From Arctopsyche grandis (taxonomy: Eukaryota > Arthropoda > Insecta > Trichoptera > Hydropsychidae), in contig NC_135362.1 of NCBI RefSeq assembly GCF_051622035.1, positions 9,613,501 to 9,677,500 on the forward strand: 64,000 nt of DNA, given 5' to 3'. Under the pieces are notes generated by a model. The model did no database searches. It worked only from the letters and a program-made list of their open reading frames with translations, and was not told the origin of the DNA. Positions within the stretch are counted from its first letter, which is position 1, and each line of letters starts with the position of its first letter. Positions 1 to 64,000 of this stretch are shown piece by piece. Position numbers and translations under genes: made by a program.

Positions 1-91
1 TAAAATGAATACCAAGAATTTTGCACATAAAATAAGATTAAATATCACTCAATTAATAAAGTGCACGTGTGCATTATTTACTGAAACATAC

Positions 92-3000
92 AACGAGTTC
101 CTTCGGCTCTGCACCGATTTCACATTTGTCACAAATAAAATTAAAAACATTAATTGTGACAGCTGAATTATATTTGCTGTAGTTTGGTTTTGTTGTCAAT
201 TCATTGGGAATTAATATAGCATCCCTGAAAATATACGTTTGATAAAAATTATACAAAATAAAAAATAGTTAAAAAAAAAAAAAATGCAATACATACATGA
301 TTATATCTTTCGCGATTTTTTCCATTTTTTGAAAAGTCATTGAAAATATTGATTCATAATCCATCAATAGGGAAATATTTAGGTCACATACAGTCATAGT
401 TGGTGTGTTAAAATATAAAGGATTTTCTTCTGTGATTTCTGATTGAGCTCCAAATTCATCTTCGCAATTTTCTTTGACATCCATTATGTTAATATTTAAT
501 TTAACACAATCAATCATTGATAAATCCAATAAAGCAGCTGACATTCCTCCAGAAATAATGCCCAAATTTTCACTGGGCGCATCTGTTTCCTTCAACGTAT
601 TCAGAAATTCATAAATTTGAGTATGTATTTTATAAGGCAGTAAAACTATCGATTGACAGATGTAGTTTTTGGAAAGCTTATAATGGGAAGTGTTCGTGGA
701 AAACTTTTTCGTAATCAATTTTTTTTCTGCAACACGTCTCATTGCAATCAATCCTGATGATCGTAGAGAATAAATAGTGGAGCGTAGAATTAGTTCTGGA
801 AAGCTTCGATAGATACTGAACAACGAAAAAGAAGAGCTTTCTTTTCCCAAGGAACAACACATAGCACTATGGATAAAAGAACTTAAAACGTTACTCCTAA
901 TCTCAGTTCTAAAATGTGTGTCTATTATTTTACGATTGAACGTATTGAGTGATGGTGTTTCAACAGTAAATTGGTTGTGAAGTTCTGTTACTGTTGTGGG
1001 TATTTGAACTGACAGTTGACTTCCCATATTCTTTTCAACCAACAATAGATATAGCACATGAACGAGCTCTATAAAATGTATTTTACAATCTTCTATTGGA
1101 TTTCCAGATTTTTTATTCTTAAAACGAGAAAATAGACAGTTGTATCTTTTGTTAATCATACTGCAGCGACGGACTTCAGTCAGACAAATTTCAACGTATC
1201 TCATGTTTTGTGGATTTCGCATTAGAAAAATTTCGCGTCTTTTCAATGCGAATGAAGTTTTCGGCGAAAAACTAAACATAGCGGAGAAAATGTCTCTGAT
1301 GATTTGAAAATATGGCAAACTACCAGATGGGTGCAAAATAAGCATAGCAATTTTACACAAAAACAGTAGCTGATCTTCAGCTACATTCCACGTCGAACGT
1401 TTGGAGCCTAGTTTTTGCAACATATTCTTATCAACTTCATCCACTTTTGGCACAGGTACTTTTAAGACTTTGCGAGGTACCATTGTCCGTACTGTTTTAT
1501 TTTTAGTAGACAATACAGGGTGGTTTTGGCCCCTTGTCATTAATGGTTTTTTACGTTGATACGAAAAATTTGCAATGCGTGATTTGTCTAAGAATTTTTT
1601 TTTGGTGCTTTTTATAGCTGATAAAAATACAGTGTTAGTCCAAGATCTCTTCATATGACTGTACATCATGGTATCAAATCCTGCCGCACCGAAACCATCA
1701 CCAGGAATGTATCCAATGTCAAGTTTTTCTGCTTCTTCAAATGATCGTTTTGTAAGAGCATAAGCCATTTTAATTTCAGGTAGTTGATATTCTATTTCAT
1801 CTCCAAGACATGCATATCGATCGCCCAAATGTGTATTGATGCAGATTGAAAACAAACGCTCCCAATAACTATCAACATCAGCTTTAGTTTGAAAACAGAA
1901 CGACTCTCTAGAATATTCCTTATCCTCTACTCGATGGTAGCCAGGTTTACTCGATGTTGTATCCCATAAAATAGCATTTTTATTGATAAATACAAAAAAT
2001 TTGTCCTTATTTTTCATTACTTGCTCGCCAAATTGTACTAAGCCAAGTAAACACAGATGTTCCGCAATCCTATATACTGAATGTTTATGTTTACCTTTGT
2101 CCATCAAATAAAATTGAAGTGAATCTGGCAAGTCATTGATTAAAATTTGACTTTTAATCGGATCATTCAGATAATCTAAAATACCTGGTATGCGAAGATC
2201 GATTTTGATCAATTGTGAAAATATGCAAAGTGGCAAACGGTTGATTGCATCTCCAAGTAATAACCACCCCAATGGACGGTGAGATACATCAGTAAGAGGT
2301 GGTACAAAAATGCACTTATAAAAGCATTTATCATAAATACGCGGAAGTTCGTGTTGAAAAGCCTTTTCCCCTTCCAATGCTTCTTTTAAATTTGTTGTCA
2401 TTTCACATTCCTTATTTTGATGATCGTAGACGAGATAGTACATAAATTGATGCAAGAGACGTAATTTGCTATATTTCGGAAGATGAGGATATGGATTCTT
2501 GAGTTCTTTGTCTGTTTTATCTAATTTACTATATTTAATTTCACAGAGAGGTTTAAGGTTACAAGACAATTTTGATTTTTGCATAATTAATCGCTGTTTT
2601 GCATCTGAAATTGAAGATTTTATATAATCGTGTTGAGAATTAATATTTAACTCCGAGATGAAAAATAGTGAGCGGTGACTGGGATCATCCGATATTTTTA
2701 TTCGGTGTAATTTTATCTGTCCCTTGCTCTCCATGTAATTCAATATGTTAATAAGAGACTTTCTATCAATGGTGCCTCCCGATTGATTATTTTGAGCCTC
2801 AACCTTCGAAATGTACTTAGATAGATCAAACAATCTAGAAGTTATTTTCTCTTTGCGTATAAATTCAAGAATAATATTTGCCCTCTTCATTTTTTTCAAA
2901 GATGTGAAATTGATTAAAGGAGTCTGATTGGAATATATAGATGTGTCCAAATTTTCATCTTTCACAGCTACATGTTTTGTTGTCGACGGTCCTACATCGT

Positions 3001-6000
3001 TAACAGCTACATTGTCGTCTAAATTTTCATTTACGCTTTCGTTGGTTATATTGTCACAGTCAACAGTTTCTTTACATTCACTTAAAATATTTTGAAGCTT
3101 TGTTTGCTCAATTTGCAATTTTTCCGATGTTTCTTTAAACTCATTTGCAATGTATCTAGAAATAAAATAAAGAAAAAGGCATATAAACACGTACAAATAG
3201 TTTATACAGTAAAAATACTGGATTTTTTAAAACCTTGTTATCCTTTGTTTAGTGCAATCTACAGACGATGAATACAAAAATCCATGAGCAATGATGTACT
3301 TTACAGCATATCTAGCTGTTGAAGATTCAATACCTAATGCAATTTCTACTTCTTTAAGACACATTCCTTTATTCTTTGAAGCGTAAATTCGCGCGTAAAC
3401 TTGCTGAAGTAGTCCTTCGCCAACAAATGTCGAACCTCTACATGTTTCTTCGATGCCTGAAGAAAAGAGGAAAATAAAATGAATATGATACTTTGAATTG
3501 TAAATACACATTCAGTCAGATATAATTTTATATTTTATAATCCAAAATCTTTAAAATAAGTTTGATTTTGAGGTATTTAATAAAATTGTATATTCTGTTA
3601 TACCTTCTGCATCATTCGACTCGCGAATACCTTCTACAGATTTCTCACCAGATTTGTCTAGCAATTTTAGAACTGTAATTCTGCGTTCTTTTCCACTAGC
3701 AAATTCGGCTTCTGCTTCAGTCGCATTTGGATATACTTCGCGATAGGGAACATTCTATACAAAGCAAAAATATACGAAAACCACTTAGTATGAATAAATA
3801 TTTCTAATCATTTACTAACACTAATATTAAGTATACAAACTTGAATGAGTTGAATTTTATCGCGGAATTCACGACGCTTCAAATAGTATTTTAACCGTGT
3901 TGCTGATAAAATTGTTTTAATCTCATTAACAGAAGCCATATGAGATGGTTGCTGTTTCAAGTGCAATTCCATTATTTCAATATTTTTGTTGACTATACAA
4001 GACAACTTTTGATAAAATCTAAAATTACATACATAATATTATAGTTAAAGAGTAACAACTTATGCACATATATATTTACAAAAATATACACCCAGCGCAA
4101 AACGAAGCTTATCAGTCACAAATTTTACCGGAATGGCCCATTTTTCGCCCTATTTGGGTCTCACTTTCTGGCAATTTTGTTTTTATACTTTTACAGTTGT
4201 TTTCAGCATACCTCAACGTATTGTTGCCAAAAACTTTTAAAGTAAGTTTCCCCCAGACTTTCAAGTAGTGCGTGTCTTTTTTTAGTGTTGTGAGCGTTGA
4301 GCGTAAAATATAAATTTTTGTCGATCGCCGAGAAATCAAAAATTGTCACTTTCTGGGAGGAAAATTATTCTTTTGTGGAAATTTATCGACGAACGGGGAC
4401 GCATTCTACCTACAATAACTATATTTTTTAAGTATAAAAAAACAATGGACATAACACCTGTCGAAAGAGGAAAAATGGCAAAAAAACTGATTTCTCGAGA
4501 CGAACGGATTTTAAAGAGAATTTCACTTCAAAATAGTTTCAAAACTGCGTCAAAAATTAGGTCTGAGTTCATTGAAGTTGGAAAAAACAGTAAGCTTAGA
4601 ACAGTTCAATATAAAATAAATGAACTTGGTCTATTTTAACGGGCCGTGCAAAAAAAACCCTCCTCACGAAGAAAATGAAGGATACTCGTCTTTGGTGGGC
4701 CAAAGAGAAGAAAAATTGGACAGTTCAAGATTGGGAGACGATTACTTTTTCAGATGAATACAAATTCAACCTGATTGGATCAGATGGGATGGCGCTACTA
4801 CGACGAAAATCAGGCGAACGCTATAAAGAATCGTGCTAAGCGCTGGCTGTTTAACATTCGCCATTGTATGGTATTGGGGGCCATCACACGGTATAGTGTT
4901 CGGTCAATCATTAAACTAGATGGGATAGTCAACTCACAGGAGTATAAAAAATTCATCGACAAAAGCGTTATTCCTACATTAGAAGGCTTACCGGAAATGG
5001 TTAAGGATCTTGTCTTTCACGATGATTCAGCACCGGCGCATCGTTCAAAATTTTAGAGTATTCAAATTGTTTTCACAATTATTTTAATTATTTTTAATGC
5101 ATTGGTATATCACCATTTAGTTTTTTTTTAAATATCGATCAAGATAAAGATAGTTTAGGTATAAACTCCATTGAATGGCCAGGAAACAGCTCGGATCTAA
5201 ATATAATCGAAAATATTTGAAGCAAAATAGGCAAAAAAATTAGAGATAAGAAACCAAAAACGATAAAATAATTAAAATACATTATTTATGATGTATGCTA
5301 CAATGAAATTAGTGATGAATTATTAAAAAAATAATATGAATCACTACTTAAACGAATAAAACTATTTATTAAAAACAAAGGAGGTCCCATTAAATATTAA
5401 AATAAAAAAACATTTTTATTTGTATTCCCTACTATTATTTGAAGTCCCCTTGATATGTTGATAAGCTTGAAAAAGAAAAAAAAATCCGTTTTTATCGATT
5501 TTTTGATTTATGAAATCTACTCCAGGTATAAAAAAAATGATCATTTTTACTCCAAATTTACAATGATTCCCCTCATAATGTTATCTATTGACGAAATCGC
5601 TTTTTTTTGCTGCATATTAATGAAGAGGAGTTGTAGAAAATAAAAAGCAAACTGTTATTTTAAATTCCTTTCCTAGTCTTTAAAAATATATCGTTATTTG
5701 CATGTGATGCAACTGATACGCTTCGTTTTGCGCTGGGTGTATATAAATTCGTTTTTTTACCTCGTCAATTGTAATAAAACTGAAGGTGTGCCACTAAAAT
5801 TGAATTTAATGTTAACATGCTGTTTTATTACAAGATTGTAAGTAGTTAAATGTTTATGAAAATAAGACAAAGTCTTTGGGTCCTTTTCCAATAAATTTAA
5901 GCTCTCACTCCCAGCTGTAATTTCTCCCTAAAAATATACATATACGTAAATACAACAGAAGAGAAAAATTAAATATTAAACTAAAATCAACAAACATTTG

Positions 6001-6682
6001 ATCGAGATCGGCCAATTCTTTCTAATATACAATAAAGTCCATCAGATAATTGTTCACAGATTGAAAATGGAAGTCCAGGAGCTAATGCATCCCATCGACA
6101 TTTCAAGTCACCGACAGCAACCAAGGTATTAAACCATCTAAAAATTTTATGAAATAATGAATCAATACAATAGTGTGTATTGAAAATGATGTAAATATGT
6201 ACATACTTCGTAACAGCGTCGTCATATGTCGTGTTTTTTACTTCAGCTGATATATTTTTTCTAGTTTCATAAAACTGACAGGATCCACGCACACTTTTAA
6301 TAGGATGATGTGGGTAAATATTTATATTTGGATCAGGCTGAAAATATATCAAAATCAGTATATATTTCATAATTATTATACAAAAAATACAAATGCTCTA
6401 GATATATATATATACCTGAATAACTAGTCCTACTTCGTCACGACTAGCAAACCTATCATACAATTGAATAACTGGTCGGGGTTCCGGTAGTTCGAAAAAC
6501 TCTACTTGGTTCAGTTGCAGTATAATATTCCAGAATTTTCGTTTAATTTTATCGTTCAAATCGGTGCCAAATCTGGTGGAAATCCTTACCCAGAGTGATT
6601 CAAGAGTTATGCCTTCTAGGCCCTCTAAGCATATTTCATCCTTTAGGACTTCCCCATAACAAACGTTCGATAAGGGCATCAT
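92..6682 (-). CDS. GTF3C1: General transcription factor 3C polypeptide 1 (TFIIIC large subunit), 3' part cut by window edge
   Basis: The largest subunit of TFIIIC binds the B box of Pol III promoters in the nucleus and helps recruit TFIIIB. Exons on the minus strand: 6682-6416, 6337-6207, 6137-5996, 5927-5761, 4018-3841, 3754-3604, 3456-3234, 3155-297 and 224-92. All have GT/AG borders and phases that join into 1417 codons. Family-like blocks are the N-terminal EGLEGITLESLW, the GSCQFYETRKNI block near residue 110, YCILERIGRSR before residue 180 (start of the B-block TFIIIC domain), and IPGDGFGAAGFD in the 953-residue exon 8. Start: ATG at 6682 (a second ATG follows directly); the reading begins like vertebrate orthologs. 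Exon 9 ends at a GTATGT donor at position 91, so the C-terminal portion lies outside the window (vertebrate proteins are about 2100 residues). Identity is confident; exon 9 is the least certain exon. Confidence 0.93.
4085..5744 (+). mobile_element. Tc1/mariner-like DNA transposon inside a GTF3C1 intron
   Basis: The element lies in the intron between GTF3C1 exons 4 and 5. Its ends are near-identical inverted repeats of about 30 bp: the left begins ATACACCCAGCGCAAAACGA near 4087 and the reverse complement of 5713-5742 reads the same way. TA sits outside both ends, as expected for the TA target of Tc1/mariner. At about 1.66 kb it matches the usual size of the superfamily. The near-perfect termini with a broken interior suggest the copy is old but still recognisable. 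Confidence 0.88.
4445..5400 (+). pseudogene. Broken Tc1-like transposase
   Basis: The transposase reading is interrupted by stops and frame changes. An N-terminal helix-turn-helix-like part starts at the ATG at 4445 (MDITPVERGKMAK) and ends at a stop near 4637. The frame resumes as WAKEKKNWTVQDW followed by FSDE near 4750, the usual context of the first catalytic Asp. The second Asp is in FHDDSAPAH near 5025, followed by a stop. About 100 bases later WPGNSSDLN and IEN carry the region of the third catalytic residue near 5180-5215. Several stops follow. The AT-rich stretch between the last two blocks may be a small insertion. Not functional as it stands. Confidence 0.85.
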
Positions 6683-7370
6683 ATCTTGTTTGATTTATTT
6701 ATTGAGTTTCACTACAAAACAGCACTTTACGGCATAATGATGAAAGTAAACATTATCACAAGAAATATTTTCAGGTTAGTTTAATTTGACAGATCTTAAA
6801 CACCAGAGCCACCTTAATCAAATGTAAAGTTTCGATAATACGAAAAATGGTCAGATCGTTGGACTGGTAAAAATGTATAATGGTTTTTTCTATTTTATTT
6901 TAAAATTTAAAAACTAAAAAGAATGAAGAAATTGCATATAAATTTATGGTTGGAAATTTGTAACGAACAATCGTTACAACTTGTGAGTGTAGATATATAA
7001 TTGATATAAAATTGATTAGATATTTAATGGAACCTTCGGTCAAAATTGAAGAACGCCTTCATATGTAAATAAAAATTGTTATATTTTTTAAATGTAGGGA
7101 AGTATAATTATCAAATCATACACGTGAACAAATTAAACCCGAACTAACTTCGTACGCGATACGGTCCATTAAGCCAACCCTTTTTTTGCTTAAAAATTTA
7201 CGAGCAAGGATAACATAAAATCAAAAAAATAAAGGAAGACCCCTGCATATCATTTCTACACTAGAGCATGGATGACCCTGTATGCAGGGTTTATGTTTTG
7301 ACTTTGTTTCGGCTTGAGTTTTTAAGAGGATCTTTCTTTATGTTCAGTATACAAGTATTGTTGTATGTAT
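6683..7370. other. Intergenic DNA upstream of GTF3C1
   Basis: AT-rich DNA between the GTF3C1 start and the repeat cluster. It must contain the GTF3C1 promoter, but I see no TATA box or CpG-rich block that fixes the start site. A short imperfect hairpin (CCCTGCAT with ATGCAGGG) occurs at about 7242-7290. No gene is supported. Confidence 0.4.
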
Positions 7371-7710
7371 GTACATTGTATTTACGGCAATGAAGGTAGT
7401 TGCTCGACTTCGGAGGAATGGGCTGACTGAACTCCAAAGGCTCACTAGCGTCTGGGGCTGGTGCGCTGGTGTGACGAGATCATGCTTTCGGAGATTCCTG
7501 TGGGCTCGCGATCGTTCTTATTGAGCGGATCGAATAATGTCTTTGCTCTCGATGAGCGAAGATATTTCAAGCGAGGATGTTGAACGCGATGATGCAATCG
7601 TGCGACTCGTGTTTTATGTGGAAGTTGATGAGATCATCGATGTCGATTCAGGATCGACATCGATCCTGGATTCACTTTACGCGTTTAGAAAACTTGTATC
7701 CCTATGATTT
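7371..7710 (-). mobile_element. LTR-like fragment, reverse orientation
   Basis: The reverse complement of about 7405-7470 contains CCAGACGCTAG, then a GGAGTTCAG block. It resembles the segment at 8415-8470 and the one at 40820-40860 (TCTAGAGTTCAA). These look like the transcription-start region of one LTR family. This copy lies head to head with the plus-strand copy at 8040-8495. No coding domain is visible, and both boundaries are uncertain. Confidence 0.4.
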
Positions 7711-7872
7711 TGTGGCGGCTCGCTTATACGACATGGTCGAGTTTGGTTGCCTTCCTGCGAGTGGGGACCAACCCGGCTGGGTTCGGAGAGCCACTACTCA
7801 CTCTGTCTTCAGCTGTCATATAATAAACACGTGCATTAACATGCCAGTCGTCTCATTCGTTCATCCTCCATA
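7711..7872 (+). mobile_element. Solo 162-bp LTR of the TRIM family
   Basis: Starts TGTGGCGGCTCGC and ends CATCCTCCATA, the same 162-bp unit as the two LTRs of the element at 32403-33472 and the solo copy at 33532-33693. A 4-bp target duplication ATTT flanks it (7707-7710 and 7873-7876). An AATAAA-type signal lies inside. A solo LTR with a duplication is expected from recombination between the two LTRs of a full element. Confidence 0.9.
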
Positions 7873-8039
7873 ATTTCAAACCACGAGCCGTCACCGTTGG
7901 GGTTTCTAGGGGCATTTTCTTCGCCCTTTGTGTTCAAAATCGTCACCGGCAAAAAGCGTGTGGGTTTATAGAGCATTTATAGCACATTTTGCCCGGGGCG
8001 CAGCCCGGGCGAAACTCGGAGTCTCAAGATTATAAGAAT

Positions 8040-8495
8040 ACATTGTATCTGCATTAGCTGCATTCTCAGACGACTGATCTCCAAACAACTCGACCCTGCA
8101 GCTAGAGGAAAACAATAACAAGAATCGCGCAGCAGCTCAACAAACGACGTCTAGATGCCTTTGAAATACCGACGCCCAATTCAAGCAGAATGTCCGATTT
8201 TAAATACCAAGCAGGTGTACAAACAACGTCCAGACGCTGACTTCATCTCATAAATGCGAGTAGACGCGAAACCCTGAGGCACGCGTGAAACGATCTGAAA
8301 CCCGAAACATGAACAACCTTTAGACAACCGATGGTACAGCTGCAAGACGCGACCTATAGACGACGACATTTTGCATACGACTGCGTATCGTGCATTATAT
8401 ATAACCCAACGCACCAGCTCCAGACGCTAGAGTGAACCTCTGGAGTTCAGCCAGCTCACTTCTCCGAATTTGAGTAATTAGCTTATTTGTACATA
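8040..8495 (+). mobile_element. LTR fragment with TATA-like promoter, interrupted by a TIR element
   Basis: Contains TATATATAACCC near 8396, then the CCAGACGCTAG/GGAGTTCAG block shared with 40800-40860. It ends in TTTGTACATAC, where the TIR element 8496-9708 begins. The sequence resumes at 9709 with ATAAACGATCCTCTGACAAA near 9742, matching AATAAACGATCCTC at 40910. The 40500-40980 copy is uninterrupted there, so the TIR element inserted into this LTR. I cannot define the outer ends. Confidence 0.5.
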
Positions 8496-8585
8496 CAGGT
8501 CTGTTACTGAGAGTTGGCGCGTTCTTGCACTCACACAGAAGCGCGCGAAAGGGACAGAGCGTCTTTTAATTATTGAATGCATGGC

Positions 8586-8800
8586 GACAGCGGTAATTGG
8601 ACTATTCGTCACATTGGGGTGGTCACAAAGACAATTTTTGCCATGAAAATCGCGAATACACAATATTTGGCACTCAAGTTCTCGTTACTATGATAGTTAT
8701 CGTTAGTATGATGGCCTTTTCGGCTGCCAGATGTTCCGTTATAGAGATTTTAGTGACTTTGTGACGAGTAATTTGTGACCAGTAATCACCGAACCGGTGA
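8586..8800 (+). repeat. Partial copy of the TGAC-motif repeat
   Basis: About 200 bp from GGTAATTGGACTATTCGTCA to AATCACCGAACC is almost identical to 35630-35830. The text contains repeated TGAC/GTCA words (CGTCAC, GTGAC, TGTGACCAG). Here the foldback second half of the 35.6-36.0 kb copy is absent. Confidence 0.75.
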
Positions 8801-9002
8801 CAGAATGCTATACACCAGGCCCGGGAAAACTGCGGCCGGCCAAATTGTCGGTTATTAGAGGATCAGTTATTTTTTTATGTTGCAATTCTTTTTTATGACA
8901 ATAAATAATGTATATCTATGAATAGTATTTTATTTGCGGCTCGCCGCTCATTTTTAATTCCTAATGCAGGCCTTCATTCGAAAAGTTTGCTCTGACCTGT
9001 TC

Positions 9003-9662
9003 GGGTTTGGAGCAAACGATCGACAAGTGCCAGACAGACTGAACCACAGATTAACTGGATGGCTGCTTCAAAAGCAATTCTCGACTTCACAAATGATAGA
9101 TTGCACATCAGATGACGAGTAACCTTTCGATGTGCACAGATGCAATTATTAAAATGGTAATTATTAAAATTGAGTAGGATCTTTCTGGCGAGTTTAATAA
9201 GGCAAAATTCGGAACTAAAGTATCAGAAGCACAGAACGTATACAGGGTCACGGTCTCCGTGACGAGACAGAATGTTAAACGACAGAAAACGCAAATATCG
9301 GAAGCGTATTAATGTGCGCGCGCAGAATACGGGAGGAAAAGCATGTTCCTCTTGTTCCCGATGTATCTTGCTCGCGCAAATTAAGTGAGTATGTACCGTT
9401 TACCATGCACCATTTTTTTTTTATCTTTCGACTTAAAATATTTCGATTTTCGATCTTTGCCTTCCGATATTTGCGTTTCGGGCGTTTAACATTCTGTCTC
9501 GTCACGTAGACCCACAGGGTAGGTATGTCGGGACTTCGGGTAGATTTCGCTTAGTGTAAGTGCGAGCAGTGCGCACGCATAAGGTACAAGTGTTGTTAAT
9601 CTGTGGTTCAGTCTGTCTGGCGCTTGTCGATCGTTTGCACCGCATCGCGCCTATTCACCGAC
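9003..9662. repeat. Inner inverted-repeat element
   Basis: AAACGATCGACAAGTGCCAG, followed by ACAGACTGAACCACAG, at 9012-9053 is repeated inverted at about 9601-9642. Between the arms, 9060-9225 matches one arm of the hairpin at 27730-28060 (words TTTCGATGTGCACAGATGCA and GAGTTTAATAAGGCAA), and 9258-9506 is another short palindromic element. Confidence 0.65.
9258..9506. mobile_element. Short palindromic MITE (CGTGACGAGACAG family)
   Basis: Starts CGTGACGAGACAGAATGTTA and ends with its inverse CATTCTGTCTCGTCACG. Inside the arms are AACGCAAATATCGGAAG and its inverse CTTCCGATATTTGCGTT. The centre carries GCGCGCGCAGAATACGGGAG and a CTCGCGCAAATTAAGTGAG segment. Related copies occur at 16450-16830, 34618-34932, 39845-40165 and 54900-55280. 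No coding capacity. Confidence 0.75.
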
Positions 9663-9879
9663 ACAACCCGAGCGCATTCGTTCGCGCCAACTCTCGGTAA
9701 CAGACCTGTATACAATAATTCTCGTATCAACTGAACATAAAATAAACGATCCTCTGACAAACTTCTTCTTCTTCTTTTTTATTCCTCTTCTCGTAGGAGG
9801 TTGGATATCATGACATATATCTTCTCTCTATCATATATCTCTGATAAACGCAAGCGTGTTTTTATAGGCCGGTATACGA

Positions 9880-10337
9880 TCAACACACCTTCACTGCCCA
9901 CAAGGGGGAAGCGTCGCATAATTGAGAGAGAACGAGTTCGTGCGTAGGGGCTAGTCCGCTGAGAGCGTAGACGAACGAGAGCTGGCCGCGACGCGTTCTG
10001 GGTCAGCGTTCGCACTCGAGAGAGAGACGGCGCTAGGCGGCGAGGGGCGTGAGTGCGAGCGAGACGGCCGAGCAGCGTAGGCAGACGCGTTGCGTAGAGT
10101 GTGGACTGGTGTGTAGCTGCGAGTGTAGAGGATTGGCGGGGGTTGGCGGCAGTGGCGCTAGCGGCAGTCGGCGTTCGCGAACCGCAGACGAGGAGAGACG
10201 GCCAGTGGGTTGTGGGCGGTCGGCCATCTTGGTCGGGTCGGGTCAGATCGGGTTGGGTCGGGTCGGGTGCGGTCGACTAGATTCGCGGACGTAGACGTAG
10301 ACGTAGAGGTAGAGGTAGCGTGAGGACGTAGAGGAAG
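9880..10337 (+). promoter_or_regulatory. GC-rich promoter and 5'UTR of Pka-R2
   Basis: The sequence changes from AT-rich to strongly GC- and CpG-rich at about 9890 and stays so through exon 1. No TATA box is evident just upstream of the ATG. The block contains repeated GGTCGGGTCGGGT-type words near 10230-10270 and GTAGACGTAGA-type words near 10290-10320. A dispersed LTR fragment ends within about 150 bp upstream. The start site is inferred only. Confidence 0.55.
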
Positions 10338-13300
10338 ATGTCCCGCTCGCGACTGTGCGTGCCGGCCGAGCTGCGGGAGCTGCTGCTGGAGTTCACGGTG
10401 TCGTGTCTGCTGGAGCAGCCGGCCGACGTGACGGCTTACGCGGCCGACTTCTTCTGCCGCCTCCGCGACGCCCGCCGCGCGCCCCCCGCCCCCGCCCCCG
10501 CCGCCTCCCGCGTCGCCCACACCCCCGACGACTCCATCATCTCGGACGAAGACGGTCAGTCGCCACACACATCCACTTACATGCATGCTCTGCGCTCTGC
10601 GCTCTGCGCTCTGTCCGATGACAGCTGGTGTGACCGATAATGGCCATGACCGCTTTTGCTCTTTTCACTCGCATTCGTACTCGGTGCGAATCGAATTCGC
10701 AAAGTCCTATGGTTCACAATGTGATAGTTCGTCGATTGCACATTGTGAAATTGGTCCGAGTCGCGTGCGCAACTTTTCATCCCCGTCCGTCGAGTGACAG
10801 TTGGGAGGGTCGTAACGTGACCGATAACTACCATGATCTTGTTTTTTTTTATTGTTATTTTCGTCCCCCTTTCTTCGATCGATAATTCGCATTTTAAAAG
10901 TACGCGATTTTGGATAATCGATATTTTGCGCAATATGTATAGAAATAATTGTAGAATAAAATATGTTTACAGTATCTAGAGCAGTGGTTCTTAACCTTTT
11001 TTGGAGGTACTGACCCCCCACCAGTTTCATATGCGCATTCACCGAACCCTTCTTAAGAGGGCTGGACACCGGCGCCTTGTCCATACAAATGTATTAGACT
11101 TCTCCCTTCCTCAATTATGGCACTAGAGAAATTATTTTTTAATATGCTATGGATATCCACCATTGGGTTGCATCTATTGTTTTATTTTTTTTGATTAGTT
11201 ATTTTTTATATGAGCTAGGAGCCGCCAAACATCAATAAAATCGCCTCTTTTTTACACCCACGAAAAGATTCCAGCGTGCCTATTTAACGGTCGATTTAAA
11301 AAAAAATACGCGCATAGTTGCACAGAAAATATCTTTCTCATACCGATGATGAAATTTTTTTAAAAATTGGTCCAGTTTTGGAGGAGAAAATATTAGAATA
11401 CGAAACCTCGATTTTGTCAATTTAAAATACGTTTTATCTGGTCGAAGCGCAACTGTCGCATTCACTCAATATATATATATATATTGATATATATTGTCGC
11501 ATTCACCCAATATATATATTGAAGAAAGGAACGGCAACAAAATTAAGGTTTCGGGTGTACAGCCCTCTTAATTGGAAAAATAAAATATGATTTTTTCAAA
11601 TTCAAAACAGGTATATATTTTACTGGTGCACAAAATGAACCGTGCATCAACATCACTGTGTTCAAAGAACAAAACCATTAAAACGTGATTTTCACACAAA
11701 CACATAATAATGAATATTTACTGCAAATCAGTGTGGCTTCTGCTGTTGCCTTTCAGAGACCAGTTCAGAAATGCGTGGCTTCACCTTGGCAAGTGCTACT
11801 CTCATGTTATTTTCGCAACAAAGTCTGTTCCTTTTCTTCGTTTTTATGTCCAGCATCCTCGAAAAGGATTGCTCGCAAAGATATGTTGTAACAAACGGTA
11901 TGAAAATCTTCAGAGCTTTCTTAACAATAACAGGGTACTTTACCATTTGTTGACACCAAAACGTTGAGAGCGTTGTTGTTCTGAAGAGTTGTTGTTGAAC
12001 CTGGCTCTGCTGAATTTCCGCCGAACCCCTGGGATTCAATCAAACCCAGGTTAAGAACCACTGATCTAGAGTAATGCGAATGTTTTTCAAATTTAAAACC
12101 AGGACATTTTTTTTCAATAACATATTTGATTAACCCTTTGAATGCTGATCAACGTCTATTGGCGTTTTGGTAACAAGGCCATGAGCCTGAAATACGCCGA
12201 TAGGCGTTGTTTTTTGAGTATGTAAAAAATAATCAAGAATACTACCCCGCTAAGCCTTTCCAGGTAGCATTGAAAAAAAATGCATTGAACATGGATCGTG
12301 TAATCCGTGTCAATGTTTATGAAGACTGGTTTACAACGGAATTTCTGAATTTATAACCATAGCAGAATTTCCCAATGGAAATCTCTAACTGCCGAGTATT
12401 TTAGTTTGTGGCTTGGCATTTAGATTGTGAGCATTTTAGGAAAAATGCATTCATTTATAGACTTTTTTTGTTTGTTTTATATTGTTCCAATATATATTAG
12501 AGAGTCTAAACACACTTTTACAAAACTCGAAATCCTCGGCAATAGTAGTAGATTTCAGTGCGATAATATAAAGGTTTCAGTGCGATAATATTGACGGTGT
12601 CTGAATCATTTTTAAAATACACAAACACATTTTTTAATAAAAACCATGGAAACTAGTCAGTGATCGATTCTGAGCTAAAAAATCAGTTGAAATTTCGATG
12701 TCGAATTTTCTCATATTCACAAAACTTCAAACATATTGATACTACATATATACATAAATAGAGAAAAAAAATCATTCATTTATTAGTATATTTAGAGATA
12801 AAATATTAATTATTAATCTTATAAGCGCGACGACTATCCAAGTAAATTATAGAGGCTATTTAGATACTCTTCAAAATCTGCGTCCACTTTGACCAAAAAA
12901 CACTATCAATTCTAGACGTAGTTCTCAGTGTGATCAATCATCGCTACAATTTCATTGATACACACACTACTGTCCATTCCCGATCACTTGAGGATCAGCT
13001 AAATGTGGTAATAAACGACACCGAGGAAGTCATCCACAGCAGAGTTCATTCGAAGATAACACATCAGAATATATTTGATATAAACGACGGATTCAAATAA
13101 TATATGTTAAGCTTTGTGAATCTTTTTGTACAATATAAAAACAAAATAAAAAAAAATTGATATAAGTAATTATAAATATTTCGTAGTACATTATTATGAT
13201 GATAATGAAAATGTGAAGTATTCAAATAATAATAAAAAAAATACAAAATCAGTTTCTGCTACTTGAAATCAGGTGTTAAATCGATTGGAGCTTATCAACT

Positions 13301-16300
13301 TGTCTATTTTTATCTAACGTATAAATCTTTAAGTGTGTGTGTTTTTTTTAACCTATTATCGGTATTGGTATTAAAATGATTCATATAAATAACAGTTGAT
13401 TATCGCAATAATCATGATCCGCAAGATTAACTCATTTGTGTGATGTTGGTTACTTTTTTTTTTTGCATAATCCATCAAATAATGGACAACAATGGACATT
13501 CAACTAATTGGGGCTAAACGTTTTAACGCTTCTCTCTTTGTATCGTAAAATATAATTTCGCAACCAAAAGCCATTTCTAAATAGGAATGTTTATTAAAAA
13601 TTGTTTAAAAGTCATTCGGAATCAATGTAGACATGTTTTTTGTAAGATTATGAGCGATTTACTTCCAGCAGTCTCACTTGTTATAGATTCTTGAAGATAA
13701 CATATAAAAAAAAAATCATAATATTTTATCATAAACAGCCGACTATTTATAGCCCTTTGCTTATATTAGCGCCGTAAATAGTTTTTCGCGCTATTCAACG
13801 CCGTTTCTTCTTCATAGTCGGTTATGAAAGAAACTACATACAAAAATAATCATTTCAGTTGAATCAATCGGACTTACCGAATGCAAAACAGAACGTGCCG
13901 TGGGTGTGTGTGTGAAAAACTGTTTCACTCTAAATTAAGTATCAAGTAGCTTGAAATACGATTCGACACATGCATATGAACCGTAAATTTGTGAAGATTG
14001 CCTCGTTACAACTTACATTTCCCGTTAAATTGCGCAATGCGAGTACAAATTGCGTGTGTGGGTATCTCGGACATAGCGAACGCACAGCCGTATATTGTGG
14101 ACATGAATGGACTCATTAAGTACGCCAACAAAGGGATAAGACCGGTCAATATGTCGGCTGAAATATAAATAACAGTTTTGGCGTTTGCTTTGACTCGCCT
14201 CGGATTGTTTGACTATTCCGGCACAAGTTATCCTTCGCCGGGTAGACTCGTTTGGGAAAATTTTTCAAAACTCGTGTGTGTGGGTACGTTCAAAAGCACG
14301 TGACACACATGTAGAGGTAAAATTATGTATGAATAGGTAAAATTTTCAAAACTGGTTCTTTCGTCGAATTAAAAACACTACGATTAACATTCAAAATAAC
14401 CAGTTTCCTGTATATTACATATGTACGCTTTACTGGAGACTATCGAACGTCGGGCTAACACGTTGTGAAATTGCATAATGTGTACTTTCAATTGAATGTA
14501 TCACCGTGTGTGTGTGTGTGTGTGTGTGTTCTTATGCTAATGATCGAAATTAGCACACTTTTAAATGCACATATTACACGTGTCCCATGTTCGGAATGCT
14601 TAATTCGAAGAATTTGTTATGTTTCTTCTTTCTTTTGTTGGGTTTTTATTTTGATCTTTTAGTGCGTCGTTACATATCTTTGAAATGTGTCTCGTGTGAT
14701 AATGTTTTGAAATTAGTATGTATTTTGTTAACAATTTGCCAAGGTTTTGTATTTTTTTAATTTTATTTTTTGACTTGTCAACTTTTAAGTTATGTGCGAC
14801 AAATGCTGAATGTAATCGTCTAAATATACACCTCAATTCAAACACACTGTAAAGATCTTATCGTCTATTTATTTTTTGATGAAATTTAGTGTTTTTTTTT
14901 TCAATTTAGTACTACTATTTCAAAGCGTGACAAAACTATTGTTGAAATTTATTATGTTGTTTTGTTTTTGAAATAATACTTAAAATATATTAAAGTTGGT
15001 TGGGATTATCTTTCAATTTAGCAAGTGGTTATGTGGCAACCTTTTTTTTATTTTTTTTTTGCAACCTAGCCAGAAAACTGCACTCAATCACTATGATCTG
15101 GCATTTTCATATATGTAGTATTAAAATGCAATTTGATGTGTTTCTACTGGGTTTATTTCATTGTTACGACTATAAAAAGTAATAGCTTTCGTATCAAAAG
15201 CAAAACGATTAAACAGTAAATTGGTTTTTAACTTTATTAGCTGTATATTATAAAAAAATCAGTATGTTTATATGATTACATATTTACAATAAGCTATTTA
15301 TGTATATATATTGTTGCGTAGGGGTGGGTGGAGGATCCAAATGAAAGGCCAAAGTCGCTTCACAGCATTTATTGATTGATTCAGGAGGTCCATGCGCAGC
15401 CAGCGCTCGTTCCAGAATGGTCTGATTTGGCCTAAGTACCTCTTTAACTAGTAAAAAGGGAAGGTCGCTCACTACAGCTTCCTCGATCCGTTTGTTTCTT
15501 CGTTTAGGCATGTACAGTTTTAAGTGAGTCTCGCGCTTTCGCGGTCCCACACTCTCAGGGTTCTAGGAATTCTACCGACCACTTTGGGTCCCGCTAGGCC
15601 AATTCGGGGGTCTCCATTGTTAGGCCCCGAATGCACTTTAGGCGGCTGATAATCCCCACGTTACAATATATATGTATATAGCTATTAGGATTTTTTCGAC
15701 TACCGGTACACCGGTATTTACCGGTAAATGAAAAAAGTTTTTTTTGTGTATTAGATAACCGTACGTGGTGACTTTCACTAAAAACGTTAACCTAGATTGA
15801 ATCATAAATGATTAAAAATAAAACTCTGGTGAATAATGTCGTATAAATGCATTAAATTTAATTTGTTATTTGAAAGTTTCGATCATTGAAACAACCGTCT
15901 GATCACATTTATTACGATTTGGTTGGATTATGTATGTAGCTAGTGAATTTATCGATTCGAAATAGCTGCATTTAATACTCAAAATTAACAAATTCCAGAC
16001 AATATAATCTACAATATGCCATTTGCATCGATTTTTATTGTAATATTATGCAAGTATATATGCCTTGTATATGTACTTAATTCGCCATAAAATTTTGACT
16101 GGTAAACCGGTATACCGGTTCCCTAATTGCTATACTGCAGCCAAGCTGTATAGAATGCTGGTTGCGTTAATTCTAACCACAGAGAGACTACTGGGTTCAA
16201 GCCCTGGTTTGACTTCGATTAAAGATAATGTATTCGGAGTATTTCTGCAGTGCTGCCGGTCAGACTTGGATAGTTGAGACATCAATTCGATCATTTCTTA

Positions 16301-19300
16301 TCGGAGTTTAGCCAATTTATCTGATTTAATTGTTGAAACGGTTCCTCATCAAACTGGCAAAACCATTCAGTACTTACTATTTGAAATTTATAATCTATAA
16401 ATTTATATATATATACAAGTTTAATAACACACGTGTCTCATAATGGGGTCTACTTCACGGAACCGAAAGTGAAAAGGTCGAAAAAGCAAATATCGGAAGG
16501 CTTTTTCAAAATCGAAAGATCTTAAGTTGAAAGATCAAAAAAAAGGATGCATGGTAAACGGTACTGTGTATATATAATATATATCAGTGGCATGCCGTGA
16601 AATTATCTCTCTTTTGGTCATACAGCCTTGTTGAATGTGCGCGCGCAGGATACGGGAGGAAATGCCTGTTCCTCTTGTTCCTGTTGTATCCTGCTCGCGC
16701 AAATTAAGTGAGGATGTACGACGGGGGTAGAGAGACTTTTACCGCACGCCACTGATATATATACCGACCGTTTTTCATATGTATGCATGATAAACGAATA
16801 TTTTCGACTTGTTCACGGTCAAACCTCATAATAGCATCGTGGTAAAATATAAATTTAAATTTAAAAAAAATTATATATTTAAAAATAATAAATGAATTTT
16901 ATATATAACAAATGAATGTATCTAAATTTTTTTTCATTATGGTTCCTGGAAATAGTTTTGCAAAGATAAATTGCTTCAAAATGGAGGATAATGAAAATGC
17001 TTCACTTTCATCAGTAAACGGTACTCCGGTTGCATCTTGTTTTATAGATTTGTCGCTAAAACTGTATTCTGAACGTCTTCACACACTTGGAGCTAGCCGC
17101 ATATACATATAAAGCATTTGATCATTAAATAAGTATTGTTTGTATAGCAAAAGTTGTGTGTTCGGGGGGTTCGACCTTTAGTAACTATTCCCATAAGAAT
17201 GAACATTCATATATGCGTGTTGTATCTATTTGCTAAATGACTAACTCGGTGGTTAAATGTAAACTGCTAAATATTCCATAATACCGGGTCTCTCATTAGG
17301 ATCAATAATGGGCAAGTGTTTTGCTGTATAGTAACATGTGAAGATTGTAGTATCTTATGTGTACATAAATGAAACTGTGTGTACGATTCGCACATGATTA
17401 TGTCAATATTTTTTATCTAATTTGGTCTGTGTTTGCCTTTTCAGAACCTCCTGTGGCTAGATTCAACTCTCGCCGCAAGTCTGTCTTCGCCGAGACGTAC
17501 GATCCTGAAGAGGACGAGGAGGATGGTGATGCAGCGTCCGCGGTGCATCCCAAATCGGACGAGCAACGGGCAAGATTGGCTGACGCCGTTCGCTCCATTT
17601 TACTATTCCGCGCTTTGGACACGCAGCAGATGAGAGACGTCTTGGACGCCATGTTTGAGAAGCGAGTCGAACCCGACGATTACATCATAAAACAGGGTGA
17701 CGACGGTGATAACTTCTACGTTATCGAAAGGTGGATTGATTGAATTTTAATTTGTATGTAGTCCGTGAACGGTTTTGTAATTGTGTTTTTTTTTTTTTCA
17801 GCGGTAAATACAACGTGTTCGTGAAGGGAGATAGCGGGGAGGAGCGTAAGGTTCACGCTTACGACGGTGCCGGAAGTTTCGGTGAGCTGGCGTTGATGTA
17901 TAACATGCCTCGTGCGGCCACCGTTCAAGCCATCACACCCGGGGCTCTTTGGGCTATGGATAGACAGACTTTCCGGCGTATTCTGCTCAAGAGTGCTTTC
18001 AAAAAGCGTAAGATGTACGAGCAGCTATTGGATCAAGTGCCCATGCTCAAGGCATTGCAGGTGTGTAATATCGTATTTATTTATTATTTAAATTGGCACA
18101 CATCTATGTATCTATGTATATATATATAAATCAATGTTTGTCTGTCACGTATATATCATTCCTATACCGTTCAACCGATTGCGATGAAACTTAAATGAGT
18201 TATTGTGTGCATGTCTGCAATGGTTTTTGTTAAAAAAAATCGCCCAATAACGGGAACGGGAAAACAGGAATGAGTGGTATTGCAACGCAATAATTTCAAA
18301 TGTGTTCGCGTCGCCACCTGCGTTGTTAGGGTAAAATAGACGAACAATTGAATAATTTCAAATGTGTTCTCCGGCTGTGCGTGCGTTATGTGGCATTGCA
18401 ATGCATGCCGGGTTCAGCTAGTACAGAATAAAATATAACAGAAAGCAGTACAGTGAGACAAAAAAAAGATACAAATATAAATTTGACTTTGTTTTTTAAA
18501 TGCTTTTTATTATTACGAAATTATGTTTACAATACATCTTATTTCTATTTTAATAGCTACTGATCTACCGATCATTTTCTATTTTACAATTTAATTTAAT
18601 TTGGTTAGTAATTATAGTATTATATTATTCTAATGTTAATCTACAGCATAATAGGAAAAAGAGCTCAAAAACCTATTTCCAATCCTTAATACAAATATAA
18701 ATGAAAATATTATACTCTATGTACAGTGAGCACCACATGGTAATATAAAGAAAAATTACAAAAACATATTAAAATTAATAAATAATGAATGATAATAAAG
18801 GTGAAGAAGCAAATCAACCACAGATTTGATTCTTCATCTTAGGCCTAAAAGTACCGAAAGAGTCAGCAAAAAGATCGAGGCAATCATCCATTCTGTGCTG
18901 TTGCACTATTAATTGATGTGTTGTTATGACAAATAGGTGGATAGAAAAGATTTGTACATGTGGTGAATCGGGCATTAGCGTTAAAATTAATTTTGTTCAA
19001 AACAGTTGTGTCAGGGACACCATTAACTATCTTATATGAAAGTAACGAAACGGTGAGACAAACTTACGATCTTGAAAAAAGAAAGTCATTATAAGTTGGT
19101 AACAATCTTACAAAACCAGTCGTATGGGATAAATGGCGCAGAAAGCGCTTCTGAATTGTCTCTAAATGATCTATATGAGTTTGGTAATAAGTAGACCATA
19201 TGACTGAAGAATACTCCATATTACTGCGAACCAAACTGTTATAGAGCAGTATTAGAGTATGCGGATTCTTAAAGGGCTTCGCAATTCGGCAGATAAATCG

Positions 19301-20173
19301 CAATAGCTTATATGAATTAGTGACTGTATGTATGGTTATTGAATATCAATGTTGTTGATTGAAAGTTAACATTGAGCGTTTGTGAAATATCAGTGGATAT
19401 TTTACAGCCAAGGTTGAATTGTTTAATAAAAATTATAGAATTAATCGATAGCTAATATTCTTATGAATGTATGTATGTATATGAAGAATTGTCATTACGG
19501 AAACTTGTTTTTTTAGTTAATAAATATTTATGACGTTTATACAAATTCATATGTTAATTTTAACGAACTACGAGAAATCTCAATGAATTTGTATGTAAAA
19601 ATATAATGTTTTATTATTTTAGCCGTACGAACGGGCGAATTTGGCCGATGCTTTAGTTCCACGACAATTTTCCGACGGAGAATTAATTATCAAACAGGGA
19701 GATTCTGCCGATGGAATGTATTTCGTTGAAGACGGCACCGTTCGAATAAGTCTCAATAGAGACGATGGCAAAGAAATGGAAATAAATCGTATAGGTATGC
19801 GTTGTTATTTTTTAATAGATGATTTTTTTTATTGAGAATTTACATTTTGATCAGTATATGTTTGTGTTTTTAGGAAAGGGTGGGTATTTTGGAGAGTTAG
19901 CGTTAGTAACTCACCGCCCACGAGCTGCTTCTGCTTATTCTGATGGCACCAGTAAAATAGCCTGTAAGTTGTTAGTCTTGCAGACGTGTGATTGTTGGAT
20001 GGGTTGAATCGATCGTAACGTTTGTATGTTGTTCTGTTTCAGTTTTAGACGTGGAAACATTCGAACGTCTTCTGGGGCCGTGCATGGAAATAATGAAACG
20101 TAATATTGACGATTACGAAGACCAGTTGATAAAAATATTCGGCTCGAAGAGCAACGTCGAGGACGTCCGATGA
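10338..20173 (+). CDS. Pka-R2: cAMP-dependent protein kinase type II regulatory subunit
   Basis: Holds the PKA catalytic subunit inactive until cAMP binds, and docks to AKAPs. Exons: 10338-10554, 17445-17730, 17802-18060, 19623-19794, 19874-19963, 20043-20173. Phases join into 384 codons plus TGA, the usual RII length. Residues 1-45 form the dimerization/docking helix region. RRKSVFAE at about 82-89 is the autophosphorylated inhibitor site that defines type II (Ser rather than Ala). cAMP-binding domain A spans roughly 118-240, with cassette [14 protein letters not shown]. Domain B follows, with cassette [14 protein letters not shown]. Both keep the Glu and Arg that contact cAMP. An acidic run (DPEEDEED) follows the inhibitor site. 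The exon 2 donor GTGGAT is weak but the phase is right. Intron 1 is 6.9 kb and transposon-rich. Very confident. Confidence 0.97.
10982..12063 (-). mobile_element. hAT transposon remnant in Pka-R2 intron 1
   Basis: Terminal inverted repeats CAGTGGTTCTTAACCTTTTT (left) and AGGTTAAGAACCACTG (right). A perfect 8-bp target duplication ATCTAGAG flanks it (10974-10981 and 12064-12071), the hallmark of hAT. Length is 1082 bp, internally deleted compared with autonomous elements. The reverse strand keeps the end of a transposase. Confidence 0.93.
11728..12039 (-). pseudogene. hAT transposase C-terminal dimerization region, truncated
   Basis: The minus strand reads [18 protein letters not shown], then [20 protein letters not shown], then NRL and a basic tail. 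This is the signature of the hAT C-terminal dimerization domain (ZBED/SCAND3-like). The upstream catalytic part is missing, so this is a remnant inside the 10982-12063 element. Confidence 0.85.
12131..12560 (+). mobile_element. piggyBac-like non-autonomous element, one end
   Basis: Begins TTAACCCTTTGAATGCTGAT at 12130. TTAA followed by CCCTTTGA is typical of piggyBac-type ends. The 430 bp that follow match the reverse complement of 27231-27680 (shared words AGCATTTTTGG-type, CTAAGCCTTTCCAGGTA, GAAATTCTGC). The far end is not clear here. No transposase frame. Confidence 0.65.
12561..15311. other. Intronic AT-rich DNA of Pka-R2
   Basis: No exon, transposon terminus or coding frame is supported here. 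A (GT)n microsatellite lies at about 14504-14530. A MITE-scale repeat may be present around 13700-13850 but I could not find paired ends. Confidence 0.4.
14504..14530. repeat. (GT)n microsatellite
   Basis: About 12 uninterrupted GT units within Pka-R2 intron 1. Confidence 0.9.
15312..15665 (-). mobile_element. Solo LTR (TGTAACGTGGG family)
   Basis: On the minus strand it starts TGTAACGTGGGGATTATCAG and ends CCACCCCTACGCAACA, giving TGT...ACA ends over 354 bp. AATAAATGCTGTGAAGCGAC near its 3' end supplies a polyadenylation signal. It is flanked by ATAT-type sequence on both sides, compatible with a short target duplication. Its 3' end is shared with 28570-28682 and its 5' end resembles the 245-bp satellite at 26114-27180. 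Confidence 0.85.
16130..16385 (+). mobile_element. tRNA-derived SINE
   Basis: A good Pol III B box, GGTTCAAGCCC, lies at about 16195-16205, preceded by an A-box-like stretch near 16150. The body after it (GGTCAGACTTGGATA, GCCAATTTATCTGATTT, GGTTCCTCATCAAA) matches 60385-60485 and 29120-29195. It is a dispersed element, not a tRNA gene, because the cloverleaf does not close. Confidence 0.75.
16450..16830. mobile_element. Foldback element carrying a nested hAT MITE
   Basis: The outer part starts with GAAAAGGTCGAAAAAGC and GCATGGTAAACGGTACTGTG and ends with inverted sequence including ATGCATGATAAACG and TTTTCGACTTG. Inside, 16585-16754 is an hAT MITE. The same arrangement occurs at 54900-55280 and in part at 39845-40165. 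Confidence 0.7.
16585..16754. mobile_element. hAT MITE (CAGTGGC family), 170 bp
   Basis: Left end CAGTGGCATGCCGTGAAATT and right end TTTTACCGCACGCCACTG are inverted. The 8-bp flanks are both ATATATAT. Related ends are at 45178-45982, 52489-52897 and 55033-55186. Confidence 0.8.
18131..18421 (+). mobile_element. Non-autonomous Helitron-like element in Pka-R2 intron 3
   Basis: Starts TCAATGTTTGTCTGTCACG and ends GCCGGGTTCAGCTAG. It sits between A and T, so the A|TC...CTAG|T pattern of Helitrons is met, with no target duplication. CAACCGATTGCGATGAAACT near 18171 is a typical insect Helitron 5' segment. A second, decayed copy is at 62267-62622. Confidence 0.75.
18470..19345 (-). mobile_element. 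5'-truncated non-LTR retrotransposon (LINE)
   Basis: On the minus strand 19303-19064 reads [16 protein letters not shown] followed by [13 protein letters not shown], the thumb region that follows the polymerase core of LINE reverse transcriptases. The 3' untranslated part (18480-18680) is nearly the same as 54530-54690, including GAGCTCTTTTTCCTATTATG. It is truncated and lacks the catalytic core. Confidence 0.85.
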
Positions 20174-23040
20174 AGTGTTTCACTTTTATGTCAGCATACA
20201 TCTCTAACCCTCCCAGCCCCGCCGACAATATTTATTATTTTCACGTCTTATGCTTTCGCCATGACCCATCATCGTCCGCATGTGTATGGAGTTTCAAATT
20301 TGCGCGCGACGTTATCTCCCGCTTGTGTTCTGGTAACCTGAAGATTACCCGGAATCGCTTATTCTGGATGAATTAGGAATATCAAGTTGCTCTTGAAAAT
20401 TTTAATTGGCTCTTGTATAGGATTCCTTCTTTTTTGTGAATTTAGAAATTGAAAGTGTATTTTTATGATGTTAATAAAAAAATAATTTCATACTTTTCCA
20501 TTCATTCACGTTCACTGATACTTCTTTTTATTATTATTATTTATTTATTGGTTCATCTAGTTAGTGGGTGTATTGTTTTTTTTTTTCCATATTCATCTTT
20601 TTTTATTATTTGTTTGATTATAAATATTTTAAATTTTATCATGTGAACAAGCGATTTGTTTATTAAAACGTGTTACATTATTATTTTTCAAGTTAATGTT
20701 TTATTATTATTCTATTTTAATGTTATGTTTATGATTGTATATGCAGATAATTTCATTGAACGACTTATAAAATTTGCAATTTTACATATCAAATGGTTTA
20801 ATACATAAGGGGGCGTATATTGCACTTTGGGGACTATATTTTTGTAGAATGTCTGCTGGTGAATTATAATGCTTAACCCTCCAAGTGCGCTAGGTGGATT
20901 TACGATGTTATACTGATATAGGTTTTTGGCATGATCAAATTTAATTAAAATAATAATATAATTAAAAAATAAGGTTTATAAAAAAAAGCTCACTGGATAT
21001 CTTGCGAATCACGACTAGAGCTGTTCAGTGAAATCATTAACAGATATTAAATTAAGATTCGTTTAAGTTTTGGAGACTAAATTTCTCAAATGCATTTTTT
21101 ATATCATAGTTTATACTGTTATAGCTGGAATAACTGATAATCAGTAAAACTGAAATAAATGATACAGAGATGATTGACCATACATTTTGCACTTTATTAT
21201 AAAAAAAATATAGGTAATACATAATGGAAAAATTTAAAAGTCGTCTACATTTATATCATTTTAATAACACTATAATAATTTCGGGTAGTCTTGGAAAAAT
21301 CTTAATTTGCAGTGGATATAATAGTCTTTATCATTCGGCTTAGTACTTACATTGCAAAGAAAAAAAAACATAATATTTGTATACTAGTACACAGGTAAAT
21401 ATGTGTCTTAAATCAAATAACTTAAGAAATTTAACATTGTATTTTTGCTTTCTTTTGTTTTGCTTTTATTTTATTATTTAAATTTTACTAGGCTTTCGAT
21501 TCACATGTTTTTCTTACTTGATTTGAAGCTAAGAATTGTTTTTGAAAAAATGCTAAATCGAATATATGGCTTTCTTATCACACAATTTGATATTGGTTAT
21601 GGATATTAATAATTTAATTTTAAATGCAATAATCTAAATAAATAATTTTAAATGCATCTATGCACAAATGTTGGTTAATTTATTTTGCACAATTGTTTTG
21701 TTTGTTTTTAATCAAAGAGGGCATTTAATTTTTCTATTACAGAATTATCAAAATGAATTATTATAAATGTGTCTACTTTATGACTGACAAAAAAAATGTA
21801 TGTCTTATGACCAATTTTCCGCTATCTTGTGATAAAACAATCTATTTTATAATAATCTATGATCTTCTTGGAAGAAACTAAATCAAATTTTTGTTTTTTC
21901 GTTTTATCTTATTCTTAATCGACGTGTTAAATGTAAATACTTTTAGTTTTATCGAATATTTTGTGCCATTTCTGCACGTCAACGTCGTGAATGAGGTTGT
22001 TGTGTGTGTCAACTTTACATATTGATTATGATTCTCGACATTTTTTATTTATCAATTCGCCCATAGTGAATTAGGTAGTGAAATTTTTATGCACTTTTTA
22101 CACAGGTTTTATCTTTGTTGTTGTTGTTTTGTTTTATAATGGACCGTTGTTTTATTTGATTGAATATGAGAAAATTTTCAAGGTTTCGTTTAGTGCGTAC
22201 TGTGACCAAATAATTGTGTTCAAGCATACTTTAGGATTTTATTCATTATTGTTCAGTTTATAGCGCTGTTGAATCTCAAAGTCTAGTCGTTCGTATTCAT
22301 TTGATAATTTCTGTATTAGTACAATTAAATATATATGTACCGTTTCTAAGGTATATATGTATATTTATTACTTTGTTTCTGTTGGTTTCAGTGAAAAGTA
22401 ATCTGTTAATAAATCGACGTTATGTATGTTTTTTTTTTTTTTAAATTCATTTTCTTCTAACGTATCCTAACGTTTTAGGTGGGGCTTTATTCGTTTATTT
22501 AATTTCGACGGCTTCCATTTTAATGAATTGATGTTTCACCTATTTATAACATTTAAAAATTGCGAGCAATTTAGTACAAAATCATCATTGTAAATGTTGA
22601 TTTTTTATTTTTAATAATTTTTAACATTAATTTCTCGGTGCAATAAAGTATCTATAAATTAATTTTAAATCTGAATTAATGGATGTATTTCGTTAGCAAA
22701 TAATTATTTAATCTTATGTAGAAGAGATTTGTTGTCCTCGCGTGTGGACTAAGCAACTTGTAATTTCAGTAGATTTGCTCTTGTCGAGTCCGGTTAACAA
22801 TTTTATGTAGTTAATGTGTCCCCCATACTCCCTCGTTTATGATTGTATCAATGTATTTAAAAGGTTGATTATTAAGGATGTCCAAAAGTCTGTCGTTTGT
22901 TTGAAAGGAGTCTGATCTATGTTATAATCATTAATATATGTGTCTCCTATTTAATCTCTGTTGTACATGTTGTCTGTGTAATTTTTTCAGATGGCCCTAA
23001 TTTCAGTTCTAACATTTTATCTAATCTTTTTTTTATTTAC
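20174..23040 (+). other. Probable 3'UTR of Pka-R2 and following AT-rich DNA
   Basis: No coding frame is supported. AATAAA-type signals occur, for example near 20470 and 22641, and either could end the transcript. RNA data would decide. The stretch is strongly T-rich on the plus strand. Confidence 0.4.
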
Positions 23041-23235
23041 TTATATCCCAGTGGTTAGAGTTGTGTCTTTCGGTAGCAGACGTTGCCGGATCTAATGCCA
23101 CTGGCACCAAATCAATCCGTCATAATTGAAACTTATTTTTAAGGCTTGTTTTTGGATCCTAAATTATCAGTTTACTATTGATTAAATTGGCCAATTACTT
23201 TAATTAATTGTTGACAATTTATTAGAGCAGTGTAT
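23041..23235 (+). mobile_element. Possible tRNA-derived SINE
   Basis: An A-box-like AGTGGTTAGAGTTG at 23051 is followed about 40 bases later by a weak B-box-like GCCGGATCTAATGCC. The body includes TTGGCCAATTA and ends in AT-rich DNA. It resembles the tail of the SINEs at 16130 and 60295 only weakly. Confidence 0.45.
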
Positions 23236-26065
23236 TTTATTTTAATTTAAAGTCAAACAGTATTTACATAATTTAGTATATTCGTTTGCCATTTATTTAT
23301 TTGTGTAAAATATTAATATACTAAATCCAGTGCTGGCACTGGTTTATTTTAAAGTTCTATCAATCAGTTTTTTTTTTTGTTATCTACATATGTATGTGTG
23401 TATATGTTGACATTATGTTTATGATTTTTTTTTCCTTTTTTTCTATGTATGACAAAATCAATTATAAAATTGTATGACTGTTTCTCCCTTTGTGATGTTT
23501 AATTATTCCTTTTGGATATAGTTTTGATGTAAAATGTCTTATAATGATGTTTAATCGGTGTGTAATATACATTCCTTCTTTTCTATGATGTATTCTCCAA
23601 TCAATGATCTAAGATTGATGTCATGTAATAATAGTAATGAATTAATGTAACTCATTTAGGCTACATTTACATATATTGAAAATGGATTATAAACAAATAT
23701 GTTTTTGTTTTTTTTTTCTTCTCACAATTGAATTGATTTTTGTAATGAAAAAAATATATGTTAATAAACATAAAATGAAAATTGTCTATTAAAATGTCTG
23801 TGAATTTTTAAATTATGAAAATGAACTATTGCCCATATACATATACTATAATATATAAAGAGTTTTATATACCAATGTTTCCATGTGCCTTCCTATTTCT
23901 CGTATTCAATACGATTCGCTCATTTTTCCCCTCCGATAACCTGAAGCTGATTGCGAAAATATTCTTATAATGTAGGAATGTGGTTGTGATGATGTTAATC
24001 TTGAAACATATGATAGATAATGCGATATACCTGTGTTTGGTATTTTAGGTAGATCTATTAATATCAAGGTGAGCTTGGTTTTGGATTCCATTACATCCGC
24101 TTGATTATTTGTTGCATAAAAACACGGTTTTTTTTTTTTATAGTTCATAAAATCATAAAAACATTATAAAATTACATGCTGATTTTTTAAAATTCAAGTA
24201 TGGGCAATAGGACATCTTCGAATTGTTTATTTATCTAGATAATTTATAGTACAATTGCATGAGACAATGTGATGTGGGAACGTTTGAGTGACTTTGATGT
24301 TTTCATCGCAAGCCGAGTGTCGATAAATCCTATCTGGTTATGAGATCTAATTGATGTGTTGTATTATAATTCCAGTGCCATAAACCTGTGATTGATGGCT
24401 TTCGTGTTTATTGTAGTTTTAAACTTGTTGCACACTCGGTGTACCGTTTGATCTATCGAGTCACTTTGGTGTCCCTGCGATTCGGGATGTGATATGCGCG
24501 GACTATCGCGGTGTGTCACTCAATGCAATGCCATTTTCGTCGGACTGTAAGGGTCGTATCGTCGGGTCGAAGGTTGCTATCGGGTATTTTTGCTCGTTTG
24601 GTATTGTCGGCTTACGATACGCTCCCGTGGCAGGGTCGACGATCTGTCCAGTGTTAACGTTCATGATATATATATGTATATTTGTTCATTGACGATGTGA
24701 ACTCAATTGACGATCGTTTCCTTCTTAATTGTATTCGTGTTAGGCAAATTTCATTCCTCGACAACACCGTTAAATGTGATACTATATTATAGTGAATAAT
24801 ATTGTAACAAGAATACTCGTCCTGTGTGCGACAGTTTTTTACCTCGGCCATTTTGTCCTAACGCATAGCACATTTTTTGAAATCTTTTTATATAAACACG
24901 TTTCAAAAAAATGTTTTTTTACTAATGCCTTACGGTGAGATGATGCCACTTTTTGGGACAAATCATTTTCCTTCGTTAGAAATATCTATATCAAAAAAAA
25001 AAAATGGTATTTTTTTTAACCTATTGAATTGTATGTATATAAATTTATATATAATTACGGTGACTCCTTCCTGTCGTTTTCTGTCATTACATAAATGTAT
25101 TTGTTACCTTTATAACTTAGTTGGGCCATCTCTTTTGTGTACTCATGTATAAAATCTCTTGAAGAAACTCGTTAAAAAAAATCTATATATATATATATGA
25201 CTATTTTTTTGTAAATGTGTGTGTGTGTGTGTGTGTGTTGACCTGTGAAGCTTGTCAAGCGATGAATATATCAGGTTATTTGTAAAGTAATAATCATCAT
25301 CTGAGCGATGTTTAAATATTGTGGACAATAAGCGAGCATCAGTATCGAATCTTAGGATCACAGTTGAAATGAAGCAATTTTATGTTAATAAAAGAAAGAT
25401 ATACATATGTAGGGCAACGTCACTCAGTTTGAGCAATGTGCGTGTAGATGAGCGTCGATTCTGAGAGAGAAATGTTACATTATTCAATGTTGTGTTTACC
25501 AATGTTATGTATGTATGTATATGCCTAATAATGTTTGCATTTAAATTGATATATGAATATAATATAAAAATTAACATCCATTCGTGGGCTATTGTACGTC
25601 TTCAATATTTGTTGCCATATCAGAGTAAATAATAAATATGTAAAAAAAAAAAAATCATAAATGTGATAGCTTTTAAGGTTTATTAAATATTAGTTCGTTG
25701 TGTATGTATTTATTTCGATGTAACCAGAGAAGATGTCGTGTTTGTGTGTCACGTTAGTGTGCGGTCTCGTCTCGTAGTCGATCAGTCTACCGTTGAGTTT
25801 GGGCAGTGGCGCGCCACAAAATAGTATCCATATTTAATTAAATGAAGAAAGTCAACATTGTAACCGAGTGTTTTTTACGACGCACGTACTGTTTTTGAAC
25901 TTTTCGTTTTTGATACACCAGATATGGTCCATTGATGCTGCTTCCCCACGTAATGAGCTTACACATCCAAAGTATTTATTATGTATTGTGAAATTATAAA
26001 TATAATTATATTGTTTGTTTGTAGATTTAATACAGTTCTTTCATTTTTCACCCTGTCCGAATTGC
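23236..26065. other. Intergenic AT-rich DNA
   Basis: No gene is supported. A more balanced-GC stretch at about 24420-24660 (CpG-containing) and another at 25730-25830 stand out from the AT-rich surroundings but show no open family frame. A (GT)n tract lies at 25216-25239. Confidence 0.35.
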
Positions 26066-27180
26066 TCACGATTGTCTTCCCGATTTGTCTAATAATTCCT
26101 TTTAGATTTATACTGTAACGTGGGAACACGAGTATCCACTGTCTAAGTGCATTCATGGGTGAACAATAGCGACCCCGGATTTGGCTAATGGGACTCAGTA
26201 AGTGCCCGAACAAAGGATACGCTGGAGTTCTCACAGACCTGTTCATAAACGGTAGAATCGCCAGGTTACACATTTAAGTGCCTAGACAATAGACACATTA
26301 ATGCTCATGATTGTCATACTGATTTGTCTAATAATTACTTTTAGATTTATACTGTAACGTGGGAACATGAGAGAGAATATCCACTGTCTAAGTGCATTCG
26401 TGGGTGAACAATAGCGACCCCGGATTTGGCTAATGGGACTCAGTAAGTGCCCGAACAAAGGATACGCTGGAGTTCTCACTGACCTGTTCGTAAACGGTAG
26501 AATCGCCAGGTTACACCTTTAAGTGCCTAGACAATAGACACATTAATGCTCATGGTTGTCATACTGATTTGTCTAATAATTACTTTTAGATTTATACTGT
26601 AACGTGGGAACATGAGAGAGAATATCCACTGTCTAAGTGCATTCGTGGGTGAACAATAGCGACCCCGGATTTGGCTAATGGGACTCAGTAAGTGCCCGAA
26701 CAAAGGATACGCTGGAGTTCTCACAGACCTGTTCGTAAACGGTAGAATCGCCAGGTTACACCTTTAAGTGCCTAGACAATAGACACATTAATGCTCATGG
26801 TTGTCATACTGATTTGTCTAATAATTACTTTTAGATTTATACTGTAACGTGGGAACATGAGAGAGAATATCCACTGTCCAAGTGCATTCGTGGGTGAACA
26901 ATAGCGACCCCGGATTTGGCTAATGGGACTCAGTAAATGCCTGAACAAAGGATACGCTGGAGTTCTCACAGACCTGTGCGTAAACAGTAGAATCGCCAGG
27001 TTACATCATTAATTGCCTAGACGATAGACACATTAATGCTCCCGATTGTCATCCTGATTTGTCTTAATTATTCCTTTTAGATTTATACTGTAACGTGGGA
27101 ACATTAGAGAGAGAGTATCCACTGTCTAAGTGGATTCGTGGGTGAACAATAGACCCCGGATTTGGTTAGTGGGACTCGGT
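26066..27180. repeat. 245-bp tandem satellite derived from an LTR 5' junction
   Basis: TGTAACGTGGGAAC recurs at 26114, 26353, 26598, 26843 and 27089, with spacings of 239, 245, 245 and 246 bp. Each unit has an LTR-like part (TAAGTGCATTCG, GACCCCGGATTTGGC, GGGACTCAGTAAGTGCC) that resembles the solo LTR at 15312-15665. A shorter non-LTR part (GTCTAATAATTACTTTTAGA and TTTATAC) follows. Units 2-4 are almost identical, which suggests recent amplification or homogenization. The 65-codon open frames in each unit are by-products. Confidence 0.93.
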
Positions 27181-28170
27181 TAACCCTTTGAGTGCTGACG
27201 TCTTATGTGTTGAAAGTCCGCCATGCTGAAAATTTCGCCAACATTTCCAACTAGAATTATTTAGACATCCAATAGAAAGCAAGTATAAAAATTGTAGCCA
27301 ATCCAAACAAACCCTAGATAACTACAACCGAGGATTTCGAATTTTGTAAAGGTGTTTTTAGACTCTCTAATATATAAACAAAAGACGTCTATTAAAGAAT
27401 GTATTTTGCCAAAACTAGTTCCATCTTCTTCATTGTTGTAAAAATGTAATGCTTACAATCTAAATGCCAAGCCACAGTCTAAAATACTCAGCAGTTAGAG
27501 ATTTCCATAGGGAAATTCTGCTGTTTATAAATTCAGATTTTCCGGTGTAAACCAGTCTTTATAAACGTTGATAAATGAATTGACACGGATTTCACGACCC
27601 ATGTTCAATGCATTTTTATTTTATTATAATAGTACCTGGAAAGGCTAAGCGGGTAGTATTCTTGTTTACTTTGTAAATGCTCAAAATATAAACGCCTAGG
27701 ATGCGGTGTCGGTGTAAAATCGCCAGACAAATTGAACGACAGATTAACGGACGGCTGCTTTAAATGCAATTCTCATCTTCTCGAATGATAGATTACACAT
27801 CAGATGACGGGTAACCTTTCGATGTGCACAGATGCAATTATTAAATGGTAATTATTAAAATTGAGTTGGATCTTTCAGGCGAGTTTAATAAGGCAAGATT
27901 CGATAATTTCCGAATCTTGCCTTATTAAACTCGCCAGAAAGATCCAACTCAATTTTAATAATTGCATCTGTGCACATCGAAAGGTTACTCTTCATCTGAT
28001 ATGCAATCTATCATTCGAGAAAACGAGAATTACGTTTAAAGCTGCCGTTCTGTCAATCTGGCGATTTTAGAGCGGATGGACCAAACCCAAACGCCTATTG
28101 GCGTTTTTCAGGCCAATGGACTTGTTGGCAGAACGTCGATCGGCGTTGTTCAGCATTCAAAGGGCTAATG
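27180..28170 (-). mobile_element. piggyBac-like MITE inserted in the satellite
   Basis: Ends are TTAACCCTTTGAGTGCTGAC (left) and TTCAGCATTCAAAGGGCTAA (right). They are inverted and bounded by TTAA or a near-TTAA. The satellite text GGACTCAGTAAGTGCCCG is split exactly here. 27231-27680 matches 12131-12560 in reverse. A later palindrome (27725-28065) lies within it. Confidence 0.8.
27725..28065. repeat. Long hairpin (about 165-bp arms)
   Basis: GAGTTTAATAAGGCAAGATT at 27881 is followed almost at once by its inverse AATCTTGCCTTATTAAACTC. The pairing continues outward through ATCTTTC, AATTGAGTTGGATC, GATGCAATTATT and TTTCGATGTGCACAG to about 27735 and 28060. The loop is about 10 bp. One arm is also present at 9060-9225. 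Confidence 0.9.
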
Positions 28171-28310
28171 CCCGAACAAAGGATACGCTGGAGTTCTCAT
28201 AGACCTGGGCGAGTGCGTGCGTTAACAGTAGACTCGCCAGGGTAGATCTTTAAGTGCCTAGAAAATAGACACATTAATGGAACGGGGAAGCTGTGCTGTG
28301 CAACTTGTCC

Positions 28311-28556
28311 TTAAGGGCGAAAACACACAGCAAGGAACGTGGCACATGGTTTTGTTTAAATTCTTTTAAAAATGCGAAAAAAATGTGGCACTGTCCCAAA
28401 ATCATCCCCTGGAGTGTTTTCGGTAAAATTGTATCCTTGCTCGACAGTGATCGATAATGGTGTATCTCATATTTAAAGAAATGTAGGAGAACCCCCACAG
28501 CGGGGAGCCAAGCACCAACGTGCTGTTCTTCCGTGTGATTTCGCCCTTATAAAGAG
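28311..28556. mobile_element. MITE with AAGGGCGAAA termini
   Basis: TTAAGGGCGAAAACACAC at about 28310 is inverted at GTGTGATTTCGCCCTTATAA near 28537. The body (AGTGTTTTCGGTAAAATTGT and CACAGCGGGGAGCCAAGCAC) matches 52715-52825 inside the hAT MITE at 52489. A TA-type duplication is likely. Confidence 0.6.
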
Positions 28557-28689
28557 GTGCACTGTAGATCAGATTATTCTGGAGTGAGCGGTGGTTCCGT
28601 GTGGACCTCTGGGATCGTTGAATAAATGCTGTGAAGCGACTTCGGCTTTTCATTTGGATCCTGAATCCACCCCTACGCAACAATACTAT

Positions 28690-28970
28690 ACAATTACTCT
28701 TACACAGACCGGCAACTGCATGTATACAGCAGTCCGAAAATTAATCTTTAATACATTCTATATGGACACATTTATATCTTCCGTAATGTGTACGTGGCGT
28801 GTCAGAAACCGCAGTAACCGACACGATCTATTAATATTATACAGCAGTGCATGTCACCGAAACGTTTCAAGCAGAACAGCTTTTCTTTGGCCACTGTGAA
28901 AATATTCACGCATGACGTGACATCATAGTGGCGAGTGCACCTGTACTAACGAAAGTGCTGTCATGCGCTT
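28690..28970 (-). repeat. Dispersed repeat, copy A
   Basis: The reverse complement runs parallel to 61030-61262: GCACTTTCGTTAGTAC, GTGCACTCGCCACTATGA, ACGTTTCGGTGACATG, GATCGTGTCGGTTACTG, ACATTACGGAAGATAT and ACTGCTGTATAC in the same order. No terminal repeats or coding frame are clear. Confidence 0.75.
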
Positions 28971-29099
28971 ATGAATATTTTTGGAAACGTCATATTGTGT
29001 CAATATTGATACGACGAAAGCAATATTGCGCTGTAATTTACATATATTATATGTACATATATCAATGTTTAACATGTAATGCTTTCAATTGTGTGGACA

Positions 29100-29200
29100 C
29101 GGGTTCTATGTATGTTGCTGACCAGACCTTGGATATGGGACTCCAAGGTCGATCGTTTTGTATGAGAGTTTGCCAATTTATCTGATTTCATTGAAATGTC
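29100..29200 (+). mobile_element. SINE tail fragment
   Basis: GGGACTCCAAGGTCGATCGT followed by GCCAATTTATCTGATTTCAT matches the body of the SINE at 60385-60450. The Pol III head is missing here. Confidence 0.65.
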
Positions 29201-29740
29201 CTATCCCTTTTGCAAAAATTTGAGTTATTCAGCATCTCGATTTTCGCTGATTAGAAAATGCTGCAAAAATTTGTCCATAGATGTCTCTGTGGTGTTAACC
29301 GTATGACCATAGATGTAGTGTTTAGCGGTGTATACTTGTTTAAATAATTATCTATACAGTACATATACTCGTCATGTTAGAGCTAACTATTAGACAAGTG
29401 TGCATGATTGATTGAATAAATATAAGTAAATAAAATGTGTAAGCTGATTTTGCCTTGCACTCGTTAAAGACAATAATGGGTGTTGCTGTACATTTATAGT
29501 ATGAATAGTCCACGCAGTACTCAATAATGTATATAAATAGACCTTTAATTGTGTTTATATTAACGAATTATACACGACAAGCAATTTCAATCAAATGTAT
29601 TGATTTTTTTGACATAGTTTGAGTTCTATTAGATTCTGTATGAACTTTTCGATTAGAAAAAAAAACATGTTTTCAGTCGACTTTTAGAATTAGTTTTATT
29701 TTTATAAATCATTCATTCAAACTCACAAATAGAAAAAAAA
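29201..29740. other. Intergenic DNA downstream of cyclin-Q
   Basis: No gene is supported. On the minus strand an AATAAA (complement of 29695-29700) lies 41 bp past the cyclin-Q stop and is its likely polyadenylation signal. Confidence 0.5.
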
Positions 29741-30855
29741 TTACATCGAATCCTGTTCCTTATTATATACGCTCATGATTTTCTCCATTATTTCCCAGTT
29801 CTTTTCTTTGGATAAATCTTTTGTAAAAACCTGAAACAAAGCGAAGGTAAATAATAGAAATTTAAATACGCACAATGATATCGTACAGATCTATATATGT
29901 ATGCAATAGCAAAAACATAAATTCAACTTCAATAAAAAGCAGAAAAGTGAATACATTATTAATTTGGCAACTTTCAAACCAATGATTCATAAATATAATT
30001 ACAAATTTGAATAACATTGACTACTTATTGATTTCTACACTCACTGAAAACCACATGGAATCATCTTCTTGAGCATTAGCGAGGGGTACGCTCACTCCTA
30101 AGCAGTGCAAGGCGAGACAAAGACAGGCCACGGCGACGTGCGACGGTCTGAAATCAAGTATGAGAGGCGAGTGGTGGAAATCTTGCAAGAAAGCCATCGT
30201 CGTGCGAGCTATAGGCACAGATTTCCACTCGGCTGCTGGAAACCACGCTTGAAGGGAACGCAAATAGTGCAATAGATATCTATGCTGTAACGAAAAAAAT
30301 CAACATTTAATACATGTGCGTACATATTTATCACATTGACAGTGAATTATGGTTACGTGATTTGGTGGATCTGGATGGAAGGAGAGTGTGCGTAAGATGA
30401 GGAGTTCCGCAGCGGCGAGCGAACCGCGTAGACTCCAGTACTCTTCGCCCAGCTCCAGAGGACCGGCGGTGCGATGAAGTGCCCCGCGTGAAACATTCAA
30501 AATGTCTCTCAAACTGAGCGGATCGTCTCGCAGCTTACCCGCCAATGAAAGGCATGCCGATCCTATTACCTGGAAAATTATAGTGTTATAAATTACATAG
30601 CAACAATCTCGCATAGTATAAGTAATGTGAAAGTTTACTAACGTAGCAATCGTAGTTTGATTTGTCGACTTCTTTGAAGAATTTGTGAAACAATACGGTG
30701 GCTGTGGCGATAGTTGATGGTTGAGCGTTCAATTTGATCCCGCATTCGAATATATAGTGAGTGGCCATGGTGTTGCCTGGTGCGGCGATATAGTCCAAGT
30801 GACGATTCCTCGATTTGTCTCGTTGGAGTGCCATCACGTCTATTACATCTTTCAT
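29741..30855 (-). CDS. CCNQ: Cyclin-Q (FAM58/CDK10-activating cyclin)
   Basis: Activating partner of CDK10, acting in cell-cycle and ETS2 turnover control in animals. Exons: 30855-30643, 30569-30357, 30284-30045 and 29830-29741. All are phase 0 with GT/AG borders; together 251 residues plus TAA, close to the 248 of the human protein. The N-terminal cyclin box reads IFECGIKLNAQPSTIATATVLFHKFF without interruption. The second exon has ACLSLAGKLRD and PLELGEEYW, and the third has RYLLHYLRSLQAWF and SHVAVACLCLALHCLGV. The tail VFTKDLSKEKNWEIMEKI matches the family end. Start: ATG at 30855; an upstream acceptor-like TTTAAG precedes GCATCC, so a 5' non-coding exon is possible. Recognition is strong; CDK10 partnership is family knowledge. 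Confidence 0.93.
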
Positions 30856-31729
30856 GGTTAAGATTTCAACGGATGCCTTAAAATTAATACATGTTTTGTG
30901 TTTTGGCTCTAGTGTATTAATTAATAAGTCAGCACGCAAACGAATAAACAAAAACTTGAAATGAAATAAGTTTAGATATGCAAATGTAAGTATGTATTCC
31001 GCATAGTGTGTGTGTTCTTATTATATTATATTTATACAAGCAATAAACCGCATCCTGTGATAACATAAATGTGAACAAAAAGTACTAAACAAATGTGAAT
31101 AAATTCAATTATAATATTTACATGAGTTCCAAATAATCTATGCATAATTCATAATCACATTGTTGATATAGTGATTAGCTCTCATATAAGAAATTATTTT
31201 GAGGTTATGTATACACTGAATAAAACAAGTCGGATGTATAAACGGGGGTTAATGATATATTGCCAAATCCATTAACTTCTTCACATTTGTTCATTTCTAT
31301 GCACAGTTAAGATATACTGAATGGGATTTACGAATCCATGAAGAATGTTCATGTACTTTTTAGTTCTTGGTATAAAATTGAGATAATTCGATTATTAATC
31401 GATTTGTATGAATAAAGAACGCTAAAGCAAAAATAAAATGACAATAAATAAAATAAACTAACCAAACTGTAGAAAATAACCAGGTTCGTAGCGAAACGTC
31501 AAACGATGCCGGTTGTTGGGTTTGATTGTCTAAATAGGTCAATAGTTGATCATGACTTAAACAGTATAAATTACGACCATACTCCGTGTTTTTAATGTTA
31601 TTTTCTAAGTTTTCACGATTTAATTTAGATTCAATGTTTCATCTTAAAGTGTTCTGACTAAGGCGCTAAATAGTAATTATAATCAGGTATGAGATCTCTT
31701 AGAAACAATATTAAATTTAATTCTATATA
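30856..31729. other. Intergenic AT-rich DNA upstream of cyclin-Q
   Basis: Contains the likely cyclin-Q promoter region but no recognisable promoter motif. No gene or transposon terminus was found. Confidence 0.35.
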
Positions 31730-32335
31730 TTATATTTATTTATTTATTTTATTCTAAACAGACCATTGTGGCATAACAGGAATTCCTAAAGCGCCACAAT
31801 GGTCAAAAAATATAACACAAAAAAAAAACAAAATAACAATTAAACATAAATTAATACATAACGAAAATAATATACTCATCAATTATACATAAAAAAAATA
31901 CATTTGAACATAAACATAAATACATCCATACATAAACATAAAAAATAGCATTTAATAATAACAGATAAAGTAAAAATATCAAATAAAATATAGCATAAGG
32001 AATGCCTTGCACCCACAGCCAGTTTCAATAAATATGTATGTAAGAAACAACTACAAATACAAAACATCCCTGTAAGGCCCAAATGGAAGAGAGTTAATCA
32101 AAATTTCACTCATAAATCACAATCAATCATGAAAACAATGATGAGCGCAGACAATCAGATAAATGGGTTAGAGTAATTTCCGACAATTTACGCTCACTAA
32201 GGTGGAAAATATCACATTCAGTCTCGGCAGCAATGATTTCATTAAGAAGTCGAATAATTGTTATATGAGCCGTTATATTTGAAAGTGGTGGAAATCCAAT
32301 TTTCAGTTCCAAAAACACTATTTCTGTTTAAATTA
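31730..32335 (-). mobile_element. LINE 3' end, family shared with 51554-52142
   Basis: On the minus strand 32318-32127 ends with RLLNEIIAAETECDIFHLSE and HLSDCLRSSLFS before the stop. This is the tail of a LINE reverse-transcriptase frame. The 3'UTR contains GGAATTCCTGTTATGCCACA and ends in AATAAATAAATA, as in the 51554 copy. It is 5'-truncated. Confidence 0.85.
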
Positions 32336-32402
32336 ATACACACATTGCTATCGCTTATTTTAATTCGATATGTCCAGATTCTCGGAAAAGCAGAATAAAC
32401 GT

Positions 32403-33472
32403 TATAGAGGATGAACGAATGAGACGACTGGCATGTTAATGCACGTGTTTATTATATGACAGCTGAAGACAGAGTGAGTAGTAGCTCTCCGAACCCAGCC
32501 GAGTTGGTTCCCACTCGCAGGAAGGCAACCAAACTCGACCATGTCGTATAAGCGAGCCGCCACATCACTCCCCCCCCAGCATCAGCGATACCAAAATTAC
32601 AAAGAAACAAATTTTACCAAAAGAAAAAAATTATTGTTACACAAAGAGAAAAAATTATTACGTGGGGAGAAAAAAATTGTTGACGTGGGTCATCCGCTGT
32701 GTACATAGGTGTACCGCCCTGAATGGTCGGTAGATTCGAGGGCGGTGACGTCGCGAGCAGGACGGTGGCTGGTCCGATGGTCGCGCGATGCGATGCTGCG
32801 GCGGCGCCGCTCTTCCGAGGCTGATGTCGGTTGGTGGGGCGGCGGGGGCGGCAGGGGCATCGATGTGGTTGATGATACTCCGAGCTGGACTGTGAGTCGT
32901 TGTGGCTCGTGGAGGTGTTGTAGCGCTACCGCCCGTCTCGGCGTGACGACGCTCGTGGGGACGGACGGGGCCTTGATGATGATGATGATGATGGTGCTGA
33001 GGTGGTGTATGTCTTGTGGTGCTGGATGACCGTTCTATGTGTAGTGGATCGCGCATGACTCCACATCCAGCTGTCAAGATCGTCGTCTCATTCGCTCCCC
33101 CATTATTGTAAGCACCTGTCATCGACGTTGTGGCTGGACGTCGGTAGGTAGGTAGCCGTGTCTGCTCGTTTATTGTCACCCGCGGGCCGCGACGCGTGTT
33201 GATGGCGATGGGGGCGCGGCGGGTAGCTTCCTGCCTGGCTCGGCGAGGCAGGGATGAGCGGCATGTTGAAATTGATCGAGGCTGCGTGGCTCGATGTCGG
33301 GGGTCACCAGTATGGAGGATGAACGAATGAGACGACTGGCATGTTAATGCACGTGTTTATTATATGACAGCTGAAGACAGAGTGAGTAGTAGCTCTCCGA
33401 ACCCAGCCGAGTTGGTTCCCACTCGCAGGAAGGCAACCAAACTCGACCATGTCGTATAAGCGAGCCGCCACA
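32403..33472 (-). mobile_element. Complete non-autonomous LTR retrotransposon (TRIM-like), 1070 bp
   Basis: Two direct 162-bp LTRs (33311-33472 and 32403-32564, both minus) enclose 746 bp. Outer flanks are ACGT on both sides (32399-32402 and 33473-33476), a perfect 4-bp duplication. Immediately inside the 5' LTR the minus strand reads C then TGGTGACCCCCGACATCGAG, a primer-binding-site-type TGG. Just before the 3' LTR is the purine tract GGGGGGGGAGTGA. The internal part is GC-rich and has no gag or pol. An open frame of 173 codons (33179-32658) is rich in His, Pro and Thr and resembles no known domain. Mobilization would need enzymes from another element. Confidence 0.93.
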
Positions 33473-33531
33473 ACGTATTACAGGCCACTAGTATTTATAA
33501 ATATCGTTAAACGCAAAACATTATATGTAAT

Positions 33532-33693
33532 TGTGGCGGCTCGCTTATACGACATGGTCGAGTTTGGTTGCCTTCCTGCGAGTGGGAACCAACTCGGCTG
33601 GGTTCGGAGAGCTACTACTCACTCTGTCTTCAGCTGTCATATAATAAACACGTGCATTAACATGCCAGTCGTCTCATTCGTTCATCCTCCATA
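33532..33693 (+). mobile_element. Solo 162-bp LTR of the TRIM family
   Basis: Same unit as the LTRs of 32403-33472, opposite strand, 59 bp away. A perfect 4-bp duplication TAAT flanks it (33528-33531 and 33694-33697). Confidence 0.92.
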
Positions 33694-33758
33694 TAATGTT
33701 TTGCAAGATAATTCTCGCAATGAAAATAAGTGGACTTAAGCCAAATTTCAATTATAAC

Positions 33759-34155
33759 CAGTGGTGTCATCCCAATTTTGAAACATCGGGTTTCTCAATT
33801 TTTTTTTTCGTCTAAGGCAGAGCATCGTAACCCCTGAATATTCGCGGCACACATTGTTTACGACTCGTAAGAGTTTGTCAGCTACGTTCATACATATTTA
33901 CTTCATCGGCAGTCGCTAGTTATTCCGTATATGCATAGGTGATAAAACGCTAACTAACAACGGTTTTCTCACTCACACGCGATCTCACTCGCACGCATTA
34001 GGCCGAAGTGCTGTTCGGGGGACAAATATTGCCGCGGCACACAGGTTAAGATGCTCTGGTCTAAGGCACTATTACTGAAAGTTCATTAAATTTTCAAGAC
34101 TTGTATAATTTTTGACAAAAATTATATGAATTTTTAGATTAAATAAACACCACTG
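33759..34155. mobile_element. hAT MITE with perfect 8-bp duplication
   Basis: Left end CAGTGGTGTCATCCC and right end AACACCACTG. ATTATAAC flanks both sides (33751-33758 and 34156-34163). Length 397 bp, of which 241 bp plus one duplication copy is a nested element. No coding frame. Confidence 0.92.
33818..34058. mobile_element. Second hAT MITE nested in the first
   Basis: Left end CAGAGCATCGTAACCCC and right end AGGTTAAGATGCTCTG, with a perfect 8-bp duplication GTCTAAGG (33810-33817 and 34059-34066). GCGGCACACA appears near both ends. It interrupts the 33759-34155 element, so it is younger. Confidence 0.92.
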
Positions 34156-34264
34156 ATTATAACGGCTCATATGTGTAACGTGGGAATATTTTAAACGAAG
34201 TCCGTAATCATTCGTTTAATTACAAATAATATTATGAATCTTTTTCATTCAGTTATTTTAGACA

Positions 34265-34507
34265 TTACTTGAAATGTACGAAGAAAAAATAACTTGCTGA
34301 AGGAAGCGATACTTGGACAAAAATATGTGGTACTCGATCATTAGTTAGGTTCACTTTCGCGCTAAAAAACCAATGATTACAATGATACAGATATGAATCC
34401 ATAAAGTCCCGGTTCTTTCTTCGTTTCCGCTTATTTCCCCATTCGGAAACCCCCATTCGTTTTATCTGTTGGATTTTTTCGACATTCATGGATGCCATTA
34501 TTATCAA
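34265..34507 (-). CDS. Small open frame, not recognised (80 codons)
   Basis: A basic N-terminal half (RMGVSEWGNKRKRRKNRDF) is followed by an aromatic-rich end. Methionines at residues 1, 4 and 7 are possible starts. No family is recognised, and no splice partners or neighbours support it. It could be a chance frame or the first exon of a small gene. It lies between an hAT MITE and a foldback, which argues for caution. Confidence 0.18.
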   Translation of the reverse strand: MIIMASMNVEKIQQIKRMGVSEWGNKRKRRKNRDFMDSYLYHCNHWFFSAKVNLTNDRVPHIFVQVSLPSASYFFFVHFK

Positions 34508-34617
34508 ATAAATAAAAAAGTGTACGAGCGTTTTGAGACATGTTTATAAACGTTAAAATCGTGCGCGAATACTGATTTTAATACTTAAGCCATCAGTTGA
34601 CATATAGCCGAAACGGG

Positions 34618-34932
34618 TCTACGTGACGAGACAGAATGTCAAACGACAGAAAACGCAAAGATCGAAAATCGAAAGATCAAAAAAAAAAAATGATGCATTG
34701 TAAACGGTACATACTCACTTAATTTGCGCGAGCAGGATACAACAGGAACATGATTTTCCTCCCGTATTCTGCGCGCGCACATTAATACGGGAGGAAAAGC
34801 CTGTTCCTGTTGTATCCTGCTCGCGCAAATTAAGTGAGTATGTACCGTTTACCATGCACCCTTTTTTTGATCTTTCGATTTTCGATCTTTGCCTTCCGAT
34901 ATTTGCGTTTTCTGTCGTTTCTTCTCTTCACG
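34618..34932. mobile_element. Large foldback element (about 150-bp arms)
   Basis: The left arm runs from CGTGACGAGACAGAATGTCA through GTAAACGGTACATACTCACT and CGCGAGCAGGATACAACAGG to CCGTATTCTGCGCGC. The right arm repeats these inverted: ATACGGGAGGAAAAGCCTGT, CTCGCGCAAATTAAGTGAG and TACCGTTTACCATGCACC. The outer right end has drifted (GTCGTTTCTTCTCTTCACGG). Same family as 9258-9506. Confidence 0.85.
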
Positions 34933-35078
34933 GACACCGAGCCGAAACGTGAAGTCTGCATCCTAATAGCTTTCGAACGCGAAACGTGAGGCTAACTACT
35001 AAACAAGTACCAACATATATAAATAATGTATTATTACAGATAAATAAATTAAAATTTTAGTTAAATGTAAATGAAATT

Positions 35079-35599
35079 TGTAGCGAACGGTTTAACGCGC
35101 GCTTATCTGATCTCGCGATGGGGGATGCAGAGGGCGTTTACGTCGTTCTTCTTTCAAGGGTCGGGTTATATGGAAACGTGGACTAACCTTGGGATACAGT
35201 TATATACAGTCGGGGAGGTTCCTGACTGCAAATCGTCTCGTTGATAACAGCTTCCTCGTGGTCGGGAAGCTGGCTCTGCGGTCCTCTGGTCCGTCGGTCC
35301 TCTCACGGCTGATGTTTCTCCGGAAACGGCGTGAGGAATACAGGGGACGTTGTGCTGGAACTCAGGGCAGGGAGTGATGCTACACTCGACCTCACAGCGG
35401 TTCTTCAGCAAGATGGTGGATCTCTGGGCCCCGTCTCCCCGTGGAGACGTGCACAGGAGAGATCTTTCTTCCTCGGTGGATGGCGGGTGAGAGGGTCGCT
35501 CTCCATGCGCGCGCGCCTATAAGCCTTTTTTCTGTGTGGCCACTCGAAATAAAGGGCGAGTGTTGCCCTATGGGACGATGGGGAGAACGTCGCGTTACA
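35079..35599 (+). mobile_element. Solo LTR, 521 bp (TGTAGCGAACGG family)
   Basis: Starts TGTAGCGAACGGTTTAACGC and ends AGAACGTCGCGTTACA. AATT flanks both sides (35075-35078 and 35600-35603). A TATAAG element occurs near 35519 and AATAAAGGGCGAG near 35549, giving a plausible promoter and polyadenylation region. GC-rich against an AT-rich background. No internal region or second LTR. Confidence 0.9.
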
Positions 35600-35606
35600 A
35601 ATTTAT

Positions 35607-36041
35607 GGTAAACGGACTACTAGTCATGGTAATTGGACTATTCGTCACATTGGGGTGGTCACAAAGACAATTTTTGCCGTGAAAATCGCGAATAAACAAT
35701 ATTTGGCACTCAAGTTCTCGTTACTATGATAGTTATCGTTAGTATGATGGCCTTTTCGGCTGCCAGATGTTCCGTTATAGAGATTTTAGTGACTTTGTGA
35801 CGAGTAATTTGTGACCAGTAATCACCGAACCACTAGTCATATGCAAACCAGTCACAGTACAACCGGTCGCTCTAGATCGGTCACACGTGATCACCCGTCA
35901 CACCCTAAAATCGGTCAATCAGTTTTCTCGTGACCGATTTTAGGGTGTGACCAGTTTTAGTGTGACGGGTGATCACGTGTGACCGATCTAGAGCGACCGG
36001 TTGTCCTGTGACCGGTTCACATTGACTAGTTATCACCGAAC
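35607..36041. mobile_element. Foldback element built of TGACC/GGTCA words
   Basis: Ends GGTAAACGGACTACTAGTCA (left) and the inverse of TGACTAGTTATCACCGAACC (right) share GGT...ACTAGTCA. The centre (35850-36005) is a near-perfect inverted repeat carrying GATCACCCGTCACA, GACCGATTTTAGGGTGTGAC and CGATCTAGAGCGACCGGTTG. AAATTTAT occurs on both flanks. The left 200 bp is shared with 8586-8800. Confidence 0.8.
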
Positions 36042-36110
36042 CGAAATTTATGTGTAGGTTGCGAATATCCGTCTGGCATCTATTTTAATTTTAAAATCAT
36101 TGCATGTGTG

Positions 36111-36484
36111 CAATGGCGTCGCTAAAGGTGGTGTCACATAAAAAATATTTTTAATTAATTGTTATGACTTACGAGAGAGAAGTGCCAAAAGAGAAGCTTA
36201 GTTCACACGTTGTTTCTGGATTGTGTCTCCGTCTGACTGTATCACTTAACCTTCTTACCTTTAGGAATTCGAACAAAAGCGAATTGTGGCTCATATTTGA
36301 TGCTATATATAGTTGAACCAGACGGATTTCACAGTAGCTGTATAAATACAGAAATTGCAATTGCAGTGTAGCCGTTGGAGGACCGTCATACAACGAATAT
36401 GTCGAATTGGCGTTTTTCAATTTGAACAATTTGGTGTCACCCGGTGTATACCGCACTTCCAGCACGGACCTAGCGACTCTACTG
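36111..36484. mobile_element. hAT-like MITE, 374 bp
   Basis: Left end CAATGGCGTCGCTAAAGGTG then GTGTCAC; right end inverse CAGTAGAGTCGCTAGGTC, with GGTGACACC further in. Flanks are GTGTG-rich on both sides, so an 8-bp duplication is plausible but imperfect. Confidence 0.7.
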
Positions 36485-36965
36485 TGTGTGTACATAGTAT
36501 ATATACATATATCAAAATAAAACAACAAAGTAATACAAAAATGGTATTTATTTTTGATAAGTTCATAATTTACATGATTAAAAATATATACACATGTGTA
36601 TTCATTTTTACTGAAAATTTTTATCTCGTTTATATTATGAGTATTTACAATTTACCAAGAAAATTACAAGAAACATGATGGCTGATGCACCATAAAGGCT
36701 TTATAATCAACTCGGTAAAAGGAAAAAAAATATAAATGCCTGCTTTTAATATTATAAAGACATTTTACTTGAAATTATGCGGGTACAATTTATCGTTCAA
36801 GCGTTTTGCCATTTAAATCAACTCTCTATTGTATGTCGAGAATAAAATTAGTAATAAAAATAAAATATGCAAACATTAGTTATCACTAATATGGCTTTAG
36901 CAATACGTCTGTCACAAATTAAGCTTGGTGTAAAAAATATAATAAGCATGTTGTGACTTGTTCAT

Positions 36966-36972
36966 TTTTATT
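36966..36972 (-). terminator. Likely polyadenylation signal of DNAJC2
   Basis: AATAAA on the minus strand about 115 bp past the DNAJC2 stop codon. Other AT-rich candidates exist. Confidence 0.4.
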
Positions 36973-37085
36973 AGATTGGATTTATGAAAATAAAGCTTAA
37001 TTTTTCACTTAATTATAAAATGGACAATGAAGTTCATTCATCTAAATAAATACAGAAAAATTTGTTTCTAAACAAGCACAATTTA

Positions 37086-39433
37086 TCATTTGCTCTTCTG
37101 GCTCGCAGCTTTCTTAGCCTTTACAAGATCTACTAATTCTTTGAAACGTTTCATACATTCCTTTTTACTACGAGTCGGTATACATTCGGCTATACGATCC
37201 CAACGTTCGGGTGTATTTACAGGGTAAGTTTTTATTGCTTGCTCTAACAATTCTTGTTCCACTTTACTCCAAGGAACGTCGTCTTTCTTTTCATCCTTTT
37301 CAACCGACTTTGCTTTTGGAATTTCTACCTCGCCGTTGGGAACTTTATTTGGTTTCATCGGTTGCGCTGTAGACGTACCATTTACTAATACTTTCGATGG
37401 GTCGAACGACATGGATATGTCGGTATTTTCGACAGAATTACCTGGTTTTCGTTTTTCCTTCTCAAATTTGTCAAACGCCTCCTGATTAGCGGCAACTTTT
37501 AGCACGCTCTTTGAAAAATCTGAACTTTGAAGATCTTTAGCTTTGCTGAGTACATCTTTTGGAGAAAATCTTCGCTGATCTTCAAAACTACCATGTTGAT
37601 TAACGAAGTTAGCGACAACCTCCCACCTTTGATTGGTACCAGCAGGGAAAAAATTCACGCTTTTAATCAACAGTTGGATTAATTCCTGAGACCAATTAGG
37701 AGATCCTGCAATTGCAGATTTCGAATTTTGTTTTTGAGAATCTTTTTGTGAGTCCACCTGTGCCTTTCTTTCGTCTTCTAATTTGGCTTCAGTCTCGTTC
37801 ATCACTTCGATAAATCGCTGCTTACCACCAGAGGGAAGATTCTTATTGAGGTCTTGGAGTTCCAACAATTTTAAAACTTCACAAATTTTTTCTACCGCTG
37901 ACATGTGATCAACAATTTCATTATCGTTTGAAATGTAATAATTGTTCGATTTACACAAGTCTCTAAATATTTTACGCTCTTTTTTCATATTCTTTTTCAT
38001 AACTTCTCTCTCAGCACGGAGAATGTCAGCACGAGCCTTTTCTTCCTTGTCTGCAATCTCTTTTGCTAGTTGCGCTTCCTTTAGATGCTTCTCTTCTTCA
38101 GCTTTGCGAGCCAGCGCTGCATCCTAAAAATAAATATATAAAACATAAATTTGTAAACTAAAAACTAATGTAGCCTATCTTTATACATAATGCGTGATAT
38201 GTTCTATTAAAAATAAATATGAATTTCGATAAGAGTGCGGTTTAAATGATGATGTAGATTTTTCGAATCATTCTTTATTTGTCTATAAAACTATACTTCT
38301 GGTTGAGATGTATAAGTAAGCTGAATTTTTATGTATTATATTTTATGTCTATAGAATCAGCTAATAAGCTATAATTTAGAAACAAAATAAGGCAAATAAA
38401 TATTTAAAAAAATAATTACAAATAATCAGTTCTCGTTTTAAGTCACGAAATTTTTTTGAACATGTGCTTTTTTTACATAGAAATGTAATTTTTTTTTTAA
38501 ATGGTTAAATAAGATATAACTAACTGTAAGTATATTTGTATTTACCTGTCGCGCTTTTTTAAAAGCTTGCTTTTTATCTTTGTCTTCTTGTTTAAATCTT
38601 ACGATTCGAGGGTCATTATTGTAAGCGAGATCGACGAGCGTCCTTATTCGGGACATTTCCTCCTTCTTTTTCTTAGCCCGCACGGCCCTGTTCTGTTTTT
38701 CTATCCACCGTCTCTCCTCCCTATCTTGACCCTTCTCCTTTTCCTCTTCGTCGAGATAGGAATACTCGCGCCACGATTCGAAGTCATACCAGAATGTGTA
38801 GAACTTTTCGACTTGCTCCCTCGGAGTATCGTTGTCTCCGAGCTTAGGCACGTTCTTCTTCTCGGACCAGCGGGAGTTCAACTCGAATTGGGGACTGAAC
38901 GTGGCGAAGAAGTCCTTCTTGAGGTCAGAAGACGTGGGAAGGGTGTCGTCGAAGTCGGGGTCTACGGAGTCGTAGGAGCGTCTCTTGAGCGGAGTCCCGA
39001 GCACTTCGTAGGCCCGAGTGATGCACGTGAAGTAGTCCGTGTCGGGGGTGATGTGCTCGCCCAGGGCTCGTCGCTTGTCGGGGTGATGTTTAAGTACTTT
39101 GGCGCGGTAAGCGCGTTTCACCTGTTCGTCGGTAGCGTGGTTGCGGAGGGTGGCGAGGCCGAGCACCAGGTAGTGGTCCTGCTCCTTCCAGTTGCGCGGA
39201 TCCAGCGACCTCAGGTACCGAATGTCGTTCTCCAGCTCGGGTTCGGGTCGAAAGTCATTGCCCCGGCCCTTGGCGCGCGCCTCCGCCCCCGGGCCCCAGC
39301 CGCGTTCGAGGAGGGCGCGCCCCCGCAGAAAGGCGCTTCCTGCGCATTCCACTCGCCTCGGAGTCCGCGACAAAACCACTTGCATCTGCAGAGCCCTCGC
39401 AGCGCCCCCATCGCCTTTGCCTTCACCACTCAT
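37086..39433 (-). CDS. DNAJC2: DnaJ homolog subfamily C member 2 (zuotin/MPP11)
   Basis: Ribosome-associated J-protein that works with Hsp70 on nascent chains and, through its SANT domains, also with chromatin. Two exons, 39433-38546 and 38123-37086, joined in phase 0, give 641 residues; human is 621. The J domain spans about 86-158 with HPD at 117-119. [19 protein letters not shown] and [20 protein letters not shown] follow, as in zuotin. A charged helix-rich linker spans about 240-350. Two SANT/Myb repeats lie at about 439-489 ([20 protein letters not shown]) and 580-629 ([14 protein letters not shown]). Exon 1 is GC-rich, while exon 2 has the composition of its surroundings. Start ATG at 39433 lies in the GC-rich 5' block. 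Very confident. Confidence 0.97.
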
Positions 39434-39844
39434 CTCATAACCTCGCGGCCGTCAGCCGACACCTGTCAAAGAACACGCGCGCTCGCACAGACACTCGCCA
39501 GTCGACACGTGCACTGCTGCCAACACAACTAATGTGTTTCGTTAATTCGAAATATGAACATTTTTCATTATTTCAGTATGATTTTGTCCGTACACATTAT
39601 GTCACGTTGAAGTTTTGTTCGTAGACATTTTGTCGGGGATGTTGTATCGTTCGGCGTTATTTCCGAGGACGTTCCAATTTTTATTTTAACTCAACGTCTT
39701 TTCTAAATTCAGAACGAAAAAACGTTTATTTATTTTAATGCTTGGAGGGGGGAGGGAGAGTGCGCATGTGTTTTAGCCTTCCCCCTTCCTAAAATTCTGG
39801 CTATTGTCGTGATCTTTCTATATATTACGTGGTTCGCTGATTAC
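39434..39844. other. DNAJC2 upstream region
   Basis: 39434-39530 is GC-rich with CGCGCGCTC-type text and is likely the 5'UTR and promoter. From 39540 on the sequence is AT-rich, with no gene supported. Confidence 0.45.
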
Positions 39845-40165
39845 CGGTCTGCCTCACGGGATTGAAAGTGAAACGCCCGAAAACGCAAAGATTGAAAATC
39901 GAAAGATCGTAAGTCGAAAGATAAAAAAAAGGGTGCATGGTAAACGGTACTATGTATATATAATATATATGAGTGGCATGCGGTGAAATTATCTCTATTT
40001 TTGTCATACAGGTTTGTTTAATGTGCGCGCGCAGAATACGGGAGGAAAAGCCTGTTCCTCTTGTTCCTGTTGTATCCTGCTCGGGCAAATTAAGTGAGTA
40101 TGTATGTAGGATGGGGGGGAGACCCTTTTTTTATCTTTCGATTTTTGCGTTTTAGGGCGTTACAT
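39845..40165. mobile_element. Foldback element with decayed hAT MITE
   Basis: GAAAACGCAAAGATTGAAAA and GCATGGTAAACGGTACTATG on the left, with TTTATCTTTCGATTTTTGCG near 40130 on the right. Inside, GAGTGGCATGCGGTGAAATT at 39971 is one hAT MITE end; the other end is lost. Third copy of the composite seen at 16450 and 54900. Confidence 0.65.
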
Positions 40166-40499
40166 TAGAAGCGTTGGAGCAAGGGGGACGGCAAGCGAGA
40201 GTCAAGACTTATCTCGCTTGCTCCAAGGCTTCTAGTGTACGCTCCCGGAAACTGAACGAAAGTCTTTCTTAGCAATTACCGCTCGAGTTAGTACGTTTAG
40301 ATAAAAATAAAAAATATGGAGATAGAAAATCAATCATTATAAACGTGGTGAAATATAAAACTGACCAAACAAATGCAAAATAGCACAGAGAAAAAATCCG
40401 TAAAAAAATATATATATTTTTGACTTTTAAAATTCGCTAGAAAATTAATTATAAGTATTTTAAAACAATAAAAAATCACAATCAATAGAAAAAACATTT

Positions 40500-40980
40500 G
40501 ACTATTGATTCCAATACTCACTTTGAGCACAGCAATACTAGTGTAGGCATATAGTACAACTGAAATGATCTCATCAGGTCACTGCGACACATATCCAGGA
40601 AAGTCATTAACGCATGGCACACGCTCGCCTCGTCAAAAGGTCGACACGTGTCTGGGAAACAAAGGAAGAACTCACTGAACCCATAAAAACCACGAACTAC
40701 GTCCAGGCGTATGAACCCATAAAACATAACTAGGGCAGCGCGAGTACCAAGAACGAAAGATGTGCACACGACACACTTCAACCCAAAACGTTTATAAAGC
40801 AACGCAGCAACCTCCACCGGCAGAGTGAGCCTCTAGAGTTCAACTAGATCACATCTCTGAAGAAACCTCTTCGTACATACAATAACCATTGTACCAAATT
40901 GAACAAAAATAAACGATCCTCTTTCAAACTACACAACACGTGTTTCGTTAGACCGGGATACGGTCAACATACCTTCCCTG
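40500..40980 (+). mobile_element. LTR-like segment with TATA box
   Basis: TATAAAGCAACGCAGC near 40793 is followed by CAGAGTGAGCCTCTAGAGTT near 40821, then TTCGTACATACAATAACC and AATAAACGATCCTC near 40910. The order matches the interrupted LTR at 8040-9790. It ends near CCGGGATACGGTCAACATAC. The left end and any target duplication were not found. Confidence 0.5.
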
Positions 40981-43679
40981 TCTTACACTAGATTTTGAAT
41001 TAAAGACCGCAAAAGCCAAAAATCTGTAAAAAGTGCGCATTTTTTTATACGATCATATCGCGTAAAGGAGACCCAAACAACAAAAATCAATAACAATTCA
41101 GTGGGTCAAACTTAGTTAAGATTGGTTAGTCTCTGCTCTGGTAACTCAAAAACCTGATTTTTTGTTGCTGTGTAATTAATTGACTTGGTGACTTAGTCAA
41201 TCCACATTATTGGTAAAATTAGGCCACTTCATATGTAAAGTCAAAACTCGTAAAAGATTATTGTATGTGGAACTATTGTTAATGATAATTTTCACAATTG
41301 AATATTTTTGATCCTAAAACGTTTAAACTGAGCGGGAGAATCCACTCGAGCCGCAGCAGTGATGACGTGTGAAAAATACTTTCACAGTTGATGTACGTAA
41401 CAATATACTAGTCTAGTTTATTCACACAAAATCCAGTTTTTGTGGGTAACAATAGTTCCTAGGAAAAAGCCGCCTCTGGACTTTATTTTTTTTATTATTA
41501 TTTTTTAACAAAACTTTATTACAAGGTTAGAATTTGTTCAATAAGCGATTTATTTCTCCTTGTGTATGAAACTTTGGCCATCTTACACCTTGGTCTCAGT
41601 TAATCAAATAGTTTGGACTTCATAATTTGTAATCCAAAATGTCTAAGGTATTAGAATATACAAAAATTCTTCAAAATAAAATATGAGGAAAGCATTCCTC
41701 AAAGGGAACGAGTTACGAAAAGGAAAAACAAATATGGAGAATAAAAGACTTCATTTCTGAATATAAAAAAAAACTATGAACTGTTATATTTTCAAGAAGG
41801 GAAGTTCTTGCAAATAATTTTGTATAAAAATATCATATTTATACATATGTACTTGACTAGGTGATATGAATAACAAAACTTCAAATGAGTACAAATAAAA
41901 ACGAACACATTACCTTTTACCTACAAAAACAAGCATATTTGAAGCTGCATAAATTTTGTATTTTACATGGAATATAGATTGAATATTTAAGTTGTATTTA
42001 TAAATAAACATATGTACATATATCAAATATGGCACGAATGCTTTTCATTATACTTAAAATAACATTTTTTATTGTCAATTCTCCAATATACCATTATTAT
42101 CTAAATCAGATATTGTGAAAAGGTTACAGGTAATGTGTTTACATAAATAAAATAAGAGTAAAAGTGAAATGAGATGTTTATATACATATTTTTTCATATA
42201 AAAGCTTCAAAGAAATATTTAACTTTAAAAATAATACTCTCAGAATTCAAACAAAATATCAGGAATTGAATAATAATATAAATAATAAATATATTGTGTG
42301 CGCTGCAATAATTTGAGACTTATTTTAAGTATTAAATTTAGAAGTCTTCACCAAACTCTTAATATTTAAACCATAATTTATTCAAGGCAATAAATTAGAT
42401 ACATATTGCAGATTGTTTTATAAAAAACGAACTTCAATACTTACGTTATGGGCAGTGCCGTTGAAATAATGCCATTTTATATAAAACATAGTAATGAAAG
42501 TAAAAATAATTCACCATTTAATAAAATTTATATATACAACATATTAAAACTGAACGAAGAAAAAAAAAGTATTATTACATTGAAAGTTTCATACTTTTTT
42601 AAGTCTTACGAGTATTATTTACAAAAAAATAACTGCCCATTTTGATATATGTAATCATTTAAGAGTTTGTAAAATAATTTTTTATTTTAACATTAAATTG
42701 GTCTAGTCGATAATTATTCTTTTGGCTTTAAGAATAATGTCGCAATTATATGTACATACGGATATAAAAGTATAAATTTTTTACATAATGTTAATATTGT
42801 GTATTATGAATGATATTACAATAGTAATGTTTGTATAGGCGAAACCTATATATGAGAATAAAATTGTGAACAGCAAATTATTCATGATATATGTATGTAA
42901 TTTGCAATACATATTGATATGTGTTTTCAAAGAAATAACAAATGTATATACATATGTACTTGCACATTGGTCCCCAAACAATATTGTTTAACCCGACCGT
43001 ATAATCAAGATGCAACTGTTACAAAGCGATTTTAGATTAAAATATAGTTTTTTTCCTCATCTTTAATAGATATATGTAGATAAGAGATTTAACTTAATAC
43101 AGTGTTTATATGACTAGAATTATAAACATTTCAACACTTCACAAACATACTGCTGAATGATGAATAATAAAAATATACTTAAAATTTAAGCAGTGTATTC
43201 AGATATATATTGAATAATTTTAAAAGCAGTTAGTGTACGACATTCTAATAATAAAAAAAAAATATTTACAAAACATACTCATATGTTAATTTGTGCTATC
43301 ATACTAAATATGTAGCTGCATTCAGGTACGAAGTTTTTAAAATTAAAAATATCTGAATATTGCCAATAATTTAAAAAATCAAAATGTTAACTAATATGTA
43401 CATTTTGACAATACACACTACGATTAGGTGGATTGGAAGACATTTTTACACTTTCATATAATTTATCAAGTCTACATTCAGCAGCAAATACCAATGAAAC
43501 AATAATAACAATGTATAATATAACTAAAATATTCACAATGTTGATATATTGTTCGATTTTTTTAATGACTTACATTAGGAATCAACTGTCAATTTCAATT
43601 CCTAAATTTTCCGATTGCGTTTTGTATGTACAGCTAAAATAAATCAGTCTAATAATTTTTGAAACAAAATTTGGTAACA
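40981..43679. other. Intergenic AT-rich DNA, 3' flank of tafazzin
   Basis: No gene, RNA or transposon terminus is supported. The part next to 43679 must hold the tafazzin 3'UTR. Confidence 0.4.
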
Positions 43680-46600
43680 CTACGATTCCTTTTTAATGTT
43701 ATTATTCGAGTTTTCTTCTATGATTTGACGCGTTTTATGTCGAAGTTCTTGTAATTGAACTTGTATATAGTCGGTTATCGTTTTTCTGGCCTCTTCTGGA
43801 CTAGCGTTCGCCTCTTTTAGTCTATGGAAATGATAACATTATTGATATAATATAAATGAATATAAAAAAATTGTTCAAATACAAACATGATGATACTTAC
43901 TTATTAACTATGTCTTCTAAATGAAGCGGCTCTCCATAGTTAATTGTCAGTTTCTTTTTGAATCGTAGAACATATGGTTCAGCATTTGGTAAAATATCAT
44001 CCATGCCTTCGTGCCATATAGGAATCACGACAGGTGTGATGGGAGACTCGTAAATGAGCCGTCCGATACCCCATTTCAGTCGCATGGGTTCTTTTGTAGC
44101 GTTAACTTTTCCTTCAGGGAAAATGTGAACCCAACCACCTTCTTTTAACTTTTCCACACAGAAATCCATTGCAGGCTGTTAACAAAAATCAAATTATTAT
44201 TATAAAATAATAAAAAATTGACTGAAATAGAAAGTGAAACATTGAGTTAGGTTGAATTTAAACAATAGAAAAACCGTTTTATTATTTTTATAGATAAAAT
44301 TATTGTTGAAAAATGAAAGCATTAAATTTTAACTGAATATATATCAACCTGGTATACACCTTTCCCTCTAATAACAGGTATACATTTCCCTAACATAAAA
44401 AAAATTGAATGAGCCACATTAGTAAAGCATATATCGTGTGCTGCTAGTGACCAACGTAGAGATCGCCGAGAACATAAATGACGGAACGGGATTGTACCTA
44501 AAATAAAACAAGATTTATTTTAAACTCCAAAGATCGGCACAAAAACTCTCAAATTGGCACAATAGTATGTATACGACGTACACACAATAGAACGAAGTTA
44601 GGATTCGACTAAGATTCAACGCTGATATTGCTTACCCCACATACCGGGATCATCGAAACAGGAATGATGATTGGAAACAGTGATGAGTGGAACGTCTTGT
44701 GGGCGATGGTCCAAAGCCTTTGTTAATATTTGCTTATTAATCACAGTTGTCTTGTTTAGCCATACTAAGAAAATAACGTTTATATATACATTACGGATGC
44801 TATAAAATAAACAAAAACTTAAATTAAGATATAATATAGTAAACCTATTGAGATATATATAGATCTAAAGACTAAAAAAGTTGGATGAAGACACAAAATA
44901 AATAGTAAATATCTATATTAAGCAACTTTTAGATGTCTTAACATTTAATTATTATAAATAGAATCTAATCAAAGGAGTATCTAATGCAATACTGAAATTA
45001 AAATAAGGATTGCCAACATATAATTGAGAATTAAAATTTAGCATGACAAAAAAACCTACATGATTACAAAACATGATATGTAGTATGTAATTAAAATCAG
45101 TAGTGAATATAAAACACATTTCTATTATATCGCTTACTAGGGTAGTCTAAATATATATACATAAAACATAAGTACATCAGTGGCGTGCGGTGACTTTTCA
45201 ATCAGAGGATGCTGTCCAAAACATTGTCATATTTATATTTATTAAAATGTCTTTGATACGTTTTTGAATGAATATTCAATATTGGTGTGGGTTTTGGGTT
45301 CATAACAATAATCTCTTTTTCATTATAATATAATGAGATTATTGTTCTCTACCATATAATGGTAGAGAAGCAAATGTCCTTTTTAGTGCATTTTTAATTA
45401 AACAATTGCATTTATTATTAACAACGGTTATAAATCCACTTGGATCGTTACTTTGGCTATTTATATTTGGTCCCATAATAATTAATAATTTAGGACGTAA
45501 TAAATTACAATAAAATAATAAAAGTAAATAACTTAGGACGTAACGTACGAAATATAAATCAACGAATCAAGCGAAAGTCCATACTTAAAAAAAAAGCGAA
45601 TCAAATCCATATATACGCAAAAAGAGATTTTGCTTCCAGAGCAAATGTTGCGCGAGCGAGATAACTGTAGAGTCGTCTCACTCATGCGCATACGCAAGAG
45701 TGACAGCTCACTTGTGCGCATGCGCAAAAGATTTGTAGAGAACTTCAGCATCCAAGCTTGATGGGAAACGAGCACCAGTCGCTCAGACGGCTACGGCCAT
45801 TTAAAGGAGATACTCGTTTATGTCAATTTTGGATCAGACAAAAGAGCGTATATATCATAATCACGTAATTAAAAATAAATGAAAGAGAAATAAAACTAAG
45901 AAATCCAAAAAACAAACGGTATGAAAATATTTTTGACGTAAATTTTAAGGGATGCGCAGCATCCGTGGACGGCACGCCACTGATGTACATATATAGTGAA
46001 TGAAAATCATAAATAATTATTGCTTTACAATTTTTTTTATATATAATATAATAAAAATATTCATAGTAAAAAAATGTGCGAGGAACAAATTAAAAAAAAA
46101 AAAGGTGACAACCATTTCATGAAACTTATATGGAAGATATGCTCATTTAATCAAAATGAATCGAAGAAAATTTGAAATCATTACTATAAGTGCTGGATAA
46201 ATAACATTTTTTTGATGTATTTTATAAGAGCATGCAACATGATTCTAAAATGTAACATAATCATCACTACATAACTTAAAGGTGTAATAATAGACAACTC
46301 ATATTTGCCGCTTGTTAGCCAATATCCCAAAAGCCTATGTAAATTAGTAAAAGCAGAGGCAATCGATTAAAATAAACATCGAAAAAAAAAAGTAAATATT
46401 AAACGTGATCAAATATATCTAACACCTGTCGAAATATAATATTCACTTTAAATTACAGAATAATAAACAATTCAAAATTATATATAAAAAAAATAACATA
46501 AAATACCTATCTATTCACAAATGACAATTTCATCAGACGTAGATAGTAATCACACATCGGCGAAATGACATATATTTATACAGCATTTTGAAAACAAAAA

Positions 46601-49600
46601 GAATTGCCTCTACTTACAAAAACGACACCGTCATTTCAAAAACAACAACCGTAAAACTGATGCAATTTAACTAAGTAGTGCAGGCGATGCGATTTTGTGT
46701 TCAAATTGGCATACCGGTTGTGCCTGTCTCAGTAGCTGTACGTCCTGGGTTTGAATATTAACAAACATAAAATAATAATCATTAATTATGCAATATTTAT
46801 ATGTACATATATGTTTATTTCACACAATTGTATATGCATGGACGATGTGGAGGATTTCAAAATTACACAGGAGAAGGTGAAAAACACAAAAATGAGGAAC
46901 AGACGTGGGAATACACCGTTTGTATGACTCGATTCACGGAAGACTAAATATTAATAAACTAGCACATTAATTAGTTCGATGCGAATTGAATATGTGACAT
47001 TCAGAGTATTCAAGGTTGGATTAAGGTACGTATGTTTCTGTTTGCCAATTGAATAAAAACAAAATCAGTATCACGTTGAAAAGAAAAAGATTGTTATAAA
47101 TGCATATTATCGATGGTTTTATGCATGACTCGGTTAGTTGATGAAAAGTATCGATTGCATATATTATATTATACGAATAAAACCTTAATACCAATGCTTT
47201 GTCTGGATATTACATGCATTGATTATGTGATGTGGAGTTTTTTTTGTTTTAAATTGAAAGTTTCAGCTCGATAGCTTACATACATACAAATACCATTAAT
47301 TCCTCGCTATCAAACGGAAACGAAAAATTATGAAAATTAGTGCTTAGAACAAGATATGACTTGGCATATGACGTGACAAAGTTGCAGCAGACTAGGGGCG
47401 CTGCGAGGCGCCCCCATTTTCATTTTTTTGATTATTAAATTGAAAAAATAAAAATAAAACAATTTAGCTTTCTTTGAACTTATAAAACATTCTATATTCA
47501 ATTTAATTTTTCTTCTCGAAGTAATAATACTGATTGTAAAATATTATAATTTACGAGGAACGCAGGAAGTTGACGGTCAAATATCAACGACTCACGAATA
47601 AAACTTGTAAAACAGCAAACTGTCATCGGTACAAATGGTAATTTGGAATTGTATTTTATATAAAATGCCGCTGAAACATATGTAAGGGAGAGTGGTGTAC
47701 CTATGGACGAATGTACCTGTGGACAATGACTTTATTTCGATCGGGGAAAATATTTTTGCTACACAATGTTCTAGGGAATTATGAACATCGAATATTGGCA
47801 ACATTCAATCCACCTTTTGGTGCCGCGCGCTGCCAGATTCGAGTGTTTTTCTAGAATTTCGTTATTTGGGACCCAAAAGTAAATATTTATCAACGAACTG
47901 TTTGTTTTTTCATATTTATTAAAATAACTTTTCATACAAGATATGCATTTAGTTTTGTATAGTGGTTATTTAACTATTTGGTAACGACGATATATGTGTT
48001 AAAACGTAACCACAAAGAAGTGTATTTTAATATTAGTTGAATATTTCGTTTTGTTGTACCTTTGGACATTTATTTGGTTGTACCTCTGGACACGTCCAGA
48101 GGTTAAGGTTAGAGGTTCTTGTGATATTAACAACCAAAAAGACTTTCAAGTATTATGTTGCTGAAGTTATGAATAATCCAATCGAAAATGATATTGAAAT
48201 TAAGTATTACAAGAAAATATCGACAAACAAATTTCTTGTGATCGATGACAAAATTTATAATATTTGTCAAGAGGAAATTTCTGGGAAATTGCCTCCTCCT
48301 CGAGTGGTAGGCCAGTCTGGGAGATTCAAATCACAGTTGGAATTTAATGTAGACCTTGAAAATGTCAACATTGGATGAAATAGTTTACTCTGTATAAATT
48401 ATCATATCTGACCAAAGGTACAACATACACTGTCCATAGGTTCAACATAGTGTTGAACCTTTGGACATGAATTTTTGTCTCTATTATTTTTGCAAAAAAT
48501 AAAAAAACTGTTATGCTATCATTAATTTTTCTTTTTTAATTTTAATCTTGAATATTCAACCTATCTAATGACATTAAAAAGTTTGCATAAAACAATAAAG
48601 TTTCTGAGCTATGGAGTGAAAAAGCGAAAATTGTCCACAGGTACACCACTCTCCCCTACGTATATATACATACATATATGTATATCAGGGATTCATGAAA
48701 TTAAATATCTTAACCAATCATATTCGAAAAAAAAAGAAATGTCACTCTATAAAATTCTTCAATTTATTGTTGAATATAAATTAATGTCTTCATTACCGAA
48801 TTAATTCATAGTTATCCGTATTTTATTTTATTCATTTTTATATAGGTACATAAAACGTGCCTATTTTGAATAGGAATTAAAAACTTTTTGTTTTCGGCTT
48901 AATATATTGTTTCTTCAACATAAAATTACAAGAACTTTCATAAAATTTATTGTTTAAAAATTTAGGGGGGGCGCTGAAATTAGGGGCACCATATACCCTC
49001 GGGCCGGCCCTAACTGTAGCTTATTAAGTCTATAATAGGCGACTAAGTCTTACAAGATAAATGCTCGATTTAAATAGGGTGCTAAATTAAATCAGACGTA
49101 AGGCAAATATGAAACGCCAACCCTTGCCAACTTAGTTTTAAAAAAAATTATTTCATCTTTTTTAAAAAATATCTCTCAAGCATTCAATTTCCAACTGAAA
49201 ACTATTCAATTAAAAGTTCACGATATTCCATCAAAATGTTTTAAATTTCAGTGCATGATATTTGACATATCAGTATTGGAAATAATGTTAAGGTGTACCA
49301 AGTGAATAGTATTTAATTTTAAGTGTAAATAACATAGCTGAATTAAAGTTTCGTGTATTTAGTGAAGACTATTTATTAAATATAAAGTTCAATTATATAT
49401 TCTGTATTTAAATATGGCTAGAAGTTATTACCGATGACAGAAGTCTAAATATTGTAACTACATTTATATAACAAACAAAGTATGTGGAGAAGGTTTCCAA
49501 TCAGTAGACGAATCAAACATGGAAGAAATGATTTTGTTTCATGATTTTCAAGATTTAACTCTGTAAGAGATGAAAGATAACAATTCCGAATATAGTAAAA

Positions 49601-51358
49601 TGAAGTAACAACTACATTTTGACTATTAAACTATATTATACAAGTATCGTTATTATTTCTAAACTCGGTTTTTTCACCTCGTTGATGTTAAAATAGTTGA
49701 TGATAAATAACATGTTAGTTTAAAGTTAGTTTTTCCTCTTCGTAACTATTATAGTTACACAGAAAAAAGCTATACCAAAGTACAGCACTGGTAAAAAATT
49801 ATAATTTTATAAAATATGTATTTTGTTCATGTTAAAAATATATGACGTTTTAAAATTGATGCAATAAGGAAGAATACATTATTTTGTGCAAGCTGACCGT
49901 AATTGAATATTGATTTCGACAACAGCAAACAAAGTCGTATCATTAGCAATTTTGCAAGCCAAACATTCAAAATGATTGTTTTCTTTATTCTGAAATAGTG
50001 AATAAGTTGAAAGCATATTGACCAACTAAACTTTCATTTCATTGAATATTTGCAAAATTATTATGGAATATATTTTAACAACTTTTTTTTGTATTTTATT
50101 TAAGTTTATATAAAAACAAATCATAATTTATTGTAATGATAGCACAAATTGAGTATGCAATAAAAACTTTTTCCAAAGAAAAACATATTTTTATGTATAT
50201 GTACAACATAATTTAAAACATGAGTAAAAAATACGTATAATTCATTAATTTATTTGATTAGGAATACAAATTAGTTGATTTTAGAATTCAAATGTAAATT
50301 GATATTGAAAAAAGTGTAATGAAACACAGCACTTTATTCACTATTTAATTAAAGTTGGTAATTAAATAAATTAAAAATACGAAAAAAATCTGTAATAGAT
50401 AACAAATGGATCTAAGACATCGACAATAATGTATGATACGAATTATTGGAGATAATTCATATTTTAAATATGCATACAAATATTGACTTATCGGCAATAG
50501 CAATCAAGTAACACCACAAAGATACACCAGGAAATCGTTCTTCCCAATCAGCCACAGCATTTTCAACACACAAACTAGAAATGGAAAACATACAGAAGAA
50601 ATAATTCTTGAAGATAAGTAGAAATGTCGTTTCAACAGCTCCGATTCCAGTTTGTATACAATTTGTATAGTATCTGTGAAGATTTCGTAAATGAATTTCG
50701 ATCAATTGGGAAAGCTCCAATGGATTTTTTCCAGTACACTAGACACTGGTGTTGTGCGATGAACTTTGTTCTATATTTAATACATTCGGTTATGCAATCA
50801 CAGTTGTAGGGAGCGAGCTTCTACCACACTGGCGTGTTTGTGCAACGATACAGTTGCGCAAAGGTTATGTAGACTATAATAATACATATACAAAAGTAGA
50901 AAGGCTGGTCGCAGTGACAGCCGTGGCGTCACACACCGTTAAGACAACAAACTCGAAACCGGAAATGGGTCAACACGGAAACGAGACTAGACAAGAGTGC
51001 AACGGGGGGAGCGGGAGAGAGGGACGGGTCAGAGTGCACGTGAGCTTTTGAGGTTATGTAAGCTGGAGCCGGGAAGGTGGTTGGGGGTGCGCTTGTGAGG
51101 TGAGTTGAGGGGTAGTGTGGTGTGGTGTGGGGTGGGGTGGGGTGAGTCACCTATGAAGGCCTTGGTGATGAGGCCGATGATGACGATGGTGAAGGAGCTG
51201 GCGACGTTCCAGAGCAGGGCGGGACGCCGCAGTTTCGGGACAACCCACCCCACGTCGGGACACATGGCGATGGCGAAGTCAACAACACGCCGCGCCACGC
51301 CACGCCAGCGACACGACCACACGACCGAGCGCTTCAGCAGCCGCGGCCGCACTGACAC
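43680..51358 (-). CDS. TAZ: Tafazzin, phospholipid-lysophospholipid transacylase
   Basis: Remodels cardiolipin acyl chains in mitochondrial membranes. Exons: 51358-51151, 44764-44636, 44497-44349, 44175-43901, 43821-43680. All phases join, giving 300 residues and a TAG stop. The first exon has a hydrophobic segment (NVASSFTIVIIGLITKAFI). The HX4D acyltransferase motif reads NHHSCFDDPGMW near residues 101-111. GTIPFRHLCSRRSLRWSLAA, GKCIPVIRGKGVYQ and WVHIFPEGKVN are in family order. The C-terminus is helical and charged. Start is ambiguous: ATG at 51358 gives an Arg-rich N-terminal extension, while ATG at 51265 (MCPDVGWVVPKLRR) gives 269 residues and aligns better with vertebrate starts. Intron 1 is 6.4 kb and transposon-filled. 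Very confident in identity. Confidence 0.96.
45178..45982. mobile_element. hAT non-autonomous element, 805 bp, in tafazzin intron 1
   Basis: Ends CAGTGGCGTGCGGTGACTTT and inverse CAGTGGCGTGCCGTCCACGG. Flanks AAGTACAT and ATGTACAT match at 7 of 8 positions. An internal palindrome (AATAATCTC with GAGATTATT) lies near 45307-45345. No transposase frame. Confidence 0.85.
45983..47389. other. Tafazzin intron 1, AT-rich
   Basis: No further element with paired ends. A B-box-like TGGGTTTGAAT near 46748 may be part of an old SINE. Confidence 0.3.
47685..48656 (+). mobile_element. Tc1/mariner-pogo-type element with GGGGAGAGTGGTGTACC ends
   Basis: Left AGGGAGAGTGGTGTACCTAT and the inverse right GGGGAGAGTGGTGTACCTGT, with TA outside each (47683-47684 and 48657-48658). 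The word GTACCTNTGGACA is repeated inside both ends and in the middle (about 47716, 48056, 48080, 48460). Too short for a full transposase. Confidence 0.8.
48100..48378 (+). pseudogene. Transposase-tail-like open frame
   Basis: Reads FKYYVAEVMNNPIENDIEIK, then FLVIDDKIYNICQEEIS, and ends with EFNVDLENVNIG before a stop. This general pattern (a small beta-rich domain ending a transposon frame) is seen at the end of pogo/Tigger-like transposases. No DDE core is present. The ATG at 48037 adds a non-conserved Cys-rich start. The family call is tentative. Confidence 0.4.
49017..50880. other. Tafazzin intron 1, AT-rich
   Basis: Several stop-rich frames, no recognised domain. Nothing else is supported. 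Confidence 0.35.
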
Positions 51359-51450
51359 TTGTCAATTGATTTCCGCGCATGCGCGTCGCGAACTTCGAGC
51401 AGTTTGCGCGCCCACCACCACCATCACCAACAAGTGCATCAGTGTTGCCA
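50900..51450 (-). promoter_or_regulatory. GC-rich 5' region of tafazzin
   Basis: GC and CpG content rises from about 50900 to 51450 and covers exon 1 and the start of intron 1. A purine-rich GTGGTGTGGGGTGGGGTG tract lies just inside intron 1 near 51119. No TATA box. Promoter position is inferred. Confidence 0.45.
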
Positions 51451-51553
51451 CGTCGCGATCGGTCAATGTCAATTCGTTCAATTTTGCAACTAATATTTTA
51501 TTTTGATTTTGACATATAATCATCTGCTCTCGTGCTCTCTAATCTGAAAACGC

Positions 51554-52142
51554 ATGTTCAAATCTGTGCGTGGTAGACATTATCATTTGCTGGCTGTACC
51601 TCCTGCCCGCACAGTCCTTTTTCGAATGGCTCCTATTCCAAGAGCTATTCGACTTCTTAATGAAATCGTTGCTGCCGAGACTGAATGTGATATTTTCCAC
51701 CTTAGTGAGCGTAAATTGGTGGAAATTACTCTAACCCATTTATCTGGTAGTCTGCGCTCATCATTGTTTTCATGATTGATTGTGATTTATGAGTGAAATT
51801 TTGATTAACTCTCTTCCATTTGGACCTTACAGGGATGTTTTGTATTTGTAGTTGTTTCTTACATATTTATTGAAACTGCCTGTAGGTGCAAGGCATTCCT
51901 TATGCTATATATTTTTTTATTTGATATTTTTACTTTATCTGTTATTATTAAATGCTGTTTTTTATGTTTATGTATGGATGTATTTATGTTATGTATAATT
52001 GATGGGTGTATTATTTTCGTTGTGTATTGATTTGTGTTTAATTGTTATTTTGTTTTTTTTTGTGTTATGTTTTTGACCATTGTGGCGCTTTAGGAATTCC
52101 TGTTATGCCACAATGGTCTGTTTAGAATAAAATAAATAAATC
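51554..52142 (+). mobile_element. LINE 3' end with terminal reverse-transcriptase codons
   Basis: 51554-51775 reads RHYHLLAVPPARTVLFRMAP and RAIRLLNEIVAAETE up to a stop, the last codons of a LINE polymerase frame. The 3'UTR carries CCATTGTGGCGCTTTAGGAA, then its near-inverse TTCCTGTTATGCCACAATGG, and ends in AATAAAATAAATAAAT. Copies on the minus strand at 31730 and plus strand at 57880. 5'-truncated. Confidence 0.87.
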
Positions 52143-52379
52143 GGACCAAAAACATCAACCACCCGATTATGAAAGCACATATGAAGCGATTTTGCAATTT
52201 TAATGTGAGCACAGACATATACGAAGAGTTTTGCTACTCTGGCGATTTTCCCTGTTGCGCATCAGATCAGAGTGGAGAAATTTAAGTTGTCTGGCTTCAC
52301 GTGTCTCCGTAGAGATACAGCCGCTTTTCCTCAATTTTCAAATGGAAATAAGTAGTCGAGAGGAAAACCGCAAAGTATG

Positions 52380-53015
52380 TACCTACGTATGTAGATGGTA
52401 AGGTTTTGTCTCAAAAAACGTACTCTTACCGCCCCACATGTCTTTTGCAACTTAAGCTAAAAACACATTAAATAAATATATGTACACACAGTGGCGTGCG
52501 GTGAAAGTTTTCCTGTTTTTGTTGCACAGTCTTATTTACGCGAGCGCGAACAAGATACAAAGGGACTAGGTGACGACATATCGAGTCTTCTTGTATCCTA
52601 CTAACGTAAGAGGACGAAATCACACAGGAAGGAACGCGGCATGTGGTTCTTTTTAGATACTTTTAGCACATATTCAAGGCACGCCCAGCACAAACCGTCC
52701 CAAAACCACCCCTATAGTGTTTTCGGTAAAATTGTATCCTTTTATTTATCCTTGTTTTGACAGTGTATCCCATATTTGAAGAAATGTAGGCGAACCGCCA
52801 CAGCGCGGAGCCAAGCACACGACGTTCCGTTCTTCCCTGTATGATACGCTCTAAAGCTGTGCGACGAAAGCATGAAGAATTTCACCGCACGCCACTGATA
52901 CGTACAAGTATTTATTTAATGTGTTTTTAATTTAAGTTCCAAAAAACATGTGGGTCGGTAAAAGTACTTTTTTTGAGACAAAACCTTACCATCTACATAC
53001 GTACTGGTAGGTATA
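52380..53015. mobile_element. Foldback element with hAT MITE in its loop
   Basis: ACGTATGTAGATGGTAAGGT then TTTGTCTCAAAAA and CTCTTACCG (52386-52430) are inverted at 52962-53005. The arms continue to TTAAATAAATATATGTAC next to the hAT MITE. Arms of about 100 bp, with the MITE as the loop. Confidence 0.8.
52489..52897. mobile_element. hAT MITE (CAGTGGC family), 409 bp
   Basis: Ends CAGTGGCGTGCGGTGAAAGT and inverse TTTCACCGCACGCCACTG. The 8-bp flanks are not identical. The middle shares AGTGTTTTCGGTAAAATTGT and GGAGCCAAGCAC with 28311-28556. Confidence 0.75.
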
Positions 53016-54258
53016 ATTTGTACGTGGTATATGATAGCCAATTAGCTGGTGCTTTCGAATCCGAATAGTATATGTTATTATTAGTTTTATGAGAAGGTTC
53101 TTTAATTGAGTCAGTCTTTAAAATCAGCAACGATAGATTTATTTAGAGGTAAACTAAAACAAAAATATTACATTAAACTGAGGCTCAGAAATCAATGAGT
53201 GGCTACATTTGAGATGTGCAATAATGTCATTATTCAACGCTGAGTAGTTCGATATCGAAAAGAGGTCGCTTGACGAAATTTTATCTGATCAAGTCAAATA
53301 AATAACCACTATTTGAGGAAAATCAACTCGGCTTTTGTATTCGAACTTGAGATACTACGTCTTATGATAATTCATGCCAGTTGCCGATTGATTGATTTGA
53401 TGTGACGTCCGATCAGATTCAATTTTGTCAGATCAGACAACCTTCAGCTGACCGAATCGCTAATGGAACCGTTTAAATATGGATCGGGTCGGTCGATTAT
53501 TGTTATAATAAATTCAAACGTGAGAAATACGACCACATTTGATAAACAGTTTGACTTGATTTCAACGAATTTGGCACGGCATGTTTGTTTATAATGTATA
53601 TTGTATGTACGTACACATATCGTCATATCAATATTTGATTACGCTAGATTAGTGAACGTTTTAATGAACTGATATTGTTTAAGATACCCCTTTGATCCAA
53701 GGGTCTAATAACCCTTTTTGAACCATGCGCTTTGATTTCGTAGAAACTTGCATATATGTAACATAAATTGGGATATGTGGGATATTATGGTATAGCTGGC
53801 AATACTAACGTGTCCTCGACCTGACTAATTTATTATTTTAAATCTAGCCGCAATTGTTGAACGCTGCCCGGATGACATTAGCACTCCATTTTCCATTCAA
53901 TACAACACACACTCGAGTGCTATTTAGCGAATAAACGCCACTTACTCGTTCGCTTCTCAAATATTCGCACGATTTAAAAATAAATGCTCAATGTAAAACA
54001 GTGAACTAAGAACGTCAGATAATTAATTAAGAATTGTTAAAAAAAAAAACGCGAAGAAGGTCGAATGGACATTGGGTAAATGAACTATTAAAAATTAGTC
54101 GAATGTACATATGTAATTAAAGAAAGCCTTGTAAGATTGACTGCATTGAAAAGACTTCTATCGAGTTGATGATTGAAGGCTTTTTCATGCGATGGAAATA
54201 AAATGGAAAGCGCAATTTCTCAAGTTGCACTACAGACAATGAAGATGTTTTCGACTAA
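53016..54258. other. Intergenic, nothing recognised
   Basis: AT-rich, stop-rich in all frames. No terminal repeats found. Confidence 0.35.
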
Positions 54259-54282
54259 TATAGGTTTTTCATTCCAATTTAA

Positions 54283-54698
54283 TTGTTACAGACATTACTA
54301 ACAAACTAACCAGTAGATTATATGACAGAATCACTAATAACCATACTAGCACACTTGTGAAGAGTCTCGGTGATTACAACAAAATGTCTATACCCTTCAG
54401 GTATAAACACAGATTACCTAAACACAATCTGCTTTAGGTCATCGACTTTAAGAGTCTTTAATTAATATTATGTATTAGATGTATTATGAACATTTATAAG
54501 GATTGTAAATAGGTTTTTGAGCTCTTTTTCCTATTATGCTTTAGATTAACATTAGAATAATATAATACTGTGATTAATAACCAAATTAAATTAAATTGTA
54601 AAATAGAAAATGATCAGTAGATCAGTAGCTATTAAAATAGATATAAGATGTATTGTGAACATAATTTCGTAATAATAAAAAGCATTTAAAAATCAAAA
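54283..54698 (+). mobile_element. 5'-truncated LINE with 12-bp target duplication
   Basis: Starts in a coding tail reading TSRLYDRITNNHTSTLVKSL and ending KHRLPKHNLL before the stop at 54435. The 3'UTR is shared with 18480-18680. ATTCCAATTTAA occurs at 54271-54282 and 54699-54710, a direct target duplication as expected for target-primed reverse transcription. Confidence 0.88.
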
Positions 54699-54710
54699 AT
54701 TCCAATTTAA

Positions 54711-54850
54711 GTCTTTTTCATTTAAAATTGACCCTTTTTCATTTCAAAATGAGCAAGGGTCAATTTGAAATGAAAAAGAGTCAATTTTAAATGAAAAAGG
54801 ATAAATTTGGAATTAAAAAGGGTCAATTTGAAATGAAAAACCTATATCCC
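54711..54850. repeat. Inverted and tandem minisatellite (about 20-bp units)
   Basis: The word GGTCAATTTGAAATGAAAAA and variants occur about four times on the plus strand (54764-54845), preceded by two inverted copies (TTTTTCATTTAAAATTGACC). The half-repeat TAGGTTTTTCATTCCAATTT before the LINE at 54261 is the inverse of the last unit, so the LINE landed within this palindromic array. Confidence 0.75.
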
Positions 54851-54899
54851 GAGAAGCACTGTTTTTTCCAATATAAGACAAAACATGTTTGAATGTATT

Positions 54900-55280
54900 T
54901 GAGGGTCTGGTTCATTGCATCGAAAGTCGAATGATCGAAAAGCAAATATCAGAAAGCAAAGATCGAAAATCGAAAGATCTACAAGAATGTTTGCATGGTA
55001 AACGGTACTATGTACATATATATAATATATATCAGTGGCGTGCGGTGAAATTCTCTCTCTTTTTGTCGTACAGCCTTACTTAATGTGCACGGGCAGGATA
55101 CAAGAGGAACAGCCTGTTTCTGTATCCTGCTCGCGCAAATTGTGAAAGGTTGTACCACAAAGAGAAAATTTTACCCCACCCCACTGATATATATGTACAT
55201 ATATACTACCCGCTCTTCATATGTATGCATGGTAAACGAACATCGTAATAAAGATTTCGATTTTTCGACTTTCGATGCGG
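54900..55280. mobile_element. Foldback plus nested hAT MITE (composite)
   Basis: GCATCGAAAGTCGAATGATC on the left and GATTTTTCGACTTTCGATGC on the right form the outer inverted repeat. Further in, GCATGGTAAACGGTACTATG (left) and GCATGGTAAACGAACAT (right) are direct rather than inverted. 55033-55186 is the inner MITE. Confidence 0.7.
55033..55186. mobile_element. hAT MITE (CAGTGGC family), 154 bp
   Basis: Starts CAGTGGCGTGCGGTGAAATT and ends CCACCCCACTG. Both 8-bp flanks are ATATATAT. It carries the GGATACAAGAGGAACAGCC and CTCGCGCAAATT words also present in the 9258 and 34618 foldbacks. Confidence 0.78.
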
Positions 55281-55875
55281 TGACGGCCACCGATGTATTT
55301 GAATATCCGAAGAAGAATTGTGGGGAAAGCTCTCAAGCAGAATCGTTGGATGGGTAAATTCCTTCAACGTTAAGTCACTAGTACACATGCACCTATACAT
55401 ATATACATATGTAGGTACTATTTCTTGTCGAATTGCTTTCTCTCGAAAATTGACATAAAATTATAGGTTCAACAAAAGTATATCTGAAGAATATTTATCG
55501 GGTACGTACATATGTAGAACGCACACTATACTGGTTTTTCGTATTTATTTTTTTTTATCTAACAACGCATCGTAAAATACATCGATTGAATTGTAAATAC
55601 GAGTTTTACATATTGTTTTTATTTACTCAATCGTATTACAATAGACAAAAACAACCTTGGTTCTGACGAGTTGAGAAAAACCAACACTTCCAGATCAAAT
55701 GTCACTGTTGAAGTGTTGATAAAATGACGCATAAATAGAGTACGTAAGCATGCATAATGCATATAACTTCCGTTAACGTACATAATACAAATGTATATGT
55801 TACAATTGAAGTGTATCTTCCAGTTGTAATATACTTTGACTATTTGGAATACATATATCCCATCTAGCCTGATAC

Positions 55876-56036
55876 CAACTACCGTTATAGTTGAAGTTCA
55901 TTTCCAGTTGTAATATATTTTGACTAGTTGGAATATATTCCGCCTAACCCACGTAAGTTGATTCATATGGCGAATAAAATTCCAACTGGTCAAAATATAT
56001 TTCAACTGAAAATACAGTTCAACTATAAGTTAGTAC
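55876..56036. mobile_element. Palindromic MITE (CAGTTGTAATATATTTTGAC family)
   Basis: ACTACCGTTATAGTTGAAGT then CCAGTTGTAATATATTTTGA and TAGTTGGAAT on the left; inverse ATTCCAACTGGTCAAAATAT then CAACTGAAAATACAGTTCAA and CTATAAGTTAGT on the right. A decayed third arm is at 55799-55850. Confidence 0.75.
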
Positions 56037-56224
56037 CAGCTAAGATGCAGAGGCTAGGTTTTCGTAAAAAAGTCACTCGACTAGTAAATTGATTTGGAAA
56101 GTCACATTTTTGTTTTGAACACATTCTTAGAGTCATCGTGATACGGTACGCATTGCCTTTCATAATATATTAGCAAATATTAACGCATTATTGAATTCTA
56201 AAGCATTCGTAAAACTGTTGTATG

Positions 56225-56372
56225 ACCACTGGGCACATTGTTGAAAGTGTAATTGCGCTTGTAGAGATATAATTTTCTGGTTGAATTGTATTCGAATATG
56301 AATGGCCTAAAACGCTAGTTGGAATATATAACAACTGAAAATACACTTCGACTGTAACATATACCTACATAA
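56225..56372 (-). mobile_element. Related MITE copy
   Basis: The reverse complement matches 62640-62800 (ATGTTACAGTCGAAGT, CATTCATATTCGAA, AATTCAAC, TATCTCTACAAGCGCAA, ACTTTCAACAATGTG). It belongs to the 55876 family by its ends. Confidence 0.65.
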
Positions 56373-56414
56373 GTTGAAAACATAATAAGTCACATTGACC
56401 ACAAATGATATGTA

Positions 56415-56470
56415 CAAAGTATTGACATCAACCACACTTGTTTTTCATCGATAAGCTATCGGAATCCGTA
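56415..56470 (+). repeat. Direct repeat, copy 1 (second at 57320-57375)
   Basis: The pair shares TTGTTTTTCATCGATAAGCT followed by ATCGG and TCCGTAAAAT, about 905 bp apart. It could be part of an older dispersed element. Confidence 0.6.
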
Positions 56471-57629
56471 AAATTTACAAATTTTCATTGTTTAAAAACA
56501 CAAACAGCTCTAATTGATAACACCACACCACAGATTATCATCTGCGAATGTGGATGGATATGCAATTCCTCGCAGTGTGAATTGCATATCAACGACGATA
56601 TAATTTGACTTAATATCCAGGATTATCCAGTAATTCATCGGTGTTGCAAGCGGCTCTCGCTGCATGGTAAACTGCAGTGCGATGCGTATAATCTGCAACG
56701 ATCCTCCTTATTATATCACGTTTTATGATATAAAATAATACACGTTACTTATCCACTGGAGGACTTTCGACGTTGCGGAAGTTGACCATGGTTTATTCAT
56801 AGACTTTTAACTGCATTGTACCGTTTCATTGGCGGCCTCGAGCTATGACGTTTCTTGTTCCTTTTAGTACATATTTCGAAAAATCAACAATAAATTTGTA
56901 CAACGTAGTAGATTTCATCATTGTAATATGTAGGTACGTATTTCGACATGTGGAAATTCTGATTTAATTAAAAAAAAACGTTAAAACGAATTATGGATAT
57001 TATGCCTGATATAGAATCAGGCAAAATCTTCAATTAAAATTCATATAATTACACATATGCATATTTTTATGCTATTGATTTAACAATTATGTGTAATATA
57101 TATGTATTTATTCCATCTACTGTACCTAGTCCATTAGACTCGGAGTTGAATCGCTTCTACACGAATCTGTTCGAAAACGTCTTCCAAATGTATGTATGTA
57201 GCTGAATTCTACACCAGTGGAACATCAAGCAAAATACTTACTTTTTAAGTTAAGTCGTTTTAAATGTTTCATTATTCATCTCTCGACTATTGATAAACTT
57301 GGAAAACACGCATATGCAGTATTGACAACAACCACTATTGTTTTTCATCGATAAGCTATCGGAGTCCGTAAAATGTATTAATTTAAAATGCTATTGTGTG
57401 GAATCCGCATGAAGCAAATTACTTCCTAGTGATTGAGAAAGTGCGAAAATCATTTATTCGTTTCATATATAGGAAAGGGTATGGGTATTACCCATATATA
57501 TATCCCACTCCTTTCCTTTTAGGCATGCTTGGGCACAATGCTTTTGAACTTCGGAGAAACTTTTCATTAATTATTATTTTTGCTATCCAGCTTCTACGTG
57601 GTAATAAGGTGTATGGGCCACTTTTTCGA
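56471..57629. other. Intergenic, nothing recognised
   Basis: AT-rich apart from a short CpG-containing stretch at 56540-56700. No domain or terminal repeat found other than the direct repeat at 57320. Confidence 0.3.
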
Positions 57630-57846
57630 ATGTGTCTAAATCGAATGTCGAAAAATCGAAAAGATGCACAATACGTTATGACGATAGAGATAGATAATCT
57701 CGACCTACGACATCATAATGTAATTTTGGCACATGGTTAACATTTTTCAAATCTCTAAAATGACATTTCGAACTGGGGGGGTATGAGGGGGGATTCGTTG
57801 AGTCCGCCCATCTTTTCGATTTTTCGACATTCGATTTAGACACATT
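57630..57846. mobile_element. MITE with perfect 37-bp inverted repeats
   Basis: 57630-57666 (begins ATGTGTCTAAATCGAATGTC) is inverted without mismatch at 57810-57846. The 143-bp centre is unique here. The TCGAAAAATCGAAAAG words resemble the outer ends of the 54900 element. Confidence 0.85.
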
Positions 57847-57879
57847 TGAAGAAGTGATTCAAGTCATGCCCGTCGTTGC

Positions 57880-58412
57880 TGGAACAGTTAAGATATCATC
57901 ATTTGATGGTTGTACCTCTTGCTCGCACAGTTCTTTATCGGATGACTTCTATTACAAGAGCTATTCGACTTATTTATGAAATCGTTGCTGCCGTGTTATT
58001 TTAATCTATTTGTCTGGTAGCCTGCGCTCATCATTATTTTCATAATTGGATGTGATGTATGAGTGAATTTTTATCTTCTCTCTTTTATTTGGGCTTCACG
58101 GGGATGTTTTGTATTCGCGGTTGGTTCTTGTAAATACAAATATTAGTGCTGACTGTTGATGCAAAACATTCTCAATTTTTCTCTTTATATTTAACTATTA
58201 TTATATGTTTTGTGACTACTTCTATTATTATTTGAATTTTTGCTGCTATTGTTTTATTTATTTATGGTGTATATAAATATGTATTTTATTTCTGTATAAT
58301 TTATATATTTTTGGTTCCTTTTTGTTATATTTTCGACTATTGTAGCACATTAGGAATTCCTGTATGGAATAGGAATTGGAATTCCATTGGGTCAAATAAA
58401 TAAATAAATAAT
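57880..58412 (+). mobile_element. Decayed LINE 3' end
   Basis: Third copy of the 51554 family. GGTTGTACCTCTTGCTCGCA, AGAGCTATTCGACTTATTTA and CTGCGCTCATCATTATTTTC are in order; the tail ends AAATAAATAAATAAAT. It has an internal deletion in the coding tail near 57990. Confidence 0.8.
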
Positions 58413-60294
58413 TATAATGCAAGTACGAAGGGTATTTAATTGATATGGTATTTAATTGATATGGTAACCAAGTAAACCGATACCATTTTTTAACCAGATT
58501 CAGTTTTCCGTGAGTCATACGGAAAACTGCGTTCTCGTTGCTATTATACGTATACTACCTATGTATTTTATACTTTTACGTAAAATAACTACATACATTC
58601 ATCGTATTGAATATGGTTTTCTATAAACCCGTTTGAAGGCGTAAGTATTATGTATGTATGTATGTATAATATGTACATATTTAAGAAATAGTCATGAAAC
58701 GTTTTCGTTATATTTGAGTGTTTGGACTTTGTACTACCACATATTGCGTTCTTTCTCAGAACATCAATACTGATAAACAACAATAAATTTGTTGAGATCA
58801 TACCAAATCGACTCAGGTGTTTCTAAAAGCATCGCAATAGTATCGGTTGCGTTTGAACGATCAAAAATTGTGTATCGGGGTCAAGGCGAATTTTACGGCC
58901 GCTTTGGAAACTTGATTTCAACGCTGTGTTACTAGTAAAAGTGATTGCACAATGTTTCTCAAATAATCATTTAGAACGAACTGCTGTCAGTTATATCGAG
59001 TACAATATTATTAAAAAAAAATGTACAGGTTATTCAAGCAGACGTACATATACATATGTATGTAAATTTAGATGTTAAGTTCCGTTTAATATGTATCATA
59101 CATATGTTCATTTTAGATTCGATTGTAGGTAATATGAGCTGTTTAGAACCGGACGAGGCTGGGCATGTGTACATATAATATGATATTTTCCCCGGGAAAA
59201 CTTTCTAAGATCATAATTTTCCAATGCAATCATTTCGTGTCTAATGGTGAACAGTTTTGCGGAAGTGTTGGTGCGGACTTGATTTTGCAGGAAGTAAAGC
59301 GGGTGAAAACAGAATGTTAACGACCTCAGGTGAGTCTGTCTGTTTCTCAGGTGGACCTCACCTTTCTTTGGGAGTAACGGTAACCGGAATCATTGTCCTG
59401 ATGTACCGAAATCGGAGCGATTTTGTGCCGAAACTTGCAATGCATCGAAACAAAATATTATCGACATTCAACTTGAAAAAAACATGATGGGGCGTAGTTT
59501 GAAGCATGGAGGAAAAAAAATTACTTGGAATTGATCTGGAGTGAATGTCCTACAGCTTGAGATAAAATGGATTTTTTTAGCAATTTTTTTGATGTAGGTA
59601 CATATGTACATATGAGAAGTGTTAAATAATTTGAGTTAAATATTATGCTACTATTTTTATTTGGGTTCATTTGTTGCATAATGGAGAATGGACTATGTAG
59701 CTTAGGGGGAAACCATTGATGTATAATACACTAGATGGGCCCAGACGTGTTATTTTGGTCGGAGATCTTGTCTTCACTAACTGAGGGGTGCGGGGGGTTT
59801 AACTACCGGGGAAGTTGGGTTTTTTTCCCTACGACGCAGCGGTACCTACCTACCTACTAAGAGAAACTGTGCATGCGCCATGTATTTTGCATGCGCCAAA
59901 AGGGAGACAAGTAACGTGAGGGCGGATCTAGTATATTCTAGATCTATGGGGGAAACTGAGAATTTAAAGGCGAACTATTGTTAAAATAGAGCTTTAATAT
60001 ACATACATACATATGAAGAAAAAATAGTACACTACTACACTGTTATATACATATAGTATTTATAACTAGTCACCGGACCCAGAAGGTGCCGCGTATTGTT
60101 CAAAGGTTGTAAATGCATTGTTAAAGGTTTGCCGAACCTTTTTTACAAAGGATTTACAACAATGGAACAATGGATAGCACTGTGACTATCCTACCTCTAT
60201 TTATAACTAGCAAAAATGTCAAGCTTCAAGGTCCGTTTATATTATTATTGCACGTTCGGCATAACACTGCATGGAAAAGACTACTTCAATTAAT
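58413..60294. other. Intergenic, nothing recognised
   Basis: No family frame. A short open frame at 59257-59487 has no recognised motif. Simple ACATATGTA runs occur. Confidence 0.3.
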
Positions 60295-60490
60295 TAACCA
60301 GTAGCATGGCTCGTTGTTTGCGTTTATGTTTAGCACCGAGAGGTTACCCCGTTCGATCCCGCGCTAATCTTTAATACTGCTGGTCAGACTTGGATATTTG
60401 GGACTCCAAGTCGATCGTTTCTTATCAGAGTTTGCCAATTTATCTGATTTCATCGATGAAACAGTTCCTCCATCAATTTGGCAAATATCA
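60295..60490 (+). mobile_element. tRNA-derived SINE
   Basis: A-box-like TAGCATGGCTCG at 60302 and B-box GTTCGATCCCG at about 60351. The body (GGTCAGACTTGGATATTTGG, GCCAATTTATCTGATTTCAT, ACAGTTCCTCCATCAA) is shared with 16250-16370. The cloverleaf is not closed, so this is not a functional tRNA gene. Confidence 0.78.
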
Positions 60491-60593
60491 TCCTACCCGC
60501 TGTCACAAATATCTGAATTTGATTTATGTACAATATGTAAAAATGTATGTACAAGTCTAAATCCATAGATGTCTCTACGGATTAATTAATTGT

Positions 60594-61035
60594 TAATTTA
60601 GTGTTCCTCAGCCTCTCGAAATACAGCGATTTATGTAATAAAAATGCTGCAATGTTTATGTAATGAATTGTCTAGGATGGCACATTGGGGTCTACCTGAA
60701 AGGCTTTTCTGGTATATATCTACATATGTAAAATATAGTAAAATAAAATAAAAATACTATACAGTACCGCTCGTTTTCGGCACGTTCATATTTGTTTTAG
60801 ACGAGTGTAAAGCAAAATGTGCTTACACATACATTACAAAGCGCTGTTAATTTCGTGTTCTTCAGCCTCTCGAAATACAGCGATTTATGTAATAAAAATG
60901 CTGCAATGTTTATGTAATGAATTGTCTAGGATGGCACATTGGGGTCTATCTGAAAGGCCTTTCTGGTATATATCTATGTAAAATATAATAAAATAAAATA
61001 CAAATACTATACAGTACCGCTCGTTTTCGGCACTT
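60594..61035 (+). repeat. Tandem duplication, about 250-bp unit
   Basis: The units at 60594-60792 and 60846-61035 share CTCGAAATACAGCGATTTAT, GAATTGTCTAGGATGGCACA and CAGTACCGCTCGTTTTCGGC in order, with few differences. The spacer (60793-60845) contains TTACACATACATTACAAAGC. Confidence 0.88.
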
Positions 61036-61262
61036 TCGTTAGTACGGGTGCACTCGCCACTATGACGTCACGGAATGCGGGATTATTTCCACAGTGGTCT
61101 CCAGTTCTTCTTGATACGTTTCGGTGACATGTATGTACAGATGTATAATATGAATAGATCGTGTCGGTTACTGCTGTTTCGGTACGTCACAAATACATTA
61201 CGGAAGATATGAAAGTACTAAATAATATTTTTCGTACTGCTGTATACGTAGAGTGACCGGCT
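61030..61262 (+). repeat. Dispersed repeat, copy B
   Basis: Matches 28690-28970 on the opposite strand. Contains TATGACGTCACGG (a palindromic TGACGTCA word) near 61061. Sits immediately after the tandem duplication. Confidence 0.75.
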
Positions 61263-62209
61263 TGAGCTGTATTGGAATAAACGAACCTTTAATCAACCGG
61301 AAAGTGTTAGCTAGCGGGTAACGATAAGCCCGGAGCGGAGTTCGACGTGTTCCGTATTTTAAAATTTGAATATTTAGTTTAATCGTTCGTCAAGAAAACT
61401 AAGAATACAGTTGAAACTAATATTCCAATATGTATAACACATCGTTTCTCAAAGATAAACTTTCAAAGACGGCAAAGGGTCAAGATAGGCGATCAGTAAT
61501 ACATACATATATACGTGTGCGATTTATTGTAGGTACTTTGTGCTCTATTAAAAAACGCTATTTGCGTTATAATGACATAATATACGGATAATTATTGACT
61601 TTCAATTGAATGTGAATGTAATTATTTTATCGTACGTATGTATTTACTATTTACACGATTAGCACGAAGTTGCATTATTGCACAATGTCGTAATGACACA
61701 TCAGTAAGACAATGCAATCTATTATTATAATTTATAACTATTTCGTCTTTAAATACGTATGTATGTGCATTGAATTTTTTCGTTATATTTCTGATAAAAC
61801 TTATCAATTTCTAATAGCTATCTATAATTAACGAACGATGACTATACCAAATGTAATGTTTGAATGAAATTGATGAATGTACATATGTGCATAGGGCTTA
61901 ACCTTCGTATAATTAGTTATTTGTATTAAAAATCAATAAGATGGAACACGATTCATTAAAACTTCAATGAAAAATAAGTATACAAATGAGATGTCATCAA
62001 AAACTAATAGGAATAATAGATATGAGTTCCCTATCTTTTTATGTATGTGTACATATAAAGGCGTTATTATAATCTGTTCACTTTTGATACAGCTAGTTTT
62101 ATTTATAAACAGAAAATCAATTATCTTACAATAAAATGTTTAATAGAAGTTACAATCACTTTAAAGTGGGGGTTGAAGTTAAAATTTAACTACATACATA
62201 CGTATGTAT
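61263..62209. other. Intergenic, nothing recognised
   Basis: AT-rich, with no domain, RNA or terminal repeat recognised. Confidence 0.3.
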
Positions 62210-62266
62210 CAGTGGCGTGCCGTGACTTTTAAAATAGGGGACTAGTCAATATATTATATATAAAAA
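62210..62266. mobile_element. hAT MITE end fragment
   Basis: CAGTGGCGTGCCGTGACTTT at 62210 is one end of the 45178-type element. The rest is lost, with a Helitron following. Confidence 0.5.
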
Positions 62267-62622
62267 TGAATGCCTGTTTGTCTCGTATAGGCTCCTAAAC
62301 CACTCAACCTATTACGATGGAATTTCAGGATTTGTTGTATGCATGTCCGGGAAGCTTACTGTAAAAAAATCACCCAAAAACGGGAACGGAAACGGGAAAA
62401 ACAGGAATGAGTGGCATTGCAACGCAATAATTTCAAATGTTTTCGCATCGCGACCTGCGTTGTTAGATTAAAATAAACAAACAATTGAATAATTTCAAAT
62501 GTGTTCGTTGCCTGCATTTTTTTGACAAATGGGAATGGGAACGAGAACGGGAACGGGAACGCAACGGGAACGGGAATTGGATGCGTTTTTGTGGCATTGC
62601 AACGCATGCCGGGTTCAGTTAG
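62267..62622 (+). mobile_element. Decayed Helitron-like copy
   Basis: GCCTGTTTGTCTCGTATAGG, CTCCTAAACCACTCAACC and ACGATGGAATTTCAGG at the 5' end are typical of insect Helitrons. The 3' end ACGCATGCCGGGTTCAGTTAG has TTAG where CTAG is expected. Near 62530-62575 the word GGGAAC is repeated. Same family as 18131-18421. Confidence 0.65.
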
Positions 62623-62639
62623 TTATATATAATATGTAT

Positions 62640-62810
62640 GTATGTTACAGTCGAAGTATATTTTCAGATGTACTATATTTTAACTGGCATTTTGGTCATT
62701 CATATTCGAAAACAATTCAACTAATAAATTATAATATATCTCTACAAGCGCAAATACACTTTCAACAATGTGTGCCAGTTGTAATTTAACAGTTGAGTTT
62801 TGACAGCTCT
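62640..62810 (+). mobile_element. MITE copy of the 56225 family
   Basis: ATGTTACAGTCGAAGTATAT followed by the same words as 56225-56372 in reverse order. The right end GCCAGTTGTAATTTAACAGT is inverted relative to the left. Confidence 0.6.
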
Positions 62811-62992
62811 GATGTATTTTTAGGAATGCTTGAGAATTCAATAATTCGTTTCTTTTAATATTTTTTGAATAAATGAAGCGTTTTATATAAAATTGTAATT
62901 ATTGACATATTTATTTTAAGCAAATTTTTTCGAGTAAATATTTATATCAAATACACATATTATAATATATATAAAAACGGACTGTCGCTAAA

Positions 62993-63137
62993 TATATTTG
63001 TATATTTGTATATTTGTATGTATATTTGTATATTTGTATGTATATTTGTATGTATATTTGTATGTATATTTGTATGTATATTTGTATGTATATTTGTATA
63101 TTTGTATGTATATTTGTATGTATATTTGTATATATGT
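62993..63137. repeat. Microsatellite TATATTTGTATG/TATATTTGTA
   Basis: Twelve- and eight- to ten-base variants of TATATTTG(TATG) repeat without interruption over about 145 bp. Open frames seen here are low-complexity by-products. Confidence 0.92.
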
Positions 63138-63167
63138 GACGGACGATCAACCGTCAACCAGTATGGG

Positions 63168-63560
63168 GAACAAAAATTTTTTTTTTTCATTTTTTTCATA
63201 TTTTTCATATTTTTCATATTTTTCAGTTTTTTCATATTTTTCAGTTTTTTTCAGGTTTTTTCAGTTTTTTTAATTTTTTTCATAAATTTCATTTTTTTCA
63301 TAATTTTCATTTTTTCAGTTTTTTAATTTTTTTAATTTATCAGTTTTTTCATTTTTTTCATTTTTTCAGTTTTTTCATTTTTTTCATTTTTTCAGTTTTT
63401 TCATTTTTTTAATTTTTTTCATTTTTTCAGTTTTTTAATTTTTTTCATTTTTTCAGTTTTTTAATTTTTTTCATTTTTTCAGTTTTTTAATTTTTTTCAT
63501 TTTTTCAGTTTTTTCATTTTTTCAGTTTTTTCATTTTTTCAGTTTTTTCATTTTTTTCAT
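63168..63560. repeat. T-rich array of TTTTTTCA/TTTTTTCAG words
   Basis: About 390 bp almost entirely of T-runs of 5-7 broken by CA, CAG or AA. Each TTTTTTCAG looks like a 3' splice acceptor on the plus strand. No gene is implied. Confidence 0.92.
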
Positions 63561-63865
63561 TGCCGGGGGCGCTGGCGGCGCCGAAGGCGTCAGCGGCGCT
63601 GGGGGCGAAGCCCCCGGGGTGCCGAAGGCATCGGGGCGCTGGGGGCGCTGGAGGCGTCGGCGGCGCTGGGGGCGAAGCCCCCGGGATGCCAAAGGCATCG
63701 GGGACGCTGGGGGCGAAGCCCCCGGGGTGCCGAAGGCATCGGGGGGGCTGGGGGCGAAGCCCCCGGGGTGCCGAAGGCATCGGGGGTGCTGGGGGCGCCG
63801 GAGGCGTCGGCGGCAGGGGCCCCGGAGCGACGGAGGCATCGGGGGCAAAGGCGGCAGGAGGTCGG
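63561..63865. repeat. GC-rich array of mini-hairpins
   Basis: A unit of about 37 bp contains GGGGGCGAAGCCCCC then TGCCGAAGGCATC. It occurs at least four times (about 63600, 63664, 63709, 63746), with degenerate copies on either side. Each arm pair closes on a GAA triloop. Extremely GC-rich in an AT-rich region. The Ala/Pro/Gly-rich open frames on both strands follow from the repeat and are not called as genes. Confidence 0.9.
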
Positions 63866-64000
63866 CGATGCACAAAACGTAGTTCGTAATTCGTAATCAC
63901 TTCGTAATTCGTGCATCAATTTCTTTCCGAAACCAGTCGATTCAATATCTTTAACTTTATTTTTATTCGAGTTTCAATTCCTTTTCGAAACCACCCGTTG
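63866..64000. other. Right edge, short TTCGTAAT repeats
   Basis: GTAGTTCGTAATTCGTAATC then ACTTCGTAATTCGTGCATC, followed by two TTTTCGAAACCA/TTTCCGAAACCA words. It could be part of the same array family or a boundary. No gene. Confidence 0.5.

Follow-up and report, generated by a model that had tools for sequence, protein, structure and literature searches.

A tandem array across the junction of a solo LTR and its flanking DNA in Arctopsyche grandis

Introduction

Most inferences about how tandem repeats originate come from large, homogenised arrays that no longer preserve the first step. Kelly reportedly described, in 1994, mouse minisatellites that by the title of the paper lie within a long terminal repeat (LTR), and Armour et al. 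are said to have associated human minisatellites with LTRs in 1989. Both cases resemble the locus described here as short tandem arrays seeded in or by a transposable element; however, Kelly's mouse arrays, by title, lie within the LTR, whereas the unit described here straddles the LTR and the DNA that flanks it.

Tandem repeats derived from transposable elements, including those derived from LTRs, are well known, as the available parts of several papers document (PMC9659126, PMC6947457, PMC12628747, PMC3648361, PMC7004042). In the model of Haber and Louis for minisatellite birth, as the available part of the source presents it, short flanking repeats undergo slippage or unequal exchange and the product then expands (PMC6947457). 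That scheme shares with the history proposed below a course in two steps, founding over short homology and then exchange over longer homology, but as given there it uses repeats of 5-10 bp, compared with 2 bp at the founding joint here. The maize repeats CRM1TR and CRM4TR likewise derive from a retrotransposon LTR, and their authors propose, in the available text, illegitimate recombination followed by amplification (PMC3648361). As described there, these repeats are entirely element-derived (LTR and UTR) and form many monomers, in contrast to the LTR-plus-flank unit found here in five copies at one locus. Finally, the model of McGurk and Barbash, in the portion of the source available, also concerns arrays seeded by transposable elements and derives them from double insertion or LTR-LTR recombination (PMC12628747); it needs repeated insertion or LTR recombination, whereas flanking DNA is present in every unit here. 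We found no published tandem array that spans an LTR/host junction, which is weak evidence of absence, as most subscription-journal papers lay outside the search.

Here we analyse such an array in a 64,000-nucleotide stretch of the Arctopsyche grandis genome (C8:9613501-9677500, hereafter the window; assembly of 475,669,232 bp in 189 contigs).

Results

Extent and make-up of the array

The window contains a tandem array that starts at 26063 and whose last unit continues into an LTR ending at 28682, as a sequence-only reading of the same DNA had noted, with corrections given below. TRF reports a repeat at 26063-27177 with a period of 245, 4.6 copies, 94% matches and a score of 1928. The array has five units with a period of 245 bp, which occupy 26063-27179 and resume at 28165-28279. 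Its features, in window coordinates, are as follows:

26063..26113, plus strand: J1, the original left flank, 51 bp with the ATAC target site at its right end; founding left copy (J1-J5 alignment)
26114..26301, plus strand: unit 1, LTR 5' part
26302..26546, plus strand: unit 2, flank copy J2 and LTR 5' part
26547..26791, plus strand: unit 3, flank copy J3 and LTR 5' part
26792..27036, plus strand: unit 4, flank copy J4 and LTR 5' part, with a 3' half that differs in type from units 1-3
26200..26931, plus strand: block that was probably multiplied recently, in three 242-bp copies (26200-26441, 26445-26686, 26690-26931) with pairwise differences of 4, 4 and 2
27037..27179, plus strand: unit 5, flank copy J5 and first part of the original LTR
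27180..28168, plus strand: MITE-like element in unit 5, 989 bp including its target copies TTAA/CTAA (piggyBac-like), with ends CCCTTTGA..TCAAAGGG placed by end alignment
27697..28091, plus strand: inverted-repeat (foldback) element located inside the TTAA-site MITE
28165..28279, plus strand: remainder of unit 5, the LTR 5' part as far as ATTAATG, where the duplication ends, keeping a 10-bp stretch that is absent in units 1-4
28280..28682, plus strand: the following part of the LTR, as far as CAACA at its 3' end, broken by the second MITE-like element
about 28312..28549, plus strand: second MITE-like element, ends AGGGCGAAA..TTTCGCCCT, TA on both sides, with a relative at 52611-52840
28683..28686, plus strand: ATAC, right copy of the 4-bp target duplication

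The LTR start, TGTAACGTGGG, is found in exact letters at 26114, 26353, 26598, 26843 and 27089. All five starts, including that of unit 1, are preceded by a 51-bp stretch, TGCTCA..TTTAGATTTATAC, the first copy of which (26063-26113) has on its left DNA unlike that left of the other copies. The array consequently starts at 26063 and not at 26066, although the start itself had been recognised, and a unit is made of 51 bp of left-flank DNA and 194 bp of LTR 5' sequence, which keeps the earlier division into LTR and non-LTR DNA but replaces its sizes of about 185 and about 60 bp. Unit 1 measures 239 bp because the length of its GA run differs. Unit 5, once past the unit end point ATTAATG (28279), runs on into the LTR 3' end at 28682, as had been seen, although the two MITE-like inserts there had gone unnoticed. 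An extra copy of the 11-letter TGTAACGTGGG at 34174, on the plus strand, has no LTR sequence after it.

The LTR has the ends TGTAACG..GCAACA and is bordered by ATAC directly before 26114 and directly after CAACA (P = 0.006 for a random 4-mer match in the window), as a solo LTR with a target-site duplication would be. ATAC had been proposed as the 4-bp duplication and also borders a close relative nearby, L016. A 4-bp target duplication suggests Ty3/gypsy. The 51 bp before every unit, together with ATAC at both ends, bear out the earlier proposal that flank DNA and the LTR start were duplicated together after insertion at ATAC.

These head-to-tail units homologous to a transposable element place the array among TE-derived minisatellites and tandem repeats. 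"Satellite", the term first applied to it, is apt for a tandem array but generous for five units at one locus: satellite DNA forms long or abundant arrays in the genome, and the full unit was found nowhere else among the 40 candidates scored out of 1799. Most likely the array is neutral, locus-bound and minisatellite-like, with no function indicated.

The units as copies of a single LTR

Mismatches in LTR segments A and B between unit 5 and units 1-4 number 17/184, 15/190, 14/190 and 15/190, respectively, similar to the 16/198 that separate unit 5 from L016 (C8:9563436-9563811), an intact, single-copy solo LTR that belongs to the same subfamily and is bordered by ATAC at either end. Distances of this size would fit a composite of two LTR insertions, formed by double insertion at one target or by gene conversion, in which units 1-4 would stem from one element and unit 5 from another. 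A 10-bp stretch, whole in unit 5 and in 10/12 other LTR copies but absent in units 1-4 and in a related fragment about 120 kb upstream (fragment F), would fit it too; L035 and L042 carry deletions of different extent at this stretch, with all or part of it gone, and its loss is thus recurrent.

However, two substitutions unite the units. T at A81 occurs in all five units and in fragment F but in 0/13 other LTR copies compared over segment A, and G at B65 in all five units and fragment F but in 0/12 compared over segment B; a third state common to the units and F, at A88, is also present in 2/12 others. In a FastTree analysis of A+B the six array copies form one clade (support 0.844) on a short stem, within which fragment F groups with units 1-4 and not with unit 5 (support 0.531) because its B part is of their type. 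The two substitutions, shared by units and F and absent in the other LTRs, argue that the units are local duplicates of one LTR. Moreover, divergence among the flank copies is comparable: J1 and J5 differ at 4/51 positions, J2-J4 differ from J1 at 5-6/51 and from one another at 0-1/51, so that flank-copy and LTR-copy divergence appear to be about as large. Tandems born of double insertion consist of whole elements at one target site with no flank between them, whereas a 51-bp flank is present in every unit here. We consider the two-insertion composite very unlikely, and the duplication of a single LTR with its flank remains our reading.

An old founding duplication and a later re-amplification

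Because units 1-4 are as diverged from unit 5 as separate LTR insertions are from each other, the founding duplication should be old, and the short stem of the array clade suggests that it fell early in the life of this LTR copy. The inner units are much more alike. Units 2 and 3 differ at 1/193 positions of A+B and at 2 of 245 over the whole unit, and the inner 242-bp block shows 2-4 differences per 242 bp, compared with 3.6-12% in outer comparisons, a contrast that was chosen after looking. The same contrast gives a Fisher P = 7e-6 on pooled, non-independent pairs and, in a shuffle of one comparison, was reached in 67/5000. The contrast is clear on the pooled pairs and weaker in the shuffle; it points to a later re-amplification of the 242-bp block to three copies, for which unequal exchange would be the natural mechanism. 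The units are thus unequally related, at odds with the earlier description of a segment duplicated about five times in one step; instead, an old founding duplication would have been followed by re-amplification of an inner block. The suggestion that the array was caught close to its origin holds for place but fails for time, the founding duplication having diverged like separate LTR insertions.

At the founding joint, the left flank reads ..CCGAATTGCTCACG, the LTR ..ACATTAATGGAACGG and the joint itself ..ACATTAATGCTCATG, with 2 bp (TG) in common, no more than chance would often give. Since the homology at the joint is just 2 bp, end joining, slippage or template switching most likely founded the array in preference to homologous exchange; the 2-bp joint fits all three and proves none. 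The short match of GCTCACG and GCTCATG, put forward as a mark of the recombination point, lies inside the 51-bp homology and for that reason cannot serve as the breakpoint; the two strings are simply two copies of the leftmost bases of the duplicated flank.

Nested insertions and an exported fragment

The foldback element within the TTAA-site MITE (27697-28091) is abundant in the genome, its copies making up 37 of the best 40 matches at 94-97% identity. A relative of the TTAA-site MITE lies on the minus strand at 12130-12539, beside an intact TTAA, and its matches skip the nested foldback. The relative of the second MITE-like element (52611-52840) is itself located between the 102-nt inverted arms of another element at 52384-53003.

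Fragment F (C8:9520814-9521407; positions 3815-4408 of L009), on the same strand as the array, matches window 26914-27483 over 594 bp at 89%. Within it, the end of a unit and its joint are followed by the start of the next LTR copy and by 300 bp from the left of the MITE. The F joint is closest to J5 (2/52) and the A part of F to A5 (2/91), from which we infer that the MITE was already in unit 5 when F departed from the array. Relative to the window, the MITE part of F differs at 37/304 positions and its J and A parts at 4/143; this excess divergence of the MITE part is not accounted for by simple copying. TRF found no 245-bp array at F, and the left end of F carries a 13-bp local repeat (TGAATTTGGCTAA).

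An assembler that misjoined repeat copies or inserted extra ones might be suspected where two units, 2 and 3, are just 2 bases apart in 245. However, the units differ in an ordered way, unit 5 holds the MITE, and fragment F keeps a separate copy of the unit joint beside that MITE. An assembly artefact is highly improbable, the number of inner units being given as assembled, and we retain duplication in place.

The LTR family outside the array

We searched the genome with unit 3 (245 bp) as query and scored 40 of 1799 candidates, which yielded 46 rows; because common words are skipped and few candidates scored, diverged arrays could be missed, and fragment F itself is unlisted. Among the candidates scored, the array accounts for 5 of the 46 rows, four covering query 1-245 and one covering 1-143, and the full unit matched at the array only. 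The other 41 rows represent 39 places on contigs C1-C13, so that the LTR part is a dispersed family. Thirty-eight of these places have one match each, starting at query 32-53, and the 39th (C4:30533086-30533897) has three rows, two of which start at query 144 and the third within 32-53. As the LTR starts at query 52 and its ATAC target at 48, these matches are essentially LTR; the one reaching furthest left (C3:32680754) starts at query 32, with 83% identity.

In the surroundings on C8 (25 loci, L009-L033, 246.5 kb from C8:9437001-9613500 and 9677501-9747500), the unit query matched three places: L016; L019, a degenerate single LTR copy; and fragment F in L009. In L016 the remainder of the LTR follows directly on ATTAATG and the 51 bp are missing; likewise, the alignment of the more distant solo LTR at 15312-15665 runs through the unit end uninterrupted by a 51-bp insert. 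Ten further LTR places from the top of the genome search (L035-L044) are all single-copy, and at E <= 1e-3 none of them (0/10) matches J1 or J5, nor does L034, the eleventh place fetched. In 9/10 of these the match to the LTR extends to position 373 of 376 or beyond, with internal gaps and 73% identity in L042; in L036 it stops at 219. Single-copy relatives of the LTR are about 370 bp long. Target duplications occur at L016 (ATAC/ATAC), L038 (GTAC/GTAC) and L041 (ATAT/ATAT), and the flanks of L035 (ATAC/ACAC) are not identical. In the window and the 246.5 kb around it, flank matches at E <= 1e-4 are confined to the array and fragment F; a weak 25-bp match (84%, E = 0.007) lies at 23496-23520.

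Neither observation that would have spoken against duplication at this locus was made: no 245-bp array appeared elsewhere among the 40 of 1799 candidates scored, and no extra flank sequence was seen inside other LTRs (L016, L034-L044).

LTRs can carry internal direct repeats, and every unit contains the LTR start, but that the repeats are internal to the family and arrived with the element is almost inconceivable, given that unit 1 is preceded by 51 bp outside the LTR edge, that these 51 bp are in 0/10 fetched single-copy LTRs and missing from the intact L016, and that the whole unit matched at no other scored place (40 of 1799). An origin of the 51 bp in the 3' end of the element's internal region, which would make the unit internal sequence plus LTR like maize CRM1TR, has the precedent of LTR-plus-UTR units in the available part of one paper (PMC3648361), but we give it next to no credence: the LTR is flanked by ATAC at either end (P = 0.006), no purine tract precedes TGTAAC (the bases there read CCTTTTAGATTTATAC), no upstream match was seen at the other scored LTR places (40 of 1799; 0/10 fetched), and stop-free stretches over 23000-26062 reach 96 codons at most.

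A mirror-image array on C4

A second, independent array of the same LTR family is located at C4:30532909-30533797 (L034 310-1198, minus strand), with a period of 306, 2.9 copies and 92% matches. Its LTR is preceded by ATAT. The unit consists of the LTR 3' part, from near GGGACTC to CAACA, and about 16 bp of right flank (ATATATATGCTTATTT), repeated three times, and the last copy runs into different DNA (TTTTAAGATCGGG). The C4 joint includes TTAGGCTAA, which is also present in nearby LTR sequence. This array is a mirror image of that in the window, at the LTR 3' edge.

Other sequence in the window

Exact patterns had 0 matches in viral contigs and genome contigs, blastn found no match in plasmids or phages, and Rfam gave 0 matches at gathering scores. 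A sequence of about 163 nt occurs in three copies within 1.3 kb at 32403-33693, in both orientations and 99-100% alike, and again at 7703-7872. A dense TTTTTTTCA-type tandem repeat adjoins a GC-rich 41/67-bp repeat with GGGGGCGAAGCCCCC at 63181-63838. Pfam domains were found in 4/8 scanned ORFs (GTF3C1, zuotin/DnaJ, Myb/RAC-head and cyclic-nucleotide-binding) and mark the host as a eukaryote.

Discussion

The sequence-only reading is partly supported, and we are confident of the following history as a whole. An LTR retrotransposon would have inserted at ATAC, leaving what is now a solo LTR with 4-bp target duplications. A segment comprising the 51 bp directly left of the LTR and the first 194 bp of the LTR itself would then have been duplicated head to tail at an early stage. 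The right copy would have stayed as the original LTR start (unit 5) and taken the MITE insert, and the left lineage would have lost 10 bp. Unequal exchange, for which the 245-bp homology offers a substrate, may have added copies derived from the left unit, and later may have multiplied one 242-bp block to three copies. A piece already carrying the MITE would have been copied about 120 kb upstream as fragment F.

The locus is an example of an already known kind of process, and a clean, orderable one. Its contributions are a unit made of both LTR and flank, the survival in situ of the flank that was copied, an ordered history and a second boundary case. Because neither the source flank nor the LTR edge has been lost, and single-copy sister LTRs and an exported fragment are also still present, the founding duplication, the nested insertion and the re-amplification can be put in order.

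The mirror-image case within one LTR family suggests that births of boundary arrays recur and could be counted genome-wide. Four features lie near GATTAGGCTAACGGGACTCAGTAAGTGCCC: the joint of the C4 array, the left end of F, the point at which the MITE entered unit 5 and, approximately, the right-hand edge of the multiplied block. It is conceivable, though we think it improbable, that the LTR family has a breakage-prone segment (around GATTAGGCTAACGGGACTCAGTAAGTGCCC) that repeatedly seeds arrays across the LTR/host boundary. If that were true, this retrotransposon family would be a genome-wide nursery of tandem repeats that capture host flank.
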